DNA of 64,000 nucleotides from Nonomuraea guangzhouensis (GTDB lineage Bacteria > Actinomycetota > Actinomycetes > Streptosporangiales > Streptosporangiaceae). Within the stretch, counting starts at the first letter, position 1, and every line of letters begins with the position of its first letter. Both the position numbers and the translations under genes were made by a program. The notes under the pieces are model-generated. The model had not been told where the DNA came from, ran no database searches, and saw nothing but the letters and a program-made list of their open reading frames with translations. Of this stretch, positions 1 to 64,000 are shown in pieces. Location: positions 186,001 through 250,000 of the forward strand of contig NZ_JAHKRM010000020.1 in NCBI RefSeq assembly GCF_019396345.1, read 5' to 3'.

Positions 1-300
1 ATGGCGAACAAGCCCGTCATGGAGTTCCCCGAGCCGTCCGACTACGGCTACGGCTCCGAATGGGGCCGGCCCGACGAGCGGCAGGACACACCGCAGGACA
101 CGCCGCAGACGCAGCAGTCCGACCCGTGGGCCACGCCTACCCCTGACGCCTCCGAGCCGTCGGTCACGGAGGCGCCCACCACGCAGGAGCCCGAGACCCA
201 GGATCCGCCGCAGCAGAACGACACGGGCCAGCCCACCGGCGACCCGGCCGTTCCCACGGCCGGGCCCGACGACACCGGCGGCCGGTCACCGGCCGGCTAG
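1..300 (+). CDS. Acidic low-complexity protein (whole small gene or 3' end of a larger one)
   Basis: The frame is open from the first base of the window to a TAG at 298-300. An ATG sits exactly at base 1, so it cannot be decided whether this is a complete 99-residue protein or the tail of a longer one. The product is almost entirely Pro, Thr, Gln, Asp and Glu, with no hydrophobic core, and is probably disordered. Its last 15 bases overlap the end of the convergent DUF255 gene. I do not recognise a family and suggest no function. Confidence 0.45.
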
Positions 301-2250
301 CTCGGCCCGCAGCTCCTCGGGGGTGGTGACGGGCATCCGGCAGGCGAAGTCGCGGCAGACGTACGCGGCAGGGGCTCCGCCGACCGTCCCGCGGCCTTCC
401 AGCAGCGCGGGGCCGCCCGGCTGCCCGCCCTCGCCGTCGCCCAGCGCGACGACCAGGCCGGGAACGTCGGCCAGCAGCGCCTCGCGGTGCAGCGCCCGCG
501 TACGCGGGTCGTCCGGCGGCCCGACGACCGCCACCTCGACCGGACCGCCGAGCGCCGCCCGCGCCACGGCCAGCCCCCAGCCGGCGAACCTCGCGTGCCC
601 GGTGGCCAGCACGGACACCGTGCCGAGAGCCTCGTAGGCGGCCTCACGGTGCCGTGCGGACCCCGTCAGCGCCGAGTGGGCGAGCAGCGCCCCGGCCGCC
701 GCGTACTGCCCCGACGGGGTCGCGTTGTCGGTGGGGTCCTGCGGTCGCTGGAACAGCCGTTCGGCGTCGTCGGCCGTGTCGTAGAACCCGCCCGCGTCGT
801 CGCCGAACCGGTCGAGCACGGTGTCGAGCAGCGAGCCCGCCAGCCGGTGCCAGCGCGTCTCGCCGGTCACGCCGTAGAGGGCGATCAGCCCCTCGGCCAG
901 GTTCGCGTAGTCCTCCAGCACCCCGGCGTTGCGGCCGGCCCGCCCGTCGCGTGAGGTCCGCAGCAGCCTGCCGCCGTCCATGTGCACGTCTTCGAGCAGC
1001 TCGGCCGCCTGGCGGGCGGCCGCGACCAGGTCCGGCCGGTCGAACACCATGCCGGTCTCGGCCAGCGCGGCGATGGCCAGCCCGTTCCACGAGGCCACGA
1101 CCTTGTCGTCACGTCCCGGGCGGACCCGCAGGCCCCGGGCGGCGAGCAGCCGGGCCCGGACGTCGTCGAACCGCGTGGCGTCGTCCGGGTCGGCGAGCAG
1201 CTGCAGCACGGACGTGCCGTGCTCGAACGTGCCCCGCACCTCGAAGAGCCGGGTGGCCCATTCGCCGTCATCGTCGCCGAGCACCTCGCGAAGCTGCTCC
1301 GGCGTCCAGACGTAGAACCTGCCCTCCTCGCCCTCGCTGTCGGCGTCGAGCGCCGAGGCGAAGCCGCCCTCCGCAGTACGCATCTCGCGCAGCAGCCAGT
1401 CGGCCGTCTCCAGGGCGACCCGCCGGGCGAGGGGCTCCCGGCTCGCCTTCCACCAGTGCGTGTAGACGCGCAGCAGCAGCGCGTTGTCGTACAGCATCTT
1501 CTCGAAGTGCGGCACCACCCAGCCCGCGTCGACGCTGTAGCGGGCGAAGCCGCCGCCGAGCTGGTCGTACATGCCGCCGCGCGCCATCGCGTCCAGCGTG
1601 CGGCCGCTCATCTCGCTCTCCCCGGAGCGCAGCAGGAACTCCAGCACCATCGACGGCGGGAACTTGGGCGCCCCGCCGAACCCGCCGCGCTCCTTGTCGA
1701 ACGACTCCCGCAGATTCGCCACGGCCAGCGCCAGCGCCTCCTCGCCGGGCAGCGGCCCGCTGGGCAGCGTCGTGTGCGCGTTGAGCGCCTCGACCACCTT
1801 CGAGCCCTGCTCCGTCACGGTCGCCCGGTCGCCGGTCCACGCGTCGTGCACGCCGCGCAGCAGCCGCTGGAACTGGGCCCGCGGGAAGTAGGTGCCGCAG
1901 TAGAACGGGTGACCCTCAGGCGTCGCGAACACCGTCATCGGCCAGCCGCCCTGGTGGATCATGGCCTGGGTGGCGGTCATGTAGACGGCGTCGACGTCGG
2001 GCCGCTCCTCGCGGTCCACTTTGACGTTGACGAAGTGCTCGTTCATCAGCCGCGCGGTGTCGGCGTCCTCGAAGCTCTCGTGTGCCATTACGTGACACCA
2101 ATGACACGCTGAGTAACCAACGCTGATCAGCAGCGGCACATCGCGCCGACGCGCCTCGGCGAAGGCCTCCTCGCCCCAGGGGTGCCAATCGACGGGGTTG
2201 TCCGCGTGTTGCAGCAGATAGGGGCTCGTCGCGTCCTTCAAGCGGTTCAT
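286..2250 (-). CDS. Thioredoxin-like DUF255 / N-acylglucosamine 2-epimerase-fold protein (YyaL type)
   Basis: A 654-residue cytosolic protein of the YyaL / spermatogenesis-associated-protein-20 family. The N-terminal 170 residues are the thioredoxin-like DUF255 domain, opening with the family signature ([11 protein letters not shown]) and carrying CHWC at residues 49-52 in place of CxxC. The remainder is an alpha/alpha-barrel like that of glycosyl hydrolases and epimerases. Length fits the family (about 650-700). The start at 2250 was chosen because AAAGGAGG lies just upstream and the conserved domain begins there; the frame is open 19 codons further up without a ribosome site. The substrate of this family is unknown, so no reaction is assigned. 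Confidence 0.9.
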
Positions 2251-2346
2251 CAGGTCCTCCTTTGTGCACTCTACGACCACATCCGGGGGACACAGAGTGG
2301 GCGGCAACGCGTGTGGTGGGGACGGCGGGGGCGTAGGTTACGGAGC

Positions 2347-3498
2347 GTGGATCTGGACTTCGTGTGCACGCATGCGGGGCGCCCCGCCGCCGCCCTCACC
2401 CGCAGGGACGTGGCCCGCGCGCTGCTCGCCGTGCCCTCAGGGGTGGCGCTGGTGGCGCTGCCCGACCTGCGGCGCTCGTTGATGGCCGCGGGCAACCCGC
2501 TCTCGCTGGCGTTCTGGGACTCGGCCCGGTCGACGCTCGGCATGATCGAGTCGGGCGCCGCCACGGTCGGCGACGTGCAGCGCTGGGTCGAGTCGACCGG
2601 CACCGAGCCGATGCTGATGACGCCCGGCTACTTCGTCTGGCCGGAGGAGGACGAGCGCGGGCCGGTGGCCGAGGAGATGTTCTCGCTGCTCGTGCGGTAT
2701 CTGGAGGAACGCGTCAGCGCGGGTGAGATCGACCCCGACGCGCTGGTCGCGGGTGATCCGGAGGCCCGCAGGACGTACGAGGACCTGCAGGAACGCTGGC
2801 TGAGCACGCCGCAGCCCGACGGCCGGGTGCCCGGGTTCGCGGTTAGTGACGAGCAGGACGAGGAGCTGTTCGCCGCCTGGGACGAGGAGGAGGCGTTCGC
2901 GCTGGCCGAGCTGCGGCGGATCATCGCCGAGCTGCCCAAGCCGCCCGAGCTGCCCGCCGTCGAGCTGCGACGGGCCGGGACCCGGCTGCGCGAGCTGCTC
3001 GGCCTGCCCGGCTATCCGGCGAACGTGCTGCGGGCCTGCGCCGGGTTCGACGACCGGCCGATGCCCGACGACGACGGTGAGCTCTGGCTGTCGGTGGCGG
3101 CCGGCATCGCCGGGCCCATCTCCGATCTGTCGGAGGACGGCGACAGCCTGGAGGAGTTCGCGGACCTCGACGGCGACCTCAGCCACGAGGACTCCGTGCT
3201 GGCCAACCTCTGCGCCATCCAGCACGCCGACTGGCTGGCCGCGGTGGCGGCCCTGACCAGGCTCGGTCCGGGCGTGCTCGCCTCGCCCGAGCGGCTGGCC
3301 CGCCTCATCGCCGAGTCGGAGGACATCGACATCGACGACCAGGACGCCGACGACCTCGACGCCACCGAGCGCCTGTTCGTGCCGGTGGTGAGCCTGTGGG
3401 GCTACCTGGGCGTCGTCGACCCCGAAGAGGTGCTCACCCCGCTGGGCTGGTGGGGGCTGCCGAAGGCGCTCGAACGCGCCTGGTCACCCTCCGACTGA
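2347..3498 (+). CDS. Hypothetical acidic actinobacterial protein
   Basis: A 383-residue protein from a GTG at 2347, divergent from the DUF255 gene with a 96-bp gap. It is rich in Asp and Glu, has no signal peptide, membrane segment or recognisable motif, and reads as a soluble mostly helical protein. The frame is open further upstream into the divergent gene, but the first 55 codons there look like out-of-frame translation, which is why the GTG was chosen. Its 3' end overlaps the convergent GNAT gene by 15 bp. I do not recognise the family. Confidence 0.75.
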   Translation: MDLDFVCTHAGRPAAALTRRDVARALLAVPSGVALVALPDLRRSLMAAGNPLSLAFWDSARSTLGMIESGAATVGDVQRWVESTGTEPMLMTPGYFVWPEEDERGPVAEEMFSLLVRYLEERVSAGEIDPDALVAGDPEARRTYEDLQERWLSTPQPDGRVPGFAVSDEQDEELFAAWDEEEAFALAELRRIIAELPKPPELPAVELRRAGTRLRELLGLPGYPANVLRACAGFDDRPMPDDDGELWLSVAAGIAGPISDLSEDGDSLEEFADLDGDLSHEDSVLANLCAIQHADWLAAVAALTRLGPGVLASPERLARLIAESEDIDIDDQDADDLDATERLFVPVVSLWGYLGVVDPEEVLTPLGWWGLPKALERAWSPSD

Positions 3499-3783
3499 GT
3501 CGTCTGAGTCGACCAGGTCTTTGTACGAGGGATGACGTTCGATGTACTTGGCGACGTAGGGGCAGAGCGGCACCACCCGCAGGCCGGTGTCCCTGCTCGC
3601 GTCGAGCGCGTGCCCGACCAGCTTGCCGGCCAGGCCCTGGCCCTCGTACTCGGGTCGCACCTCGGTGTGCGTGAAGACGATCTTCGTGGGCAGCAGCCGG
3701 TAGTCGGCGAACCCGGCGACCGTGCCGTCCACGAAGATCTCGAACCGGCTGTGCTCGGTGTTGTCGACTATTTCGACCGGCAT
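3484..3783 (-). CDS. Small GNAT-family N-acetyltransferase (YjdJ/Gtn1-like)
   Basis: A 99-residue protein of the short GCN5-related acetyltransferase-like family (COG2388). The acetyl-CoA loop region is visible as EYEGQGLAGKL near residue 45, followed by the helix and the VPLCPYVAKYIERHP segment typical of this family. It lacks the longer N-terminal part of full GNAT enzymes. Its ATG directly follows the stop codon of the small membrane protein (no gap), so it is the third gene of the mca operon. Substrate unknown. Confidence 0.85.
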   Translation of the reverse strand: MPVEIVDNTEHSRFEIFVDGTVAGFADYRLLPTKIVFTHTEVRPEYEGQGLAGKLVGHALDASRDTGLRVVPLCPYVAKYIERHPSYKDLVDSDDSVGG

Positions 3784-3975
3784 CTATTCGGCCTTCTTGT
3801 CGTCGATATCGGCTGCCCGGGGTACCTGGATCTTCGTCATCTGCTTGTTCATCGACTTGATCAGGATGTACAGGGCGACACCGATGAGGGCGACGACGAC
3901 GAAGCCGAGCAGCCCCGGACTCACATCACCCGCTACGAGAGTTGTCACCCCTTCAGTCTGCCACCGAGGGGTCAT
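3784..3975 (-). CDS. Small single-pass membrane protein downstream of mca
   Basis: A 63-residue protein with one hydrophobic segment (about residues 19-39) followed by a basic then acidic tail. It lies between mca and the GNAT gene, 7 nt after the mca stop and abutting the GNAT start, so the three are surely cotranscribed. ATG at 3975 is used; GTG at 3948 (start VTTLVAGD) is an alternative that would shorten the N terminus by nine residues. No function is known; the neighbourhood suggests only coexpression with mycothiol-dependent detoxification. Confidence 0.7.
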   Translation of the reverse strand: MTPRWQTEGVTTLVAGDVSPGLLGFVVVALIGVALYILIKSMNKQMTKIQVPRAADIDDKKAE

Positions 3976-3982
3976 GCTCCGG

Positions 3983-4867
3983 TCAGTGGCAGGCGGGGGA
4001 GACCTCTTCGGCGTGGATGCCCGTGAACAGATCGTCCTCCGGCAGCTCGGTGTCGACCAGCGAGCGCGCCAGGTGGTAGTCCTCGGTCGGCCAGATCTCG
4101 CGCTGGAGGTCGCGCGGGCAGACGAACCAGAAGCCGTCGGGGTCCACCTGGGTGGCGTGCGCGAGCAGCGCCTCGTCCCGCAGCTCGAAGTAGTCGCCGC
4201 AGGGCACCCGGGTCGTCACCGGCCACTTGGCGGGCCGGTCCTCCCAGCGGGAGATCCAGTCGGAGTAGGGGGAGCCCATGCCGCGCGCGGTCATCGCCTC
4301 GTGCAGCGCCTCGAACCGCTCCTTGGTGAAGCCCATCTGGTAGTAAAGCTTCAGCGGCTGCCACGGGTCGCCCGTGCCCGGGTAGCGGTCGGGGTCGCCG
4401 GCCGCCTCGAACGCCTCCACGGAGACCTTGTTGGTCATGATGTGGTCGGGGTGCGGGTAACCGCCGTCGTCGTCGTACGTCAGGATGACGTGTGGCCTGA
4501 ACGCGCGCACCGCGGCGACAAGGGGCGCGGAGGCGTCTTCGAGCTTCTGCAGCGCGAAGCAGCCCTCGGGCAGCTCCTCCTCCTCGCTCTCCGGCAGCCC
4601 GGAGTCGATGAAGCCCATGAACTCCTGCCGGACGCCGAGGATCTCGCGCGCGCGGGCCATCTCGGCCTTGCGCACCTCGCCGATGTTGTCGACGATCTCC
4701 GGCCGGTCCATCTTGGGGTTGAGCACCGAGCCGCGCTCACCGCCGGTGAGCGTACAGACCAGCACTTCCACGCCTTCGCGGGCGTAGCGCGCCATCGTGG
4801 CGGCGCCCTTGCTCGACTCGTCGTCGGGATGGGCGTGGACGGCCATCAGCCTCAACGGTGCACTCAC
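3983..4867 (-). CDS. mca: Mycothiol S-conjugate amidase
   Basis: Cleaves mycothiol S-conjugates of electrophiles to glucosaminyl-inositol and a mercapturic acid, a cytosolic zinc-dependent detoxification step. The 294-residue protein belongs to the PIG-L/LmbE deacetylase family: AHPDDE at residues 12-17 and HPDH at 139-142 supply the metal ligands and catalytic Asp. The C-terminal segment ending in a long helix with HLARS is the part that separates Mca from MshB. GTG start with a GAGGAG about 10 nt upstream. First gene of an operon with a small membrane protein and a GNAT protein. It also implies a mycothiol-producing actinobacterium. Confidence 0.93.
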   Translation of the reverse strand: MSAPLRLMAVHAHPDDESSKGAATMARYAREGVEVLVCTLTGGERGSVLNPKMDRPEIVDNIGEVRKAEMARAREILGVRQEFMGFIDSGLPESEEEELPEGCFALQKLEDASAPLVAAVRAFRPHVILTYDDDGGYPHPDHIMTNKVSVEAFEAAGDPDRYPGTGDPWQPLKLYYQMGFTKERFEALHEAMTARGMGSPYSDWISRWEDRPAKWPVTTRVPCGDYFELRDEALLAHATQVDPDGFWFVCPRDLQREIWPTEDYHLARSLVDTELPEDDLFTGIHAEEVSPACH

Positions 4868-5001
4868 GGGCTCGATGTCTCCTCAGTTGGACCGATCACT
4901 TGCCCAGACAGGTTAGGTTCTGCTGGGCGGTCGCGAGGGCGTGACCCCCTCGGGCGACAATTGTCTCGGATAACGCTGAGGGAGTGCAGGGAGATTCCGC
5001 C

Positions 5002-5421
5002 ATGGCCACCGAAGATGTCGAGAACCGTCCAGTTCTCGGCACACCCGACGACTTCCCCGACCGCCCCGAGCGACGGGGCCGGTTCGTCGTGCACGTCGTC
5101 ATCGGCGTGCTGGTGGCCATTATCGCAGGTGGCTGGGGCTACGTGATGTGGTCGATGACCGGCGGCAACACCGGGGCCGTTCCGCAGGTGGTCTCGTTCG
5201 TGGTCGACCGTCCCGACGAGGCCGAGATCATCTTCGAGGTGAGCAAGCCGGACGACCGGGTGGCCATATGCCGTATCAGGGCAGTCGATGTCAACCACGC
5301 AGAAGTGGGCAGCAGGGAAGTAAGAATTCCGGCTGGGGCGGGTAGTAAGCAGCTCAAAGAGCGCCTGGACACGAGTGCCCAGGCCGCATCCGTCCACATC
5401 CAGTCCTGCCATCTCGTATAA
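5002..5421 (+). CDS. DUF4307 membrane protein
   Basis: A 139-residue protein with a cytosolic acidic N terminus, one membrane helix (about residues 30-50), and an extracytoplasmic domain with a Cys-containing ICRIRAVDVNHAEVGS stretch and a final Cys, which matches the actinobacterial DUF4307 family. ATG at 5002 is preceded by AGGGAG. It is divergent from mca and upstream of greA on the same strand. Function unknown. Confidence 0.85.
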   Translation: MATEDVENRPVLGTPDDFPDRPERRGRFVVHVVIGVLVAIIAGGWGYVMWSMTGGNTGAVPQVVSFVVDRPDEAEIIFEVSKPDDRVAICRIRAVDVNHAEVGSREVRIPAGAGSKQLKERLDTSAQAASVHIQSCHLV

Positions 5422-5529
5422 TGAGACGTTTGAGGAAGCGTACGAGCCGTTGAGTTGTTAGCCTTTCGCAATTCAACCGAACGCAACCTCGAGTGATCTC
5501 AGGGCCCCCTAGGCAAGCAAGGAGAACCC

Positions 5530-6030
5530 GTGGCCGACTCTCGCGATGAGAACGTCACATGGCTGACGCAGGAGGCGTACGACCGTCTCAAGGCGGAGTA
5601 CGAATACCTCTCGGGCCCAGGGCGCGTCGACATCGCCAAGAAGATCGAGGCCGCCCGTGAGGAAGGTGACCTGAAGGAGAACGGCGGCTATCACGCGGCC
5701 AAGGATGAGCAGGGCAAGATGGAGGCCCGCATCTTCCACCTCCGGCAGATCATCGACAACGCCAAGGTGGGAGAGGCACCGAAGACCGAAGGGGTCGTCG
5801 GCCCCGGCATGACCGTGACGATCCGGTTCGTCCGTGACGACGACGAGGTGACCTTCCTGCTCGCTTCCCGGGAGGAGAGCGGAGCTCCGATCGACGTCTA
5901 TTCGCCGAAATCGCCCCTTGGGGCGGCGATCAATGGTAAGAAGATCGGCGAGAAGGCGACCTATTCCATGCCCAACGGTCGCCAGAACACCGTCGAGATC
6001 CTCGAGGCCGTTCCGTACATCGGCAACTGA
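5530..6030 (+). CDS. greA: Transcription elongation factor GreA
   Basis: Binds the secondary channel of RNA polymerase and stimulates transcript cleavage to rescue backtracked complexes. The 166 residues comprise the N-terminal coiled coil, with the acidic REEGDLKENGGYHAAK tip region, and the C-terminal FKBP-like domain ending TYSMPNGRQNTVEILE. Length is normal. GTG start with AAGGAG 7 nt upstream. A clear intrinsic terminator follows, so it is probably the last gene of its transcript. Confidence 0.95.
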   Translation: MADSRDENVTWLTQEAYDRLKAEYEYLSGPGRVDIAKKIEAAREEGDLKENGGYHAAKDEQGKMEARIFHLRQIIDNAKVGEAPKTEGVVGPGMTVTIRFVRDDDEVTFLLASREESGAPIDVYSPKSPLGAAINGKKIGEKATYSMPNGRQNTVEILEAVPYIGN

Positions 6031-6046
6031 CTTCAGAAGAGACGAA

Positions 6047-6078
6047 CCGCCGGGCCAACGTCGGCCCGGCGGATTTTT
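6047..6078 (+). terminator. Intrinsic terminator after greA
   Basis: A perfect 10-bp stem (CCGCCGGGCC at 6047-6056, GGCCCGGCGG at 6063-6072) with a 6-nt loop is followed by ATTTTT. It starts 16 nt after the greA stop. It is the best canonical rho-independent terminator in the window. Confidence 0.9.
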
Positions 6079-6164
6079 CGCGTTCCTCCGGCATTCGGCA
6101 GGACCTCAGCTTCCTGGTCCGCTCCAGGAAGCGGCGTGACCACCACAAGCTGGTCCCGTTCATC

Positions 6165-7310
6165 GTGGTGTCGCTCGTCGCGGTGCTGACCGCCGACCTG
6201 ATGCTGCTCGTGCAGGCGAGCGAACGGCAGGCGGTCGGCCAGCAGCCCGCCGCGGCCGTGCGGCAGCAGCAGCACCGCCCGGAGCCCCAGAAGACCCTGG
6301 CGGCCGAGCAGGGCAAGCAGGGCGACACCCCGCAGCCGGTGAAGCCGCTGGGCCGGTTACACAAGCCCAACCTCTTCGCGGTCACCCGCAAGCCGTTGAC
6401 CAACGAGCTGCTGCGCAAGGTCGCGAAGGTGAGCGGGGTGACCGCGCTGGAGCTGGCCGACGCGGCCTCGATCACGCTCGACGGCAAGCGGGTGCAGACC
6501 CTGGCGGTCGACCCCTCGACCTTCCGCGCCTACACCCCCAAGGTGACGGCGGCCTCCGACGCGCTGTGGAACAACGTGGCGGCCGGTGACGTGGCCGTCT
6601 CGTTCGTGCTCGGCAACGACGGCGGGCTGAGCCTGCACAGCCGGGTGAGCGGGCCCAACGGGTCGCTGCGCATCGGGGCCTACGCCACGACCGGTTTCGG
6701 GGCGGTCGACGCCGTCGTCTCCCGCGAGGTCGGGCGCACGCTCGGCCTGCCGCACGACAACGCGCTGATCGTGAGCGCGCCGAAGACCAACTCCGACAAA
6801 CTGCGCAAGGCCCTGCTCAAGGTGCTGGGCAAGGGCACGCAGGTGGCCATGGTCAACCCGGTGCTGCCCCCGGCGCAGGCCAAGGTCCGCACCTACGCGG
6901 CTGGCTCGTTCATGAGCGGCGAGCAGATCACCGTCGCGCTCAGGGCCGCCGCCTCCAAGCTCGGCAGACCGTACGTATGGGGCGCCGAAGGCCCTGACAC
7001 CTTCGACTGCTCGGGCCTGGTCCAGTGGGCCTTCGCGCAGGCGGGGGTACGCATGCCCCGGGTGACGCACCAGCAGTGGCTGGCCGGGCCGCAGGTGCCG
7101 CTCTCCCAGATCCAGCCGGGTGACCTGCTGTTCTGGCGCATCGACCCGACCAATCCCGGCTACATCTCGCACGTGGCGATCTACTGGGGCGGCGGCAAGA
7201 TGGTGGTGGCCCCGCGCACCGGCGACGTGGTCAAGATCGCCCCCATCAGCACCCGGAACCTGGCCGGAATCGTCAGGGTCAGCCCGGCGCTCGCGGCGCG
7301 CGTTCGCTGA
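6165..7310 (+). CDS. Secreted C40 (NlpC/P60) peptidoglycan endopeptidase; start codon unclear
   Basis: Hydrolyses peptide crosslinks of peptidoglycan. The C-terminal NlpC/P60 domain has the catalytic Cys in FDCSG (residue 282 from GTG 6165) and the His in SHVAIY (residue 336). Before it are a membrane/signal segment and a variable domain of about 200 residues. The first in-frame ATG/GTG/TTG is the GTG at 6165, which falls inside the hydrophobic helix and has no ribosome site. The frame continues upstream through a basic stretch (RSRKRR) that makes a proper signal-anchor N terminus. The real start is therefore probably a non-standard codon between about 6090 and 6150. Confidence 0.85.
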   Translation: MVSLVAVLTADLMLLVQASERQAVGQQPAAAVRQQQHRPEPQKTLAAEQGKQGDTPQPVKPLGRLHKPNLFAVTRKPLTNELLRKVAKVSGVTALELADAASITLDGKRVQTLAVDPSTFRAYTPKVTAASDALWNNVAAGDVAVSFVLGNDGGLSLHSRVSGPNGSLRIGAYATTGFGAVDAVVSREVGRTLGLPHDNALIVSAPKTNSDKLRKALLKVLGKGTQVAMVNPVLPPAQAKVRTYAAGSFMSGEQITVALRAAASKLGRPYVWGAEGPDTFDCSGLVQWAFAQAGVRMPRVTHQQWLAGPQVPLSQIQPGDLLFWRIDPTNPGYISHVAIYWGGGKMVVAPRTGDVVKIAPISTRNLAGIVRVSPALAARVR

Positions 7311-7364
7311 CGGAAGCTTCACCCCTAAAGAGACCCCCTTCGGCGCGTGCTTTTTCCGCGCAAG

Positions 7365-7384
7365 CATGTAATTCTGATTACATG
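7365..7384. promoter_or_regulatory. Perfect palindrome over the start codon of the RHH-like gene
   Basis: CATGTAAT (7365-7372), spacer TCTG, then ATTACATG (7377-7384). The right arm contains the ATG at 7382. AT-rich symmetry is rare in this genome. A -10-like AATTCT at 7370-7375 would put the transcript start on the ATG, so a protein bound here would block both promoter and start. Confidence 0.6.
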
Positions 7385-7903
7385 GCAACTGATGAAGCAA
7401 CGGCCCCGATCAAGGGCTGGTTCACCGGGCGGCTGCCCGAGGGATGGTTCACCGGAGCGCCGGAGATCGTCAGGGACCGCGAGGAGATCGCGGTGCTCGG
7501 CACGCTGCCGGAGCCCGACTTCGAGGGATCGGAGACCGAGAAGGCGGCCCTGATCGAGGGGCTCATCGGACGGTTCAGGGAAGAGACGCGCGAGCGCCGC
7601 ATCGAGATCGCCAAGGAGGCCGAACGGCGATTCGGGCAGAAGGTCTCGTGGGGCGTCGTCTGCGGTGACACGACTGTGATGTTCACCACTCTTTCCGTGC
7701 CCGTCATGACCCGCCTGCGGCAGCAGGAACGCCAGGTGCTCGACACGCTCGTCGCCGCGGGCGTGGCCCGGAGCCGCAGCGACGCGCTGGCCTGGTGCGT
7801 ACGACTCGTCGGAAAGAACACCGACACCTGGCTGTCCGAATTGCGAGACGCCTTGCAACACGTCGACCGAGTTCGCTCCGCGGGGCCGGACGTCAATTCC
7901 TGA
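7382..7903 (+). CDS. Conserved hypothetical protein with a ribbon-helix-helix-like C-terminal region
   Basis: A 173-residue soluble protein. The N terminus repeats a GWFTG motif twice (residues about 12-25). The C-terminal half runs FTTLSVPVMTRLR, then a helix, then GVARSRSDALAWCVRLV, which is the strand-helix-helix pattern of ribbon-helix-helix repressors. That assignment is by eye and moderate. The ATG lies inside a perfect palindrome and no ribosome site is visible, consistent with a leaderless transcript that represses itself. Targets unknown. Confidence 0.7.
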   Translation: MATDEATAPIKGWFTGRLPEGWFTGAPEIVRDREEIAVLGTLPEPDFEGSETEKAALIEGLIGRFREETRERRIEIAKEAERRFGQKVSWGVVCGDTTVMFTTLSVPVMTRLRQQERQVLDTLVAAGVARSRSDALAWCVRLVGKNTDTWLSELRDALQHVDRVRSAGPDVNS

Positions 7904-7935
7904 GAGTGCGCAGGAGAAACTCCCCGGCGAATGGA

Positions 7936-7961
7936 CTAAACCACTTGCGAAATTGGTTTAG
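7936..7961. promoter_or_regulatory. Inverted repeat upstream of pckG
   Basis: CTAAACCA (7936-7943) and TGGTTTAG (7954-7961) form a perfect 8+8 inverted repeat with a 10-nt spacer, about 190 bp upstream of pckG and 32 bp after the preceding gene. The half-site spacing (18 bp centre to centre) suits a dimeric repressor. It could instead be a weak terminator, although no T-run follows. The rest of the 7904-8153 gap holds a TTGAAA/TAGGCT pair (8003-8028) with an unusually short 14-bp spacer. Confidence 0.4.
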
Positions 7962-8153
7962 ACCAGCCGCATTGGCCGGGACGGTGGGCGAGTCGATTTC
8001 TTTTGAAACCGCTTCGCCGGGGTAGGCTCCCCCAATCATCAAGGCCGCAGCCTGCGGCGACGGTGGAATCCGGGCATAGGTCTATGCCAATTGGATTTTC
8101 GCCGCCGTCGTCGTGAATGATGTTTGGGCCTGAAGAGTGGAGGAGCCGTAGCC

Positions 8154-9947
8154 GTGTCCGTTTCCGTGGATGTACCCGCCCCGACGAGCAATGCCGAATT
8201 GGTCGCCTGGGTGAACCAGATCGCCGCATTGACCCAGCCCGACCGGATCGAGTGGTGCGATGGCTCGGAGGAGGAGTGGACGCGCCTGACCAACCTGCTC
8301 GTCGAGCAGGGCACGTTCACTCGCCTGGCCCAGCGGCCCAACAGCTTCTACGCCAAGTCCGACCCGACCGACGTGGCCCGGGTGGAGGACCGGACGTTCA
8401 TCTGCTCCGAGCGAGCCGAGGACGCCGGGCCGACGAACAACTGGGTCGCGCCCGCCGAGATGCGCCGGACGTTCGGCGAGCTGTTCAAGGGCAGCATGCG
8501 CGGCCGGACCATGTACGTCGTCCCGTTCTGCATGGGCCCGCTGGGCGGCGAGATCTCCCAGCTCGGCGTCGAGATCACCGACTCGGCGTACGTGGCCGTG
8601 TCGATGCGCGTCATGACCAGGATGGGTGAGCGGGCGCTGCGCCTGATCGAGGAGCGCGGCGAGTTCGTCAAGTGCGTCCACTCCGTCGGCGCGCCGCTGG
8701 CGCCCGGCCAGGAGGACGTGCCGTGGCCGTGCAGCTCGACCAAGTACATCAGCCACTTCCCGGAGACCCGCGAGATCTGGTCCTACGGGTCCGGCTACGG
8801 CGGCAACGCGCTGCTCGGCAAGAAGTGCTACGCGCTGCGCATCGCCAGCGTCATGGCCCGCGACGAGGGCTGGCTGGCCGAGCACATGCTCATCCTCAAG
8901 CTGACCCCGCCCTCCGGCGAGACCCGCTACATCGCGGCCGCCTTCCCGAGCGCCTGCGGCAAGACCAACCTCGCCATGCTCCAGCCGACGATCCCCGGCT
9001 GGAAGGTCGAGACGGTCGGTGACGACATCGCCTGGATGCGGTTCGGCGACGACGGCCGCCTCTACGCCATCAACCCCGAGGCCGGCTTCTTCGGCGTCGC
9101 GCCCGGCACCGGCGAGGTCACCAACGCCAACGCGGTCAAGACGCTCTGGGGCAACAGCATCTTCACCAACGTCGCGCTGACCGACGACGGCGACGTGTGG
9201 TGGGAGGGGCTCACCGCCGAGCCCCCCGCGCACCTGACCGACTGGAAGGGCCGCTCGTGGACGCCGGAGTCCGATGAGCCCGCCGCCCATCCGAACGCGC
9301 GCTTCACCACACCCGCCGCCCAGTGCCCGACCATCGCCCCCGAATGGCAGGACCCCAAGGGCGTGCCCATCTCGGCGATCCTGTTCGGCGGCCGGCGCGC
9401 CACCGCGGTGCCGCTGGTCACCGAATCGCTGAGCTGGGAGCACGGCGTCTTCCTCGGAGCCAACGTCGCCTCCGAGAAGACCGCCGCCGCCGAGGGCAAG
9501 GTCGGCGAGCTGCGCTACGACCCGTTCGCGATGCTGCCGTTCTGCGGCTACAACATGGGCGACTACTTCGCCCACTGGCTGGAGATCGGCCGCCGCAAGA
9601 ACGCCAAGCTGCCGCGCATCTTCTACGTGAACTGGTTCCGCAAGAACGCCGACGGCAAGTTCATCTGGCCCGGCTTCGGCGAGAACAGCCGCGTGCTCAA
9701 GTGGATCGTGGACCGGCTCAACGGCGAGGCCAAGGCCGTGCCCACCCCGATCGGCCTGCTGCCGGAGGGGCTCGACGTCGAGGGCCTGGACCTGCCGGAA
9801 GAGGACCTGCGCACGCTGCTCTCGGTCGACCGCGAGGTGTGGCGGGAGGAGGCGGCGCTGATCCCGGCCCACTTCGACACGTTCGGCTCGCACCTGCCCA
9901 AGGAGCTGTGGGAGGAGTACAACGATCTGCTCGACCGCCTGAGCTGA
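8154..9947 (+). CDS. pckG: Phosphoenolpyruvate carboxykinase (GTP)
   Basis: Converts oxaloacetate and GTP to PEP, CO2 and GDP, the first step of gluconeogenesis. The 597-residue protein has the GTP-class signature: FPSACGKTN with the reactive Cys268 and P-loop Lys270, [15 protein letters not shown], and the [11 protein letters not shown] guanine-side region. Length fits the GTP family (about 600). GTG 8154 is preceded by GGAGGAG at 8139-8145. It sits alone between a possible operator upstream and a hairpin terminator downstream. Confidence 0.96.
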
Positions 9948-9962
9948 TCCACCGGCACCGAC

Positions 9963-9993
9963 CGCGCCGGCCGTCTTCGTGACGGTCGGCGCG
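9963..9993 (+). terminator. Hairpin terminator after pckG
   Basis: A 13-bp stem (9963-9975 with 9981-9993, one G-T wobble) with loop TTCGT begins 15 nt after the pckG stop. There is no real T-run (ACCTCTT follows), as is common in actinobacteria. Confidence 0.7.
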
Positions 9994-10035
9994 ACCTCTT
10001 GCTCTGGTATATCCAGACATCCTAGGTTTTGTCGG

Positions 10036-10869
10036 ATGAAGGTTGATGCGCACCAGCATTTCTGGAATGTCGACACCGGTTGGTACACCTGGCTGACCCC
10101 CGATCTCGGCCCGCTCCACCGCACCTACGCCCCGGACGATCTGCGGCCGGAGCTCGACGCCACCGGCATCGAGGCCACGGTCCTGGTCCAGGCGGCCAAC
10201 TCCTATGACGACACCGACGCCATGCTGGCCCAGGCCGAGGCGCACGACTTCATCGCCGCCGTCGTCGGCTGGGTGCCGCTGGACCGGCCGGAGGAGGCGG
10301 CGGAGGCCATCGCCCGCTACCGCAGACATCCGAAGTTTGCCGGTGTCCGCCACCTCATCCACGACGAACCCGACCCCGACTGGGTGGTCCAGGACAGCGT
10401 GCTGGAGTCGCTCGGGCTGCTGGCCGAGGCCGGGCTGACGCTCGACGTGCCGTCGCTGCTGCCGCGGCACCTCGACCACGTGGTCACGCTCGCCGAGCGC
10501 CACCCGAGCCTGAAGATCGTCATCGACCACCTGTCCAAGCCGCGGATCAAGGACCACGAGTGGGAGCCGTGGGCCGCCCAGCTCACCCGGGCCGCCGCCT
10601 GCCCCAACGTGTACGCCAAGGTCTCGGGGCTGGTCACCGAGGCCGACCACCGCGCCTGGACCGTGGAGGACCTCAGGCCGTACGTCGAGCACGCGGTCGA
10701 GACGTTCGGGCCCGAGCGGCTGATGTACGGCAGCGACTGGCCCGTCGCCCTGCTGGCGGCCGACTACCGGACGGTCTGGGAGGTGGCCACGGCCCTGCTC
10801 AGTGGTACCGACAGGGACCGGGTATTTGGTGACACAGCTAGGTATTTCTACGGGTTTGACCGAGTTTGA
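10036..10869 (+). CDS. Amidohydrolase of the COG3618 lactonase-like group
   Basis: A 277-residue TIM-barrel metal-dependent hydrolase. HxH at residues 6-8 (VDAHQHFW), conserved His residues in the middle strands (IDHLSKP) and the terminal Asp234 in YGSDWP match the COG3618 group, which includes L-fuconolactonase and L-rhamnonolactonase. Substrate cannot be set from sequence; a sugar lactone is the likeliest. ATG 10036 has no ribosome site but TAGGTT at 10023-10028 lies 7 nt upstream, indicating a leaderless message. The next gene starts 19 nt after its stop. Confidence 0.88.
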   Translation: MKVDAHQHFWNVDTGWYTWLTPDLGPLHRTYAPDDLRPELDATGIEATVLVQAANSYDDTDAMLAQAEAHDFIAAVVGWVPLDRPEEAAEAIARYRRHPKFAGVRHLIHDEPDPDWVVQDSVLESLGLLAEAGLTLDVPSLLPRHLDHVVTLAERHPSLKIVIDHLSKPRIKDHEWEPWAAQLTRAAACPNVYAKVSGLVTEADHRAWTVEDLRPYVEHAVETFGPERLMYGSDWPVALLAADYRTVWEVATALLSGTDRDRVFGDTARYFYGFDRV

Positions 10870-10888
10870 TGGCGGATACTCTCTGCAC

Positions 10889-11425
10889 ATGGGAGGACTT
10901 CGCTGTGTCGATGGTTCATACCTGACCGTCACGCCCATCCCGTGCATGGACAGCGTCGGCACGCCGTACGAGATCACTCTGGAGCTCCGCCGCGACGGCA
11001 CGCCGTACGGAGTCGTCGGCGAGCGGTGTGGCTGGCTGCTGGCGCGGCTGGCGCTCGGGGTGAGCCGGGCACGCGAAGGGCAGAGCCCGGCGGGACCCGG
11101 CGAAGCGGGCAAGTGGCCCGATCCCGACGACAGATTCCCGGTGGGCGAGGGCGGGAGTGAGCTGTTCTCGTTCCAATATCGCGCGAGGTCCGGCGCGATG
11201 ACCGGCGGGGAGCTACGCTGCCAGCTCAGGACGATCCCCATCTGGCTTCCGGGCGAGCGCGAGTGGCGGGTGACCCGCAGGGCCTTCGTGGAAGCCTGGG
11301 GCTCCAGCGGAGTCGGGATGCGGGCGGTTCTGACATCGTCCGAGCTGGCCGCGTTCGTGCACGGACTGGTCGACGAGGCGGAGGACTGCCTCGGCGGCGG
11401 AGAAGGGCCCCGGGAATCCGGTTGA
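10889..11425 (+). CDS. Hypothetical protein
   Basis: A 178-residue soluble protein without a recognised motif, rich in beta-type segments early (YLTVTPIP, PYEITLELRRDG) and ending in a Gly/Glu-rich tail. ATG 10889 follows a GATACT box by 8 nt, suggesting a leaderless start. An upstream frame extension would read through the end of the amidohydrolase gene and is not used. No family recognised. Confidence 0.65.
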   Translation: MGGLRCVDGSYLTVTPIPCMDSVGTPYEITLELRRDGTPYGVVGERCGWLLARLALGVSRAREGQSPAGPGEAGKWPDPDDRFPVGEGGSELFSFQYRARSGAMTGGELRCQLRTIPIWLPGEREWRVTRRAFVEAWGSSGVGMRAVLTSSELAAFVHGLVDEAEDCLGGGEGPRESG

Positions 11426-11507
11426 GGGAGCAGGCTGGGGTGAAACGCGGTGATAATTGCCTGTTGGGTCATTCGACCATAGGCACGGCACCGATGGGGA
11501 GGACTCC

Positions 11508-12269
11508 GTGGGCCTGCGCGATCTGGTCTACCGGCTGTACGAGCACCGGCTGGAGACCAAGCTGTCGAAGGACAGCGTCCCCCGGCACGTCGGGGTCATC
11601 ATCGACGGCAACCGGCGGTGGGCGCGGGCCATGGGGATGCGCGACGTGGCCAGCGGGCACCGTAAGGGTGCCGACAAGATAGCCGAGCTGGTCACCTGGT
11701 GTCGCGAGACCGGCGTCGAGGTGGTCACCATCTGGATGCTGTCCAACGACAACCTCAACCGGCCCAGCGAAGAGCTGGAGCCGCTGCTGCGCATCATCGA
11801 GGACGTGACGCGGGAGCTGGTGGAGCTGGGCTGGCGGATCAGCCCGGTGGGAGCGCTCGATCTGCTGCCCGACAGAACGGCGAATGTCCTCAAAAACGCA
11901 AAAGAAGTCACATCACACCGTCCCGGCCTGATTGTGAACGTTGCAGTTGGGTATGGAGGAAGGCGTGAGATTGCCGATGCGGTGCGCTCACTCCTCCAGG
12001 AGCACGCCAGCAAGGGTGCGAGCATCGAGGACCTCGTTGAGGTGCTTGATGTCGAGCACATCGCGGAGCATCTCTACACTCGCGGCCAACCCGACCCGGA
12101 CCTCCTCATCCGGACTTCAGGCGAGCAGCGCCTGTCGGGCTTCATGCTGTGGCAGAGCGCTCACTCAGAGTTCTACTTCCATGAGGCCTACTGGCCCGAC
12201 TTCCGCAGGGTGGATTTCCTGCGGGCGCTGCGCGACTATGCCGCGAGACATCGACGTTACGGTTCCTGA
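11508..12269 (+). CDS. uppS: Cis-prenyltransferase (isoprenyl / undecaprenyl-type diphosphate synthase)
   Basis: Condenses isopentenyl diphosphate units in cis to make the polyprenyl diphosphate carrier for cell-wall synthesis. The 253 residues show the family signatures: HVGVIIDGNRRWAR with catalytic Asp33, GHRKGADK, SNDNLNRP, and the C-terminal PDLLIRTSGEQRLSGFMLWQ followed by SEFYF. Chain length of the product (C15 versus C50/C55) cannot be read from sequence. GTG 11508 has GGGGAGGA upstream. It precedes a phoH-type gene. Confidence 0.93.
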   Translation: MGLRDLVYRLYEHRLETKLSKDSVPRHVGVIIDGNRRWARAMGMRDVASGHRKGADKIAELVTWCRETGVEVVTIWMLSNDNLNRPSEELEPLLRIIEDVTRELVELGWRISPVGALDLLPDRTANVLKNAKEVTSHRPGLIVNVAVGYGGRREIADAVRSLLQEHASKGASIEDLVEVLDVEHIAEHLYTRGQPDPDLLIRTSGEQRLSGFMLWQSAHSEFYFHEAYWPDFRRVDFLRALRDYAARHRRYGS

Positions 12270-12304
12270 CGGGACATCTGGGTATCCAGGACGTAACGTG
12301 ATAA

Positions 12305-12327
12305 GTGTCCGGTCACAGACCGGGCAC
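12305..12327 (+). terminator. Hairpin after uppS
   Basis: A 9-bp stem (GTGTCCGGT with ACCGGGCAC, one wobble) and 5-nt loop begin 36 nt after the stop. The rest of the 12270-12476 gap is GC-rich with no gene I can support; it presumably carries the phoH promoter. Confidence 0.6.
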
Positions 12328-12476
12328 TCCGGAGAGGGCCCGCCTTTGCACCACTATCTGCCGCGGGGGGCCGGAATCCGGCGCCGCCGGCACGTCGTGG
12401 TCGGGGACGCGGGTCCGGTCCGGATCCCACCTCGTCTGCAGGGTGCCCGCTCATGTGGGTGCCCGGGGGAGAACGT

Positions 12477-13796
12477 GTGGCAGTGTCCTCGAGCAACCCT
12501 TCGACCAACCCGGCCAAGCGCACGTACGTGCTGGACACATCTGTCCTGCTAGCGGACCCGGCGGCCACGACCCGGTTCGCGGAGCACGACGTGGTCCTCC
12601 CAATCGTGGTGATCACCGAACTGGAGGGCAAGCGACACCACCCCGAACTCGGCTACTTCGCCAGGAAAGCCCTGCGCTACCTGGACGATCTGCGAGTTCA
12701 GTACGGCCGGCTGGACGAGCCGATGCCGACGGGAGAAGGCACGATCAGGGTTGAGCTCAACCACAGCGATCCATCCATCCTGCCGGTCGGATTCCGACTA
12801 GGTGACAACGACACCCGCATCCTGACCGTGGCGCGCTCGCTCGCCGCCGAAGGCTGCGATGTCGTGCTGGTCTCCAAGGACCTGCCCATGCGGGTCAAGG
12901 CCGCCTCGATCGGCCTGGCGGCCGAGGAGTACCGCGCCGAGCTGGTCGTCGAGTCGGGCTGGACCGGGATGGCCGAGGTCCAGGTGACCACGGAAGACGT
13001 GGGGACGCTCTTCGAGCACGGCACGGCCGACCTGGCGGAGGCCAGAGACCTGCCGACGCACACCGGCCTGCGGATGCTGTCGGCCAAGGGCTCCGCCCTC
13101 GGCCGCGTGCTGCCGGACAAGTCGGTACGGCTGGTGCGTGGGGACCGGGAGGTGTTCGGTCTGCACGGCCGGTCCGCGGAGCAGCGCATCGCGCTCGACC
13201 TGCTGATGGACCCGGAGATCGGGATCGTCTCGCTGGGCGGGCGCGCGGGCACCGGCAAGTCGGCGCTGGCACTCTGCGCGGGCCTGGAGGCCGTGCTGGA
13301 GCGCCGCCAGCATCGCAAGGTGGTCGTCTTCCGCCCGCTGTACGCCGTGGGCGGCCAGGAGCTCGGCTACCTGCCCGGCTCCGAGGGCGAGAAGATGGGG
13401 CCGTGGGCGCAGGCGGTCTTCGACACCCTGGGGGCGATCAGCTCTCCCGAGGTGATCGAGGAGGTGCTCGACCGCGGCATGCTGGAGGTGCTGCCGCTCA
13501 CGCACATCCGCGGCCGCTCGCTGCACGACGCGTTCGTGATCGTGGACGAGGCCCAGTCGCTGGAGCGCGGGGTGCTGCTGACCGTGCTGAGCAGGATCGG
13601 CGCCAACTCCCGGGTGGTGCTCACCCACGACATCGCCCAGCGTGACAACCTGCGGGTCGGCAGGCACGACGGCGTGGTGGCGGTGGTGGAGAAGCTGAAG
13701 GGCCATCCGCTGTTCGCGCACGTCACGCTGACCAGGTCGGAGCGGTCCCCGATCGCCGCGCTGGTGACGGAGATGCTGGAGGACATCACCCTTTAG
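12477..13796 (+). CDS. PIN-domain PhoH-family ATPase (PhoH2)
   Basis: A 439-residue protein with two domains: an N-terminal PIN nuclease fold (residues about 14-150, with the acidic residues in [14 protein letters not shown] and DNDTRI) and a C-terminal PhoH ATPase with Walker [11 protein letters not shown] (Lys261) and Walker B VIVDEAQ (Asp357). Proteins of this layout act as sequence-specific RNA helicase/RNases. In mycobacteria phoH2 follows an antitoxin-like small gene; none is evident here. GTG 12477 follows GGGGGAG by 5 nt; GTG 12483 is an alternative. Convergent with the lipoprotein gene. Confidence 0.92.
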
Positions 13797-13805
13797 ATCG
13801 ACAGA

Positions 13806-14318
13806 TCATTTCAGGTCGCCGCAGATGAACCGTCCCTCCGTCTTGGAGGGGCGGTTCTCCGGGTATATGTGGATGATCTTGACTTGCTCGAACGCCGCGT
13901 CCTGCTGGGCCGTACAGACGATCTGGGCCTTGGCCAGCCTGCTGAGGGTGCCCTCGCCCCTGATGAAGACGGTCAGCGTCGAGGTCCGCGGCAGCTGGAC
14001 CTCGTCGCGCTGGATGGGGTTGAGCGAGTCCTCGATGCGCTCGAAGGTGAAGCCGCGCAGGGCGGTGTCCCGGTCGCCGAGCGGCAGGCCGGAGGCGTCG
14101 AACAGCGCGGTGAGCAGGCTGCTGACCGTGTCGGATTCGACGTCGGCCGGCTCCAGCGTCAGCTTGCCGTTCTTGAGCAGGTAGATCGTCTTCGAGGGCG
14201 GCGGCACCTCGATGACCGGCGGCGTGGCCCGTACCTCGACGTCCGTGGGGGAGATGCCGCAGGCGGCCACCGCCAGGAGGGCGAGGAGGGTGGCGGCGAG
14301 GGCGCGACGGTCAGCCAT
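13806..14318 (-). CDS. GerMN-domain lipoprotein of the two-component operon
   Basis: A 170-residue exported lipoprotein: the signal peptide ends in a lipobox LAVAAC (Cys20), followed by one GerMN-type domain (SLLTALFDAS near residue 70 and the STLTVFIRG strand). Its ATG overlaps the end of the sensor kinase gene by 8 bp, so it is the third gene of the regulator-kinase-lipoprotein operon. An accessory lipoprotein modulating the sensor outside the membrane is plausible (compare CseA or LpqB arrangements) but is inference. Confidence 0.85.
   Translation of the reverse strand: MADRRALAATLLALLAVAACGISPTDVEVRATPPVIEVPPPSKTIYLLKNGKLTLEPADVESDTVSSLLTALFDASGLPLGDRDTALRGFTFERIEDSLNPIQRDEVQLPRTSTLTVFIRGEGTLSRLAKAQIVCTAQQDAAFEQVKIIHIYPENRPSKTEGRFICGDLK
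13828..13856 (+). terminator. Hairpin between convergent phoH and the lipoprotein gene
   Basis: A 12-bp stem (13828-13839 with 13845-13856, one G-T wobble) and loop GTCTT lie inside the last codons of the lipoprotein gene, 31 nt after the phoH stop. It can end phoH transcription. Confidence 0.6.
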
Positions 14319-15723
14319 GGGGCAGCCAGACCGTGAAGAGCGTGCCCGGCTCCTGCCGGCGTACCGAGATCGTGCCGCCGTGCAGGTGCACGTTGGCCCG
14401 CGCGATGGCCAGGCCGAGACCGCTGCCCTGGCTGCGGGCCCGGCCCGCGCCGGCCTTGAAGAAGCGGTCGAACACGTGGGCCATCGCCTCCGCCGGGATG
14501 CCCTTGCCGTGGTCGCGAACCTTGACCTCCAGCCCGTTCTTCGTAGCCCTGGCGTTGACCACGACGGGGGGCAGTCCGTGCTTGAGCGCGTTGCCGACGA
14601 GGTTGGCCACGATGACGTCGAACCTCCTCGGGTCGAGGTTGACCGTCAGAACGTGGGAGGCGTGCACCTCTACCCCCTCGCCCCAGCCGCGTACCTCCAG
14701 GCAGTCGTCGATGGCGTCGGCCACGTTGACCGGCTCCAGGTTGAGCGTCGCGGTGCCCGCGTCGAAGCGGCTGATCTCGATGAGGTGCTCGACCAGCCCG
14801 CGCAGCCGCTCGATCTCCCGCAGCACCAGGCGTACCGCCTCCGCGGGCGCGTCGGGCAGGCGCTCGGCCTCCTCCGAGAGCATGTCGGCCACGGCGGTCA
14901 TCGCGGTGAGCGGGGTGCGCAGCTCATGCGAGACGTCGGCGACGAAGCGGCGCGACAGCGCCTCCAGCGAGCGCAGCTCCGACACGCTGAGCTCCAGCGC
15001 CGCCGCCGCGTCGTTGAACCTGGAGGTGAGCTCGGCCAGCTCGTCCTGGCCGTGCACGGGCAGCCGCGTGTCGAGGCGGCCCTGGCCGAGCGCCTGCGCG
15101 GCGGCGCTGAGCCGCCTGACGGGCAGCAGCACCTGCCTGGCCGACAGCAGGGCCACGACCAGGGCGATCAGCAGGATGACCACGCCGCCCTGGGTGAGCT
15201 TGCCCTTGAGCGTGGCCAGCTCGCGCTCGTCGTCGCGCAGCGGGAAGAACACGAAGGCCCGCAGACCGGTGGCCTCGGGTTCGGTGCCGGTCTCGCGGTA
15301 TACCTCGGCGCCGACGACGAGCCAGAGCTCGTCGTGGATGAGCCTGCGCTGGGTGACGACGTTCCGTTTGGCCCGGCCGTACAGCTCGTTGGGCACGTCG
15401 TTCATGTTGAGCGGGCCTTCGGCGTAGGTCAGGTTCTTGTACTCCACTACGACGCTGCGGCCGGGTCCGTTGAGCGACTGGGCGACGTTCTCCAGGTTCT
15501 TGGTGGTGGGCGGGGCCTCGCCCTGCCTGAGCGTGCCCACCGGGAAGGTGATGCGGCCGAGTTCCCTGGTCACCAGGTCGATGGAGGTGTCCTCGGCCCG
15601 CTTGACGAGCGCCGACTTGGCCAGCTCGAAGCCGATGGTCGCGACGAGGAAGGAGGCGGTGACGGCGACCACGGTGAACGTGATGACCAGGCGCGCGCGC
15701 AGCCCGGTGGGCAGCGGTATCAC
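14311..15723 (-). CDS. Two-component sensor histidine kinase
   Basis: A 470-residue membrane kinase. Two membrane helices (about residues 13-33 and 173-195) flank an extracytoplasmic sensor of roughly 140 residues. Then follow HAMP, the phosphoacceptor His266 in SHELRTP, and the ATPase domain with the N box NALKHG, DHGKGIP and GSGLGLAIA. The GTG start overlaps the regulator stop codon (GTGA), so the pair is translationally coupled. A longer open frame upstream only shadows the regulator gene. Signal unknown; the lipoprotein downstream suggests an envelope cue. Confidence 0.93.
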   Translation of the reverse strand: MIPLPTGLRARLVITFTVVAVTASFLVATIGFELAKSALVKRAEDTSIDLVTRELGRITFPVGTLRQGEAPPTTKNLENVAQSLNGPGRSVVVEYKNLTYAEGPLNMNDVPNELYGRAKRNVVTQRRLIHDELWLVVGAEVYRETGTEPEATGLRAFVFFPLRDDERELATLKGKLTQGGVVILLIALVVALLSARQVLLPVRRLSAAAQALGQGRLDTRLPVHGQDELAELTSRFNDAAAALELSVSELRSLEALSRRFVADVSHELRTPLTAMTAVADMLSEEAERLPDAPAEAVRLVLREIERLRGLVEHLIEISRFDAGTATLNLEPVNVADAIDDCLEVRGWGEGVEVHASHVLTVNLDPRRFDVIVANLVGNALKHGLPPVVVNARATKNGLEVKVRDHGKGIPAEAMAHVFDRFFKAGAGRARSQGSGLGLAIARANVHLHGGTISVRRQEPGTLFTVWLPHG

Positions 15724-16394
15724 GGAGGGCTGAACCGGTAGCCGAACCCGCGCACGGTGTGGATGAACACCGGCTCGGCCGGCCTCGGCTCGATCTTCGC
15801 GCGTACCCGCTGCACGCAGGCGTCGACCAGCCGCGAGTCGGCCACGTGCGTGTGGTCCCAGACGGCCCGCAGCAGGTAGCGGCGGTTGAGCACCTGGCCG
15901 GGATGCCGGACGAGCTCCAGCAGCAGCCGCAGCTCGGTCGGGGTCAGGTGGATCTCCTTGCTGGCCAGCGTGACCTTCAGCGCGCCCCGGTCGATCATGA
16001 GGTCGCCGAACGAGATCCGGTCGGAGGCGGCGGACTCGGCCCGGCGCAGGATGGCGCGGATGCGCGCGTCCAGAACCCGTGGCTCGACCGGCTTGACCAC
16101 GTAGTCGTCGGCGCCCGCCTCCAGCCCGACCACCACGTCCAGATCGTCGCCGCGCGCGGTGAGCAGGATGACCGGGAGCTGGTCGAGCCGGCGGATGCGC
16201 CGGCACACCTCGACCCCGTCGATGCCGGGCAGCATGACGTCGAGGATGGCGATCTCGGGACGGCGGGACCTGACGTGGTCGAGCGCTTCCTCACCGGTCG
16301 CGTAAGACGTCACGGAGTGCCCCTGCCTGGTCAGCGCCAGCTCTAGAGCGGTGCGGACGGAGGGATCGTCTTCGACGAGGAGGATGCCAGCCAC
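15720..16394 (-). CDS. OmpR-family response regulator
   Basis: A 224-residue DNA-binding regulator. The receiver domain has acidic residues Glu8, Asp9 and Asp10, phospho-acceptor Asp52, and Lys102 in YVVKP. The C-terminal winged helix ends with VRGFGYRFSPP. GTG 16394 gives a normal N terminus (VAGILLVEDD); the open frame continues 30 codons upstream without a ribosome site. It is the first gene of the operon with the kinase and the GerMN lipoprotein. A CRP-type palindrome lies 143 bp upstream. Confidence 0.93.
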   Translation of the reverse strand: MAGILLVEDDPSVRTALELALTRQGHSVTSYATGEEALDHVRSRRPEIAILDVMLPGIDGVEVCRRIRRLDQLPVILLTARGDDLDVVVGLEAGADDYVVKPVEPRVLDARIRAILRRAESAASDRISFGDLMIDRGALKVTLASKEIHLTPTELRLLLELVRHPGQVLNRRYLLRAVWDHTHVADSRLVDACVQRVRAKIEPRPAEPVFIHTVRGFGYRFSPP

Positions 16395-16536
16395 GCGAAC
16401 ATTATTCTTCCATGCCGACTCTCCTTGCGTTCCGTCATGAAACTGTGACATGGCGCGCACGGGACTACAAACTACGACGGGCACGCTTAAAGCGGCCCTC
16501 CCTTCGGTTACGGGCGCCCGAGGGGCGGGCCGAGGA

Positions 16537-16552
16537 TGTGAGGAAAATCACA
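16537..16552. promoter_or_regulatory. CRP/GlxR-consensus palindrome in the divergent promoter
   Basis: TGTGA (16537-16541), GGAAAA, TCACA (16548-16552): an exact match to the TGTGA-N6-TCACA consensus of CRP-family regulators. It lies between the two-component operon and the transglycosylase-like gene, 108 bp upstream of the latter's GTG. Confidence 0.7.
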
Positions 16553-16659
16553 CGTTCCGGGAAACTGGCCGCCAACCAGCCCGTTAGTAAATGCGGCGCC
16601 AACCAGATGTCCCGTTTCGGTTGCGGACCACCCCCCATGACAGGGCAAGCTCATGGGTC

Positions 16660-17379
16660 GTGAGCCCTGGTCCGCAGTTGAGTGAGCGTCCCGCGTCGGA
16701 AACCTCCCGCTCGGCACGCCGACCGGCCCGTTCGTCCGCGCAGAAGGTGAAGCGCGTGGCGGTCATCGGGTTGTCCGTCGTGATCGTCGGTGGTGGCGGT
16801 GCTTTCGTCGCCTACCGAGCGATCGAGAACGCCAAGACGCCGCCCGCACCGATCTCGGCCGAGGACTTCGGCCGGATCGCCAGCGGCGACCTCTACGCGC
16901 CCGACCCCGCCAGCGACGCGCTCAAGGAGGCGGGGGTCAAGGCCTACCAGGCGAAGCAGCTCAAGGACGGACGTAAGAACACCAAGGCCGACCTCGACTG
17001 GGTCGAGGTCAAGAAGAAGGGTCCGGGCGGCGACGGGTTCCCGCCCGCCAACTTCCCGCCGGGCAGCGACCCCTCGCCGGGCAGCAACAAGGCCGTCGCC
17101 AAGCAGATGCTGTCCGGAGCCGGCTTCGGCGCCGACCAGTGGGGCTGCCTGGAGCGGCTCTGGCAGAAGGAGAGCGGCTGGAACGAGCGGGCGATGAACC
17201 GCTACTCCGGCGCCTACGGCATCCCGCAGTCCCTGCCCGGCAGCAAGATGGCCAGCGCGGGCGGCGACTGGCAGACCAACGCCGCCACCCAGATCAAATG
17301 GGGTCTCGGCTATATCAAGGGCCGCTACGGCACGCCCTGCGGCGCCTGGGGGCACTCGCAGTCCACGGGATGGTATTAA
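16660..17379 (+). CDS. Membrane-anchored lytic-transglycosylase-like protein
   Basis: A 239-residue cell-wall protein. After a basic cytosolic stretch comes a membrane helix (about residues 30-50), then a linker, then a C-terminal lysozyme-like domain of the short actinobacterial SLT type: CLERLWQKESGWNERA with catalytic-type Glu171, GAYGIPQSLPGSKMASAG, and a terminal SQSTGWY. It should cut glycan strands of peptidoglycan. Start uncertain: GTG 16660 is used; ATG 16591 is in frame but puts odd sequence first. The upstream region has a CRP-type site and several possible RNA hairpins. Confidence 0.85.
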   Translation: MSPGPQLSERPASETSRSARRPARSSAQKVKRVAVIGLSVVIVGGGGAFVAYRAIENAKTPPAPISAEDFGRIASGDLYAPDPASDALKEAGVKAYQAKQLKDGRKNTKADLDWVEVKKKGPGGDGFPPANFPPGSDPSPGSNKAVAKQMLSGAGFGADQWGCLERLWQKESGWNERAMNRYSGAYGIPQSLPGSKMASAGGDWQTNAATQIKWGLGYIKGRYGTPCGAWGHSQSTGWY

Positions 17380-17449
17380 CAGACCATCTTTCCCTCTGTA
17401 ATCAGCAAGCCGCCACACCCGATGAGACGGCCCGGCGCACGCTGGCCGC

Positions 17450-19447
17450 ATGGGTGTGAAGGTCAGTGTGATCGTCAGTGTCCACAACCCGGGAAGCCGT
17501 GCGGACGCGTGCATCCGCTCCGTCCTGGAGCAGAGCATGCCCTCGGACCACTATGAAGTGATCTTCGTGGACGACGGATCCATGGACGGGATCGCGGAGC
17601 GACTCGACACGGTCGCCGCCGTCCGCAGGAACGTCCGCGTGCTGCACCTTCCGCACACCGGCTCATCGATGCGGGGACGCAACGTCGGCATGGCCGCCGC
17701 CAAGGGCGACTACGTCTACCTGATGGAGCAGGGCGACCGGCTGGAGCGCGACGCGCTGCTCAGCATGTACGAACGGGCCGTCGAGACCGACGCGGACGTC
17801 CTGGTCGGCCGCCTGGTGCGGGACACGGGGCCGCCGGTGACCGGGTTCGTCCGCAACCGGGGACGCGCCGACCTGCTGCGCGACCGGCTGCTCAGCCTGC
17901 TCACGCCGCACAAGCTCTACCGCCGCGCCTTCCTGGAGGAGCACGAGCTGGGCTTCCCCGTGCCCGGCGGGCAGGTGGCCGAGCAGGCGTTCTCCGTACG
18001 GGCCTATCTGCAGGCCAAGGTCGTCGCCGTACTGGCCGACCAGGTCTGCTGCCACATCGGCGAGCGCGACGAGGCCGAGGAGGACCCGCGCACCACCGTG
18101 GCCGAGCTGCGGACGCTGCTCGCCGCCATCGACGCCTACGTGGGCGACGGCCGCCAGCGCGACCGGATGTACGGCCACTGGTTCCGCTCCACCGTGCTCA
18201 AGCCGCTGCTGACCAGCCGGTTCGCCGCCTCGTCCGTGGACCGGGGCATGCACTTCAGGCTGATCAGGCAGCTCGTGCTCGACAGCTTCCCCGAGCGCCT
18301 CGACCAGTACCTGCCCGTCCAGCTGCGGGTCGTGGCCGCCTTCGTCCGCGCCGGACGCCTGGATCAGCTCGTCGTCCTGGCCAACTCCTCCAAGCGGGCC
18401 GGGCTGCGCGCGGACCTGAGCGAGGTCCGCTGGGACGCGCAGGTGCTGGTGCTCGGGCTCTCCGTGGAGGTCCTGGGCGGCGACGGGGGGCCGGCCAGGT
18501 TCCGTACGAGCGGCGAGCGCCTGCTGTGGCAGGCGCCCCGTTCGGTCGACGCCAAGCTGCTGCCCGACAGCGTCACGGATGTCACCGGCGCCGTCGAGCG
18601 CGCCCGCATGGAGGTGTACGTACGCCACAGCGAGACGGGCGTCATCCACTACCTGCCGGTCGCCTACCGGGTCGAACGGGTCCCGGACGGGCGCCGTCAC
18701 GTCCGGATCCAGATCGTCGGCGAGGCCAGGGTGGATGTGACCGCGGCGGCGCTCGGCGAGCCGCTCGAGGCCGGCCAGTGGGAGGTGCACGTCCGCATGT
18801 TCGGCGGCGCGCACCAGGCCAGGAGCCGGGTCCGCCGCCCGGACGGCCCGCTCAACTGCCTCGGCGTGCTCGCCCAGCAGCCCAGGATGCGCCTGGTGCT
18901 GCCCTGCTGGAGCGACGCGGGCGAGCTCGGTCTTGCCATCGAGCCGCGCTCGTTCTCGGAGTCGATCGCGCTGGTGTCGCCGGGCGTGACCATCAGGCGG
19001 CAGGAGGGGCACCTGTATGTCGTGCTGCCCGTGCCGTACGTGCCGCCGAGCGGCGGCCCCGCGCTGGAGCTCGTGCTGCGCAACACCTCGCGCCGGCCAC
19101 GAGAGGTGTCCGCGCCCGCGCTGGTCGAGCCGGGCGTGCCGGGCAAGATCGCCGGCCAGCTGGTGGCCAAGGTGCCGGTCAAGCGGATGCTGCCGGGCAG
19201 GGACAGCCTCGGCCCCGGCGCCTGGCTCTCCTCGCTGCGTACCGCCGACGACGAGACCGGCCTGCGGTTCGGGCTGGAGGTACGCAGGGGCAGGATCGAG
19301 ATTCGGCCGTCGGCGGCCATGGATCCCGAGCGGCGCTCGCCGATGGGCGGCGACACGCTGCTGCACCGGCTCGGCCGCCGCCTGCCCGGCGCGCGGCACA
19401 TGGTGCGTCTGGCGCGCGCGGGCAAGCATCGCTACCTCAGGGACTGA
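17450..19447 (+). CDS. Family 2 glycosyltransferase with a long C-terminal extension
   Basis: A 665-residue protein. Residues 1 to about 230 are a GT-A family 2 domain: VSVIVSVHNPG, nucleotide-binding Asp41-Asp42 (FVDDGS) and the SSMRGRNVGMAAAKGDYVYL segment. The usual DxD/ADD metal motif is replaced by EQGDRL. The remaining 430 residues are not catalytic in appearance and include beta-rich stretches, perhaps for substrate or partner binding. No signal peptide or membrane helix is seen. The acceptor is unknown; wall glycopolymer synthesis is a guess. It overlaps the convergent hydrolase gene by 11 bp. Confidence 0.85.
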   Translation: MGVKVSVIVSVHNPGSRADACIRSVLEQSMPSDHYEVIFVDDGSMDGIAERLDTVAAVRRNVRVLHLPHTGSSMRGRNVGMAAAKGDYVYLMEQGDRLERDALLSMYERAVETDADVLVGRLVRDTGPPVTGFVRNRGRADLLRDRLLSLLTPHKLYRRAFLEEHELGFPVPGGQVAEQAFSVRAYLQAKVVAVLADQVCCHIGERDEAEEDPRTTVAELRTLLAAIDAYVGDGRQRDRMYGHWFRSTVLKPLLTSRFAASSVDRGMHFRLIRQLVLDSFPERLDQYLPVQLRVVAAFVRAGRLDQLVVLANSSKRAGLRADLSEVRWDAQVLVLGLSVEVLGGDGGPARFRTSGERLLWQAPRSVDAKLLPDSVTDVTGAVERARMEVYVRHSETGVIHYLPVAYRVERVPDGRRHVRIQIVGEARVDVTAAALGEPLEAGQWEVHVRMFGGAHQARSRVRRPDGPLNCLGVLAQQPRMRLVLPCWSDAGELGLAIEPRSFSESIALVSPGVTIRRQEGHLYVVLPVPYVPPSGGPALELVLRNTSRRPREVSAPALVEPGVPGKIAGQLVAKVPVKRMLPGRDSLGPGAWLSSLRTADDETGLRFGLEVRRGRIEIRPSAAMDPERRSPMGGDTLLHRLGRRLPGARHMVRLARAGKHRYLRD

Positions 19448-20567
19448 CCCAGTCCTCCAGCTCGGTGAAGGAGTCCCTGAAGACCGGCAGGAGCGGCTTC
19501 AGCTTGCCGGGGTAGACGTCCACCAGGCCGTCGAGGTGGTTGCCGCCCTCGACCCGGTGGTAGCGGAACGGCCGGTGCGGGCCGACCATCCTGGCGTAGA
19601 CATCGGAGTCGCGGGAGATCGGCAGCAGGGAGTCGAGCGTGCCGTGGATGGTGATGAGCGGCTTGGTGATCCGGCCGGTCAGTGCGATCTTGGCGACGGC
19701 CGCGTACGGCTTGCGCGCGTCGTAGTCGTAGTCCGCCGGGGCGCCTTCGTACGACGGGTCGAGCTCCTTCTGGTAGAGCTGCTGGGTGAGCTCCCAGTAG
19801 TACTGACGGTGGAAGGGCCACAGGAACTCCGAGCCCGGGGCGAAGCCCGCCTGCTCCGGAGACCCCTTCAGCGCCTGGGGCAGGAAGTTGAGCAGGTTGT
19901 CGCCCTTGACCCGCCAGAGCGTGCCCTCCCAGTCGACGCCGCCGTCGTAGAGCCAGCCTCGGTTCTCCAACTGCCAGCGGACGAGGTAGCCGCCGTTGGA
20001 GATGCCGGCCATGAACGTGCGCCGGGCCGGCCGGCCGTACCGCTGCCTGACCACGGCCTTGGCGGCGACCGTGAGCTGGGTGACGCGCTCGTTCCACTCG
20101 GCGATCGCGTCTCCGGGCCGGCGGCCGTCGGTGTGGAACTGGAGGCCGGTGTTGCCCTTGTCCGTGGCGGCGAACGCGTAGCCCTTCGACAGCACCCAGT
20201 CGGAGATCGTGAAGTCGTTGGCGTACTGCTCTCGGTTGCCCGGGGTGCCGGTGACGACCAGGCCGCCGTTCCAGTTCTCGGGGAGCCTGATGACAAACTG
20301 CGCGTCGTGGTTCCAGCCGTGGTTGGTGTTGGTGGCCGAGGTGTCGGGGAAGTAGCCGTCGATCTGGACGCCGGGGACGCCGGTGGGGTTGACGGTGGCC
20401 GCCGAGTGCAGCCCGGCCCAGTCGGCCGGGTCGGTGTGACCCGTCCCGACGGTGCCCGCGGTGGTCAGGTCGTCCAGGCGGGCGCTGACCGCGTACTCGG
20501 CGCCGGGCACCGTCGGGCCCTGGCCGGGCGTCAGCAGGCTCGCCACCAGGGTTAACGCGACGATCAT
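19437..20567 (-). CDS. Secreted alpha/beta hydrolase (tannase/hydroxybutyrate-oligomer-hydrolase-like)
   Basis: A 376-residue exported hydrolase: an N-terminal hydrophobic signal (residues 1-15), then an alpha/beta fold with the nucleophile in GISNGGYL and the acid/His in LDSLLPISRD and GGNHLDG. The GxSxGG elbow and the long insert resemble tannase/feruloyl-esterase and PHB-oligomer hydrolases. Start ATG 20567 shares one base with the stop of the upstream hydrolase (TGATG), so translation is coupled. It is the last gene of the 3-hydroxybutyrate-type operon, which suggests it releases monomers outside the cell. Confidence 0.8.
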   Translation of the reverse strand: MIVALTLVASLLTPGQGPTVPGAEYAVSARLDDLTTAGTVGTGHTDPADWAGLHSAATVNPTGVPGVQIDGYFPDTSATNTNHGWNHDAQFVIRLPENWNGGLVVTGTPGNREQYANDFTISDWVLSKGYAFAATDKGNTGLQFHTDGRRPGDAIAEWNERVTQLTVAAKAVVRQRYGRPARRTFMAGISNGGYLVRWQLENRGWLYDGGVDWEGTLWRVKGDNLLNFLPQALKGSPEQAGFAPGSEFLWPFHRQYYWELTQQLYQKELDPSYEGAPADYDYDARKPYAAVAKIALTGRITKPLITIHGTLDSLLPISRDSDVYARMVGPHRPFRYHRVEGGNHLDGLVDVYPGKLKPLLPVFRDSFTELEDWVSP

Positions 20568-21565
20568 CAGGACTCCGCGAGATGGTCGGCCAGCAGGCGC
20601 TGGAAGTCGGCGGGTCGCTCCAGGTGCGGGCTGTGGCCGCACTCGTCGAGCACGGCCTCCCGATAGCGGCCGTAGCGGTCGAGCACGGCCCTGGTCTGGG
20701 TCACCATGGGCTGCGCGGTGGTGCCGGGCGAGCCGGGCACCACGCCCAGCGCGCCGAGGTGGGCCAGGTCGAACAGCGAAGTGTCGGAGACGATCACGTC
20801 GTCGGCGCCCCTGATCCACAGGATGGGCGGCTTGGGGTCGATCTCGTGCAGATCGTCGATGCGGAAGTGGGTGGGGGCCAGGGCGTTGAGCACGCCGTGC
20901 TTGCCCGGCGCCACGCCCGGCCACGTCGCCGACCCGATGGGGTCGCCCGGGTAATGGGCGTCGCCGACCCGGGTGGTGAGCATGGAGCGGAGGTAGAAGT
21001 CCTCGTCGGGCACCGGGTTCTTCACGTACGTGGCCCGGAACACCGAGCGAGGCGACGTCGGGGATTCGTCCGATATGTCGCCCGCCTTCAGGCGGGACAC
21101 GAAGTCCGGATTGGCGCCCCCGGCCCCCGCTCCCGTGCCGTCCGGGTGGGTGAGTCTGCCGTCCGCGCCCTCCGTGCCGCCGAAGCCGTACGGGGAGACG
21201 GGGTTCACCAGCGTGACGCTCCCGACCATCGCAGGACGGTCACGCAGCAGCTGCAGGACGATGCCGCCGCCCATGCTCCAGCCGACCAGATGGACCCGCT
21301 CCAGGCGCAGCCGGTCGATCAGCTCGATCAGGTCGTCGGACCAGTCGCGCAGGCCCCGCGTGGCGTCCACGGGCTCGGCGTCGCTCTCGCCGAACCCGCG
21401 CAGGTCCACCGCGAGCGGCCGGTACGCCCCGGGCAGGGCGGCCATGGTGTCCCGCCAGAACGCGCTCGACGAGACGTTGCCGTGGACGAACAGCACGGGC
21501 TCACCGGTCTCCCTGCCCGCCACGGTCAGGACGTGCTGGGTGAGCCTCGGCGTGGTGACCTTCAT
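20567..21565 (-). CDS. Alpha/beta hydrolase
   Basis: A 332-residue cytosolic hydrolase. Oxyanion region HGNVSSSAFW, nucleophile in GWSMGGG, Asp in IRGADDVIVSD and His in DECGHSPHLE give a complete catalytic triad. ATG 21565 overlaps the transporter stop by four bases (ATGA). Being between an importer and a secreted esterase, it probably cleaves an imported ester or oligomer; the exact substrate is unknown. Confidence 0.88.
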   Translation of the reverse strand: MKVTTPRLTQHVLTVAGRETGEPVLFVHGNVSSSAFWRDTMAALPGAYRPLAVDLRGFGESDAEPVDATRGLRDWSDDLIELIDRLRLERVHLVGWSMGGGIVLQLLRDRPAMVGSVTLVNPVSPYGFGGTEGADGRLTHPDGTGAGAGGANPDFVSRLKAGDISDESPTSPRSVFRATYVKNPVPDEDFYLRSMLTTRVGDAHYPGDPIGSATWPGVAPGKHGVLNALAPTHFRIDDLHEIDPKPPILWIRGADDVIVSDTSLFDLAHLGALGVVPGSPGTTAQPMVTQTRAVLDRYGRYREAVLDECGHSPHLERPADFQRLLADHLAES

Positions 21566-22833
21566 ACGCGCACCTTCTCGGCCAGGTCGCGGCCCTGGGT
21601 CTCCCTGGCGGCGAAGACCGCGACCAGGGTGAGGACGGCCGCCAGGCCGAGGTAGATGGAGATCGGCAGGCCGCTGCCGTAGCTCTTCAGCAGCGCGACC
21701 GCGATGATCGGGGCCAGCGCCCCGGCCACGATCGCCGACAGCTGGGCGCCGATCGACACCCCGGTGTACCGCATTCTGGTGCCGAACAGCTCGGCGAAGA
21801 AGGCCGCCTGCGGGCCGTACATCATGCCGTGGAAGAGCAGGCCCACGGTGATGGCGAGCGTGATGGCCAGGAAGTTGCCGGTGTTGATCAGCGGGAAGAA
21901 CGCGAAGATCCACAGCCCGATGCCGGCGGCCCCGGCCAGGTACATCGGGCGGCGCCCGATCCGGTCCGACAGCGCGCCCCACATCGGGATCGTGACGAAG
22001 TGGATGGCCGAGGCGATCAGCACGGCGTTGAGCACGGTGGAGTTCTCGATCTTGTTGGCCTTCGCGTAGGTGATGACGAAGACCGTGAGGAGGTAGAAGG
22101 AGATGTTCTCCGCCAGCCGGGCGCCGATCGCGGTGAGGACGTCACGCCAGTGGTGGCGCAGCACGCCGATGATCGGCGCCGTCTCCTCCGGCTCGGCCTG
22201 CTGGAAGACCGGTGACTCGGTGATCGACAGCCGGATCCACAGGCCGATCAGCACCAGCACACCCGACAGCAGGAACGGCACCCGCCAGCCCCACGCCAGG
22301 AACGCCTCGTCCGACTGCCAGGCGGCCAGGATCGCCAGCACGCCGGTGGCCAGCAGGTTGCCGCCCGGCGCGCCCGCCTGCGGCCAGGAGGCCCAGAAGC
22401 CGCGCCGCGCCGCGTCGCCGTGCTCGGAGACGATCAGCACCGCGCCGCCCCACTCGCCGCCCAGCGCGAAGCCCTGCACCAGCCGGAGCAGGGTCAGCAG
22501 CAGCGGCGCGGCGGCGCCCACGCCCGCGTACGTCGGCAGGCAGCCGATCAGGAACGTGGCGGCGCCCATCAGCAGCAGGCTGACCACCAGCAGCCGCTTA
22601 CGGCCGAGCCGGTCGCCGAAGTGGCCGAAGATCAGGCCGCCGAGCGGGCGGGCGACGAACCCGACGGCGTAGGTGAGGAACGCCAGGAGCGTCCCGGTCA
22701 GGGGGTCGGCGTTGGGGAAGAAGAGCTTGTTGAAGACGAGAGCGGCTGCCGAGCCGTACAGGAAGAAGTCGTACCACTCGATGGTGGTGCCGATCAGGCT
22801 CGCGGCGACGATCTTCTTGATGGAAGTGGCCAT
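21562..22833 (-). CDS. MHS-family metabolite:proton symporter (MFS)
   Basis: A 423-residue, 12-helix importer of the metabolite:H+ symporter family. The N terminus ASLIGTTIEWYDFFLYGSAA, the loop FGHFGDRLGRKR and RLVQGFALGGEWGG are diagnostic. Members carry organic acids, shikimate or osmolytes. The operon with a 3-hydroxybutyrate dehydrogenase suggests a short hydroxyacid. It starts 30 nt after the PucR-type gene and overlaps the downstream hydrolase. Confidence 0.92.
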   Translation of the reverse strand: MATSIKKIVAASLIGTTIEWYDFFLYGSAAALVFNKLFFPNADPLTGTLLAFLTYAVGFVARPLGGLIFGHFGDRLGRKRLLVVSLLLMGAATFLIGCLPTYAGVGAAAPLLLTLLRLVQGFALGGEWGGAVLIVSEHGDAARRGFWASWPQAGAPGGNLLATGVLAILAAWQSDEAFLAWGWRVPFLLSGVLVLIGLWIRLSITESPVFQQAEPEETAPIIGVLRHHWRDVLTAIGARLAENISFYLLTVFVITYAKANKIENSTVLNAVLIASAIHFVTIPMWGALSDRIGRRPMYLAGAAGIGLWIFAFFPLINTGNFLAITLAITVGLLFHGMMYGPQAAFFAELFGTRMRYTGVSIGAQLSAIVAGALAPIIAVALLKSYGSGLPISIYLGLAAVLTLVAVFAARETQGRDLAEKVRV

Positions 22834-22863
22834 GCCGTCACGCTAGGGAGTGACCGGCGTCAC

Positions 22864-24723
22864 TCATATGGCGTCTGGGCCCACAGTCTGTGGTGGGGAT
22901 GTGTGGCCGAGCCGGTGCAGGCGGAGCGCGAGCTGGATCTCCAGCGCCCGCTCCGGCTCCAGCCAGCCGTCGCCCAGGAGCTTGCCGATGCGGTCGAGCC
23001 GCTGGGTGACGGTGTTGACGTGGATGTGCATGGCGTCGGCCGTACGGGAGGGGGAGCCGCCCGAGCCGAAGTAGGCGGCCAGCGTGTCGGCCAGCACGGT
23101 GCCCCTGCGGGCGTCGTACTCCACCACCGGCCCGAGCACCGAGCCGACGTAGCCGGGCACGTCGCGGACGTCGCCGATCAGCAGGCCGACGAAGCCGAGC
23201 TCGCTCGCGCTCGCGCCGTCACCCGTGCGGCCCAGCGCGATGAGCGCCGCCGCGCAGCGCCGCGCCTCCTGGTAGGCCGCGGCGACGTCGCTCTTGCGCG
23301 ACGCTCCGGCCGTGGCGGGGGTGTGCAGGGACGCGCTCAGCTCGGCCGCGACGCGCTGCGCGACGGCGCCCGCGTCGCCGCCGGGCAGCAGCAGGACGAC
23401 CTCTCCGGCCCGCCCGGCCGCCAGCCCATGGCGTAGGGCCGCCTGCGACGACGCCCAGAACGCGGCCCGCTCGCGCTGCCCCTCGTGCCGGACCACCACC
23501 ATGACGTGCGGCGCGGTCAGGTCCACGCCCAGCCGGCGCGCCCGGTCGGCCAACCCCGGCGAGCCGGGTCTGGAGATCAGGTCATCGAGCAGTTCGCCCC
23601 GCACCCGCCCCTCCGCCTCGGCGACGCTCCTGCGGAACAGCAGCAGCAGCGCGCAGACCAGCGCCGCCCGCTCCAGGATGCGCTCGTCGGCGTCGTCGCT
23701 GCGCAGGATCAGCGTGCACAGCGGCTCGCCGCCGACGTCCACCGACGCGATCAGCAGATCCGCCCGGCGTACGGTACGGCCCAGCGCCCTGGACGCCTGC
23801 GCGGCCTCGAACACGCCCGGATCCAGCTCGCCGACGTCTCCGGTGATCGGCCGGCCCAGGTCGTCGAGTACGGCCAGCGAGCCGCCGAGCACGTCGGTCA
23901 CCACGGCGGCCACGTCCTCGATGCCGCCGCCCCGCAGCACCAGCGAGGTCATCCGGTCGTGGGCCAGCGCGGCGCGTTCGACGGCCTGGCCGTGCTGCCT
24001 GACCGTGCGGTGCGCGGCGGACAGCTCTTCGAGGGCGTTTCTGGTCTCCTGCAGCAGCCTGGCGTTGTCGATCGCGACGGCCGCGTGCGCCGCCAGGCTG
24101 GCCAGCAGCGACACCTCCTCCTGCAGGAACGGCCTGGCGCTGCGGTTGGCCGCGAACAACACGCCGATCACCCGCTGCCCCAGCCGCAGCGGCACGCCGA
24201 GGATCGCCACCAGCCCTTCCTCGGTGACGGCTTCGTCGATGTGGTTCTTGTGGTGGAAGCGGGCGTCGGCGAAGTAGTCGGCGGTCGCGTACGGCGTGGC
24301 GCTCTGCGCGACCAGCCCGCCCAGCCCCGCCCCCATGGCCAGCCGGAGCGCCCGGAACTTGGCCGAGATCGAGCCGTCCGTCACCTGCATGTACGTGTCG
24401 CCGCGGGCGGGGTCGTGCAGCGTGAGGTAGGCGGTGTCGGTCGCGAGCAGCTGCCTGGCGCGGTGCACGATCGCCTCCAGCACCGCGTCGAGGTCGCGCA
24501 GCGCGGCCAGGTCGTTGGCGGTGTCGTAGAGCGCCGACAGCTCGGCCTCGCGCCTGGCCCGGCGTTTCAGCAGCGCGCGCACCTTGAGCGCGTCGACCTT
24601 GGCCAGCTCCAGCTCCTCGACCGTCGCCGCGTCGGCGCCTGCGGCCCTGGCCTGGATGATCGGCCCCTCGAACTCGACCGCCGACGCCTCCCTGGCCAAC
24701 AGCTCCAGAAAACGCCTGCTCAT
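22864..24723 (-). CDS. GAF-containing PucR/CdaR-family transcriptional regulator
   Basis: A 619-residue regulator. A GAF domain (about residues 60-215) is followed by a short coiled segment, a second sensory region, and the C-terminal PucR helix-turn-helix (about 555-612; AYFGSGGSPSRTADAMHIHVNTVTQRL). Such proteins activate catabolic operons in response to the substrate. ATG 24723 has AGGTGG upstream and lies 11 nt after the dehydrogenase stop. Its position inside the operon points to self-contained control of the ester/hydroxybutyrate genes. Confidence 0.9.
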   Translation of the reverse strand: MSRRFLELLAREASAVEFEGPIIQARAAGADAATVEELELAKVDALKVRALLKRRARREAELSALYDTANDLAALRDLDAVLEAIVHRARQLLATDTAYLTLHDPARGDTYMQVTDGSISAKFRALRLAMGAGLGGLVAQSATPYATADYFADARFHHKNHIDEAVTEEGLVAILGVPLRLGQRVIGVLFAANRSARPFLQEEVSLLASLAAHAAVAIDNARLLQETRNALEELSAAHRTVRQHGQAVERAALAHDRMTSLVLRGGGIEDVAAVVTDVLGGSLAVLDDLGRPITGDVGELDPGVFEAAQASRALGRTVRRADLLIASVDVGGEPLCTLILRSDDADERILERAALVCALLLLFRRSVAEAEGRVRGELLDDLISRPGSPGLADRARRLGVDLTAPHVMVVVRHEGQRERAAFWASSQAALRHGLAAGRAGEVVLLLPGGDAGAVAQRVAAELSASLHTPATAGASRKSDVAAAYQEARRCAAALIALGRTGDGASASELGFVGLLIGDVRDVPGYVGSVLGPVVEYDARRGTVLADTLAAYFGSGGSPSRTADAMHIHVNTVTQRLDRIGKLLGDGWLEPERALEIQLALRLHRLGHTSPPQTVGPDAI

Positions 24724-24734
24724 CTTCGCACCAC

Positions 24735-25487
24735 CTAGCGCGCCGTCCAGCCGCCGTCGACGGGGAGGGACACGCCGGTGATGAACGATCCGGCCGGGCC
24801 GCAGAGATAGGCGACCAGCTCGGCCACCTCCTCGGGCTCGATCAGCCGCTTGATCGCCGCGGGCTGGAGCATGATGTCCTCGACGACCTCGCCAGGGTCG
24901 ATGCCGTGCGCCTTCGCCTGGTCGGCGATCTGGCTCTCGACCAGCCCGGTCCGTACGTACCCCGGGCACACACACGTGGAGGTCACCCCGTGGGCCGCCC
25001 CTTCGAGCGCGACGACCTTGGAGAACCCCTCCAGCCCATGCTTGGCCGCCGTGTACGCCGACTTGTACGGCGAAGCCCGCAGCCCGTGCACCGACGAGAT
25101 GTTGACGAACCGCCCCCAGCCCCGCTCGTACATCCCCGGCAGCACCCGCCGCGCGATCAGGAACGGCGCCTCGACCATGACCCGCAGCATCGCGCCGAAC
25201 ACCGCGGGCGGGAACTCCTCGATCGGCGCCACATGCTGGAACCCCGCGTTGTTGACCACGATGTCGACCGGCTCCTCCGGCAGGGCGCGGACGAACTCCG
25301 GGTCGCTCAGGTCCGCCACCACCGGCACCCCGCCGAGCTCGGCGGCCACCTTCTCCGCCGACTCCGCGCTCCGGTCGACGACCAGCACCTTCGCCCCGCC
25401 GGCTGCCAGCCGTCTCGCGCAGGCGGCCCCGATCCCGGCCCCGCCCCCCGTGACCAGCGCCGTCCGCCCAGTCAGCTCCTTCGCCAT
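24735..25487 (-). CDS. 3-hydroxybutyrate dehydrogenase (SDR)
   Basis: Oxidises (R)-3-hydroxybutyrate to acetoacetate with NAD+. A 250-residue short-chain dehydrogenase: TGGGAGIG (13-20), NNAG followed by FQHVAPIEEFP, which is a close 3-HBDH signature, and catalytic Ser132, Tyr145 and Lys149. The C-terminal end GVSLPVDGGWTAR is normal. ATG 25487 carries GGAG upstream, and a TAGGGT box 7 nt before the ATG also allows a leaderless start. First gene of a five-gene operon. Confidence 0.9.
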   Translation of the reverse strand: MAKELTGRTALVTGGGAGIGAACARRLAAGGAKVLVVDRSAESAEKVAAELGGVPVVADLSDPEFVRALPEEPVDIVVNNAGFQHVAPIEEFPPAVFGAMLRVMVEAPFLIARRVLPGMYERGWGRFVNISSVHGLRASPYKSAYTAAKHGLEGFSKVVALEGAAHGVTSTCVCPGYVRTGLVESQIADQAKAHGIDPGEVVEDIMLQPAAIKRLIEPEEVAELVAYLCGPAGSFITGVSLPVDGGWTAR

Positions 25488-25609
25488 GTCTCCGACCCTA
25501 AGCGCTCGCGGGGCGAGGGTGGCATGGGTGTCCACTACATAGATCGATGTCGCCGTATGTGGTGTGTCTGGAAGGCTGCAGCGCCCGCGTCCCTGATACG
25601 GTTTCCCCT

Positions 25610-25648
25610 ATGCACGCGTATTCGTACTCCTGGTGGCCCGCCTTCTAG
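25610..25648 (+). CDS. trpL: Trp leader peptide (attenuator peptide)
   Basis: Twelve codons, MHAYSYSWWPAF then TAG, with two adjacent Trp codons at 25631-25636. It lies 100 nt upstream of trpD and is followed by mutually exclusive hairpins, the classical layout of a transcription attenuator. There is no ribosome site; an extended -10 (TGATACGGT, 25594-25602) ends 7 nt before the ATG, so the message is probably leaderless. Too short for ordinary gene finders. Confidence 0.85.
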   Translation: MHAYSYSWWPAF

Positions 25649-25697
25649 GCGGTCCTCCTAGCGCATACGCACCCCGGCCGCCTCGACGAGGCGGCCG
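25638..25697 (+). promoter_or_regulatory. Trp attenuator hairpins
   Basis: Three competing structures are visible. Pause stem: CCGCC (25638-25642) with GGCGG (25648-25652). Antiterminator: AGGCGG (25647-25652) with CCGCCT (25678-25683). Terminator: perfect 10-bp CGGCCGCCTC (25675-25684), loop GAC, GAGGCGGCCG (25688-25697). A ribosome stalled on the Trp codons would mask 25638-25642 and free the antiterminator. The T-run is weak (TCGTC). Confidence 0.75.
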
Positions 25698-25747
25698 TCG
25701 TCATGTCCGGACCCCCTTGTCGAGCACCCCAGACGAAAGGGCGTCCC

Positions 25748-26785
25748 GTGACAACCTGGCCAGCGCTGCTCAGCACACTCCTCGACGGCACCTCGCTCAC
25801 CTCCGGCCAGGCCACCTGGGCCATGGACCAGATCATGTCGGGCGCCGCCACGGACGCCCAGATCGCCGCCTTCGCCATCGCCCTGCGGGCCAAGGGCGAG
25901 ACCGTGGCGGAGGTGTCCGGCCTGGCCGACGGCATGCTCGCCAGATCGGCGGCCATCAGGATCCCCGGCGACCCGGTCGACCTGGTCGGCACCGGCGGCG
26001 ACCGGGCCAACACGGTCAACGTCTCGACCATGGCGGCCATCGTGGCGGCGGCGGCCGGGGCCAAGGTCGTCAAGCACGGCGGCCGGGCCGCCTCGTCGAG
26101 CACCGGGGCCGCCGACCTGCTGGAGGAGCTCGGCCTGGTCATCGACCTGCCGCCGGCCGGCGTCGCCCGGGTCGTGGAGGAGGTCGGCATCACGTTCTGC
26201 TTCGCGCCGACCTTCCACCCGGCGCTGAAACGCACCTCCGGGGCGCGGCGGGAGCTGGGCGTGCCGACGGTCTTCAACTTCCTCGGCCCCCTCACCAACC
26301 CCGCCCTGCCGGCCGCGCAGGCGGTCGGCGTCTTCCACCCGGACCTGGCGCCGGTCATCGCGGGCGTCCTCGCGGAGCGCGGCGGCTCCTCGCTGGTCTT
26401 CCGCGGCGACGACGGCCTCGACGAGCTCACCACCTCCGGCCCCTCGGCCGTCTGGCTCGTACGCAGGGGCACGGTGACCCCGACCCGCTTCGACCCGGCG
26501 GACCTGTCCATCCCGCGAGCACACCCGTCCGACCTGGTCGGCGGCGACGCGGCGCACAACGCGGCGGTGGCCAGGGCGGTCCTGGCGGGCGAGCGGGGGC
26601 CGGTCCGCGACATCGTGCTCCTGAACGCGGCAGCCGCCCTGGTGGCGGCCGACGGCACACCCCCGGCCGACGGCCTCACCACGGCCCTCGCTCAGGCGTA
26701 CAAGCGAGCGGGTGACGCCGTCGACTCAGGTGCGGCGACGACCCTGCTCACCCGCTGGGCACACGCCACCCACCGGGCGGTCTGA
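25748..26785 (+). CDS. trpD: Anthranilate phosphoribosyltransferase
   Basis: Transfers phosphoribose from PRPP to anthranilate, the second step of tryptophan synthesis. The 345 residues include the PRPP loop GTGGD (81-85), NVSTM, the KHGGRAASSSTGAADLLEELG segment, FAPTFHPALK and NFLGPLTNP. GTG 25748 has AAAGGG 7 nt upstream. It stands alone, without other trp genes nearby, but behind its own Trp attenuator. Convergent with fumC, 9 bp apart. Confidence 0.95.
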   Translation: MTTWPALLSTLLDGTSLTSGQATWAMDQIMSGAATDAQIAAFAIALRAKGETVAEVSGLADGMLARSAAIRIPGDPVDLVGTGGDRANTVNVSTMAAIVAAAAGAKVVKHGGRAASSSTGAADLLEELGLVIDLPPAGVARVVEEVGITFCFAPTFHPALKRTSGARRELGVPTVFNFLGPLTNPALPAAQAVGVFHPDLAPVIAGVLAERGGSSLVFRGDDGLDELTTSGPSAVWLVRRGTVTPTRFDPADLSIPRAHPSDLVGGDAAHNAAVARAVLAGERGPVRDIVLLNAAAALVAADGTPPADGLTTALAQAYKRAGDAVDSGAATTLLTRWAHATHRAV

Positions 26786-26794
26786 GGCTGTTCG

Positions 26795-28186
26795 TCAGGT
26801 GGCGGGCCGGGTCATGGAGAGCACGTCCAGCATGGCGTCGAGTTGCTCCTCCGTGAGCCGGCCGGCCGCCACATGGCCGCGTTCGATGACCACCTCGCGG
26901 ATCGTCTTGCGTTCCGCCAACGCCTGCTTGGCGATCTTCGCTGCCTCCTCGTAGCCGACGTACCGGTTCAGCGGCGTGACGATCGACGGCGACGACTCCG
27001 CGTACTCCCGCAGCCGCGGCACGTTCGCCGTGATCCCGGCCACGCACCGGTCGGCCAGCAGCCGCGAGACGTTCGCCAGCAGCCGGATCGACTCCAGGAT
27101 GTTCCGCGCGATGACCGGCAGCTGCACGTTCAGCTCGAAGCTGCCGGACGCGCCCGCGAACGTGATCGCCGCGTCGTTGCCGATGACCTGCGCCGCGACC
27201 ATGGCCGTGGCCTCGGGGATCACCGGGTTGACCTTGCCGGGCATGATGGACGATCCCGGCTGCAGGTCCGGCAGGTTGATCTCGCCGAGCCCGGCGCGCG
27301 GCCCGGAGCCCATCCACCGGAGATCGTTGGCGATCTTGTTGAGCGAGACCGCCACCACCTTCAGCTGCCCCGAGAGCTCGACGATGGAGTCCTGCGCGCT
27401 CTGCGCCTCGAAGTGGTCCATCGCCTCCCGGAACGGGATCCCGGTCGCCTCACGCAGCTTCTCGATCGCCAGGTTCGCGAAGCCCGGCGGGGTGTTGATG
27501 CCGGTGCCCACCGCCGTGCCGCCCAGGGGCAGCTCCAGAACGTGCCCGAGCGCCGACCTCACCCGTACGGATCCGTGCTCGATCTGCGTGGCGTAACCGC
27601 CGAACTCCTGCCCCAGCGTCACGGGCGTGGCGTCCATGAGATGCGTCCGGCCCGACTTCACCACCTGGTCGAACTGGATCGCCTTGGCCCGCAGCGCCGC
27701 CGCCAGGTGTTCCAGCGAGGGCAGCAGGTGGTAGGTCACCTCTGTCGCCGCCGCCACGTGGATCGAGGTCGGGAACACGTCATTGGACGACTGCGAGGCG
27801 TTGACGTGGTCGTTCGGGTGCACGGGACGGCCCAGCCGCTCCTGGGCCAGCGTCGCGATGACCTCGTTGGCGTTCATGTTGGACGAGGTGCCGGAACCGG
27901 TCTGGAAGACGTCGATCGGGAAGTGGTCGTCGTGCTCGTTCTCCGCGACGTCGGCCGCGGCCTGCGCGATGGCCTCGGACAGATCCTTTTCGAGCACGCC
28001 GAGCTCTCCGTTGACCTCGGCGGCGACCGCCTTGATCAGGCCGAGCGCGGCGATGTGCGACGGCTCCAGCGGCCGTCCGGACACCGGGAAGTTCTCCACC
28101 GCCCGCTGTGTCTGCGCGCGCCATTTGGCTCCGACCGGAACGCGCACCTCACCCATGGAGTCATGTTCAATGCGGAACTCGCTCAT
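26795..28186 (-). CDS. fumC: Class II fumarate hydratase
   Basis: Interconverts fumarate and L-malate in the TCA cycle; iron-free homotetramer. The 463 residues contain the lyase signature [11 protein letters not shown] (about 318-328), the [14 protein letters not shown] segment, and [18 protein letters not shown]. Length is normal. The window also holds a class I Fe-S fumarase 7 kb away. A large hairpin separates it from the upstream kinase gene. Confidence 0.96.
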
Positions 28187-28196
28187 GCCTCCCAGT

Positions 28197-28252
28197 CTGG
28201 CTCACGCCCGTCGGATCACCCCGAAAGGGGCATCCCGACGGACCTGAGCCAG
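28197..28252 (-). terminator. Large multi-part hairpin between the kinase gene and fumC
   Basis: Three nested perfect stems: 28197-28204 with 28245-28252 (8 bp), 28208-28214 with 28235-28241 (7 bp), and CCCC-GAAA-GGGG at 28219-28230. On the minus strand it begins 5 nt after the kinase stop, so it most likely ends that transcript. It could also act in the fumC 5' region. Confidence 0.65.
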
Positions 28253-28257
28253 CTCGG

Positions 28258-30117
28258 TCAGCTTGAGAGGAGCGCCACGATGAGTACGGCGATCACCACG
28301 GCGGCGGCCGCGGCCACGGCCATCAGGACCAGCATGCCGTTGCGGTTGCCGGTGGGGCGCTGTTCGGGCTCCTTCGCGATGGCGAACAGATCCGTGCCCA
28401 GCCCCTGCCCGGCCTGGCGCTCCTGCCCCATCGGGGGTGGCGCCTGCTGCGGGCCCGTTGGCGGTCCTGGCCGCGGTCCCATCTGCGGGCCTCGCGGTCC
28501 TTGCTGGGGGTTCTGCTGGGGTGGGGGCACCGGATACACCTGCTGTCCAGGGGCCTGGTGGATGCGGGTGGTGACGGTGCTCTCCTCGTCGGAGCCACGT
28601 CGTGACGGGTCCTGCGGCATGGGGGCCTTCGGCCGCTGCACGCTGATGGTCCGCTCGGGGTCGTACGCGCCGCTGGGCCGAGGCCCGGTCGGAACGCCAC
28701 GCCCAGCACCACCCGGTCCCTGCTGACCACCGGGGCCCTGCGGAGCGCCGGACGGAGCGCCCAAGGGTCCGTGCGGCGGAACTCCGCCCGTCGGGCTGGC
28801 GGTCCGTGCGTCGGGGGCCGCGCCTGCCCGCGCTGCCTGTGGCCCTGTCGCGGGGCCCTGAGGGGACGTGCCGGGCGCGTTCGGCCGCGACCCGGTCCCA
28901 CGCCCCTGCGGCCCGCCTACCTGTCCCTGGGGCCCGCCCATCGGCCCCTGACCGCCCCTCGCTTGCCCACCCTGAGCAGCTTGCCCGCCCTGAACGGCTT
29001 GTCCGCCCTGAGCCGCTTGCCAGCCCTGACCGGATTGCCCACCTCGACCAGCTTGCCCGCCTTGACCGGCCGGACCGCCCGCCCCGGCCGCTGCCGGTCC
29101 GGTCGCCGCGTGCGGAGCCTGCGCACCAGGCCCCGACGGCCCGCCCTGCGCTCCCCAGCCGGGCGCGGCGGGTGGAGCGCCCCACGGGCCGGCCGCCTTG
29201 GGGGCCTGTACGGCGGGCGCCGTGTCGTTCGAGTCGGGCACGCCGGCCTCCTGGGCGATCAGGGCCTCGGCCGTGATCGCCTGCATTTCGCTCGTGGGGG
29301 TATCGGCGACCATCCGGAGCAGCGTCTCCGCCTTGGCCGCCGTCAAGCGCCGCTTGTGGTCCTTGTCCAGCAGCCCGGTCAGCACCGGCCGCAGCGACCC
29401 GGCCTGGGTGGGTGGGTCGGCGTTCTCGCTCAGCAGCGCGGCGAGCGTCTCCGCGATCGTGGACCGCTCGTAGGCCGGACGGCCCTCGACCGCGAAGTAC
29501 AGCGTCGCCCCGAGCGACCAGATGTCGGACTCGGGCCCGGTGTATTCGCCCCTGGCCCGCTCCGGCGCAGTGTAGCCGGGAGAGCCGATGACCATGCCGG
29601 TCTTGGTGAGCCGGGAGTCACCCTCGGCCTTGGCGATGCCGAAGTCGGTCAGCACCACCCGGCCGTTCTCGGTGATGAGCACGTTGCCCGGCTTGACGTC
29701 GCGATGCGTGATGCCCTGGGAATGCGCCGCGCGCAGCGCGCCGAGCAGGTCGACACCGATCTCCGCCACCAATCGGGGCGGCAGCGGGCCCTCTTCGTCG
29801 ATCACCTGCTCCAGGGAGCGGGCCTCGATGAGCTCCATGATGATCCACGGGCTCTTGTCGTGAATGAGCACGTCGTGGATGGCGGCGACGGACGGGTGGT
29901 TGATCCGGGCGGCGATACGCCCCTCGCGGACCATGCGCTCGCGCAGCTCGGCCCGTTGTTCCTCGGTGAGACCCGGGTCCTGGCGGATTTCCTTGACCGC
30001 CACCTCGCGCCCGAGCGCGCGATCACGGGCGCGCCACACCGTGCCCATGGTCCCTCGACCGAGGGGTGCGATGAGCTCGTAGCGCTCCGCGAGCAGGCGT
30101 GTCTGCTGTTCCGGCAT
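28258..30117 (-). CDS. Membrane Ser/Thr protein kinase with Gly/Gln/Pro-rich linker
   Basis: A 619-residue PknB-type kinase: Gly loop GRGTMGTVW, Lys42, catalytic HRD 138-140, DFG Asp158, kinase domain to about residue 270. Then about 300 disordered residues containing a run of six-residue repeats of the GGQA/AQGGQ kind (bases about 28940-29090), and a single C-terminal membrane helix with almost nothing outside. The kinase therefore has no extracellular sensor. ATG 30117 has no ribosome site; TATCTT 6 nt upstream suggests a leaderless start. Direct repeats lie just upstream. Confidence 0.9.
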   Translation of the reverse strand: MPEQQTRLLAERYELIAPLGRGTMGTVWRARDRALGREVAVKEIRQDPGLTEEQRAELRERMVREGRIAARINHPSVAAIHDVLIHDKSPWIIMELIEARSLEQVIDEEGPLPPRLVAEIGVDLLGALRAAHSQGITHRDVKPGNVLITENGRVVLTDFGIAKAEGDSRLTKTGMVIGSPGYTAPERARGEYTGPESDIWSLGATLYFAVEGRPAYERSTIAETLAALLSENADPPTQAGSLRPVLTGLLDKDHKRRLTAAKAETLLRMVADTPTSEMQAITAEALIAQEAGVPDSNDTAPAVQAPKAAGPWGAPPAAPGWGAQGGPSGPGAQAPHAATGPAAAGAGGPAGQGGQAGRGGQSGQGWQAAQGGQAVQGGQAAQGGQARGGQGPMGGPQGQVGGPQGRGTGSRPNAPGTSPQGPATGPQAARAGAAPDARTASPTGGVPPHGPLGAPSGAPQGPGGQQGPGGAGRGVPTGPRPSGAYDPERTISVQRPKAPMPQDPSRRGSDEESTVTTRIHQAPGQQVYPVPPPQQNPQQGPRGPQMGPRPGPPTGPQQAPPPMGQERQAGQGLGTDLFAIAKEPEQRPTGNRNGMLVLMAVAAAAAVVIAVLIVALLSS

Positions 30118-30135
30118 GAGAAGAAGATATCGATT

Positions 30136-30172
30136 CTCGCTTGGGAAGTGCTTTACCCTCGCTTGCGAAGTT
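30136..30172. promoter_or_regulatory. Direct repeats upstream of the first kinase gene
   Basis: CTCGCTTGGGAAGTG (30136-30150) and CTCGCTTGCGAAGTT (30158-30172) match at 13 of 15 bases with a 22-bp period, two helical turns. They overlap the last codons of the neighbouring kinase gene and sit at -19 to -55 from the ATG. TTGCGAAGTT recurs upstream of the second kinase at 31320-31329. Confidence 0.5.
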
Positions 30173-31262
30173 CTCTTGGCCAGAACCGTCGAGGAAGGCA
30201 CAACTTTATCACCGTCGCTTTGAAACGGGCATAAGCGGACGGAGTAGGTCGAGGCTCGACTCTCTTCCGATGGACGCCTTCACCCTGCCGTCGTTCTTGA
30301 CGTGGTGGCGGCACTGCCAGGGCGGCCGCCGTGGCCTCTGCCCGGTGCAGCCCGCGGTGCGCGGGCCTGCGCGCGAAAGAGGGTGCGGTGATCACCGGTG
30401 TCGGCCGTCCCGATCCGCTGGGGGCCAGCGGCTCCTCCGCGGAGCCGCCCGCCGCCACCCTGGCCAGCATCAACGACGCGCGTACGGAGTCGAGCCTGGT
30501 CTGCGGGTCGATGCGGAGCAGCGCGTCGAGAACCGGCGCCAGCGGCCCGGCCTTCGTCATCGGGATCGGCTCGCCACTGGTCAGCGCGGCCAGCGCGGCG
30601 GCGGCCGTACGACGTCCATGCAGGCCCCTGCCCTCGACGGCGGTGTAGAGGGTCGCGCCGAGCGACCACAGATCGCCGGCCGGACTGGCCTTCGATCCCA
30701 GCACCCGCTCTGGAGCGATGTATCCGGCGGAACCCAGAACGATGCCCGCCTGGGTAATGGAAACGTCACCTTCCAGTGCGGCCAGCCCGAAGTCGGTCAG
30801 GACCGCCCGGTCCTCCATCACCAGCACGTTGCTGGGCTTCACGTCGCGGTGCAGGATCCCCTTGGCGTGTACGGCCCGCAGCGCGCCGAGGATCTGCCGG
30901 CCGATCTCGGCGGCCTTGCGCGGATGGAGCGGTCCGCCCTCGAGGATGAGCTGCTCAAGGGACTTGGCCTGGAGCAGCTCCATGACGATCCACGGCCGGT
31001 CGTCCTCGGTGACCACATCGAACACGGTGATGACCGACGGGTGCGCGACCATCGCGGTCGCCCTGCCCTCGCGCTCGGTGCGGGCGCACAGCTCGGCCCG
31101 CAGTTCCTCGTCGAGCACGGCCGGCAGCCGGACCTCCTTGACCGCCACGTCGCGGTCGAGCAGCTCGTCGTGCGCTCGCCAAACGGTACCCATGCCGCCG
31201 CGACCGACCGGTTCGAGAAGCCGGTAGCGCGCGGCGAGTAGGTATCCGGAGGGCGCACGCAT
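30153..31262 (-). CDS. Soluble Ser/Thr protein kinase
   Basis: A 369-residue PknB-like kinase: GRGGMGTVW, Lys42, HRD 138-140, DFG Asp157 and the GSAGYIAPE activation segment. After the kinase domain (to about residue 275) comes a basic Pro/Arg-rich tail without a membrane helix, unusual for this family; other frames at the 3' end show no helix either, so a simple frameshift is unlikely. ATG 31262 is preceded 7 nt upstream by TAAGCT, so probably leaderless. It is upstream of and codirectional with the other kinase gene. Confidence 0.88.
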   Translation of the reverse strand: MRAPSGYLLAARYRLLEPVGRGGMGTVWRAHDELLDRDVAVKEVRLPAVLDEELRAELCARTEREGRATAMVAHPSVITVFDVVTEDDRPWIVMELLQAKSLEQLILEGGPLHPRKAAEIGRQILGALRAVHAKGILHRDVKPSNVLVMEDRAVLTDFGLAALEGDVSITQAGIVLGSAGYIAPERVLGSKASPAGDLWSLGATLYTAVEGRGLHGRRTAAAALAALTSGEPIPMTKAGPLAPVLDALLRIDPQTRLDSVRASLMLARVAAGGSAEEPLAPSGSGRPTPVITAPSFARRPAHRGLHRAEATAAALAVPPPRQERRQGEGVHRKRVEPRPTPSAYARFKATVIKLCLPRRFWPRELRKRG

Positions 31263-31888
31263 GGCAGGCAGCTTACCTATTTGTGTAAACCGACCAGTAG
31301 AGGCGGGGCCGATAAAATGTTGCGAAGTTAAGTCAACTCGTCTGACTCGTGACGTCAGCAAACCTGTCGGCTACATCGGTCCGGTTGATCAGGCTCCACA
31401 GACATTGCGATACCGCGGGTAGTAGACGCGCTCCCAAGCGTGGTGTTCCCATGATGCTGGCAAAGGGGCCCGATGACCAGTCTGCTCCCGCTGGGACGTT
31501 TGACGGTGCCGAGTCGGTCATCTCCCGGCGCGCTACGGGCGGCCTGTCCAGGGTGCCGCCGGTGCCGCGAACGGACCGGCCTGGCGCGGCGCCAAGATCT
31601 CATCGGCGATGCCGGGGCGAGAGCGCTGCCCGCGCGGACCGTTCTCGGGCCTCTGGCCTGCCGATACGGTGCCCGGCGCCAGGAATGTGCACCATGTCCG
31701 GCAGGTGTCGGGCAGGATTGCCGACAGGGGTCTGACGAAGCCGTCAGCGACTTGTAAGGGTGTCGTAAGGGCTCTGGGGCACAGTGGAGTTAAGGGGAAC
31801 TCATGGACCCACCCGGCGGCCGAAACTGTCAGTGGCGGCGGTCACACTGGGAACATACGGCCCTGGTGCTTTACCGGAACGAATAGCC
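31263..31888. other. Long non-coding stretch upstream of the second kinase gene
   Basis: About 630 bp with no gene I can support. The open frames here overlap each other, begin without ribosome sites and have no recognisable product. The left end holds the kinase promoter (TAAGCT at 31270-31275) and the TTGCGAAGTT motif at 31320-31329. No clear hairpin terminator, tRNA or attachment site was found. Confidence 0.5.
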
Positions 31889-32014
31889 ATGACGAGTTCG
31901 TTGAGGGACGTGATGAAGATGCGCCGCAGTCAGGTTCGTCGCCGACCGACGAAGAGGCCGATCGTGCCCGCGCTGGACCTTCGCACGCCGTCGGGGCGAC
32001 AGCTGCCCTTTTGA
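31889..32014 (+). CDS. Possible small basic protein
   Basis: A 41-codon frame starting MTSSLRDVMKMRR and ending just 37 bp before the DUF5999 gene on the same strand. About 80 percent of third positions are G or C, somewhat coding-like. No ribosome site is visible. It could be a small gene cotranscribed with DUF5999 or chance. Confidence 0.25.
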   Translation: MTSSLRDVMKMRRSQVRRRPTKRPIVPALDLRTPSGRQLPF

Positions 32015-32051
32015 AACCCACACACCTGGAGCGTCACCCGAGAGGTGCACG

Positions 32052-32240
32052 ATGTGCAGTCACTACCCGCTCTGTCCCACCGCCGACTCACCCGACCGTG
32101 AGGCTTCCCACGTGATCTCGGCTCACCCTGACCAGGGCTGGAGCCTGCTGTGCAATGGCGTGGTGCTGTTCGAGGACACCGGGTTGCTCCTTCCTGACGG
32201 CTCCGTCGTCGCGCCCCACCGCGGTCTCGTGGCCGCCTGA
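32052..32240 (+). CDS. DUF5999 small protein
   Basis: A 62-residue protein starting MCSHYPLCPTADSPDREA and containing HPDQGWSLLCNGVVLFEDTG, the pattern of the small actinomycete DUF5999 family. The ATG is preceded by GAGAGGTG. It has three Cys in the first half (two in a CSHYPLC arrangement) that might bind metal. Function unknown. It marks the left edge of ordinary sequence before the integrase region. Confidence 0.8.
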   Translation: MCSHYPLCPTADSPDREASHVISAHPDQGWSLLCNGVVLFEDTGLLLPDGSVVAPHRGLVAA

Positions 32241-32291
32241 GCGTCATCCGACCGGTGCCGAGCCGCTCGAAACGGCCCACCCGGGACCCTT

Positions 32292-32339
32292 CGGCGACCG
32301 ATTGACAAGACCCTCTGGCGGTGACCGATTGGCGAGACC
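32292..32339. repeat. Tandem 21-bp repeats upstream of the integrase
   Basis: Copies at 32292-32312 and 32319-32339 match at 18 of 21 bases with a 27-bp period, sharing GACCGATTG and AGACC. They lie about 95-140 bp before the integrase start. Candidate regulator or recombination-directionality binding sites. Confidence 0.5.
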
Positions 32340-32395
32340 GTCAGCGGCGGCTTATCGGCAGGACTGCCCGGGTGCGATCGGTGAAGAAGTTGCAC

Positions 32396-32425
32396 TTGTT
32401 TGTCTAACGGCAACCCCTCTACGAT
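32396..32425 (+). promoter_or_regulatory. Promoter of the integrase gene
   Basis: TTGTTT (32396-32401), 18-bp spacer, TACGAT (32420-32425), then 7 nt to the ATG at 32433. This layout predicts a leaderless mRNA; no ribosome site is present. Confidence 0.5.
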
Positions 32426-32432
32426 CACATGC

Positions 32433-34076
32433 ATGATCGAGGCCCCCCGCGTGCTTGGCGTGATCAGACTCAGTGTCGCTACGGACGCCAGCACGGCCCC
32501 CGAACGTCAGCGAGATGCGATCCAGCACTGGGCCAACGCCCCGCATGTCAGCGGCACCGTGATCGGGTGGGCTGAGGACCTGGACGTGTCCGGTGGTCTC
32601 GACCCGTTCAAGCGACCGAAGCTCGGCCCCTGGCTCACGGAGCGGGAGAGCGAGTTCGATGTGATCGCCGTTCTCAAGATCGACAGACTGACCCGTCGCT
32701 CGAAGAACTTCGCCGAGCTGGTTGAGTGGTGCGAGAAGCGCGGCAAGACGATCGTCTCTGTGACTGAGGGCATCGACATGTCCACCCCCATGGGGAAGAT
32801 GTTCGCTCAGATCATCGCGGCGTTCGCGGAGGGGGAACTGAACACGATCCGCGCCCGGATCCAGGCCAGCGCGCAGACTCGTCTAGAGATGGGTGTGTGG
32901 ACCGGGGGAGTGCTTCCGTTCGGGTACCAGTTCACGGACAGCGCGGCGGGCAAGGGTAAGAAGCTGGCCCAAGATCCCGAGTATGCGGCTCTCCTCAGAG
33001 AGATCGTGGACAGGGTGAAGACCGATTGGTCGGCCTACCGGATCGCCGTGGACCTCAACAGGCGCAAGGTGCCGACATGGCGGGACTATCTGCGCATCAA
33101 GTCGGGGAAGCCGTCTCGGGGAATCCAGTGGGCTTCGGCCACGATCGTTGCCATCGTCACCAATCCCACCGCTGCGGGGTTCTTTACCTACAAGGGTGAG
33201 CAGGTTGAGGACGATGAGGGCAACCCGGTCATGATCTCGTCCAACCCGATCATGACTCCCGATGAGTGGAACCAGATGGTCGTTCGGTTCACCACCGATG
33301 AGCGGAAGGCGGTCAGGTCCACCCCCTCGCGTTCGATGCTTGGAGGAGTGGCCACCTGTGGCGTCTGCGGTGCCAACATGTCGTCCGCCAAGAAGTCGAA
33401 GAACACCGCCAAGGGAACCGAGTACTTCTACTACGCCTGCAACAACCTCCAGACCGGCACGTGCCGGTTCCCGGCCCGAAGCACGCGCGAGCGTCTTGAT
33501 CGGTACGTGAACGACGCTGTTGGCTGCGCCCTCGGACAAGCCCCCATGCTCGAGAAGTCATCGGTGGACTCCGGCCCGATCCGTACCGAGCTGGAGGCCG
33601 TGAAGAAGCGGCTCGATCGACTTGAGACGGACTACATGGCCGGTAGGTACGACGAGGAAGGACAGCAAGAGTCGTATTGGAAGATGCACAAGAGCCTTTC
33701 GGCGAAGATCTCTCGTCTTCGCGCGGAGGTGGAAGTCCTGGACAGCGCTCCGAAGCACGTGAACACGGGCAGGACCTATGCGGAGGTTTGGGCAGAGAAA
33801 GACGACGAGCAGAAGCGAGCCTTCCTCAAGAAGCACAACATCCGCGTCGTAGTATTCCGAGACCTGGTTGAGTGGGCCAAAGAGAGTGTCGTGGTGGAGT
33901 TCCTGGATCTGAAGGAATTTATCCAGGGAAACAATCTTCAACTGGATGATCTGGACTACTACAGGGCCGACTTCAACACTCCGCTTGAAGATGACGGGAG
34001 CACTCTTTCATTGGAGCGGCTTGCCGAGATGGCAAAGTCTCGTATCGCCATAAAACAGGAGGCATTGGCCCTGTAG
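32433..34076 (+). CDS. Large serine recombinase / integrase
   Basis: Catalyses site-specific integration of a phage or integrative element. The 547 residues comprise an N-terminal resolvase domain with nucleophile Ser14 (VIRLSVATDAST) and the arginine-rich KIDRLTRRSKNF, the recombinase domain (GVLPFGYQF), a zinc ribbon with CGVCG and a later CNN/C pair, and a coiled coil plus acidic C terminus. ATG 32433 is used; a TTG 33 nt upstream is in frame but the conserved domain starts after it. Third-position A/T rises near the 3' end, unlike neighbours. No other element genes remain, so it appears to be a relic. Confidence 0.93.
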   Translation: MIEAPRVLGVIRLSVATDASTAPERQRDAIQHWANAPHVSGTVIGWAEDLDVSGGLDPFKRPKLGPWLTERESEFDVIAVLKIDRLTRRSKNFAELVEWCEKRGKTIVSVTEGIDMSTPMGKMFAQIIAAFAEGELNTIRARIQASAQTRLEMGVWTGGVLPFGYQFTDSAAGKGKKLAQDPEYAALLREIVDRVKTDWSAYRIAVDLNRRKVPTWRDYLRIKSGKPSRGIQWASATIVAIVTNPTAAGFFTYKGEQVEDDEGNPVMISSNPIMTPDEWNQMVVRFTTDERKAVRSTPSRSMLGGVATCGVCGANMSSAKKSKNTAKGTEYFYYACNNLQTGTCRFPARSTRERLDRYVNDAVGCALGQAPMLEKSSVDSGPIRTELEAVKKRLDRLETDYMAGRYDEEGQQESYWKMHKSLSAKISRLRAEVEVLDSAPKHVNTGRTYAEVWAEKDDEQKRAFLKKHNIRVVVFRDLVEWAKESVVVEFLDLKEFIQGNNLQLDDLDYYRADFNTPLEDDGSTLSLERLAEMAKSRIAIKQEALAL

Positions 34077-34105
34077 TTCTCAATCGAAATAGCCCCCAAG
34101 AAAGG

Positions 34106-34210
34106 GTGACTCCTGGGGAGGCCGTTCCAGTGACGGAGGCTCCCGCCTTCCTGTCGTATGACGAGTGGGACGAGACCGATGCTGTCCCAGAGCCTCACGC
34201 CCAAGCCTGA
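34106..34210 (+). CDS. Possible short acidic protein or gene fragment after the integrase
   Basis: A 34-codon frame from GTG 34106 to TGA 34208, with an acidic product containing FLSYDEWDETD. AAAGGG precedes the GTG too closely to serve as a ribosome site. It may be the C-terminal fragment of a gene cut by integration, or chance. The rest of 34077-34314 shows nothing coding. Confidence 0.25.
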   Translation: MTPGEAVPVTEAPAFLSYDEWDETDAVPEPHAQA

Positions 34211-34314
34211 GGTGGCTCCTGAGCCCGGAGCCGAGGCCACGGATGGACCTGTCGTCTCTGACGAGGCCGTACAACATCCTTGATGGAAGCGTCGCCAACC
34301 ACGGCTGATATCCG

Positions 34315-34747
34315 GTGGCGCAACTGAACGACTTCGTGCATGCCCCTCACGTCAACGAGCGATCTGACATCTTTCGCACGCCCTCATCGGCTGAAGATCT
34401 GGTGTCCCTGTTCAGCGCCTTCCTCGCGTGCGAGAACGCTCTTGCGTTCATTGCGGATTCTCCGGAACGTCCCGTCGGCTATGTCACGGCCACCATTCAA
34501 AAGCGCCCAGGAGGCGCGCTTGTGCGTCCCCCGGAGCTTTGTCTTCGTGGAGCACATCGCAGTAGACCCCACCATGGCGCGTACTGGAGTAGGAACAGCC
34601 CTGGTCGAGTAAATCCGCGTGGCTGGCAAGGAGACAAGCTGTACCAGCCTTCTGGCCGACGTGTGGGACTTCAACAAGCGCGCGTTGGCCTTCTTCGAAG
34701 CCGCGGGTCTCGTGCACATGCGGCATTGGCTGGAGCAACCGCTGTAG
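34315..34747 (+). pseudogene. Broken GNAT acetyltransferase
   Basis: The first part from GTG 34315 reads as a GNAT N terminus up to about 34500 (RPVGYVTATIQKR). The rest of the domain continues in the next frame (FVFVEHIAVDPTMARTGVGTALVE, the acetyl-CoA loop), is stopped by TAA at 34610-34612, and then resumes in the same frame (LLADVWDFNKRALAFFEAAGL) to TAG at 34745-34747. So it has at least one frameshift and one nonsense mutation. Confidence 0.75.
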
Positions 34748-35057
34748 CGAGCCTTCAGCCGTGAAGATCTGATACGTCCATCCGCAGGAAGGTGGGCGGC
34801 TGGCGCGAACTGCGGCTACACAGATGCCGACTGCCCGTCAGACAGACGAACCAGCAGTTCGCGGGCAAGAACATGATGCATGTCGTAGTCCTCGAATCTG
34901 AGGACCGCGCTGCACTCGAACGGAACCACTGGCGGCAGGTAAGGAACAAACACATCTGCCCGCACCCCGTACGGCCAGCAGTGGCCCACGGTGAAGATAG
35001 CCCCAGACTCCCGGCGAGTGCGGCAGTCTGGGGCGTCGAGCTAGGTAGGCGGCCGTG
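34748..35057. other. Non-coding gap with a strong hairpin
   Basis: About 310 bp between the broken GNAT gene and the class I fumarase gene. It contains no gene I can support; short frames on both strands lack ribosome sites and family resemblance. The only clear structure is the hairpin at 35000-35034. Confidence 0.5.
35000..35034 (-). terminator. Hairpin downstream of the class I fumarase gene
   Basis: Perfect 10-bp stem: GCCCCAGACT (35000-35009) and AGTCTGGGGC (35025-35034), with a 15-nt loop. It lies 24 nt beyond the fumarase stop and can serve both converging transcripts. A second short inverted repeat (AGGTAG/CTACCT) overlaps the fumarase stop codon. Confidence 0.65.
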
Positions 35058-36731
<1,674 letters not shown>

Positions 36732-36816
36732 GATCTTCCCCATTCGCCGCACAGAGCCTATCTTTTCTACCAGTCTTTACGGCCGGCCCGGTGGGCCCCA
36801 CCCGCCGCCCAACCTG

Positions 36817-36832
36817 GCCCCTGTCCAGGGGC
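36817..36832 (-). terminator. Hairpin after the EamA transporter gene
   Basis: GCCCC and GGGGC arms with loop TGTCCA (the fully symmetrical core is GCCCCTG-TC-CAGGGGC), 64 nt beyond the transporter stop on the minus strand. The surrounding 36732-36895 gap has further short GC-rich inverted repeats and the fumarase promoter. Confidence 0.45.
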
Positions 36833-36895
36833 ACGCTCCTCCGGTGGAGGTGGCCGGCCGCCGTGACGTGCGCATTGCCGGCCGTCTGGGTGGTT

Positions 36896-37759
36896 TCAAA
36901 GGACGTGCACCGGTTCCCGTTTCCTCGTGGTGGTCAGCCCGACCAGGATGCCCGCGATCACCAATGAGGCGCCCAGCAGGTCGAAGACCGTCGGGGTGGC
37001 GATGCCCAAAGCCAGACCGGTGGTGATCGCCCCCACCGGGATGAGCCCGGCGAACAGGCCCGCGTGGCCGGGGCCGAGCTTGGGCAGTGCGGTGTACCAG
37101 AGGAAGAAGGCCAGGACGGTCACCACGACCGCCAGGTAGACGAAGCCGATGGCCTGCGCCGGGGTCGGTGGCCGGAGCATGGCAGTGCCCTCCTTGACCA
37201 GGCCGATCGTGGCCAGCAGAGGGACCGCCAGCATCGTCGAGTACGCCGACAGCCGGATCGCCCCCAGCTTCGGCAGCAGCGGGATGGCCAGCATCGAGAA
37301 GCTGACCTCGCCCACGAGCGCCCCCAGGCTCCACAGCAGGCCGGGCAGGTTGCCGCTGCCCAGTCCGGTGGCCAGCGTCGCGCCCGCGACCACGACGACC
37401 GCGCCGGCCAGCAGCCGGGGCGCCGGACGGCCGCTGAGCAGTGCCAGGGCGAGTGGGACGGTGCCCAGCACGGTGCCGACCAGTCCGGGGCCCGCGGCGC
37501 GGGCCGACTCGATCACGCACATGTTGAAGAACACCAGCCCGAGCAGCGTCAGCGCGACGAGCAGCAGCGTCTCGCGCCGGGTCAGCCGGACGAACCGCAG
37601 CCCGAGCACCCGGATCACGACCAGCCAGATCACCGCCGCGGCCAGGTAGCGCACCGCCTGCCCGCCGTACATCGGATAGTCCTGGATCAGGCCCGACACA
37701 CCCGCCAGCGTCCCCACGAGGAACATGGCGGTAGCCGCCCCGACGACTCCGTTTCTCAT
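36896..37759 (-). CDS. EamA-family (DMT) exporter
   Basis: A 287-residue membrane protein with ten hydrophobic segments in two EamA repeats, the pattern of drug/metabolite transporters that export amino acids or other small molecules. ATG 37759 is used; the frame continues 17 codons upstream into the divergent promoter. It is divergent from a MocR-type regulator 68 bp away, which probably controls it. Confidence 0.9.
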   Translation of the reverse strand: MRNGVVGAATAMFLVGTLAGVSGLIQDYPMYGGQAVRYLAAAVIWLVVIRVLGLRFVRLTRRETLLLVALTLLGLVFFNMCVIESARAAGPGLVGTVLGTVPLALALLSGRPAPRLLAGAVVVVAGATLATGLGSGNLPGLLWSLGALVGEVSFSMLAIPLLPKLGAIRLSAYSTMLAVPLLATIGLVKEGTAMLRPPTPAQAIGFVYLAVVVTVLAFFLWYTALPKLGPGHAGLFAGLIPVGAITTGLALGIATPTVFDLLGASLVIAGILVGLTTTRKREPVHVL

Positions 37760-37798
37760 GGAAGGGAGGCTAGGGACAGAATGGCTCAGGTAAGGAGT

Positions 37799-37829
37799 CC
37801 AATGTCCCACTAAAAGGATGGACCAATGT
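37799..37829. promoter_or_regulatory. Direct repeat in the EamA/MocR divergent promoter
   Basis: CCAATGT at 37799-37805 and again at 37823-37829, 24 bp apart, with similar flanks (GTCCAATG and GACCAATG). The second copy covers the regulator's GTG start. MocR-family proteins are known to bind direct repeats in such divergent regions. Confidence 0.5.
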
Positions 37830-39219
37830 GGCTGACCTACACATCCTGATAAATCGTGATCAGGGGGGCATAGCTGGGCAGGTCGCTTCGGAGCTTCGTG
37901 AGGCCATCCGGCGGGGTCGCCTCACGCCGGGCACCCGGCTCCCGGCCAGCCGCGACCTGGCCACCGACCTCCAGGTCTCGCGCGGTGTCGTGGTCGAGGC
38001 CTACGAGCAGTTGGTGGCCGAGGGTTTCCTGATCTCCCGCGTCGGCGCGGGCACCCAGGTGGCCCCCGCGCCGTCCCGCAGCTCGGTGGCGGCGGCCGCC
38101 GTCCGCCCGGAGATCGCCGCGTGCGGCCCGCACTACGGGCACCGCCCAACCTCGCCCGACCTCGGATTCTTCCCTCGGGAGCGCTGGCTGACCTCCGTAC
38201 GCCATGTGCTCACCACGATGCACTCCGACGCGTTCGACTACGGCGATCCCGGCGGCGTTCCGGAGCTGCGTGACGAGCTGGCCGGCTACCTGAGGCGGGT
38301 TCGGGCCGCGGACGTGCACCCCGACAACCTGGTGATCGTCGGCGGCGTGGCCCTGGGCCTCAGCCTGGCGCTGCACGTGCTCGCCAAGCGGGTCGACGGC
38401 CTGCGGCTGGCCATGGAGGACCCGAACAGCCACCGCCAGGTCCCCCTCCTGCGCCGGGCGGGCGCCGAGCTCGTCCCGGTCCCGGTGGACGACCAGGGCG
38501 TCGACGTGTCGGCCCTGCGGGCCAGTGGCGCGCACGCGGTCCTGGTCACTCCCGCTCACCAGTACCCGACCGGCGTCGTGCTCTCCCCGGCCCGGCGGGC
38601 CGCCCTCATGGAGTGGGCCGCCGAGAGCGACGGTGTGGTCCTGGAGGACGACTACGACGCCGAGTTCCGCTTCGACCGCGATCCCGTCGGCTGCCTTCAG
38701 GGCTTGGCCCCCGGCCGGGTGATCCTCTGCGGCAGCGTCAGCAAGGCGCTCGCCCCCGGACTGCGGCTCGGCTGGGTGGCGGCCCCGGCCGACCTGGCCG
38801 AGTCCATCCGGCAGGCGCGCGGCGAGCTCGACCTGGGCTCCCCGGTCATCGACCAGTACGCGCTGGCCCACTTCCTGCGTACCGGCGGCTACGACAAGCA
38901 CCTGCGCCGGATGCGCAGGGAGTACCGGCGTCGCAGGGACGCCCTGGTCAAGGCGGTGGCCGAGCACCTGCCGGAGGTGCGGGTCCGGGGCATCGAGGCG
39001 GGTCTGCACGCCTACCTGGACCTGCCGCCGGGCTGGGACGAGGACGCCTTCGTGGGACCGGCGCGGGAGCTGGGCCTGGCCGCCGACCCGGTCGGCCCGA
39101 CGCGCCTCACGCCGGGCCCGCCCGCGGTCGTGGTGGGCTTCGCCCGCCTGCCCGCTCATCGGGCGGCGGAGGTCATCCAAGGCTTAAAGGTCAGAATGTC
39201 AGGACAAAATATTGACTGA
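37828..39219 (+). CDS. MocR/PdxR-family transcriptional regulator
   Basis: A 463-residue GntR/aminotransferase chimera. Residues 10-75 are the winged helix (GRLTPGTRLPASRDLATDLQVSRGVVVEAYEQL). The rest is a fold type I aminotransferase domain with the PLP-lysine region (GSVSKALAPGLRLGW) and YDAEFRFDR. Such regulators sense PLP or amino compounds. GTG 37828; AAAGGA lies about 9 nt upstream. The likely target is the divergent EamA exporter. Confidence 0.93.
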   Translation: MADLHILINRDQGGIAGQVASELREAIRRGRLTPGTRLPASRDLATDLQVSRGVVVEAYEQLVAEGFLISRVGAGTQVAPAPSRSSVAAAAVRPEIAACGPHYGHRPTSPDLGFFPRERWLTSVRHVLTTMHSDAFDYGDPGGVPELRDELAGYLRRVRAADVHPDNLVIVGGVALGLSLALHVLAKRVDGLRLAMEDPNSHRQVPLLRRAGAELVPVPVDDQGVDVSALRASGAHAVLVTPAHQYPTGVVLSPARRAALMEWAAESDGVVLEDDYDAEFRFDRDPVGCLQGLAPGRVILCGSVSKALAPGLRLGWVAAPADLAESIRQARGELDLGSPVIDQYALAHFLRTGGYDKHLRRMRREYRRRRDALVKAVAEHLPEVRVRGIEAGLHAYLDLPPGWDEDAFVGPARELGLAADPVGPTRLTPGPPAVVVGFARLPAHRAAEVIQGLKVRMSGQNID

Positions 39220-39267
39220 TGGACAAGGTTTAGCTTAGAAAGAAATCCCCACCACATTGGAGGTGCC

Positions 39268-40206
39268 ATGCGCGTGGGACTGCTGGGCTTGGGCCGGATC
39301 GGCGCGTTTCACGCGGCCACCCTGGCCGCACATCCACTGGTGGACGAGCTGATCGTCACGGATCCCGTGCGCGAGTCGCCGTACGGCAGGCCGGGAGACC
39401 CCTTCGAGGCGGACGCGGTGGTCATCGCCACCCCGACCAGCACGCACGCCGAGCTGCTGCTGAAGGCGTGCGGGCTGGGCATCCCGGCGTTCTGCGAGAA
39501 ACCCGTGGCCGGGGACGTCAAGGAGACGCTGGAGGTGCTCGAAGCCAGCCGGGGCAACCGGGTGCAGATCGGCTTCCAGCGCAGGTTCGACGCCGGTTAC
39601 GCAGACGCGGCGCGCGCGCTGCGCGCCGGTGAGCTGGGGGAGTTGCACCGCGTGCACCTCATCACCGCCGATCCGGCGCCGCCGCCCGCCGAGTACATCC
39701 CGCTGTCCGGCGGCATCTACCGCGACTGCCACATCCACGACTTCGACATCCTGCGCTGGGTGACCGGGCGCGAGGTGGTGTCCGTCTACGCGACCGGCGC
39801 GAACCGGGGCGCCGCCTTCTTCGGGGAGGCGGGCGACGTCGACACCAGCGCGGCGCTGCTCACCCTCGACGACGGCACGCTGGCCACCCTGCAGGGTTCC
39901 CGCTACAACGGCGCCGGCTACGACGTGCGCATGGAGCTGGCCGGGACGAAGGGCACACAGGCCGTCGGCCTCGACCCGCGCGCCCCGCTGCGCAGTTCGG
40001 AGGGCCTGCAGCCGCCCGGGGAGCCGTGGCCGGACTTCGTCACCCGCTTCGCCGACGCCTATGTCGCCGAGATCGACGGCTTCCTGCGTAGCGACGTGAG
40101 CTCGTGCTCCATCGAGGACGCCCTGGCCGCCCTGTACATCGCCGAGGCCGCCGAGCTCTCCCGCCGCGAACACCGCCCCGTCGAGGTCGCGGAGGTAAAG
40201 CGATGA
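39268..40206 (+). CDS. Gfo/Idh/MocA-family oxidoreductase
   Basis: A 312-residue NAD(P)-dependent sugar or inositol dehydrogenase. Rossmann GLGRIG (7-12), the CEKP motif with catalytic-type Lys, and HIHDFDILRW near residue 160 are present. It is about 25 residues shorter than usual inositol dehydrogenases, mainly between the second and third strands. It overlaps the next gene by 4 bp (ATGA). The pair resembles the IolG-IolE step order of inositol breakdown, but the actual substrate is open. Confidence 0.9.
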   Translation: MRVGLLGLGRIGAFHAATLAAHPLVDELIVTDPVRESPYGRPGDPFEADAVVIATPTSTHAELLLKACGLGIPAFCEKPVAGDVKETLEVLEASRGNRVQIGFQRRFDAGYADAARALRAGELGELHRVHLITADPAPPPAEYIPLSGGIYRDCHIHDFDILRWVTGREVVSVYATGANRGAAFFGEAGDVDTSAALLTLDDGTLATLQGSRYNGAGYDVRMELAGTKGTQAVGLDPRAPLRSSEGLQPPGEPWPDFVTRFADAYVAEIDGFLRSDVSSCSIEDALAALYIAEAAELSRREHRPVEVAEVKR

Positions 40207-41033
40207 GCGTGGGTGACGCGATGAACCTGGCAGGAGCGCCCATTTCGTGGGGCGTGTGCGAGGTGCCCGGCTGGGGCTTCCAGCTCCCGCCCGAGCGAGT
40301 GCTCGCCGAGATGCGCGAGCTTGGCCTCACCGCGACCGAGCTGGGCCCGGACGGCTTCCTGACGCCCGCCCTCATCGAGGAGTACGGCCTGCGCGTCGCC
40401 GGCGGGTTCGTGCCCGTGGTGCTGCACGACCCGGGCCACGACCCGCTCCCCGAGCTGCCCCCCGACCCGCCGGGCATGCTCGTGCTGGCCGCGGCCACCG
40501 GCGCCGACGGCTACGACACCCGGCCGGTGCTCGACGAGAAGGGCTGGGCGACGCTGCTGGCCAACCTCGACCGGATCGCCGCGGCGTACGGCCCTGGAGC
40601 CTGCCTGCACCCGCACGTCGGCACCATGATCGAGACCCGCGAGGAGGTCGGCCGGGTGCTCGGCGGCAGTTCGATCCCACTCTGCCTCGACACCGGTCAC
40701 CTGCTCATCGGTGGCACCGACCCGGCCGCCCTGGCCGCGGCCGAACCCGGCCGCATCGCGCACGTCCACCTCAAGGACGTCGACGCGGCACTCGCCGGGC
40801 GGGTCGCCCGCGGTGAGCTCACGTACACGCAGGCCGTGCGCGAGGGCGTCTACCGGCCGCTCGGGCAGGGCGACGTGGACATCGCGGGCATCGTCTCGGG
40901 CCTCAACAGGAACGGCTACCAGGGCTGGTACGTCATGGAACAGGACGTGGTCCTGTCCGGTTCGGGGGACGAGCCGGTCCACGACGTACGGCGGAGCCTG
41001 GCGTACCTGGACGGGGTGCTGGGGGTTGGCTGA
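40203..41033 (+). CDS. Sugar phosphate isomerase/epimerase (IolE/AP-endonuclease-2 fold)
   Basis: A 276-residue TIM-barrel protein of the xylose-isomerase-like family. The N terminus NLAGAPISWGVCEVPGWGFQ is typical of inosose dehydratase (IolE) relatives, and metal ligands appear in CLHPHVGTMIE, LCLDTGHLL and HVHLKDVD. Coupled by a 4-bp overlap to the upstream dehydrogenase. Likely second step of the same cyclitol or sugar pathway. Confidence 0.88.
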   Translation: MSVGDAMNLAGAPISWGVCEVPGWGFQLPPERVLAEMRELGLTATELGPDGFLTPALIEEYGLRVAGGFVPVVLHDPGHDPLPELPPDPPGMLVLAAATGADGYDTRPVLDEKGWATLLANLDRIAAAYGPGACLHPHVGTMIETREEVGRVLGGSSIPLCLDTGHLLIGGTDPAALAAAEPGRIAHVHLKDVDAALAGRVARGELTYTQAVREGVYRPLGQGDVDIAGIVSGLNRNGYQGWYVMEQDVVLSGSGDEPVHDVRRSLAYLDGVLGVG

Positions 41034-41287
41034 CTACCGGTGCCCACACCTGGCTGAAGATCCCGGTCGTCGAGGACATGGAGCGGGTCATGCAGGCCAC
41101 CACCCTGCCCACGCTGCTGCTCGGCGGCGATCCCGGCGACACCCCGGACCTGGCCTACGCGGCCTGGCGCAAGGCGTTGCGGCTGCCGGGCGTGCGCGGG
41201 CTGGTGGCCGGGCGGTCCCTGCTCTACCCGCCCGACGACGACGTGGCCACAGCCGTGGACACCGCCGTGGCCATGCTGGAACCCTGA
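41034..41287 (+). pseudogene. C-terminal relic of a Cgl0159-type aldolase
   Basis: Directly after the isomerase stop, the frame reads TGAHTWLKIPVVEDMERVMQ, then TLPTLLLGGDPGDTPD and GLVAGRSLLYPPDDDVA to TGA at 41285-41287. This is the last 80 or so residues of the (beta/alpha)8 DeoC/LacD-like aldolase family found in inositol-type operons, whose full length is about 300. The first 200 residues are missing and the only ATG (41078) lies inside the relic. An internal deletion is the simplest explanation. Confidence 0.65.
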
Positions 41288-41351
41288 CCCGCCGTGCCCG
41301 CGCGGCTTTCCCGGCCCGCCGTGCCCGCGCGGCCACTGCGGCCCGCTGCGG

Positions 41352-42512
41352 TCAGGCGGCTTCCTTGACCCGCCGTGGTTCGAACCCCCTGGCCAGTGCG
41401 ATGATCACGGCGGACAGCACCAGCGGCGCGGCGAACGCCACCTGCATGTCGCTGGCGCTGGCGATACCGCCGACCAGTGCCGCGCCCACGATGAAGCCGA
41501 CGTAGTTGAACAGGTTGACCCGCGCGATGGCCACCCCGGTCCCCGCCGGGTCGAGCCGTCCCGCCGCCGAGAACGACTGCGGCGCGACCACCGACAGCCC
41601 CACCCCGGTCAGTCCGAACGCCAGGATGGCCAGCGGCTGGTTGGGCGCCAGGACGATGCCCAGGAAGCCGAGGGTGGCGATCGCGCCGCCGATCCTGACG
41701 ATCGCCGCCGGCCCGTACTTCCTGACGGCGACGTCGCCGCCGAGCCTGATCAGCAGCGTGGTGGCCTGGTAGGCGGCGTAGGCCAGCGGGATGACGCCGG
41801 GGCTCGCGGCGAGGACCTGCTGCATGTAGACGGTGCTGAAGTTGGAGACCGAGGCGTCCCCGACGTACAGGAACGCCATCGCCAGGCAGAGCGGGATGAT
41901 CGGCTTCCACGGGAACCCACCGGTGGCCGTCACGGTGGCCTCCTCGACCTTCTCCTCCTCGATCGTGCACAGGAGCGGCCCGGCGTACACGGAGCCCGCC
42001 ACCGCCACGACCATTGGGATCGTCATCGTGACCACCAGCGGCAGGTCGGCCGCGGCCGACGCCCAGAGCGCCCCGGCGGTGCTGAACACGCTCCACATGC
42101 AGTGGAAGCCGTTCAGTACGGCCCGGCCGTACTTGCGCTCGACCGCCACGCCCTGCATGTTGATGCCCGCGTCGACCGCGCCGACCCCGAGGCCGAACAG
42201 CAGCAGCGCGGGCACCAGCAGCGGCACGCTCGGCGCGAGCGCGACGAGCACCACGGCGAGGGCCACGACCGGCTGCGCGACGCGGAGCAGCGGCTTGCTG
42301 CCCCTGCGCGCGGCGAACGAGCCGGCCGCCACGCTGCCCAGGCCGGCGAAGACCGGCACGATGAGCAGCAGGATCGTCAGGGCGCCCTCGTCGAGCCGGT
42401 GTTTGGTCTGCAGGTTCGCGACCTGGGCGAGCAGCGTGATGAACGAGAGGCCCTGCACCGCGTACACGACGAACGTGGCTATGCGGGCCTGGCGATCACG
42501 AGGAGTCGGCAC
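41352..42512 (-). CDS. MFS transporter
   Basis: A 386-residue major facilitator protein with about 12 hydrophobic segments; the loop GSFAARRGSKPLLR and the GFHCMWSVFSTAGAL segment match the FucP/YbjJ-like group. GTG 42512 has GGAGG 5 nt upstream. Substrate unknown. It converges on the truncated aldolase relic, so it might once have served the same sugar pathway, but it is on the opposite strand. Confidence 0.88.
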   Translation of the reverse strand: MPTPRDRQARIATFVVYAVQGLSFITLLAQVANLQTKHRLDEGALTILLLIVPVFAGLGSVAAGSFAARRGSKPLLRVAQPVVALAVVLVALAPSVPLLVPALLLFGLGVGAVDAGINMQGVAVERKYGRAVLNGFHCMWSVFSTAGALWASAAADLPLVVTMTIPMVVAVAGSVYAGPLLCTIEEEKVEEATVTATGGFPWKPIIPLCLAMAFLYVGDASVSNFSTVYMQQVLAASPGVIPLAYAAYQATTLLIRLGGDVAVRKYGPAAIVRIGGAIATLGFLGIVLAPNQPLAILAFGLTGVGLSVVAPQSFSAAGRLDPAGTGVAIARVNLFNYVGFIVGAALVGGIASASDMQVAFAAPLVLSAVIIALARGFEPRRVKEAA

Positions 42513-42546
42513 GGCGGCCTCCAGATGGGGGGAACGTGAGGCGCGG

Positions 42547-43236
42547 TCAGGTTAGCCGCTTGGCCAGCTCTTTCGCCACCTCGTCGCCGCTCTGTGACCC
42601 ACCTTGTGATCTTGCGAGCGCCGGCGTGTGCGCGGCGGCCCAGACGCCCAGGGCGATCAGCGCGGCCACCTCGGTGACCGCCAGCACCCGTTCGACCAGG
42701 CCGAGCGGCATGACCCGCCACCACGGCAGCCCGTTGTGCGCTCCGTACAGCGCCATCGCGGCCATGCCCGCCACCCACAGCACCGAGCCCAGCCCGAACG
42801 CGAACGCGGTCAGCGCGGCCCCCCGCCGCTCCGCGCGCCGCCAGGACCGCGCGATGACCACGGCTCCGATGGGCAGGCTGAGGAAGGCCACGAAGCTGCC
42901 GGCCCGGTGGAGGCTGCCGCTCAAGGTCGGCGCGAGGGACCAGTCCTGCTTGGGGAACCAGGCGGCGACGAACAGCCCGGCGCACCAGAGCGTCAGCGTC
43001 AGCGTGCCGACGATCCCGGCCAGCCGCCTGCGGGCCAGCGACACGCAGATCGCCGCGGACCCGGCCGCCAGCACCGCGACCCCGAGCTCGAAGATCCAGC
43101 CCTCGGGCCCGAGGCCGTGCTGGCTGATGGTCCGCCGCAGCGGGTCGATCTCGCCGAGGTTGGTCACATCGAGACCGATGATCACCGTGGCGCCGACCGC
43201 CACCGCGCCGAGTCCCCATCGTGCGGGTTGATGCAC
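42547..43236 (-). CDS. DUF998 membrane protein
   Basis: A 229-residue protein with six hydrophobic segments and the DUF998 pattern ISQHGLGPEGWIFE after the first helix and WFPKQDWSL in the middle. GTG 43236 is preceded by GGAGAGG; the frame extends 31 codons upstream into a basic stretch that looks non-coding. Function unknown. Confidence 0.82.
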   Translation of the reverse strand: MHQPARWGLGAVAVGATVIIGLDVTNLGEIDPLRRTISQHGLGPEGWIFELGVAVLAAGSAAICVSLARRRLAGIVGTLTLTLWCAGLFVAAWFPKQDWSLAPTLSGSLHRAGSFVAFLSLPIGAVVIARSWRRAERRGAALTAFAFGLGSVLWVAGMAAMALYGAHNGLPWWRVMPLGLVERVLAVTEVAALIALGVWAAAHTPALARSQGGSQSGDEVAKELAKRLT

Positions 43237-43300
43237 GAGGCCCCCTCTCCGCCGTCTTTGTCGAGACAACGGCAGGAATGGGGCACGGATTCCTTGTGGA

Positions 43301-44095
43301 TCAGCCCAGCGCCCGTCGTACGAGGTCATCGCTGAGCTCGCGCAGCCGCTTCCGCGCCGCGCGGTCGTAGGCCTGGGCGTCGGCCCGGCTCTCCCGCTGC
43401 CCGTTGAAGTAGTGGCCGCTCACGCCGTCGAGCCCGTCGATCAGCCGCCGCGTCGCCGCCACGCCCTCGTCGACCGTGCTCATCACCGGCGCCCCCGCCT
43501 CGCGGACCATGGTGGTGTCCATGTACGTGGCCGGGTGCAGGGCGTTGACGGTCACGCCCTGCTCGGCCAGCTCCTCGGCCAGGTCGAAGGTGAACATGAT
43601 CTGCGCGAGCTTGCTCTGGCTGTAGGCGCGCTGCCGCCCGTAGCCGTGGGTCAGCATCGGGTCGGCGAAGTCGATCGCCTGCTGCCCGGCCGAGGCGACG
43701 TTCACCACCCGCGCCGGCGCCGACGTGACGAGCAGCGGGATCAGCCGCCGGGTCAGGTGGTATCCGGCCAGGTAGTTGACCGCGAAGCGGAGCTCGACGC
43801 CGTCCTTGCTCTCCTCGCGGCCGGCGCCCGGCGGGCCGCCGCCCATTCCGGCGTTGTTGACCAGCACGTCGATCCGGTCGAACCGGTCGAGCACCTCGTC
43901 GGCCAGCCGGTCCACCTGGCTCAGGTCGGCCAGGTCGGCCAGGATGCCCTCGGTGGTGCCGCCCGCAGCGGCCCGTGCCTGCCGTACCCGCTCAGGGTCG
44001 CGACCGTGCACGATGACGCGGTCGCCGGCGGCGAGCCGGCGCGCCAGCTCCCGCCCGAGCCCGTCCGTCGCGCCGGTGATCAGGATCGTCCTCAT
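43301..44095 (-). CDS. Short-chain dehydrogenase/reductase
   Basis: A 264-residue SDR of the retinol-dehydrogenase-like type: TGATDGLG, NNAG, and the active-site region YGRQRAYSQSKLAQ with Tyr and Lys. NADP(H) use and substrate are unknown. Its ATG overlaps the upstream SDR stop by 4 bp (ATGA). Both lie under the TetR operator at 44819-44857. Confidence 0.9.
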   Translation of the reverse strand: MRTILITGATDGLGRELARRLAAGDRVIVHGRDPERVRQARAAAGGTTEGILADLADLSQVDRLADEVLDRFDRIDVLVNNAGMGGGPPGAGREESKDGVELRFAVNYLAGYHLTRRLIPLLVTSAPARVVNVASAGQQAIDFADPMLTHGYGRQRAYSQSKLAQIMFTFDLAEELAEQGVTVNALHPATYMDTTMVREAGAPVMSTVDEGVAATRRLIDGLDGVSGHYFNGQRESRADAQAYDRAARKRLRELSDDLVRRALG

Positions 44096-44799
44096 GCCTT
44101 CAGCCTGCCTCCTCCGTCGACGGTCAGCACCGTTCCGGTGACGAACGAGTTGCCCACGACATAGGCGATCGTCGCCGCGACGTCCTCAGGCCTGCCCACC
44201 CGGCCGACCGGCGAGAGCCCCGCGAAGTCGGCGAACATGGCCGCCCGCGCCTCGGCGGGCAGCCCGGACCACCACTCGGTGTCGATCACGCCGGGGGAGA
44301 CGGCGTTCACCCGGATCGGGCCGAGCTCGACCGCCAGACCGGGCACCGCGGACTCGATCGCGCCGTTCACCGCCGCCAGGGCGGAGACGCCGGGGAAGGC
44401 CGAGCCCGCCGACGCCGCCGTCACGAACGTGATCGAACCCTCGGGGTCGAGCACGTCCAGCGCGGCCTGCGCGGTCAGCAGATGCGGGATCAGCTTGTTC
44501 TGTACGGCCCCGAGCAGCGCCTCCTGCGTCAGCGAGCGCAGCGGCCCGGCGGGGCCGCGGCCGGTCACGGTGATGATCAGATGGTCGACGACGCCCGTCC
44601 GGCTGAAGAAACCACGCATCGCCTCGGTGTCACGGGCGTCCACGGCCTCGCCGGAGGCCCGGTCGCCCAACTGCTTCACCGCGGCCGCCACCCGTTCGGC
44701 GGACCGGCCGGTGATGACGACCTCGGCGCCGTCGCCCGCCAGCCGGGCCGCCGTGGCCAGCCCGATGCCCGTGGTGCCGCCAATGATCACGACTCGCAT
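44092..44799 (-). CDS. SDR-family protein with an atypical active site
   Basis: A 235-residue SDR: GGTTGIGLA, the strand DHLIITVTGRG where NNAG is expected, and a C-terminal VTGTVLTVDGGGRL. In the catalytic stretch (AFPGVSALAAVNGAIES) the usual Tyr-xxx-Lys is absent, so it may not be a classical oxidoreductase. ATG 44799 has GGAGGA 5 nt upstream. First gene of a two-SDR operon divergent from a TetR regulator. Confidence 0.85.
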   Translation of the reverse strand: MRVVIIGGTTGIGLATAARLAGDGAEVVITGRSAERVAAAVKQLGDRASGEAVDARDTEAMRGFFSRTGVVDHLIITVTGRGPAGPLRSLTQEALLGAVQNKLIPHLLTAQAALDVLDPEGSITFVTAASAGSAFPGVSALAAVNGAIESAVPGLAVELGPIRVNAVSPGVIDTEWWSGLPAEARAAMFADFAGLSPVGRVGRPEDVAATIAYVVGNSFVTGTVLTVDGGGRLKA

Positions 44800-44818
44800 C
44801 GTGTTCCTCCTATTTCGA

Positions 44819-44857
44819 GACATCTTGCCTCGAAACTATAAAACGAGGCACGGTGTC
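44819..44857. promoter_or_regulatory. TetR operator between the SDR operon and its regulator
   Basis: GACATCTTGCCTCG (44819-44832) and CGAGGCACGGTGTC (44844-44857) are inverted copies with 12 of 14 bases matching; the 11-nt spacer is AT-rich and contains TATAAA (44837-44842). Position in the divergent promoter fits autoregulation plus control of both SDR genes. Confidence 0.7.
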
Positions 44858-44873
44858 TTGTAAAGTGGCGGGC

Positions 44874-45425
44874 ATGGTAGGCAGACCACGCAGCGAGGAG
44901 GCCAGGAAGGCGATCCTCAAGGCCGCGATCGAGCTGTGCGAGCGCGACGGATACCCGAATGTCACCCTGAAGGGCATCGCCGACGCGGCGGGTGTCGGCA
45001 GGCAGACCCTCTACCGCTGGTGGCAGTCCAAGGGTGAGGTCCTGATGGAGGCGATGACCGACCTGGTGGGCGCCGAGCTGCGGCACCCACCCGTCAGCGG
45101 CGACGCGGGCGCGGACCTGGTCGCGTTCCTGCGCGAGACCTTCGCGCTGGCCCACGGCGTGGCCGGGCAGGTGGTCGTGGGTCTCATGGCCGAGGCCCAG
45201 TCCGACCCCGCGTTCGGCGCCGAGCTGCGGGCCAGGCTCATCGGCCCGCGTCGGCAGGCCCTGCGCTCGGTGCTGGAACGCGGGGCGCTCCCCGCCGACG
45301 TGGACGTGGAGCTCGCGGTCGATCTGATCTTCGGCGCCATGTGGTACCGCTTGCTCAACCGCCACGCCGAAGTCGACGAGACCCTCGCGGAGGAGATCGC
45401 GGCCCTGGTCGCGCGGATCGGCTGA
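44874..45425 (+). CDS. TetR-family regulator
   Basis: A 183-residue repressor starting at ATG 44874 (VGRPRSEEARKAIL), with helix-turn-helix TLKGIADAAGVGRQTLYRWW and a helical ligand domain. TAAAGT 7 nt upstream suggests a leaderless message. The inverted repeat just upstream is its likely operator; targets are the two divergent SDR genes. Confidence 0.9.
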   Translation: MVGRPRSEEARKAILKAAIELCERDGYPNVTLKGIADAAGVGRQTLYRWWQSKGEVLMEAMTDLVGAELRHPPVSGDAGADLVAFLRETFALAHGVAGQVVVGLMAEAQSDPAFGAELRARLIGPRRQALRSVLERGALPADVDVELAVDLIFGAMWYRLLNRHAEVDETLAEEIAALVARIG

Positions 45426-45502
45426 CTTTCGGCGCGGACTTTTGGCCGGGGCGGCGCCCGAGGCACGAGCGAACAGCCCGGCTGCCGGATATCGTCAGAA
45501 GT

Positions 45503-46153
45503 GTGAATGAACGCCCGGGATCCTGGTTGCCACGCCTACAAGAAGTCGGAGAACGGCTGGCCGAGGAATGGGTCTCGGCGCGCCGCCCCAAAGAGGATGA
45601 AAGCACCCCGCGCCCGCACGAACTGCGGGCCTCCGACGACGATCGCGAGCGTTTCGTCCAGGTGCTGCAGGACGCCCACGCCGACGGCCGCCTCATGCTC
45701 GACGAGCTGGAGGAACGGCTCGGGGTGGTCTACTCGGCGCGGACGCTGGGCGAGCTCGCCGCGGTGACGGCCGACCTGCTGCCCGCCGAGCAGCAGCCGC
45801 TGAACCTCGACGGCCGGCCGGTGTCGGCGTTCTTCAAGCAGGAGCAGCGGGGCGGACGCTGGGTGGTGCCCGCTGAGCTGGCCGTCACGGCCATGTTCGG
45901 CACCACCAAGCTGGACCTCCGCGAAGCCATCCTGCAGAACCGGCGCATCGTGATCAACGCCACGCTGGTCTTCGGCGGCCTAGAGATCCACGTGCCCGAG
46001 GGTCTCGAGGTGATCCGCGTCGCGAAGGGCAGAACGGTCCGGCTGACCAAGCAGCCGACCGAGCCGGAAGCGCCGGTGGTCGAGGTGCGCACCACGAACT
46101 TCGCGGGCGACGTCAAGGTCAAGGAACCACCGCGCCGCAAGCGCCGCCGCTGA
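45503..46153 (+). CDS. DUF1707 / LiaF-like cell-wall-response protein
   Basis: A 216-residue protein: DUF1707 (residues about 38-90, RASDDDRERFVQVLQDAHADGRL) followed by a beta-helix LiaF-type C-terminal region (TTKLDLREA, FGGLEIHVPEGLEV) and a basic tail. There is no membrane helix, unlike many relatives. GTG 45503 is preceded by TATCGT (45490-45495) with a 7-nt gap, so probably leaderless. Its role is unknown; the C-terminal domain is linked to envelope-stress responses elsewhere. Confidence 0.83.
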   Translation: MNERPGSWLPRLQEVGERLAEEWVSARRPKEDESTPRPHELRASDDDRERFVQVLQDAHADGRLMLDELEERLGVVYSARTLGELAAVTADLLPAEQQPLNLDGRPVSAFFKQEQRGGRWVVPAELAVTAMFGTTKLDLREAILQNRRIVINATLVFGGLEIHVPEGLEVIRVAKGRTVRLTKQPTEPEAPVVEVRTTNFAGDVKVKEPPRRKRRR

Positions 46154-46157
46154 GCCG

Positions 46158-47192
46158 CTATCCGGCCGTGTCGAAGTTGATCGCGCTGTAGGCGCGCAGC
46201 TTCGAGAGCTGGTGTTCGCTGTCGACCTTGCGGATGGTGCCGGAACGCCCGCGCATCACCAGCGAGTGCGTCAGCGCCACCCCGCCCCTGAACCGTACGC
46301 CCTGCATGAGCTCGCCCTGCGTGATGCCCGTCGCCGCGAAGAACACGTCCTCGGACCGCACCAGGTCGTTCGTGGTCAGCACCTGGCCGAGGTCGTGCCC
46401 GGCGTCGATCGCCTTCTGCCGCTCGGCGTCGTCGCGCGGCCACAGCTTGCCCTGGATCACGCCGCCCAGGCACTTGAGCGCGCACGCGGCCACGATGCCC
46501 TCGGGCGTGCCGCCGATGCCCAGCATCAGGTCGATCCCGGTGTCGGCGCGGGCCGCCATGATCGCGCCCGCCACGTCACCGTCGACGATGAACTTGATCC
46601 GTGCCCCGGTCTCCCTGATCTCCTTGACCATCTGCTCGTGGCGCGGGCGGTCGAGTACGACGACCGTCACGTCGGAGGCCGAGCACCCCTTGGCCCTGGC
46701 GACGGCCTGGATGTTCGCCGACACCGGAGCCTCGATGTCGACCACGTCCGCGGCCTCGGGGCCGGTGACCAGCTTCTCCATGTAGAACACGGCCGACGGG
46801 TCGTACATCGAGCCACGCTCGCTCACCGCGATCACCGACACCGCGTCGGGCATGCCGAGCGCGGTCAGCCGGGTGCCGTCGATCGGGTCGACGGCCACGT
46901 CGCAGTCGGCGCCGCTGCCGTCGCCGACGCGCTCGCCGTTGAACAGCATCGGGGCGTGGTCCTTCTCGCCTTCCCCGATGACCACCACCCCGTTCATCGA
47001 CACGGTGTTGATCAACTGGCGCATCGCGTTCACCGCCGCGCCGTCGGCGCCGTTCTTGTCCCCTCTGCCCACCCAGCGGGCCGCCGCCATCGCGGCCGCC
47101 TCGGTGACGCGTACGAGTTCCAGAGCCAGGTTGCGATCAGGGGCGCGCTCTCCCGTGGCCAGCGCTGGGGGTACGGACGACTGATCGGACAT
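46158..47192 (-). CDS. glpX: Class II fructose-1,6-bisphosphatase
   Basis: Hydrolyses fructose 1,6-bisphosphate in gluconeogenesis. The 344 residues include [27 protein letters not shown] (metal and phosphate binding) and [15 protein letters not shown] 47192 follows GGAGGG by about 9 nt; the open frame upstream is extraneous. Together with pckG in the same window it supplies two key gluconeogenic steps. Confidence 0.95.
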
Positions 47193-47265
47193 GATGAAGG
47201 CCCTCCTTGTGGACAAACTGTCTCGATGGTAGTTGTCCCTGTATCCCCGGTCAGCGGAGGATAAT

Positions 47266-47886
47266 GTGCCTGCCATGAGCAGCGATGTGGAACAACCGGC
47301 GACAGCCCGCACCTCCGGGCGAGGTGCGGCCACGCGCAGCGCGCTACTCCAGGCCGCCCGCGATGTCTTCGTCTCCAAGGGCTTCGCCGAGGCCGGCGTG
47401 ACCGATGTGGTGGCCAAGGCCGATGCCAGCGTCGGCAGCCTCTACCACCACTTCTCCGGCAAGGCCGACCTCTACCTCACGCTGTTCGAGGAGTGGCAGG
47501 CCAGGCAGGCCCAGCGGACCAAGCAGGCCGCCCGCGAGGCCCGCGCCGAGGGAGAGAACGACCCGATGCGGGTCTTCATCCGCGCCGCCCGCGCCTACCT
47601 CGACGGCTGCATCGAGGAACGCGAGCTCGCCGCGCTGTTCCTGCGTGGTGACGGGCCGCCCGGCTTCGAGCTGGTCATGCGCGCCCGCCTGCGCAAGTGG
47701 GCCGAGCGCAACGCCGCGCTCTTCGAGGACGACGAGGGGGCCCTGGTCGTCGTCCTCACCGGCGCCCTGGCGGCCGCCGTCTCCGAGGTCGTGCTCTCGG
47801 ACGACCCCAAGCTGGCCGCGGACGTGCTCGCCATCATCGGCCAGATCCGCCCGGCCGCTTCGGCGGGCGACCCTGCCAGCGGGTAA
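47266..47886 (+). CDS. TetR-family regulator
   Basis: A 206-residue regulator: helix-turn-helix [23 protein letters not shown] then a helical domain. GTG 47266 has GGAGG 5 nt upstream (47256-47260); ATG 47275 is in frame but too far from it. Divergent from glpX by 73 bp. Ligand and targets unknown. Confidence 0.9.
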
Positions 47887-47897
47887 TCTCGCCAGTT

Positions 47898-48434
47898 GTG
47901 CGACGGTTCACCGAAGGTTTCTACGGCTACGCGGTAGCCCTGCTCGTCTGTCTCGTGGGGGTGGGGCTGTTCCTGCTGGTCACGCCGCAGAGCCGGGAGC
48001 AGCACATCCCCAAGCTCGACTACTCGATGACCGTCGCCAACTTCGGCCATGACGTGCCGTACCAGGTGTGGGCGCCCGCGAAGGACCCGGCGGGCTGGGT
48101 CCCCAACAGCAACAAGATCGCCAACGGCTCCGGCGGGGCCAAGGTGCTCTACCTGGGCTACGCGACGGCCAAGATGCAGCACGCCATGTTCGTGCAGAGC
48201 GACGAGAAGCCGGCCGCCGGGTTCGCCGACCGGATGGCCAACTCCAACCGGGTCGTGGGCACCCAGCAGGTGGCCGGGCAGCCGTGGGAGCAGCGCTTCC
48301 GCGAGGACAAGAACCAGCGCTCCCTGGTCCGGAAGTTGCCGGAGGTCACGCTGGTCGTCACCGGCACGGCCGACTGGGCCGAGCTGGGTGAGCTGGCCGC
48401 CGGTCTGCGGCAGCGGCCGAAGGCGACGGGCTGA
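47898..48434 (+). CDS. DUF4245 membrane-anchored protein
   Basis: A 178-residue protein with an N-terminal membrane helix (residues about 10-30) and an extracytoplasmic DUF4245 domain (YQVWAPAKDPAGWVPNS, WEQRFREDKNQRSLVR). GTG 47898 follows TAATCT (47884-47889) by 8 nt and has no ribosome site, hence probably leaderless. Function unknown; commonly near xse genes and glpX in actinobacteria. Confidence 0.87.
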   Translation: MRRFTEGFYGYAVALLVCLVGVGLFLLVTPQSREQHIPKLDYSMTVANFGHDVPYQVWAPAKDPAGWVPNSNKIANGSGGAKVLYLGYATAKMQHAMFVQSDEKPAAGFADRMANSNRVVGTQQVAGQPWEQRFREDKNQRSLVRKLPEVTLVVTGTADWAELGELAAGLRQRPKATG

Positions 48435-48515
48435 CGCTCTCTTCGGCGAGCTCCCTGACGGGCTCCTCGGTGGGCCGGGGCGCGGATGTCGGTTCCTGAC
48501 CCTAAGGTGGTGCGC

Positions 48516-48752
48516 GTGGCAGACGAGAAGGCACCCTCATACGAGCAGGCCCGCGAGGAGCTGACCGAGGTGGTGCGCCGCCTGGAGACGGGCGGGCTCA
48601 CCCTGGAGCAGTCGATCGAGCTGTGGGAGCGCGGCGAGAAGCTGGCCGCCATCTGCGAGGAGTGGTTGCAGGGCGCCAGGGTGAAGCTCGCCGCCGCCAT
48701 GGCCCGCCGCGCCGATCCCACCGCCGACCAGTCGGACGACGCGCCGTTCTAG
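48516..48752 (+). CDS. xseB: Exodeoxyribonuclease VII small subunit
   Basis: A 78-residue helical subunit: YEQAREELTEVVRRLETGGLTLEQSIELWERGEKL is the XseB signature. With XseA it forms a single-strand-specific exonuclease. GTG 48516; TAAGGT (48503-48508) lies 7 nt upstream, and AAGGTGG could also act as a ribosome site. It is on the opposite strand from xseA, 1.2 kb away, with a nitroreductase/TetR pair between. Confidence 0.9.
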   Translation: MADEKAPSYEQAREELTEVVRRLETGGLTLEQSIELWERGEKLAAICEEWLQGARVKLAAAMARRADPTADQSDDAPF

Positions 48753-48807
48753 CCGCTCATCGGGTCAGGCGTTCCCGCCGCTCGTCGCGTCAGGCGTGGT
48801 AGCCGGC

Positions 48808-49218
48808 TCAGGCGGCGCGGTGAAGGGCCACCACCGGGATGCGGCGGGTGGTCTTCTCCTGATACTCCGCGAAGCCCGGGGCGATCTCCACCACCTTGGC
48901 ATAGAGCTTGTCGCGCTCCTCGTCCCCCACGACCTCGGCCGTGACCTCGAACGTCTCCGTCCCGATCTCGACGGTCACCTCCGGGTTGGCGACCAGGTTG
49001 TGATACCACGCCGGGTTGTGGTCCGCGCCCGCGTACGAGGCGATGACGATGTAGCGGCCACCGTCCTCGAAGTACATCACCGGGCTCGTCGTGCGCTTGC
49101 CGCTCTTGGCGCCCGTGGTCGTGAGAAGCACCAGGTTGGCACCCTCGAACATGCCGCCGACCTTGCCCTCGTTGGCACGGAACTCGGCGATGATCTTCTC
49201 GTTGAAATCGTTGGCCAT
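48808..49218 (-). CDS. Deazaflavin (F420)-dependent nitroreductase-family protein
   Basis: A 136-residue split-barrel protein of the Ddn/FDOR-A family: LVLLTTTGAKSGKRTTSPVMYFEDGG, then IVIASYAGADHNPAWYHNLVANPEV. Such proteins use F420H2 to reduce quinones or nitro compounds. It is divergent from a TetR regulator across a perfect 17-bp inverted repeat that overlaps its upstream region. Confidence 0.9.
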   Translation of the reverse strand: MANDFNEKIIAEFRANEGKVGGMFEGANLVLLTTTGAKSGKRTTSPVMYFEDGGRYIVIASYAGADHNPAWYHNLVANPEVTVEIGTETFEVTAEVVGDEERDKLYAKVVEIAPGFAEYQEKTTRRIPVVALHRAA

Positions 49219-49235
49219 GCTCGACTCCTTGAATC

Positions 49236-49281
49236 GGAAATTTCTCCGGTTAAGGCGCCCAGCCTAACCGGAGAAATTTCC
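49236..49281. promoter_or_regulatory. Perfect 17-bp inverted repeat between nitroreductase and TetR genes
   Basis: GGAAATTTCTCCGGTTA (49236-49252) and its exact complement (49265-49281), 12-nt spacer. Each arm contains its own GAAATTTC palindrome, and a further TTCCGGTTA follows at 49278-49286. It lies between the ATG at 49218 and the TATGCT box (49294-49299) of the regulator. Confidence 0.8.
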
Positions 49282-49305
49282 GGTTACAACGATTATGCTC
49301 GCCCT

Positions 49306-49902
49306 GTGTGTGAGCGCCGAATGCTACCGATCCTCGGGCAGCCTCAGCCCGAGCGGGCCGACGCGGCACGCAACAGGCAGAAGATCATCGAGGTGGCCGC
49401 CAAGATGATCGCCGACGGCTCCGTTGACCAGCTCTCCCTCGACGAGGTCGCCCGTGGGGCATGCGTGGGGGTCGGCACGGTCTACCGTCGATTCGGGGAT
49501 CGGGCCGGGCTGGTGCTGGCGCTGATCGACGATCGGGAGCGGCGCTTCCAGGCGGCCTTCCTGAACGGCCCGCCGCCGGTCGGGCCGGGGGCGCCTCCTG
49601 CCGAGCGGATCAGGGCGTTCCTGCACGCGCTGATCGATCGGGTGGTCGAGCAGCTGGATCTGTTCCTGCTGCTGGAGCTCGGGCCGCCGGCCGCCCGGCT
49701 CAGCGGGCCGTACAGGGTGCACCACACCCACCTGGCCGCGCTGCTCGCCCAGGTGCGGCCAGAAGGCGCGGACTTCCTGGCGGACGCGCTGCTGGCGCCG
49801 ATCAGCGCCCATCTGCTCCGCCACCAGCGGGACGTACGCGGCATGTCGGTCGAGGAGATCAAGGCCGGATTCGACGCCCTGACCCAGGCGATCAGGGCGT
49901 GA
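49306..49902 (+). CDS. TetR-family regulator
   Basis: A 198-residue regulator from GTG 49306 (ATG 49321 is an in-frame alternative): helix-turn-helix SLDEVARGACVGVGTVYRRFGDR, then an alpha-helical domain. TATGCT lies 6 nt upstream of the GTG, so the message is probably leaderless. The adjoining 17-bp inverted repeat is its likely operator, controlling itself and the divergent nitroreductase. Confidence 0.88.
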   Translation: MCERRMLPILGQPQPERADAARNRQKIIEVAAKMIADGSVDQLSLDEVARGACVGVGTVYRRFGDRAGLVLALIDDRERRFQAAFLNGPPPVGPGAPPAERIRAFLHALIDRVVEQLDLFLLLELGPPAARLSGPYRVHHTHLAALLAQVRPEGADFLADALLAPISAHLLRHQRDVRGMSVEEIKAGFDALTQAIRA

Positions 49903-49914
49903 GGCTCGAAGGGT

Positions 49915-51180
49915 TCAGCCGGTTTCGTCGGAGGCCTTCTTACGGGGTTTGCGGGGTTTGGTGGTGGTTGGTGACGTGCCGTCTTCCGTACGGACGGTCA
50001 GGCGGTCGTCCGTGAACCTGATCGTCAGCACGGAGCCGGGGGCCACGTTCTTGGCCAGCCGGACGACCTCCCCGGACGGATCCTGGACGATGGCGTAGCC
50101 GCGTTCCAGCGTGGCGGCGGGTGACAGGGCGACGAGCCGGGCACGGAGATGCGACAGCGAGTCCTCCGCGCGGTCGAGCGAACCGCTCAGCGAGCGCCTG
50201 GCCCGGTCGCGGAGCGCGTCGACCTGCTCGGCACCGCGTTCGAGCCCGCGCACCGGGTCGGCCAGCGAAGGCCGGGAGCGCGCCGACGTCAGCCAGGACA
50301 TCTCCCGGTCGAGCCAGCCGCCGAGCACCCTGCGCCCCCTGTCGCGCAACTGGCGCACCAGCGTGAGCTGCTCGCCCACGTCGGGCACCACCTTCTTGGC
50401 GGCGTCGGTCGGCGTCGAGGCCCGCACGTCGGCCACCAGGTCGAGCAGCGGGCTGTCCTGCTCGTGGCCGATCGCGCTCACCACCGGTGTGCGGCAGGCG
50501 GCCACGGACCGCACCAGCGTCTCGTCGGAGAACGGCAGCAGGTCCTCCAGGGAGCCGCCGCCACGGGCGATGACGATCACCTCGACCTCGGGGTCCGCGT
50601 CGAACTTACGCAGCGCCTCGGTGACCTCGCCCACGGCGTACGGACCCTGGACGGCCACCTCCTCGACCTTGAAGCGCACGGCGGGCCAGCGGCGCCGGGA
50701 GTTCTCCAGCACGTCGCGCTCCGCCGCCGAGTCACGGCCGCAGATCAGCCCGACCGTGCCGGGCAGGAACGGCAGCCGCCGCTTCCTGTCGGCGTTGAAC
50801 AGGCCCTCGGCGGCCAGCAGCTGGCGCAGCCGTTCGAGCCGCGCGAGCAGCTCGCCCACGCCGATCGGCCTGATCTCCAGCGCGGTGAAGGCGAACGAGC
50901 CTCTGTTGACCCAGAAGTCGGGCTTGACGTGCACCACGACCCTCGCGCCGTCGGCCGGGCGCGGCACCGCCGCCTCGTAGACGCCGCGCGGGGCGGTGAC
51001 CCGGGCCGACACGTTGGCCACCGGGTCGCGCAGCGTCATGAACACCGTCCCGCCACGCGCGCTCAGGTCGGTGATCTGGCCCTCGACCCAGACCGTGCCC
51101 AGCTTGCCGATCCAGCCGCCCACCATCTGCAGGACGGTGCGGATCGGCAGCGGAGACTCGGGCGAGGTCTTCGAGGTCAT
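49915..51180 (-). CDS. xseA: Exodeoxyribonuclease VII large subunit
   Basis: Catalytic subunit that degrades single-stranded DNA from both ends. The 421 residues start with an OB fold ([23 protein letters not shown]), followed by the catalytic core ([40 protein letters not shown]), a coiled-coil arm and a basic Lys-rich tail. Convergent with the TetR gene and separated from xseB. Confidence 0.95.
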
Positions 51181-51207
51181 GTCGGAAGACTACGGTGCCA
51201 GGGCGAC

Positions 51208-52431
51208 TTATTCCCCGGCCTGCAGCTTGGCCAGGCGGTTCTCGTACATCCGGACGACCTCGGCGCGCGCGCTCGTGGCCTGCTCGTACGCGATGAGCTC
51301 GGTGATCTGCTCGGCCGACTTGCCGCGCATCCTGGCGCGCAGCGAGGCGACGGTCAGCTCGGAGTAGCCGGGCAGCGGCTCGGCCAGCCCATTGGCGGCC
51401 GCCTTGGGGGCCGCCGCCTTGGTGGCGGTCGCCTTGGCAGCCGTTGCCTTGGTGGCAGTCGCTTCGGTGGCGGTCGCTTCGGCAGCGGCCGCCGGCTCCG
51501 CGGCGGGCTTGGCCTTGGCAGCGGCCCTCGGCTTGGCGGTGGTTGCCTTGGTGGCGGTCGCTTCGGTGGCGGTTGCCGGCTCCGTGGCGGGCTTGGCCTT
51601 GGCGGCGGCCCTCGGCTTGGCGGCGGCACGCGGCTTGGCGGCCCGCTTGGGCTTGACCTCAGCGGCTTCCGGCGCGACGACCGGCTCCGGCGCGGCCACC
51701 GGCTCGGCGGCGACGGCGGGCTCGACGGCGGCGACCTCAGGCTCGGGCGCGACGGTCGGTTCGGGGACGACGGCGGGCTCGGGGACGACGGCGGCGACCT
51801 CAGGCTCAGGGGCGACGGTCGGCTCGGGCGCGACAGAGGCGGCCTCGGGCTCGGGGGTGGCCTTGGGCTCGGGGGCGACGGCGGGCTCGACCGTGGCGAC
51901 CTCGGGCTCAGCCGCGACGGCGGGCTCGGGGACGACGGCGGCGGCCTCGGCCTTGGGCTCGGGCTCGGGCTCGGGGGCGACGGTCGGCTCGGGGGCGGTC
52001 GCCGGGGCGGGCGCGGCGGCGGTTTCGGTGGTGGCCTCGGGCTTCGGCTTGGCCGCCGGGCTGAAGATGACCGGGTCCGGCTTGGTCTTGGCGGAGCCGT
52101 TGGGCGCGGGGGCGTCCGAAGGGGTGGGGCGCGGCGCGAAGATGACCGGCTCCTTGCGAGCGGGCTTCTCCGCCACCGTCTCATCCGCCGGCGCGGGCGC
52201 GGCCACCTGGTCGGCGGCGGACGGGCGGGAGTCGTAGTCCGCCTCCTTGTCCTCCTTGCTGCCCAGTCCCTTGATCGAGTTCTTCATCCGATCGACGACC
52301 AGCAGTGCCTGACCGGCCGCGCTCAGAGTGGTCTGGATCACGAGCAGCGGAAGGTCCTTCGCCTTCTCCTTCAGCTCGTCTTTGTTGGTGATGGTCTTCG
52401 TGATGTTGCGTATCACGTCGCTGAAGGACAT
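51208..52431 (-). CDS. Lipid-droplet-associated-type protein with long Ala/Pro/Glu and Lys/Ala/Thr-rich middle
   Basis: A 407-residue protein whose two ends look conserved: an amphipathic helical N terminus (SFSDVIRNITKTI to about residue 75) and a C-terminal LPGYSELTVASLRARMRG / YENRLAKLQ segment. Both resemble the actinobacterial lipid-droplet-associated (MLDS-like) protein often encoded beside ispH and xseA. Between them lie about 130 residues of VAPEPEVA-type repeats and about 100 residues of Lys/Ala/Thr repeats like histone H1 tails. ATG 52431 has GGGAGA upstream. Function is inferred from resemblance and position only. Confidence 0.65.
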   Translation of the reverse strand: MSFSDVIRNITKTITNKDELKEKAKDLPLLVIQTTLSAAGQALLVVDRMKNSIKGLGSKEDKEADYDSRPSAADQVAAPAPADETVAEKPARKEPVIFAPRPTPSDAPAPNGSAKTKPDPVIFSPAAKPKPEATTETAAAPAPATAPEPTVAPEPEPEPKAEAAAVVPEPAVAAEPEVATVEPAVAPEPKATPEPEAASVAPEPTVAPEPEVAAVVPEPAVVPEPTVAPEPEVAAVEPAVAAEPVAAPEPVVAPEAAEVKPKRAAKPRAAAKPRAAAKAKPATEPATATEATATKATTAKPRAAAKAKPAAEPAAAAEATATEATATKATAAKATATKAAAPKAAANGLAEPLPGYSELTVASLRARMRGKSAEQITELIAYEQATSARAEVVRMYENRLAKLQAGE

Positions 52432-52529
52432 GACGTCTCCCTGGGAGGTCTGTATTGGACGGCCAGTCTGGCACGGCGGGCAACCACGCACGCGCGGGCC
52501 TGTTGGTCGCTCCACGTAGCATAAGAAGT

Positions 52530-53495
52530 ATGGAGCCCCAGACCCCCACTTCCCGCCGAGTCCTCGTAGCCCGGCCACGCGGCTACTGTGCCGGAGTCGA
52601 TCGAGCCGTGGTGGCGGTCGAGAAAGCCCTGGAACAGTACGGGGCGCCTGTCTACGTGCGTAAGCAGATCGTGCACAACACGCATGTGGTCAAGACTCTG
52701 GAGGCCAGAGGCGCGATCTTCGTCGAGGAGACCGACGAGGTGCCTGAGGGCGAGATCGTGGTGTTCTCGGCCCACGGCGTCTCGCCCGCCGTACACGACG
52801 AAGCCAAGCAGCGCGGGTTGCGCACGATCGACGCTACCTGCCCACTGGTCACTAAGGTGCATAACGAGGCAAAGAGGTTCGCCGGCCAGGACTACGACAT
52901 CCTGCTCATCGGGCACGAGGGGCACGAGGAGGTCGAAGGCACCGCCGGTGAGGCGCCCGAGCACATCCAGCTTGTCGACGGCCTCGACTCCGTCGACCGG
53001 ATCCAGGTGAAGGACCCGTCCAAGCTGGTCTGGCTGTCGCAGACCACGCTCTCGGTCGACGAGACCAACGAGACGGTGGCCAAGCTCAAGGAGCGCTTCC
53101 CCACGCTGATCGACCCGCCCAGCGACGACATCTGCTACGCGACCCAGAACCGCCAGGTCGCGGTGAAGGAGATCGCCGCCGAGTCGCAGCTGGTCATCGT
53201 GGTCGGGTCGGAAAACTCCTCCAACTCCAAGCGCCTGGTCGAGGTGGCCAAGGACTACGGCGCCGACGCGTCCTACCTGGTCGACAACGCCACCTTCATC
53301 CGCGACGAGTGGCTCGACGGCGTGACCACGGTCGGCGTGACCAGCGGCGCCTCGGTGCCGGAAGAGCTGGTCGCCGAGGTGCTCGCCCGGCTGGCCGCGC
53401 ACGGGTTCGACGACGTCGCGGAGGTCGAGCCGGTCCACGAGAGCGTGCGCTTCGCCCTTCCCCACGAGCTCCGCAAGGACCTCCGGGTCTCCTGA
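52530..53495 (+). CDS. ispH: 4-hydroxy-3-methylbut-2-enyl diphosphate reductase
   Basis: Last enzyme of the MEP isoprenoid pathway, an Fe-S reductase making IPP and DMAPP. The 321 residues carry the three cluster cysteines: Cys20 ([10 protein letters not shown]), Cys104 (DATCPLV) and Cys202 ([11 protein letters not shown]). ATG 52530 follows TAGCAT (52517-52522) by 7 nt and has no ribosome site, so leaderless. Its IPP feeds the uppS-like enzyme also in this window. Confidence 0.96.
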
Positions 53496-53554
53496 CCTCC
53501 GCCCGCGCGGCCGCGTCGGCCCCCGGGCGGTCCCGGGTGCCGCGCGGCCCGCCT

Positions 53555-53650
53555 GGTCCTCGACAGGCGTGCTGCCGTTTGGCCTGGCCGGTCCTTGATA
53601 GGCGGTCCGCCGTGTGGCGGGGGCCCTCGATAGGCGACCCACCATGCGTT
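53555..53650. repeat. Three imperfect tandem repeats after ispH
   Basis: Units of about 29 bp at 53555-53583, 53590-53618 and 53622-53650 share CCT(C/T)GA(C/T)AGGCG and a following CCG/CCA-(T)GTG-type core. They lie in the 209-bp gap between convergent ispH and the DUF6542-like gene. Otherwise the gap shows only GC-rich inverted repeats that may terminate transcription. Confidence 0.5.
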
Positions 53651-53704
53651 CTAGATGATCAGCCCGCCGTGGGACGCGGCCGGCAGCTCGTCGGCTGCGT
53701 CGGG

Positions 53705-54214
53705 TCAGTCCTCGGTGCGTGGCGTGCCGTACACCTTGGGCTCGAAGTAGCCCTCCGGCTCCGGTACGAACGACTGGCGCGGGCGCGGCACCTCGGCGCC
53801 CGCCCGTAGCTCTTCACGCAGGTCGCGTACGTTGTCGCGCAGCCCCCGGCGCCAGGCGACGACGAGCACGATCGCCGAGCCCGCGAACAGCCAGGGCGCC
53901 CCCTGCGACAGCGAGGCGATCAGACCGAGCAGGAGCGACTGCGCGATCGACACCGAGCCGAGCGCCCGGCCCAGCTCGACGAAGAGCGTCGCCACGAAGA
54001 ACACCAGCGGCGGCGTGACCACCAGCGACAGCAGCTCGCGCGGGTTGACCAGGAGCACGCCGAGCAGGCTCGCCACCACGAACACCGGCCCGACCACGAT
54101 CGGCAGGTTGATCAGGGCGGCCACGACATAGGCCGCCAATGTGGCGATCAGGGCGAGCGCGATGGCACCGCGAGCGGTCAGCCTGACGGCCGATCGCTTG
54201 CCTTTCTCACTCAT
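53705..54214 (-). CDS. Integral membrane protein (DUF6542-like)
   Basis: A 169-residue protein with four hydrophobic helices (residues about 15-130) and a cytosolic C-terminal tail ending EPEGYFEPKVYGTPRTED. This matches small actinobacterial DUF6542-type proteins encoded near ispH. Function unknown. It lies 13 nt after rmuC on the same strand, so likely cotranscribed. Confidence 0.75.
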   Translation of the reverse strand: MSEKGKRSAVRLTARGAIALALIATLAAYVVAALINLPIVVGPVFVVASLLGVLLVNPRELLSLVVTPPLVFFVATLFVELGRALGSVSIAQSLLLGLIASLSQGAPWLFAGSAIVLVVAWRRGLRDNVRDLREELRAGAEVPRPRQSFVPEPEGYFEPKVYGTPRTED

Positions 54215-54227
54215 TGCCCCCGCCCCC

Positions 54228-55499
54228 CTACTGCGACCCGTTGGCCAACTTACCGTTCGCGTGCGAGATCAGAGACGAGGTTTCCAGCAGTTCGGGCGAG
54301 GCCAGTGGCCTGGGCAGGCCCTCCAGCATCTCCGGAGAGTCGAGCTCGCGGTCGACGACGCCCAGATCGTGCAGCTTGCGTGCGCTGACGAGTACGCGGC
54401 TTTCGAGGGATCCCACAGTCTTGTTGTACGCCTCGACGGCCCGGGTCAGGGACTTGCCCAGGGACTCGACATTCCTTCCCAACGACGAGAGCCGCTCGTA
54501 CAGCTCCTTGCCCAGTTCGAACACCGCGCGCGCGTTCTCGCTCAGCGCGGCCTGCTGCCAGGCGTACTGGGCGGTGCGCAGCATGGTGATCAACGTGGTC
54601 GGGGTGGCGATGTGCACGCGGCGCGTCATCGCGTACTCCAGCAGCGCCGGATCCCGCTCCAGCGCGGGCGCCAGGAACGCCTCGCCGGGGATGAACAGCA
54701 CCACGAACTCCGGCGACGGGTTGAACCCCTGCCAGTACGTCTTGGCGGCCAGCCGGTCGACGTGCTCGCGTACGTGCCGGGCGTGCGCGTCGAGCCGTAC
54801 GGTGGCCAGCGAGTCGTCGGACGCCTCCGCGGCCTCCAGGTAGGCGGCCAGCGACACCTTGGAGTCGATCACGATGTTCTTGCCGCCGGCCAGCCGCACG
54901 ATCATGTCGGGCCGCATGGCGCCCTCGGTGACCTGCTCGTCGAAGTCGCAGTAGCGCTGCATCCCGGCGATCTCGGCGACCCTGCGCAACTGCAGCTCGC
55001 CCCACCGGCCGCGGGCCTCGGGCCGTTGCAACGCCCGGACCAGCGCCGTGGTCTGCGAACGCAGCTCCACATTGCTCTGCCGGACGAACTCCATCTGCTT
55101 GGCCAGCTCGGCACGGGCGGCACGCTGCCCCGACTCGGTGTCGCGCAGTTGCGCCTCGACCCGGGTGAGCGCGTCCTTCAGCGGCTCGACCAGATGCTCG
55201 ACCGCCTGCCTGCGCTGGTCGAGGTCGCCGCTCGCCTCGGCGCGGCTGGCGGCCAGTCTGGTCTCGGCCAGCTCCAGGAAGCGGATGTTGTTGACGTCGA
55301 GCGCCCGGGTGGACAGGGCCTGGAAGCGCTCGGCGAGCTGCTCCTCGACGTAGACGAGCTTGTCGGCGGTCGATCTGGCCCTGGCTTCGGACTCCGCCAC
55401 GCGCACCGCCGCCCGGGTGCGGGCGATCATGAACCCGATGGCCAACCCAACGGCCAGGCCGATGAGAAGCGAGACGACATCCACTCCATCGCTATCCAC
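54228..55499 (-). CDS. rmuC: RmuC-family DNA recombination protein
   Basis: A 423-residue protein with an N-terminal membrane helix (8-24), a long coiled coil (about 30-140) and the RmuC nuclease-like domain (GRWGELQLRRVAEIAGM, IVIDSKVSLAAYLEA, EFVVLFIPGEAFL, TPTTLITMLRTAQYAW). RmuC limits inversions between repeats. GTG 55499 is used; GTG 55484 is an alternative. Upstream of the DUF6542-like gene. Confidence 0.92.
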   Translation of the reverse strand: MDSDGVDVVSLLIGLAVGLAIGFMIARTRAAVRVAESEARARSTADKLVYVEEQLAERFQALSTRALDVNNIRFLELAETRLAASRAEASGDLDQRRQAVEHLVEPLKDALTRVEAQLRDTESGQRAARAELAKQMEFVRQSNVELRSQTTALVRALQRPEARGRWGELQLRRVAEIAGMQRYCDFDEQVTEGAMRPDMIVRLAGGKNIVIDSKVSLAAYLEAAEASDDSLATVRLDAHARHVREHVDRLAAKTYWQGFNPSPEFVVLFIPGEAFLAPALERDPALLEYAMTRRVHIATPTTLITMLRTAQYAWQQAALSENARAVFELGKELYERLSSLGRNVESLGKSLTRAVEAYNKTVGSLESRVLVSARKLHDLGVVDRELDSPEMLEGLPRPLASPELLETSSLISHANGKLANGSQ

Positions 55500-55594
55500 T
55501 CCATTGATGATTGCAGGACATCGGTCGTGGATCTGTCCGACACGCTTGGGCGTTCCGCTTGTGCGGCTCCCCGATGGTCACTCAGAGTGTCTGT

Positions 55595-56368
55595 ATGATT
55601 ACCGGATCGCGGGGCGCGCTGCCGCTCGTGGCGGCGCTCGCCGTGACGGCCGGCGTGCTCGCGCTGGCGGCGGTCGTCGTCCGCGCCCACTCCGCGAGCC
55701 CCGTCGCCGCTCCGGACCCCGGACCGGCGTTGCGGTGGGAGCCCGGCGCGTGCGTGCGCGGTTCCGCGGAGCGCTACGACCTGACGCCGTGCAACGGCGG
55801 CGACTCCGAGGTGGTCGCCGTGACCGCCGATCCGCCGGGTCCCGGCGCCTGCCCCGACGACGTCGACGACGTCCTGCGCATCGACGGAGGGCGCGCGGCC
55901 TGCGTACGCAACTTCCTCGACCCGCACCCCGGCGCGCCGGGCGGTGGCGGGGGAGTGCTCAGGCCGGGCGACTGCGTCGCGCTCGACGGCCGCGAGCGGC
56001 CGTGTTCCGAGTCCGGCTGGTACGGCAGAGCCGTCGCGCTCGTCCGTACACCGTCTAAATGCCCCGCGACCACCCTCGACACGCTCACCTTCGACCACGC
56101 GGCACCCGGCACGCTGACCGGCGACGCCGTGATCTGTCTCGGCGCCGGCGGCAAGGTGCTCGACCGGGGAATGTGCGTGGCCGAGCCGGGCCCCGGCGTG
56201 GTGACCAGGTCGGCGATCGACCGGGTCTCCTGCGCGTCGAAGAGGGCCTGGGCGCGGGTGGACGCCTTCGCCGAGTCCGCCGAAAGCTGCCCGGACGGCT
56301 CCGAGCGCTACCTGGAGGCTCGGGGCGCCTATCGTCCCGTGACCTGCCTGCGTCTTGTGAGCAAGTAA
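55595..56368 (+). CDS. Exported 12-cysteine protein
   Basis: A 257-residue protein with an N-terminal hydrophobic signal/anchor (about residues 8-28) and an extracytoplasmic part with twelve Cys, regularly in G-x-C or C-x-x-G contexts (GACVRG, PCNGG, GDCVAL, GMCVAE). Six disulphides are plausible. ATG 55595 is chosen because the signal begins there. No family recognised. Its stop codon TAA is part of the -10 box of ychF. Confidence 0.7.
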   Translation: MITGSRGALPLVAALAVTAGVLALAAVVVRAHSASPVAAPDPGPALRWEPGACVRGSAERYDLTPCNGGDSEVVAVTADPPGPGACPDDVDDVLRIDGGRAACVRNFLDPHPGAPGGGGGVLRPGDCVALDGRERPCSESGWYGRAVALVRTPSKCPATTLDTLTFDHAAPGTLTGDAVICLGAGGKVLDRGMCVAEPGPGVVTRSAIDRVSCASKRAWARVDAFAESAESCPDGSERYLEARGAYRPVTCLRLVSK

Positions 56369-56379
56369 ACTCGCCAAAC

Positions 56380-57456
56380 GTGAGTCTCTCCATTGGCATC
56401 GTCGGTCTGCCCAACGTCGGCAAGTCCACGCTCTTCAACGCGTTGACCAAGACCGGCAACGCCCTAGCCGCGAACTACCCGTTCGCCACCATCGAGCCCA
56501 ACGTGGGCATCGTGGGCGTGCCCGACGACCGCCTGCCCAAGCTGGCCGAGATCTTCTCCTCGGCCAAGGTGCTGCCCGCCAAGGTGGAGTTCGTCGACAT
56601 CGCGGGCCTGGTCAAGGGCGCGTCGGAGGGGCAGGGGCGGGGCAACCAGTTCCTCGCCAACATCCGCGACACCGACGCGATCTGCCAGGTGATCCGGGTC
56701 TTCACCGACCCCGACGTCACGCACGTCGACGGCGAGATCTCCCCCAAGCGCGACATCGAGACCATCAACACCGAGTTGATCATGGCCGACCTGCAGACGG
56801 TCGAGAAGGCCGTCCCGCGCCTGCAGAAGGAGGCGCGGCACAACAAGGACAAGAAGGCCGCGCTGGAGGCCGCCGAGGCCGCGCTGGCCGTGCTGGAGAC
56901 CGGCAAGACCATCTTCGAGAGCGGGCTCGACCGCGACGAGCTGCGCGAGCTCCACCTGCTGACGGCCAAGCCGTTCCTGTACGTGTTCAACCTCGACGCC
57001 GACGAGCTGATCGACTCGGCGCTCCGAGAGCAGCTCTCCACCCTTGTCGCCCCGGCCGAGGCGGTCTTCCTCGACGCCAAGATCGAGTCGGAGCTGGTGG
57101 AGCTCGACGACGAGGAGGCGCTGGAGCTGCTGCAGTCGGTGGGCCAGGAGGAGTCCGGCCTGTCGCAGCTGGCCAGGGTGGGCTTCGAGACGCTCGGCCT
57201 GCAGACCTACCTGACGGCCGGGCCCAAGGAGACCAGGGCCTGGACGATCCGCAAGGGCGCCACCGCCCCCGAGGCCGCCGGCGTGATCCACACCGACTTC
57301 CAGCGCGGCTTCATCAAGGCCGAGGTCGTGTCGTTCGACGACCTGGTCGAGGCGGGCTCGATCGCCAGCGCCCGCTCGGTGGGCAAGGCCCGCATCGAGG
57401 GCAAGGACTACGTCATGCGTGACGGTGACGTGGTGGAGTTCCGCTTTAACGTCTGA
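56380..57456 (+). CDS. ychF: Redox-responsive ATPase YchF
   Basis: An Obg-family P-loop NTPase that prefers ATP and binds ribosomes. The 358 residues have Walker A GLPNVGKST (9-17), FVDIAGLVKGASEGQGRGNQFL (switch II), the FNLDADE base-recognition loop, and a C-terminal TGS-like domain (RAWTIRKGATAPEAAGVIHTD). GTG 56380 follows TAAACT (56366-56371) by 8 nt, hence probably leaderless. Confidence 0.95.
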   Translation: MSLSIGIVGLPNVGKSTLFNALTKTGNALAANYPFATIEPNVGIVGVPDDRLPKLAEIFSSAKVLPAKVEFVDIAGLVKGASEGQGRGNQFLANIRDTDAICQVIRVFTDPDVTHVDGEISPKRDIETINTELIMADLQTVEKAVPRLQKEARHNKDKKAALEAAEAALAVLETGKTIFESGLDRDELRELHLLTAKPFLYVFNLDADELIDSALREQLSTLVAPAEAVFLDAKIESELVELDDEEALELLQSVGQEESGLSQLARVGFETLGLQTYLTAGPKETRAWTIRKGATAPEAAGVIHTDFQRGFIKAEVVSFDDLVEAGSIASARSVGKARIEGKDYVMRDGDVVEFRFNV

Positions 57457-57540
57457 TTTCCGGATAGGTGAGACGTCAACCACTTTGGGCCCCTACGCGT
57501 CGAATCGTCACAGCGTTTACGCTGACTCGGGAGGGCCCTC

Positions 57541-57840
57541 ATGATCCGTCGCATCATCCGGAAACGACGTCCAGCACCTTCACTCACGGGTATCAGCCTC
57601 GAAGAGGAGCTCGCCCTGTTGCGGGTCGAGCTCATGTACGGCCTGCGCGTCAATCGCGAGGAGTACCTGCGCAGGAAGGTGGACGAGCGCGAAGAGCTCG
57701 CCACGCGGATACGTGACCAGGACGCCGCCACCATGCTCGAAGACCTCCGCGGCTCGCTGGAGCGGTCGGTACGGCCCACGGTGGTCGATCTGCGGAGCAG
57801 GAGACGACACGACCCGGGACAGGACCCAGAGCCTGCCTGA
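57541..57840 (+). CDS. Small basic coiled-coil protein
   Basis: A 99-residue soluble protein: a basic start (MIRRIIRKRR), a helical region of charged heptads (residues about 20-75) and a polar tail. ATG 57541 has GGGAGGG 5 nt upstream. It resembles nothing I can name. It lies between ychF and the Tcp-like operon on the same strand. Confidence 0.6.
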   Translation: MIRRIIRKRRPAPSLTGISLEEELALLRVELMYGLRVNREEYLRRKVDEREELATRIRDQDAATMLEDLRGSLERSVRPTVVDLRSRRRHDPGQDPEPA

Positions 57841-58204
57841 GGGCGCGCCACGCACCAGGCCGCAGGCCCCTGAGGGGGTGTGCGGCCGTTCGCGTGCTAT
57901 ACCAATTCCGCAGGTCAAAGAGAGTCCATGGCTGCTTTGGACAGGAATCCATGGCCGCCGGGCTATGCCAATACCGGCCTCTGGCCTGGTCAAATGCCCA
58001 TTTGGCAGGGCAAATTGCAAGGGTTGGCGCTCCAGCGTGTCATGCGCACCTGGTTTGCCCATGGACGGCGATGCCTGCAGCATGGGCGTGGCTTTCCTGG
58101 AACAATGGCGGAGGCAGGTAGTGTGACTGCTTTACCGCAGATGATGGGGATCGGCAACGGACGACACCGCGCCAGCCCGGGGGATCGGCGCGAGCGGAGG
58201 CGTG
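57841..58204. other. Gap before the Tcp-like operon, with a hairpin
   Basis: A nested hairpin (GGCCGCA 57858-57864 with TGCGGCC 57881-57887, inner CCCC/GGGG) follows the small coiled-coil gene and may end its transcript. The rest is less GC-rich than average and should hold the promoter of the Tcp-like operon, but I could not place a convincing -35/-10 pair. Short frames here lack ribosome sites and family resemblance. Confidence 0.5.
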
Positions 58205-59221
58205 ATGGCTCGTAGGTCAACCGTCCAGCAGGGTCCTCGGATCCCTGGCGACCCCGAGCTTTCGGCACGCCAAGACATGGCCGATTTCGACGTGTCGCCT
58301 GCCCGCAGGCCGCGCCGTGGCGGCTGGTCGGGCGCCGGCGGGCGATGGCTGGTGTGGACCGGTCGCATCATTCTCTGGGCACTTATCGCAGTTATCGTGG
58401 TCAATGGGGTCCGTGCCCCATTTGAGAGGTTTACTCAGGGGAGCACGGCGACTCCGAATGAGGCGCCCGTGGCCAATCACGGATTCCCGGTCGACCGTGG
58501 CATGGCGTTCGCCGCCCAGTTCGCCGGCGTCTATCTGAATTTCAGTCCAGCCGACGCGCAGAGCAGGTCGGGCAAGCTGGCCGCGTTCCTGGCCGATGGC
58601 ATGGATCAGCAGATGGGCTGGGACGGCAACGGCAAGCTGGCCGCCGTCGCGATCCAGCCGTACGACATCGAGGCCACCGACGCCAACGACGCGATCGTCA
58701 CCGTGGCCTTCCAGACGGGCTCCCGCCGGATGATGCTGTCGGTCCCGATCTATTACTCGGCTGACGGCACCGGCAAGTTCGTCGTCTCCGGTCGGCCCGC
58801 GATACTGCCCGCACCGGGCCGGGCCGACCTGCCCCAGCTCGCCAAGCCCGAGAACGACGACGCCGTCGCCGCCGAGCTCAAGCCGCAGATGGAAGATTTC
58901 TTCAAGAACTACGGCTCGGGCGACACGACGGGCTTGCAGCGCTATGTCGCCGCAGGCAAGAGCATCGCGAGTTTCGGCGGGGCCTTCACCTTCGCCGAGC
59001 TCAAGGAGATCGTGGTGCCTGTGGGGGGCGCCACCAGGGAGATCCAGGTGGTCGTGGTGTGGAGCGTGCCCAACGGCGCGGCCCCGTCAGCCGACCCGAC
59101 TAGCACCGACCCCAACGCGGCCGGTGCCCGCCTGGAGCAGGCATATCGCCTCACCGTCGAGAAGCAGGGCGACAAATGGTACGTCGATGACATCCGCGGC
59201 GCCGGTCGGGCCGTTGGGTAG
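58205..59221 (+). CDS. TcpC-like conjugal transfer protein
   Basis: A 338-residue bitopic protein: cytosolic basic N terminus, one membrane helix (about 47-69), then an extracytoplasmic part of two NTF2-like halves (about 95-200 and 215-335) as in TcpC/VirB8-type scaffold proteins of Gram-positive conjugation systems. ATG 58205 has GGAGG 4 nt upstream; the GTG at 58202 is too close. First gene of the operon running to the end of the window. Confidence 0.8.
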   Translation: MARRSTVQQGPRIPGDPELSARQDMADFDVSPARRPRRGGWSGAGGRWLVWTGRIILWALIAVIVVNGVRAPFERFTQGSTATPNEAPVANHGFPVDRGMAFAAQFAGVYLNFSPADAQSRSGKLAAFLADGMDQQMGWDGNGKLAAVAIQPYDIEATDANDAIVTVAFQTGSRRMMLSVPIYYSADGTGKFVVSGRPAILPAPGRADLPQLAKPENDDAVAAELKPQMEDFFKNYGSGDTTGLQRYVAAGKSIASFGGAFTFAELKEIVVPVGGATREIQVVVVWSVPNGAAPSADPTSTDPNAAGARLEQAYRLTVEKQGDKWYVDDIRGAGRAVG

Positions 59222-59266
59222 ACGCACTCACGCACTGCTGATCGGTAACCCCGGGAGGACAAAGAA

Positions 59267-59548
59267 GTGATCTTGAAAACGATACTGCTCAACATGATCG
59301 AACTGGCGCCAACGCCCGCCCCCACCGGGATCGACTCCGCGGGGCTCGCCAACTTCCTGCGGGCCTTCTTCGCTCCGCTCTTCCTCGTCGTCGTATCCGT
59401 GGTCGCCCTCTTTTTCCTCTTCACGAGGGAGATCACGAGGTTCGTCCAGTTCCTCATCCTGGCCATCGCCATCGGCGTGATCTTCTACGTTCCCAACATC
59501 ATTGAGGTGACGGCGAAGGCAATCGCGGGAGCACTGGGCATCAAGTAA
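59267..59548 (+). CDS. Small two-helix membrane protein of the Tcp-like operon
   Basis: A 93-residue protein with two hydrophobic helices (about residues 32-52 and 58-80) joined by a short charged turn (TREITR). Size, topology and position between TcpC-like and TcpE-like genes recall TcpD or VirB2-type subunits. GTG 59267 follows GGGAGGA. Assignment rests on context. Confidence 0.7.
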   Translation: MILKTILLNMIELAPTPAPTGIDSAGLANFLRAFFAPLFLVVVSVVALFFLFTREITRFVQFLILAIAIGVIFYVPNIIEVTAKAIAGALGIK

Positions 59549-59604
59549 AGGGTTGAGACCGCTCAGGGGCGGTCATTGTACGAGCGGGTGGAGAGGAGGA
59601 CCGC

Positions 59605-62600
59605 GTGGACCTGCCCACGTATACCAATATTTGGCGAATCGAGAAGCGGCTCTACAAGCTGTACGACCTACGGCTGCCGATGCCGCTCCCCATCGTGTGG
59701 ATCGGCGTGTTCGTCGGCGTCCTGGCTCCATGGTCCCTGCTCCTCATGCTCGTGGGCATCCAATTTCACGCACCATGGCACGTGCTTTACCTGGTGCCGC
59801 CGGGCATCGTCACCTGGCTGTCCACCCGGCCGGTGATCGAGAACAAGCGCCTGACCGAGCTCCTGCAGTCGCAGCTGCGTTACGTGGGCGAGCCGCGGGC
59901 CTGGTGCCGGATGGCGCCGACGGCCGAGCCCGAGGTGATCACCTTCGCGGGCCGCGTCTGGCGGGTCACGCCCAAGCGGGCCAAGGCGCCACGCAAGGCG
60001 CGCCAGCCCCAGCGCAAGCGCCGCGCCGAGCTCGCCATCGCCGCCGAGTCCGTCGCCGGGACCAAACTGTCTGCCGCCGGGAGCAATCTGTCTGCCACCG
60101 GGACGAAGCCGGCTGTCGGCGCCGAGCCGGTGACCGGGCCGCGCCAGGTCCGCCCCGCGGTCGCGGCTGCCGCCGCGGCGGCGGCGCAGGCTCCGGTCGC
60201 GGAGTCCAGGCCCGCCCGTCCCGGCTGGGGCTCGGCCCCGCGCCGCGGCACCGCCCCCGCCCTGGGCGCCGACCTGGCTGCCCAGTCTGAGACCCCCACG
60301 AGCCCGGACAAGACACTCGCGATGGGCTCTCGGTCGTCGTCGGGGATGGGGTCGCGGGGAGGTACGCGGTCGGAGGGGACGCCTCTGGACGACTATGAGG
60401 TCCCTCAGGCGGACGAGCGGCGCCGGGGCGCCGCGGGGCGCGACGAAGTGCCGCGGACCGGGGGGCGGGGAGACTCGCCGGCCTCGGTTGTGCGCGGGAA
60501 GGGCGCGGCTCGGGAGGGCGTCTCTGACGTCGGCCGCATGGCTGGGTTCGTGCCGGGAGCTGACGAGTCGCAGGCCGTTCAGGAAGCGCACGCCGTACGG
60601 GAAACGCGGGAAGTACGAGGAACGCGAGAAGTACGAGAGACGCCGGTCGAGTCGCAGTCGCCGGAAGGGGCTGCGGAGGGCCGCAACGCGTCGCGTGTGG
60701 ACCGGCCCGCCGCGTCCGGGAAGCCGATCGACACGGAGGCACTCCGGCGGCTCCGCAAACTCGCCGCGAGCGCCGACACCCCGCCGCCCAGCGAGACAGC
60801 GCGCACCGAAGTGACGCGCGCGGACGCGGCCCGGGCAGAGACGGCGCGCGCGGATGCGACCCGCCAGGAGGCGGCGCGTGGTGAGGTTGCGCGCGCAGAA
60901 GCGACCCGTGCGGAGGTGACCCGCCAGGAGGCGGCGCAGGCTGAGGCGACCCGCCCGGAGACAGCGGGCTCGGAGACAGCGGGTCTGGAGGCGGCGCGCT
61001 CGGAGGCGACCCGTGCTGAGGTGACCCGCCAGGAGGTTGGGCGCGCAGAAGCGACGCATGCGGATGCGATCCCCCAGGAGGCGGCGCACGCTGAGGCGAC
61101 CCGCCCAGAGACAGCGGGCTCGGAGACAGCGGATCCGGAGGCGGCGCGCACTGAGGTGTTGCGCGGTGGAGTGGGGTCTCGGGATGTCGCGGCTGGTGGA
61201 GTCGTGGAGGAGGGGCGGCGAGCGGAGGCGGGCGGGTCCTCGGGTGAGGGGTCGCGGCAGGACGCGGGTGTTTCCGAGGAGGTTCGTGCGCCTGGGGCGG
61301 ACGAGGTGGCGCGTGATCAGCACCGGAAGGGGCAGCCGCCCAGGCAGGGCCCGTCGCTGGTGCTGCCGGACGCGCAACGGCTCTGGCCGCTCAGTCCCGA
61401 GGGCAAGCCGGTGCGGTTCATCCGGCCGGTGACGGGCGACGACGAGGCGCAGGAGACGGCTCCAGTTGGGCGCGACGAGCCCACGACCACCGCATCCGTC
61501 CACGAGATCGGCCCCGCCAGGAGCGAGCGGGCCCGTCAGGACGTCGGCCCCGCCAAGACCGAGAGGGCCGGTCAGGACGTCGGCCCCGCGAGGAGTGGGC
61601 GAGCCGGGTCGGATGCGAGTGAGCCCGGTAGGGCCGCAGCGTCCAGGGCCGAGCCGGCAGGAAGCGGGACGTTCGAGAGTGGGCCCGGTGAGAGGGAGCC
61701 GGGCGGGCGGGCGCCTGCGGCCAGGCAGGTCGCTCCGGGGCCCAAGCCTGGCGAACGGGTGCGGCGGGTCGAGTCCGTGGTGGGTCGCGACTCCGGTGGC
61801 TGGCGGCGGATCGCGCAGGTGGTCGTCGGTGGTGGCAATGTGCGGACCGACGGGTCGGAGGTCGACGAGGCCAGGGCGCGGGCGGTGTTCAGCGGCAGTC
61901 GCCGGGTCGTGGTGCTCGGCTGCACCGGCGGCGCCGGGCAGAGCACGACCGCGCTGATGCTGGGCCACACGTTCGCCACGTATCGCGACGACCGGGTCGT
62001 GGCCATCGACGCCAACACCGGCGGCAACACCCTGACCAGCAAGATCGAACCGGAGACCCCCGAGACGCTGGCCTCGCTGCTGTCCGGGCTCGACCGGGTC
62101 AGCGGCTATCTGACCATGCGGGGCTACACCACCCGCACCACGTCGGGGCTCGAGGTGATCGGCGCCGACACCGACGCGGGCGCCGAGCAGCGGCTGTCCG
62201 ACCGGACGCTGTTCTCCGACCATCGGCTGGGCCAGGTCATGCACCTGCTCGACCGGCACTACAAGCTGGCCGTCATGGATCCGGCCGCCGCGCTCGCGGC
62301 CCGCGTGCTGCCGTACGCCGACCAGCTGGTCCTGGTGGTCCCGGCGAGTGAGGAGGCGGCGGAGGCGGTGGCGATGACGTACGAGTGGCTCGACGGGCAC
62401 GGCTGCGCGGACCTGCGCAGGCGGGCGGTCATGGTGGTCAACGGCGTGAGCAGGCGTTCGATGGCCGACGTCGAGCAGGCGGAGTCGGTGGCCCGCGGCA
62501 GGTGCCGGGCCATCGTCAGGGTCCCCTGGGAGGACGACCTGGCGCCGGGTGGCGACGGGGTCGTCGATCCCGGGCAGTTGCGCGCGGCCGGGCGGCGGGC

Positions 62601-62712
62601 CTATCTCGCCCTCGCCGGGGTCGTGGTCGCGGGCTTTGCGGCAAAGACGGTCCGTCCGAGCGAAGAGGAGTTGGCGAGTGACCCCCCGGGCACGAGAATC
62701 GGTGAGCGATAA
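59605..62712 (+). CDS. TcpE-like membrane domain fused to a MinD/ParA-like domain through a repetitive linker
   Basis: A single uninterrupted frame of 1035 residues. Residues 1-130: TcpE-like, with two membrane helices (about 28-50 and 55-73). Residues about 130-740: disordered and charged, with a 50-residue repeat (bases 60895-61155). Residues about 765-1010: a MinD/ParA-like fold with VVLGCTGGAGQSTT, VVAIDANTGGNTL and LAVMDPAAAL. The Walker-A lysine is Gln779 and the ParA signature lysine is Thr, so ATP hydrolysis is doubtful. GTG 59605 has GGAGAGGAGGA upstream. Such a fusion would tie a cytosolic P-loop module to the membrane channel. Confidence 0.85.
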   Translation: MDLPTYTNIWRIEKRLYKLYDLRLPMPLPIVWIGVFVGVLAPWSLLLMLVGIQFHAPWHVLYLVPPGIVTWLSTRPVIENKRLTELLQSQLRYVGEPRAWCRMAPTAEPEVITFAGRVWRVTPKRAKAPRKARQPQRKRRAELAIAAESVAGTKLSAAGSNLSATGTKPAVGAEPVTGPRQVRPAVAAAAAAAAQAPVAESRPARPGWGSAPRRGTAPALGADLAAQSETPTSPDKTLAMGSRSSSGMGSRGGTRSEGTPLDDYEVPQADERRRGAAGRDEVPRTGGRGDSPASVVRGKGAAREGVSDVGRMAGFVPGADESQAVQEAHAVRETREVRGTREVRETPVESQSPEGAAEGRNASRVDRPAASGKPIDTEALRRLRKLAASADTPPPSETARTEVTRADAARAETARADATRQEAARGEVARAEATRAEVTRQEAAQAEATRPETAGSETAGLEAARSEATRAEVTRQEVGRAEATHADAIPQEAAHAEATRPETAGSETADPEAARTEVLRGGVGSRDVAAGGVVEEGRRAEAGGSSGEGSRQDAGVSEEVRAPGADEVARDQHRKGQPPRQGPSLVLPDAQRLWPLSPEGKPVRFIRPVTGDDEAQETAPVGRDEPTTTASVHEIGPARSERARQDVGPAKTERAGQDVGPARSGRAGSDASEPGRAAASRAEPAGSGTFESGPGEREPGGRAPAARQVAPGPKPGERVRRVESVVGRDSGGWRRIAQVVVGGGNVRTDGSEVDEARARAVFSGSRRVVVLGCTGGAGQSTTALMLGHTFATYRDDRVVAIDANTGGNTLTSKIEPETPETLASLLSGLDRVSGYLTMRGYTTRTTSGLEVIGADTDAGAEQRLSDRTLFSDHRLGQVMHLLDRHYKLAVMDPAAALAARVLPYADQLVLVVPASEEAAEAVAMTYEWLDGHGCADLRRRAVMVVNGVSRRSMADVEQAESVARGRCRAIVRVPWEDDLAPGGDGVVDPGQLRAAGRRAYLALAGVVVAGFAAKTVRPSEEELASDPPGTRIGER
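60895..61155 (+). repeat. 150-bp coding repeat in the TcpE-MinD linker
   Basis: Two copies, 60895-61044 and 61045 to about 61155 (second one incomplete), encode a 50-residue unit containing AEATRPETAGSETA. Inside each unit a five-residue rhythm of the xEATR/AEVTR kind continues, starting already near 60800. Confidence 0.75.
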
Positions 62713-62759
62713 GTGAACGTGCGAGCAGGTCTGACTTGTTCATGCGCCGAGGGGGCGGC

Positions 62760-64000
62760 ATGAGCAGGGCGTCACGAGCGCATCAGCGCCTGGCGGTCCG
62801 CTATTTCGACGACCGCATCCTGCTCACCAACACCTCCGCATGGGCGTATTTCCGCCTTCCGACGGTCAGCTATGAGTTCGTCACGCCCGAAGAGCGTGAG
62901 GCGCTGGCCACCAACATCACGATCGCGCTGGCCACGATCAGGATGCCCGACGCCGAGGTCCACCTGAGGGTCGCGCACCGCACCTATCCCGCGGCCGAAT
63001 GGGCGATGGCGCTCAACGCCACCTCCGACGAGGGGTCGGGCTGGCGCGACTATCTGGAGGAGATGTACCGGCACGTCTGGGCCAAGGACTTCTGGTCCAA
63101 GGAGGTCTATCTCGGCGTCCGCCTCGGCCCTCGGGGCAAGCAGATGGGCGACGGCGTGTTCTCGCAGCTCTTCGGCTTCTACCAGCGTACGGAGAAGGCG
63201 CTCGGGATCGAGGACGACCATGTGCCGGACAGCGAGATCGGCAGATGGACCGAACAGGCCGAACGCCTGGGCCGGGCGCTCGCGTCCAGCGCCCTCTACG
63301 CCAGGCACGCCACCTCCGTTGAGGTGGCGTGGCTGTTCCAGCACTCGGCCGCGGGCGCGCTCGGTGACCCGCCGCCGTCGGCGAGCCCGAAGCGGCGCTG
63401 GGGCAAGGGCGAGATCGAGTCGCTGGTCGAGGGTGAGATCCACAACGGCAGGTCGCTGCTGCGCATCGTGCAGCCGCAGGGCGACTCCTATGTCGCGCAG
63501 CTGTCGTTCGCCCGCTTCCCGGACATCATGCCGTTCCCGGACGGCGAGCCGTGGTTGCACTTCGCCGACCAACTGCCCTTCCCCGTCGAGGTCTCGTCGC
63601 GGATGCGGCTCATCCCGCCGGTCAAGGCGTCGAAGGACGTCGCGCGCAAGCTCGCGCACGCGCGCGACATGGACATCCACATCCGCGAGGCCGGCGCCGA
63701 GGCGCCGCTCGCGCTGGCCGAGCAGATCGACGCGGCCCGCATGCTGGAGCACGGCATCACGAAGGAACGACTGCCCTTCGTGTACGGCTGGCACCGGCTG
63801 ATCGTGTCGGCCCCGACCGAGGACATGTGCGTCCAGCGGGTCGAAGCGGTCGTCGAGCACTACCGTGACATGGGCATCGACGTGGTCAACTCGACCGGTG
63901 ACCAGTTCTCGCTGTTCTGCGAGGCGCTGCCGGGGGAGAAGGTCAGGGTCAACGCCTATGCCCAGCGGCAGCCGCTGCGGACGATCGCCGGCGGTATGGC
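62760..64000 (+). CDS. VirB4/TcpF-like ATPase, 5' part
   Basis: Open to the end of the window with no stop; at least 413 residues. It starts MSRASRAHQRLAVRYFDDRILL and continues through a large N-terminal alpha/beta region (AWAYFRLPTVSYEF, FARFPDIMPFPDGEP) like that of conjugation ATPases of the VirB4/TcpF and SCO6880-related groups. The Walker motifs would lie beyond the window. ATG 62760 is used; ATG 62742 is in frame. It follows the fusion gene by 47 nt in the same operon. Confidence 0.75.
   Translation, partial: MSRASRAHQRLAVRYFDDRILLTNTSAWAYFRLPTVSYEFVTPEEREALATNITIALATIRMPDAEVHLRVAHRTYPAAEWAMALNATSDEGSGWRDYLEEMYRHVWAKDFWSKEVYLGVRLGPRGKQMGDGVFSQLFGFYQRTEKALGIEDDHVPDSEIGRWTEQAERLGRALASSALYARHATSVEVAWLFQHSAAGALGDPPPSASPKRRWGKGEIESLVEGEIHNGRSLLRIVQPQGDSYVAQLSFARFPDIMPFPDGEPWLHFADQLPFPVEVSSRMRLIPPVKASKDVARKLAHARDMDIHIREAGAEAPLALAEQIDAARMLEHGITKERLPFVYGWHRLIVSAPTEDMCVQRVEAVVEHYRDMGIDVVNSTGDQFSLFCEALPGEKVRVNAYAQRQPLRTIAGGM

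Follow-up and report, generated by a model that had tools for sequence, protein, structure and literature searches.

A predicted family-wide type IV secretion-like operon with a fused TcpE–MinD protein in Nonomuraea guangzhouensis

Genes and leader of the predicted operon

The window analysed here, a 64,000-nucleotide stretch of Nonomuraea guangzhouensis DNA, ends within a run of seven genes that extends from 58202 to about 69239 and encodes TcpC, a TcpD-like protein, TcpE, VirB4/TcpF, VirB6, a second VirB8-like protein and an SLT+NlpC/P60 protein (table 1). We predict that the seven form one operon. An earlier note on the window had described TcpC-like, small two-helix, TcpE-like and VirB4/TcpF-like genes in this order and on one strand; all four codirectional open reading frames are present, and matches to PF12642, PF12648 and PF12846 back the assignments of TcpC (the sole PF12642 match in the genome), TcpE and VirB4, respectively. 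TcpD is assigned only by its position between TcpC and TcpE, which is conserved across relatives, and by a weak match to the NCBIfam TcpD model (E 0.0098, 16.1 of 100 bits; below the NCBI cut-off, related but not a member). VirB4 is likewise a relative rather than a member of NCBIfam TcpF (E 1.2e-70, 238.4 of 1100 bits; below the NCBI cut-off). The operon follows ychF, one small ORF lying between the two.

Table 1. Features of the operon and its upstream neighbourhood (positions counted from the first nucleotide of the window).
Position	Strand	Feature	Basis or remark
56059-57456		ychF	upstream neighbour of the operon
57541-57840		small ORF	between ychF and the operon
58098..58124	+	promoter-like element TGGAAC-N15-TAGTGT, start of the conserved leader	aligned leaders
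58168..58200	+	conserved leader stretch: stem CGCGCC/GGCGCG directly before the GGAGG ribosome-binding site	
58202..59221	+	TcpC, VirB8-like cell-wall/membrane subunit, 339 aa	PF12642 E 1.5e-16; alternative start, ATG at 58205
59267..59548	+	small two-helix membrane protein, TcpD-like, 93 aa	ORF, weak NCBIfam TcpD match
59605..62712	+	TcpE::MinD fusion, 1035 aa	single open frame
59617..59913	+	TcpE (VirB3-like) membrane domain	PF12648 E 8e-21, residues 5-103
60770..61174	+	15-nt unit repeats within the Ala/Arg/Gly/Glu/Pro-rich linker	repeat family D1, composition
61759..62709	+	ParA/MinD-fold domain (predicted)	CbiA E 3.8e-4 (under the CbiA cut-off), predicted structure
61915..61944	+	degenerate Walker A LGCTGGAGQS, both ParA/MinD lysines replaced	
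62736..64000	+	VirB4/TcpF ATPase, N-terminal part in the window	PF12846 E 8.2e-67
65237-67510		VirB6/TrbL	past the window, same operon
67513-68142		second VirB8-like protein (209 aa)	past the window
68139-69239		SLT+NlpC/P60 (transglycosylase/hydrolase, VirB1)	past the window

The VirB4 gene ends at 65240, past the window, and its product has 834 residues. The Walker A (GEPGGGKT) and Walker B (IFLDEAW) motifs are intact in 117 of 117 loci, as expected for the ATPase of a Gram-positive T4SS channel, and the reading of the fourth gene as a VirB4 relative is upheld. A second VirB4-like match was seen in seven of 100 family genomes (six at 25–29% identity and one fragment). Beyond the window, the structure of a relative of the second VirB8-like protein matches DotI (Z-score 13.3). 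The NlpC/P60 hydrolase that the earlier note proposed to look for past 64000 is there, and the catalytic-type motif [FY]DCSG is present in 69 of 88 loci (the 19 without it include some that are perhaps cut). TcpC/VirB8, TcpE/VirB3, VirB6 and a wall hydrolase thus stand together in one predicted operon, as do the channel parts of Gram-positive (Tcp/Con-type) T4SSs, and the sequence shows as kept parts VirB1 (SLT+NlpC/P60), VirB3 (TcpE), VirB4, VirB6 and two VirB8-like proteins. Low-complexity products are encoded just downstream of the operon (12692-15963 of the stretch L004).

The third product is not a plain TcpE: the TcpE domain was correctly recognized, but a C-terminal domain had been missed, which a long low-complexity repetitive linker joins to it. 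An AlphaFold2 model of this domain (mean pLDDT 85.0) matched Soj with a Z-score of 23.4 (2.8 Å over 231 residues), and on this model the domain has a ParA/MinD fold. Both Walker A lysines are missing from the MinD domain in 117 of 117 resident loci, and none of the 117 carries the deviant Walker A motif of ParA/MinD proteins with its two lysines (KGGxGK); from its motif the domain is apparently inactivated. The fusion was found in all 20 genomes L097–L116 and in 60 of 64 named loci with both domains detected, while in the remaining four TcpE and MinD overlap in different frames. The model also matched Eubacterium rectale chain 3fkq, which we take to be TadZ, with a Z-score of 18.6. TadZ/CpaE resembles the resident domain in its ParA/MinD fold, atypical Walker A and attachment to a membrane machine, but the relation is at superfamily level only, and the resident domain is fused to the VirB3/TcpE of a T4SS-like system rather than being part of a Tad pilus. 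TadZ binds ATP despite its atypical motif, which counts against the MinD domain being dead. TadZ is described as a member of the MinD family whose Walker A is atypical and which localizes to the pole and brings in components of the Tad pilus (PMC6668835).

The region upstream of TcpC is conserved as a leader. Its promoter-like element, which has mostly N16 with TAGGGT or TAGGCT in relatives, is inferred from the alignment to act as a promoter. We aligned 39 leaders selected by similarity to that of N. guangzhouensis; nine were left out of folding beforehand (seven Actinomadura-type, L163 and L097), and 21 distinct rows were folded. The 6-bp stem was invariant across these 21, so covariation speaks neither for nor against it, and the left-out rows L163 and L097 deviate from it. 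The alifold energy lay below that of all 100 column shuffles, which means little in an alignment so conserved. When 99 upstream regions were compared with the leader, 50 were among the matches listed at E 1 or better, the sole Nocardiopsis-named one of these through a chance 13 bases. The 16-base core has one exact site in the genome and was rejected as a regulon motif, since allowing up to one mismatch gave 11 sites against 22 in the reversed control. A riboswitch was likewise rejected, Rfam giving no match in the leader and two elsewhere, both below gathering scores.

Distribution, synteny and mobility genes

VirB4 is present in 98 of 100 same-family genomes drawn, at 74–94% identity, and in all 86 of good quality; 67 of 68 genera have it, and the two genomes without it are 74% and 67% complete. 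The comparison of synteny suggested by the earlier note found all seven genes in the same order in each of 20 further genomes, picked for long contigs (L097–L116), with surroundings that recur in many genera: ychF upstream and a succinate dehydrogenase-type flavoprotein downstream. Of 80 named loci, 46 show every module in this order; the others are cut short or interrupted. Interruption affects part of Nocardiopsis, where 13 loci, read about 9–10 kb downstream, lack at least one of VirB6, the 209-aa protein and the hydrolase over that distance. The operon therefore need not stay compact, which counts against the explanation we favour below. A VirB4 tree, built by a quick method and with long branches, largely tracks host families; one row (L045) was a wrongly picked short ORF, and L134, named Glycomyces fuscus, groups with Nocardiopsis.

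Extension past 64000 revealed no coupling protein, relaxase or flanking direct repeats with the operon. Searches for a VirD4-type coupling protein came up empty both genome-wide and among the operon genes, as did one for a TraG-D_C protein in the genome; a genome search with one plasmid FtsK-type protein, run without a positive control, likewise returned no relative. VirD4-like homologues and TrwC relaxases each occur in 19 of 61 family genomes, so neither is conserved in the family. The genome's only TrwC relaxase (the type covered by the genome-wide scan) lies on another contig (C34), away from the channel genes. Two marks of a complete conjugation system, a coupling protein and a relaxase with the channel genes, were accordingly not found. 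As for integration, a scan for tyrosine integrases (Phage_integrase) gave 33 matches in the genome and none on the operon's contig (C41), and the stretch L004 holds no tRNA and no flanking direct repeats (the upstream side being scanned as far as ychF).

The earlier note had left it between an integrative conjugative element and a resident system with another role, and this evidence decides for a resident system. Although gene content and order match Bacillota plasmid conjugation operons and Nocardiopsis plasmids bear the same subtype, we reject an integrative element or a decaying remnant of one as very improbable on its syntenic, family-wide distribution, the strong conservation of VirB4 and a contig free of tyrosine integrases. 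With no coupling protein or relaxase linked to it and its order and surroundings conserved, the operon is best read as encoding a resident T4SS-like apparatus that lacks linked DNA-loading parts.

Relation to conjugation systems and to Cmd

Among the closest known systems are the Tcp/Con-type conjugation systems of Gram-positive bacteria (the tcp genes of pCW3 and the con genes of ICEBs1). Two Bacillota plasmid operons (L205 and L206) share, by annotation, subunit kinds and order with the Nonomuraea operon: a conjugal transfer protein at the TcpC position, a small protein, TcpE, VirB4, an extra small protein, a protein at the VirB6 position, one of about 210 aa, and a lytic transglycosylase/C40 protein. 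Unlike them, the resident operon has no DUF87 coupling-type or replication-relaxation protein in front, has the fused MinD domain, and is chromosomal and family-wide. Three Nocardiopsis plasmids (NZ_CP099838, NZ_CP080600 and NZ_CP074136) carry the same subtype, with VirB4 70–73% identical and TcpC, TcpD, TcpE, MinD, VirB6 and SLT also shared. Their genes stand in two divergent blocks, and their MinD is a separate gene that keeps both Walker A lysines, whereas in the residents it is fused and both are lost. Annotation of the N. exhalans plasmid lists a VirD4-like protein and a MobF relaxase; PLSDB nevertheless types all three plasmids as non-mobilizable. In the VirB4 tree they stand beside the residents, without its showing which group gave rise to the other.

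These relatives bear on the idea of a resident DNA-exchange machine that would pass cellular DNA, outward or inward, between hyphae or cells and be loaded by FtsK or an unlinked ATPase. The operon's parts are those of conjugation systems, and the archaeal Ced system is described as domesticated conjugation machinery that moves cellular DNA (PMC9905601). Ced is a parallel in that the chromosome has taken over such machinery; it belongs to another domain of life, and the DNA transfer described there would be only a possibility for the resident operon. Given the N. exhalans annotation on one side and, on the other, the empty searches for VirD4-type and TraG-D_C proteins and for a relative of the one plasmid FtsK-type protein (this last without a positive control) and the patchy VirD4 and TrwC, we consider DNA exchange unlikely.

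A functional parallel may be the Streptomyces Cmd system (cmdA-F, SCO4126-4131), likewise resident and with a VirB4-like ATPase and membrane partners. That ATPase, CmdB, is present in 41 of 41 genomes of family f18, which we take to be Streptomycetaceae, and in the plasmid collection has only relatives below 60% identity. We rejected orthology with Cmd: profile comparison links only VirB4 and CmdB, weakly (probability 23.6%, E 8.6e-4), with no significant link between other operon proteins and Cmd proteins. The SCO6880 family (CmdC) has no match in the N. guangzhouensis genome, no MinD match was found among the Cmd proteins scanned, and CmdA has a TraG-D_C match whereas the genome of the resident operon has none. 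An upstream Streptomyces ORF (L081 3277-4680) was not called TgdA because it has no Pfam match. The link between the f18 loci and cmdB comes from two mutagenesis primers given in PMC2782261, both of which match in four of four loci: the first matches 24–30 of 31 bases at about codon 408–410 and the second 26–27 of 31 at about codon 85–87, against only 18–19 of 31 for the opposite strand of each. The same study reports that aerial hyphae, septation and chromosome segregation are all disturbed once cmdB is deleted from S. coelicolor (PMC2782261).

Possible role in hyphal development

An alternative cellular use would be protein secretion, perhaps of the low-complexity downstream products, as in one Streptococcus suis system. 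A core channel and wall hydrolase without DNA-processing genes would suit it, the downstream protein TM452 follows the operon on the Nonomuraea/Microbispora side, and a review cites one Gram-positive effector-exporting case (PMC12857230). However, Nocardiopsis-type genomes did not turn up the downstream proteins, no substrate is known and a coupling protein is missing, which makes this reading improbable.

We favour, with reasonable though limited confidence, a domesticated chromosomal T4SS-like envelope machine whose task is most likely in hyphal development rather than plasmid transfer. Fixed in the chromosome throughout a family of filamentous soil bacteria, with its mobility parts lost and the apparently inactivated domain gained, the machine has probably been adopted by the cell for its own ends, for instance in hyphal growth or sporulation, and by analogy with the non-orthologous Cmd system a function in aerial growth, septation and chromosome segregation appears most likely. 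Several points count against this. A literature search, with most subscription journals outside it, returned no experiment on or description of the operon, and of the Whi/Bld-type motifs looked for upstream only GACAC, a common string, was seen. The 19 loci in which the hydrolase motif [FY]DCSG was not found weigh on the same side. FtsK or another ATPase could also be a coupling protein in trans.

In the developmental reading, VirB4 would drive either the assembly of a VirB6/VirB8 membrane channel or transport through it, and the hydrolase would open the peptidoglycan for this channel. The MinD-like domain, on its long flexible linker, would no longer cycle ATP and might act as a stationary docking or positioning device, bringing the machine to the hyphal tip, the septum or a chromosome-bound partner. 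More tentatively, and with the odds somewhat against it, we propose that a catalytically dead MinD tethered to VirB3/TcpE ties this family-wide channel, kept without a linked coupling protein, to cell polarity or chromosome position in hyphal development. If so, a Gram-positive type IV system would have acquired a novel kind of task, and the tether would be a novel means of positioning such a system. All 86 good-quality genomes drawn from the family keep the machine, which has shed its DNA-loading parts and carries an altered positioning domain in fusion. Together with the different, equally widespread Cmd system, the operon suggests that conjugation machinery has been adopted repeatedly by filamentous actinomycetes for purposes of their own.

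Layout of the operon

All four genes described in the earlier note (TcpC-like, small two-helix, TcpE-like and VirB4/TcpF-like) proved to be real, and the NlpC/P60 hydrolase that it proposed to look for past position 64000 is present in the same operon. The contig runs 11,965 bases beyond the window, and the rest of the operon was taken from L004 (window coordinates 57001-75965), which covers the operon and its flanks past the window end.

Features of the operon and its surroundings (window coordinates)
Feature	Position	Description
99-aa ORF	57541-57840	between ychF and TcpC; no Pfam match; 78% identity in Nonomuraea gerenzanensis
Conserved leader	58040-58205	promoter-like pair, and stem just 5' of the ribosome-binding site
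TcpE::MinD (third ORF)		TcpE residues 5-103, long linker with 15-nt repeats, C-terminal ParA/MinD-type domain
VirB6/TrbL		3' of VirB4; PF04610 E 1.1e-9; NCBIfam CD3337/EF1877 family E 2.3e-22, under that model's cut-off
209-aa protein		between VirB6 and hydrolase; no Pfam family
Hydrolase		last operon gene; lytic transglycosylase and NlpC/P60 domains; P60 E 3.3e-19
NUDIX protein		3' of operon
Two long low-complexity proteins (612 and 452 aa)	69692-72963 (L004 12692-15963), past window end	3' of the NUDIX protein; no Pfam families
Short-chain dehydrogenase, LCM methyltransferase, TetR		further 3', opposite strand

Of 88 loci, 69 show the hydrolase motif [FY]DCSG, which contains the NlpC/P60 catalytic cysteine; the other 19, of which some are perhaps truncated, gave no hit. 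A structure model of the Nonomuraea roseoviolacea relative of the 209-aa protein (pLDDT 86.2) matched DotI (Z 13.3, 2.8 Å over 125 residues), VirB8 (Z 12.6) and PrgL (Z 12.2). Because this model matches VirB8-type proteins, we count two VirB8-like parts in the operon, the second of them predicted, alongside VirB1, 3, 4 and 6 equivalents. The annotated gene order recurs in two operons of Bacillota plasmids (L205 and L206); these also have, in front, genes for a DUF87 and a replication-relaxation protein, neither of which is present in the window's operon.

Downstream, the 452-aa low-complexity protein is present on the Streptosporangiaceae side, while the 612-aa protein changes fast. Some 100-160 bases 5' of TcpC are conserved across Streptosporangiaceae, including Nonomuraea, Microbispora and Planotetraspora, and the last ~40 are also kept in several Actinomadura-type genomes; Nocardiopsis leaders gave no match to it above chance. 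An Rfam search of the leader found no match, and its stem is invariant in the alignment, which leaves covariation without weight either way.

Distribution and resident status

At E 1e-20, VirB4 matched 22 of 197 genomes drawn across the class, of which 16 belong to the window's family (f1), its own genome included; the other 15 stood at 77-94% VirB4 identity, and the six genomes of other families at only ~30%. Of 100 genomes drawn from the family, 98 had VirB4, including all 86 good ones; they span 67 of 68 genera, and identity is 74-94%. The two genomes without a match are 74% and 67% complete. Seven of the 100 held a second match, six at 25-29% and one a fragment. TcpC, TcpD, TcpE::MinD, VirB4, VirB6, the 209-aa protein and the hydrolase followed in identical order in 20/20 further family genomes, selected for long contigs, with ychF within the fetched flank in 12. 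Tyrosine integrases had 33 matches in the window's genome and none on the operon's contig. The earlier note had asked whether this is an integrative conjugative element or a resident system; family-wide presence, kept gene order and the absence of a tyrosine integrase from the contig show that the operon is resident. The genome's estimated contamination is 7.02%, but the operon's surroundings nevertheless match those of relatives. The operon's VirB4 clusters with Nonomuraea.

The named loci, the best 80 of 262 relatives, include Nocardiopsis, Streptomonospora, Thermobifida, Actinomadura, Spirillospora, Microbispora, Planotetraspora, Nonomuraea and others, which are NCBI's Nocardiopsidaceae, Thermomonosporaceae and Streptosporangiaceae, plus one record named Glycomyces fuscus. 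That record (L134, TRM 49117) has a VirB4 clustering with Nocardiopsis alborubida, and its name may be wrong. All modules were present in 46 of these 80 loci, ordered and on one strand in every case. Contig ends truncate 21 of the other 34. The last 13 are all Nocardiopsis and, within the ~9-10 kb downstream, miss at least one of three genes (VirB6, hydrolase, 209-aa protein), which agrees with insertions in L035 and L041, where several kilobases separate VirB4 from VirB6. ychF was found in 39/80, and 19/80 have, downstream, a succinate dehydrogenase-type flavoprotein in reverse orientation. Genes are inserted in five Nocardiopsis-type operons (L035, L039, L041, L092 and L094), with an opposite-strand ORF between TcpE::MinD and VirB4; in L035, the only one tested, it is a PhyH-family oxygenase.

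A MinD-type domain without Walker A lysines

The C-terminal domain of the TcpE fusion, modelled from an alignment of 48 copies (pLDDT 85.0), matched Soj (Z 23.4, 2.8 Å over 231 residues) and MinD (Z 22.5). Both ParA/MinD Walker A lysines are replaced in 37/37 loci of a first set and in all 80 named loci (117/117 combined, although the sets may partly share genomes), giving the variants LGC[T/S/A]G[G/S]AGQ[T/S], and VirB4 has GEPGGGKT and IFLDEAW in all 117. In the three Nocardiopsis plasmids compared (VirB4 identical in two), MinD is instead its own gene with IKGGVGKTT. TcpE and MinD share a single frame in 60 of the 64 named loci where both were detected; in the other four they overlap in different frames, which either a fault of assembly or a true frameshift within the repetitive linker may explain. 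They likewise read as split in one further genome, L038. TadZ, whose Walker A is described as atypical and which is polar and a hub for recruiting (PMC6668835), may serve by analogy as a model for this part.

DNA-loading parts and comparison with Cmd

The annotation of the related N. exhalans plasmid includes a VirD4-like protein as well as a MobF relaxase. Homologues of this VirD4 protein occur in 19/61 family genomes and not in the window's genome, where neither TraG-D_C nor, in a search without positive control, a plasmid FtsK-type protein had a match. TrwC relaxases were likewise found in 19/61 family genomes. The window's genome has one, on contig C34 (192536-193660, L121; a 1366-aa frame), which also holds two tyrosine-integrase matches; this relaxase probably belongs to a separate mobile element. 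Judged by these VirD4, TraG-D_C, FtsK-type and TrwC searches, the operon is without linked DNA-loading parts.

Of the systems compared, the closest one that has a phenotype is Streptomyces cmdA-F. Deletion of cmdB or cmdA-F is reported to cause aberrant branching, poor septation and 8% and 6% anucleate spores, respectively; plasmid transfer in the cmdA-F deletion is given, as data not shown, as not significantly different, and cmdA deletion alone as having no apparent sporulation defect (PMC2782261). Mutants in SCO4132, a putative transglycosylase gene numbered beside cmd, are described as behaving alike in antibiotic production (PMC6585502). By comparison with Cmd, the operon's most likely role would be developmental.

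CmdB was found in 41/41 genomes of family f18 (83-97%); published primers and gene order point to f18 being Streptomycetaceae and the gene cmdB. SCO6880/CmdC had no match in the window's genome, and among the f1 genomes that had a match in the draw only G037 and G121 were above the cut-off. Profile comparison rejected orthology between Cmd and the window's operon: both are widespread VirB4-type machines of filamentous actinomycetes, but different ones. Because Cmd is family-wide in f18 and not orthologous to the window's operon, two filamentous actinomycete families each keep one widespread, different VirB4-type machine. A second kind of SCO6880-type operon (L085-L088, family f17), which its CmdC (E 2e-23) and CmdB (E 2.6e-34) matches relate to Streptomyces Cmd, appears to be resident as well, with similar surroundings in several genomes.
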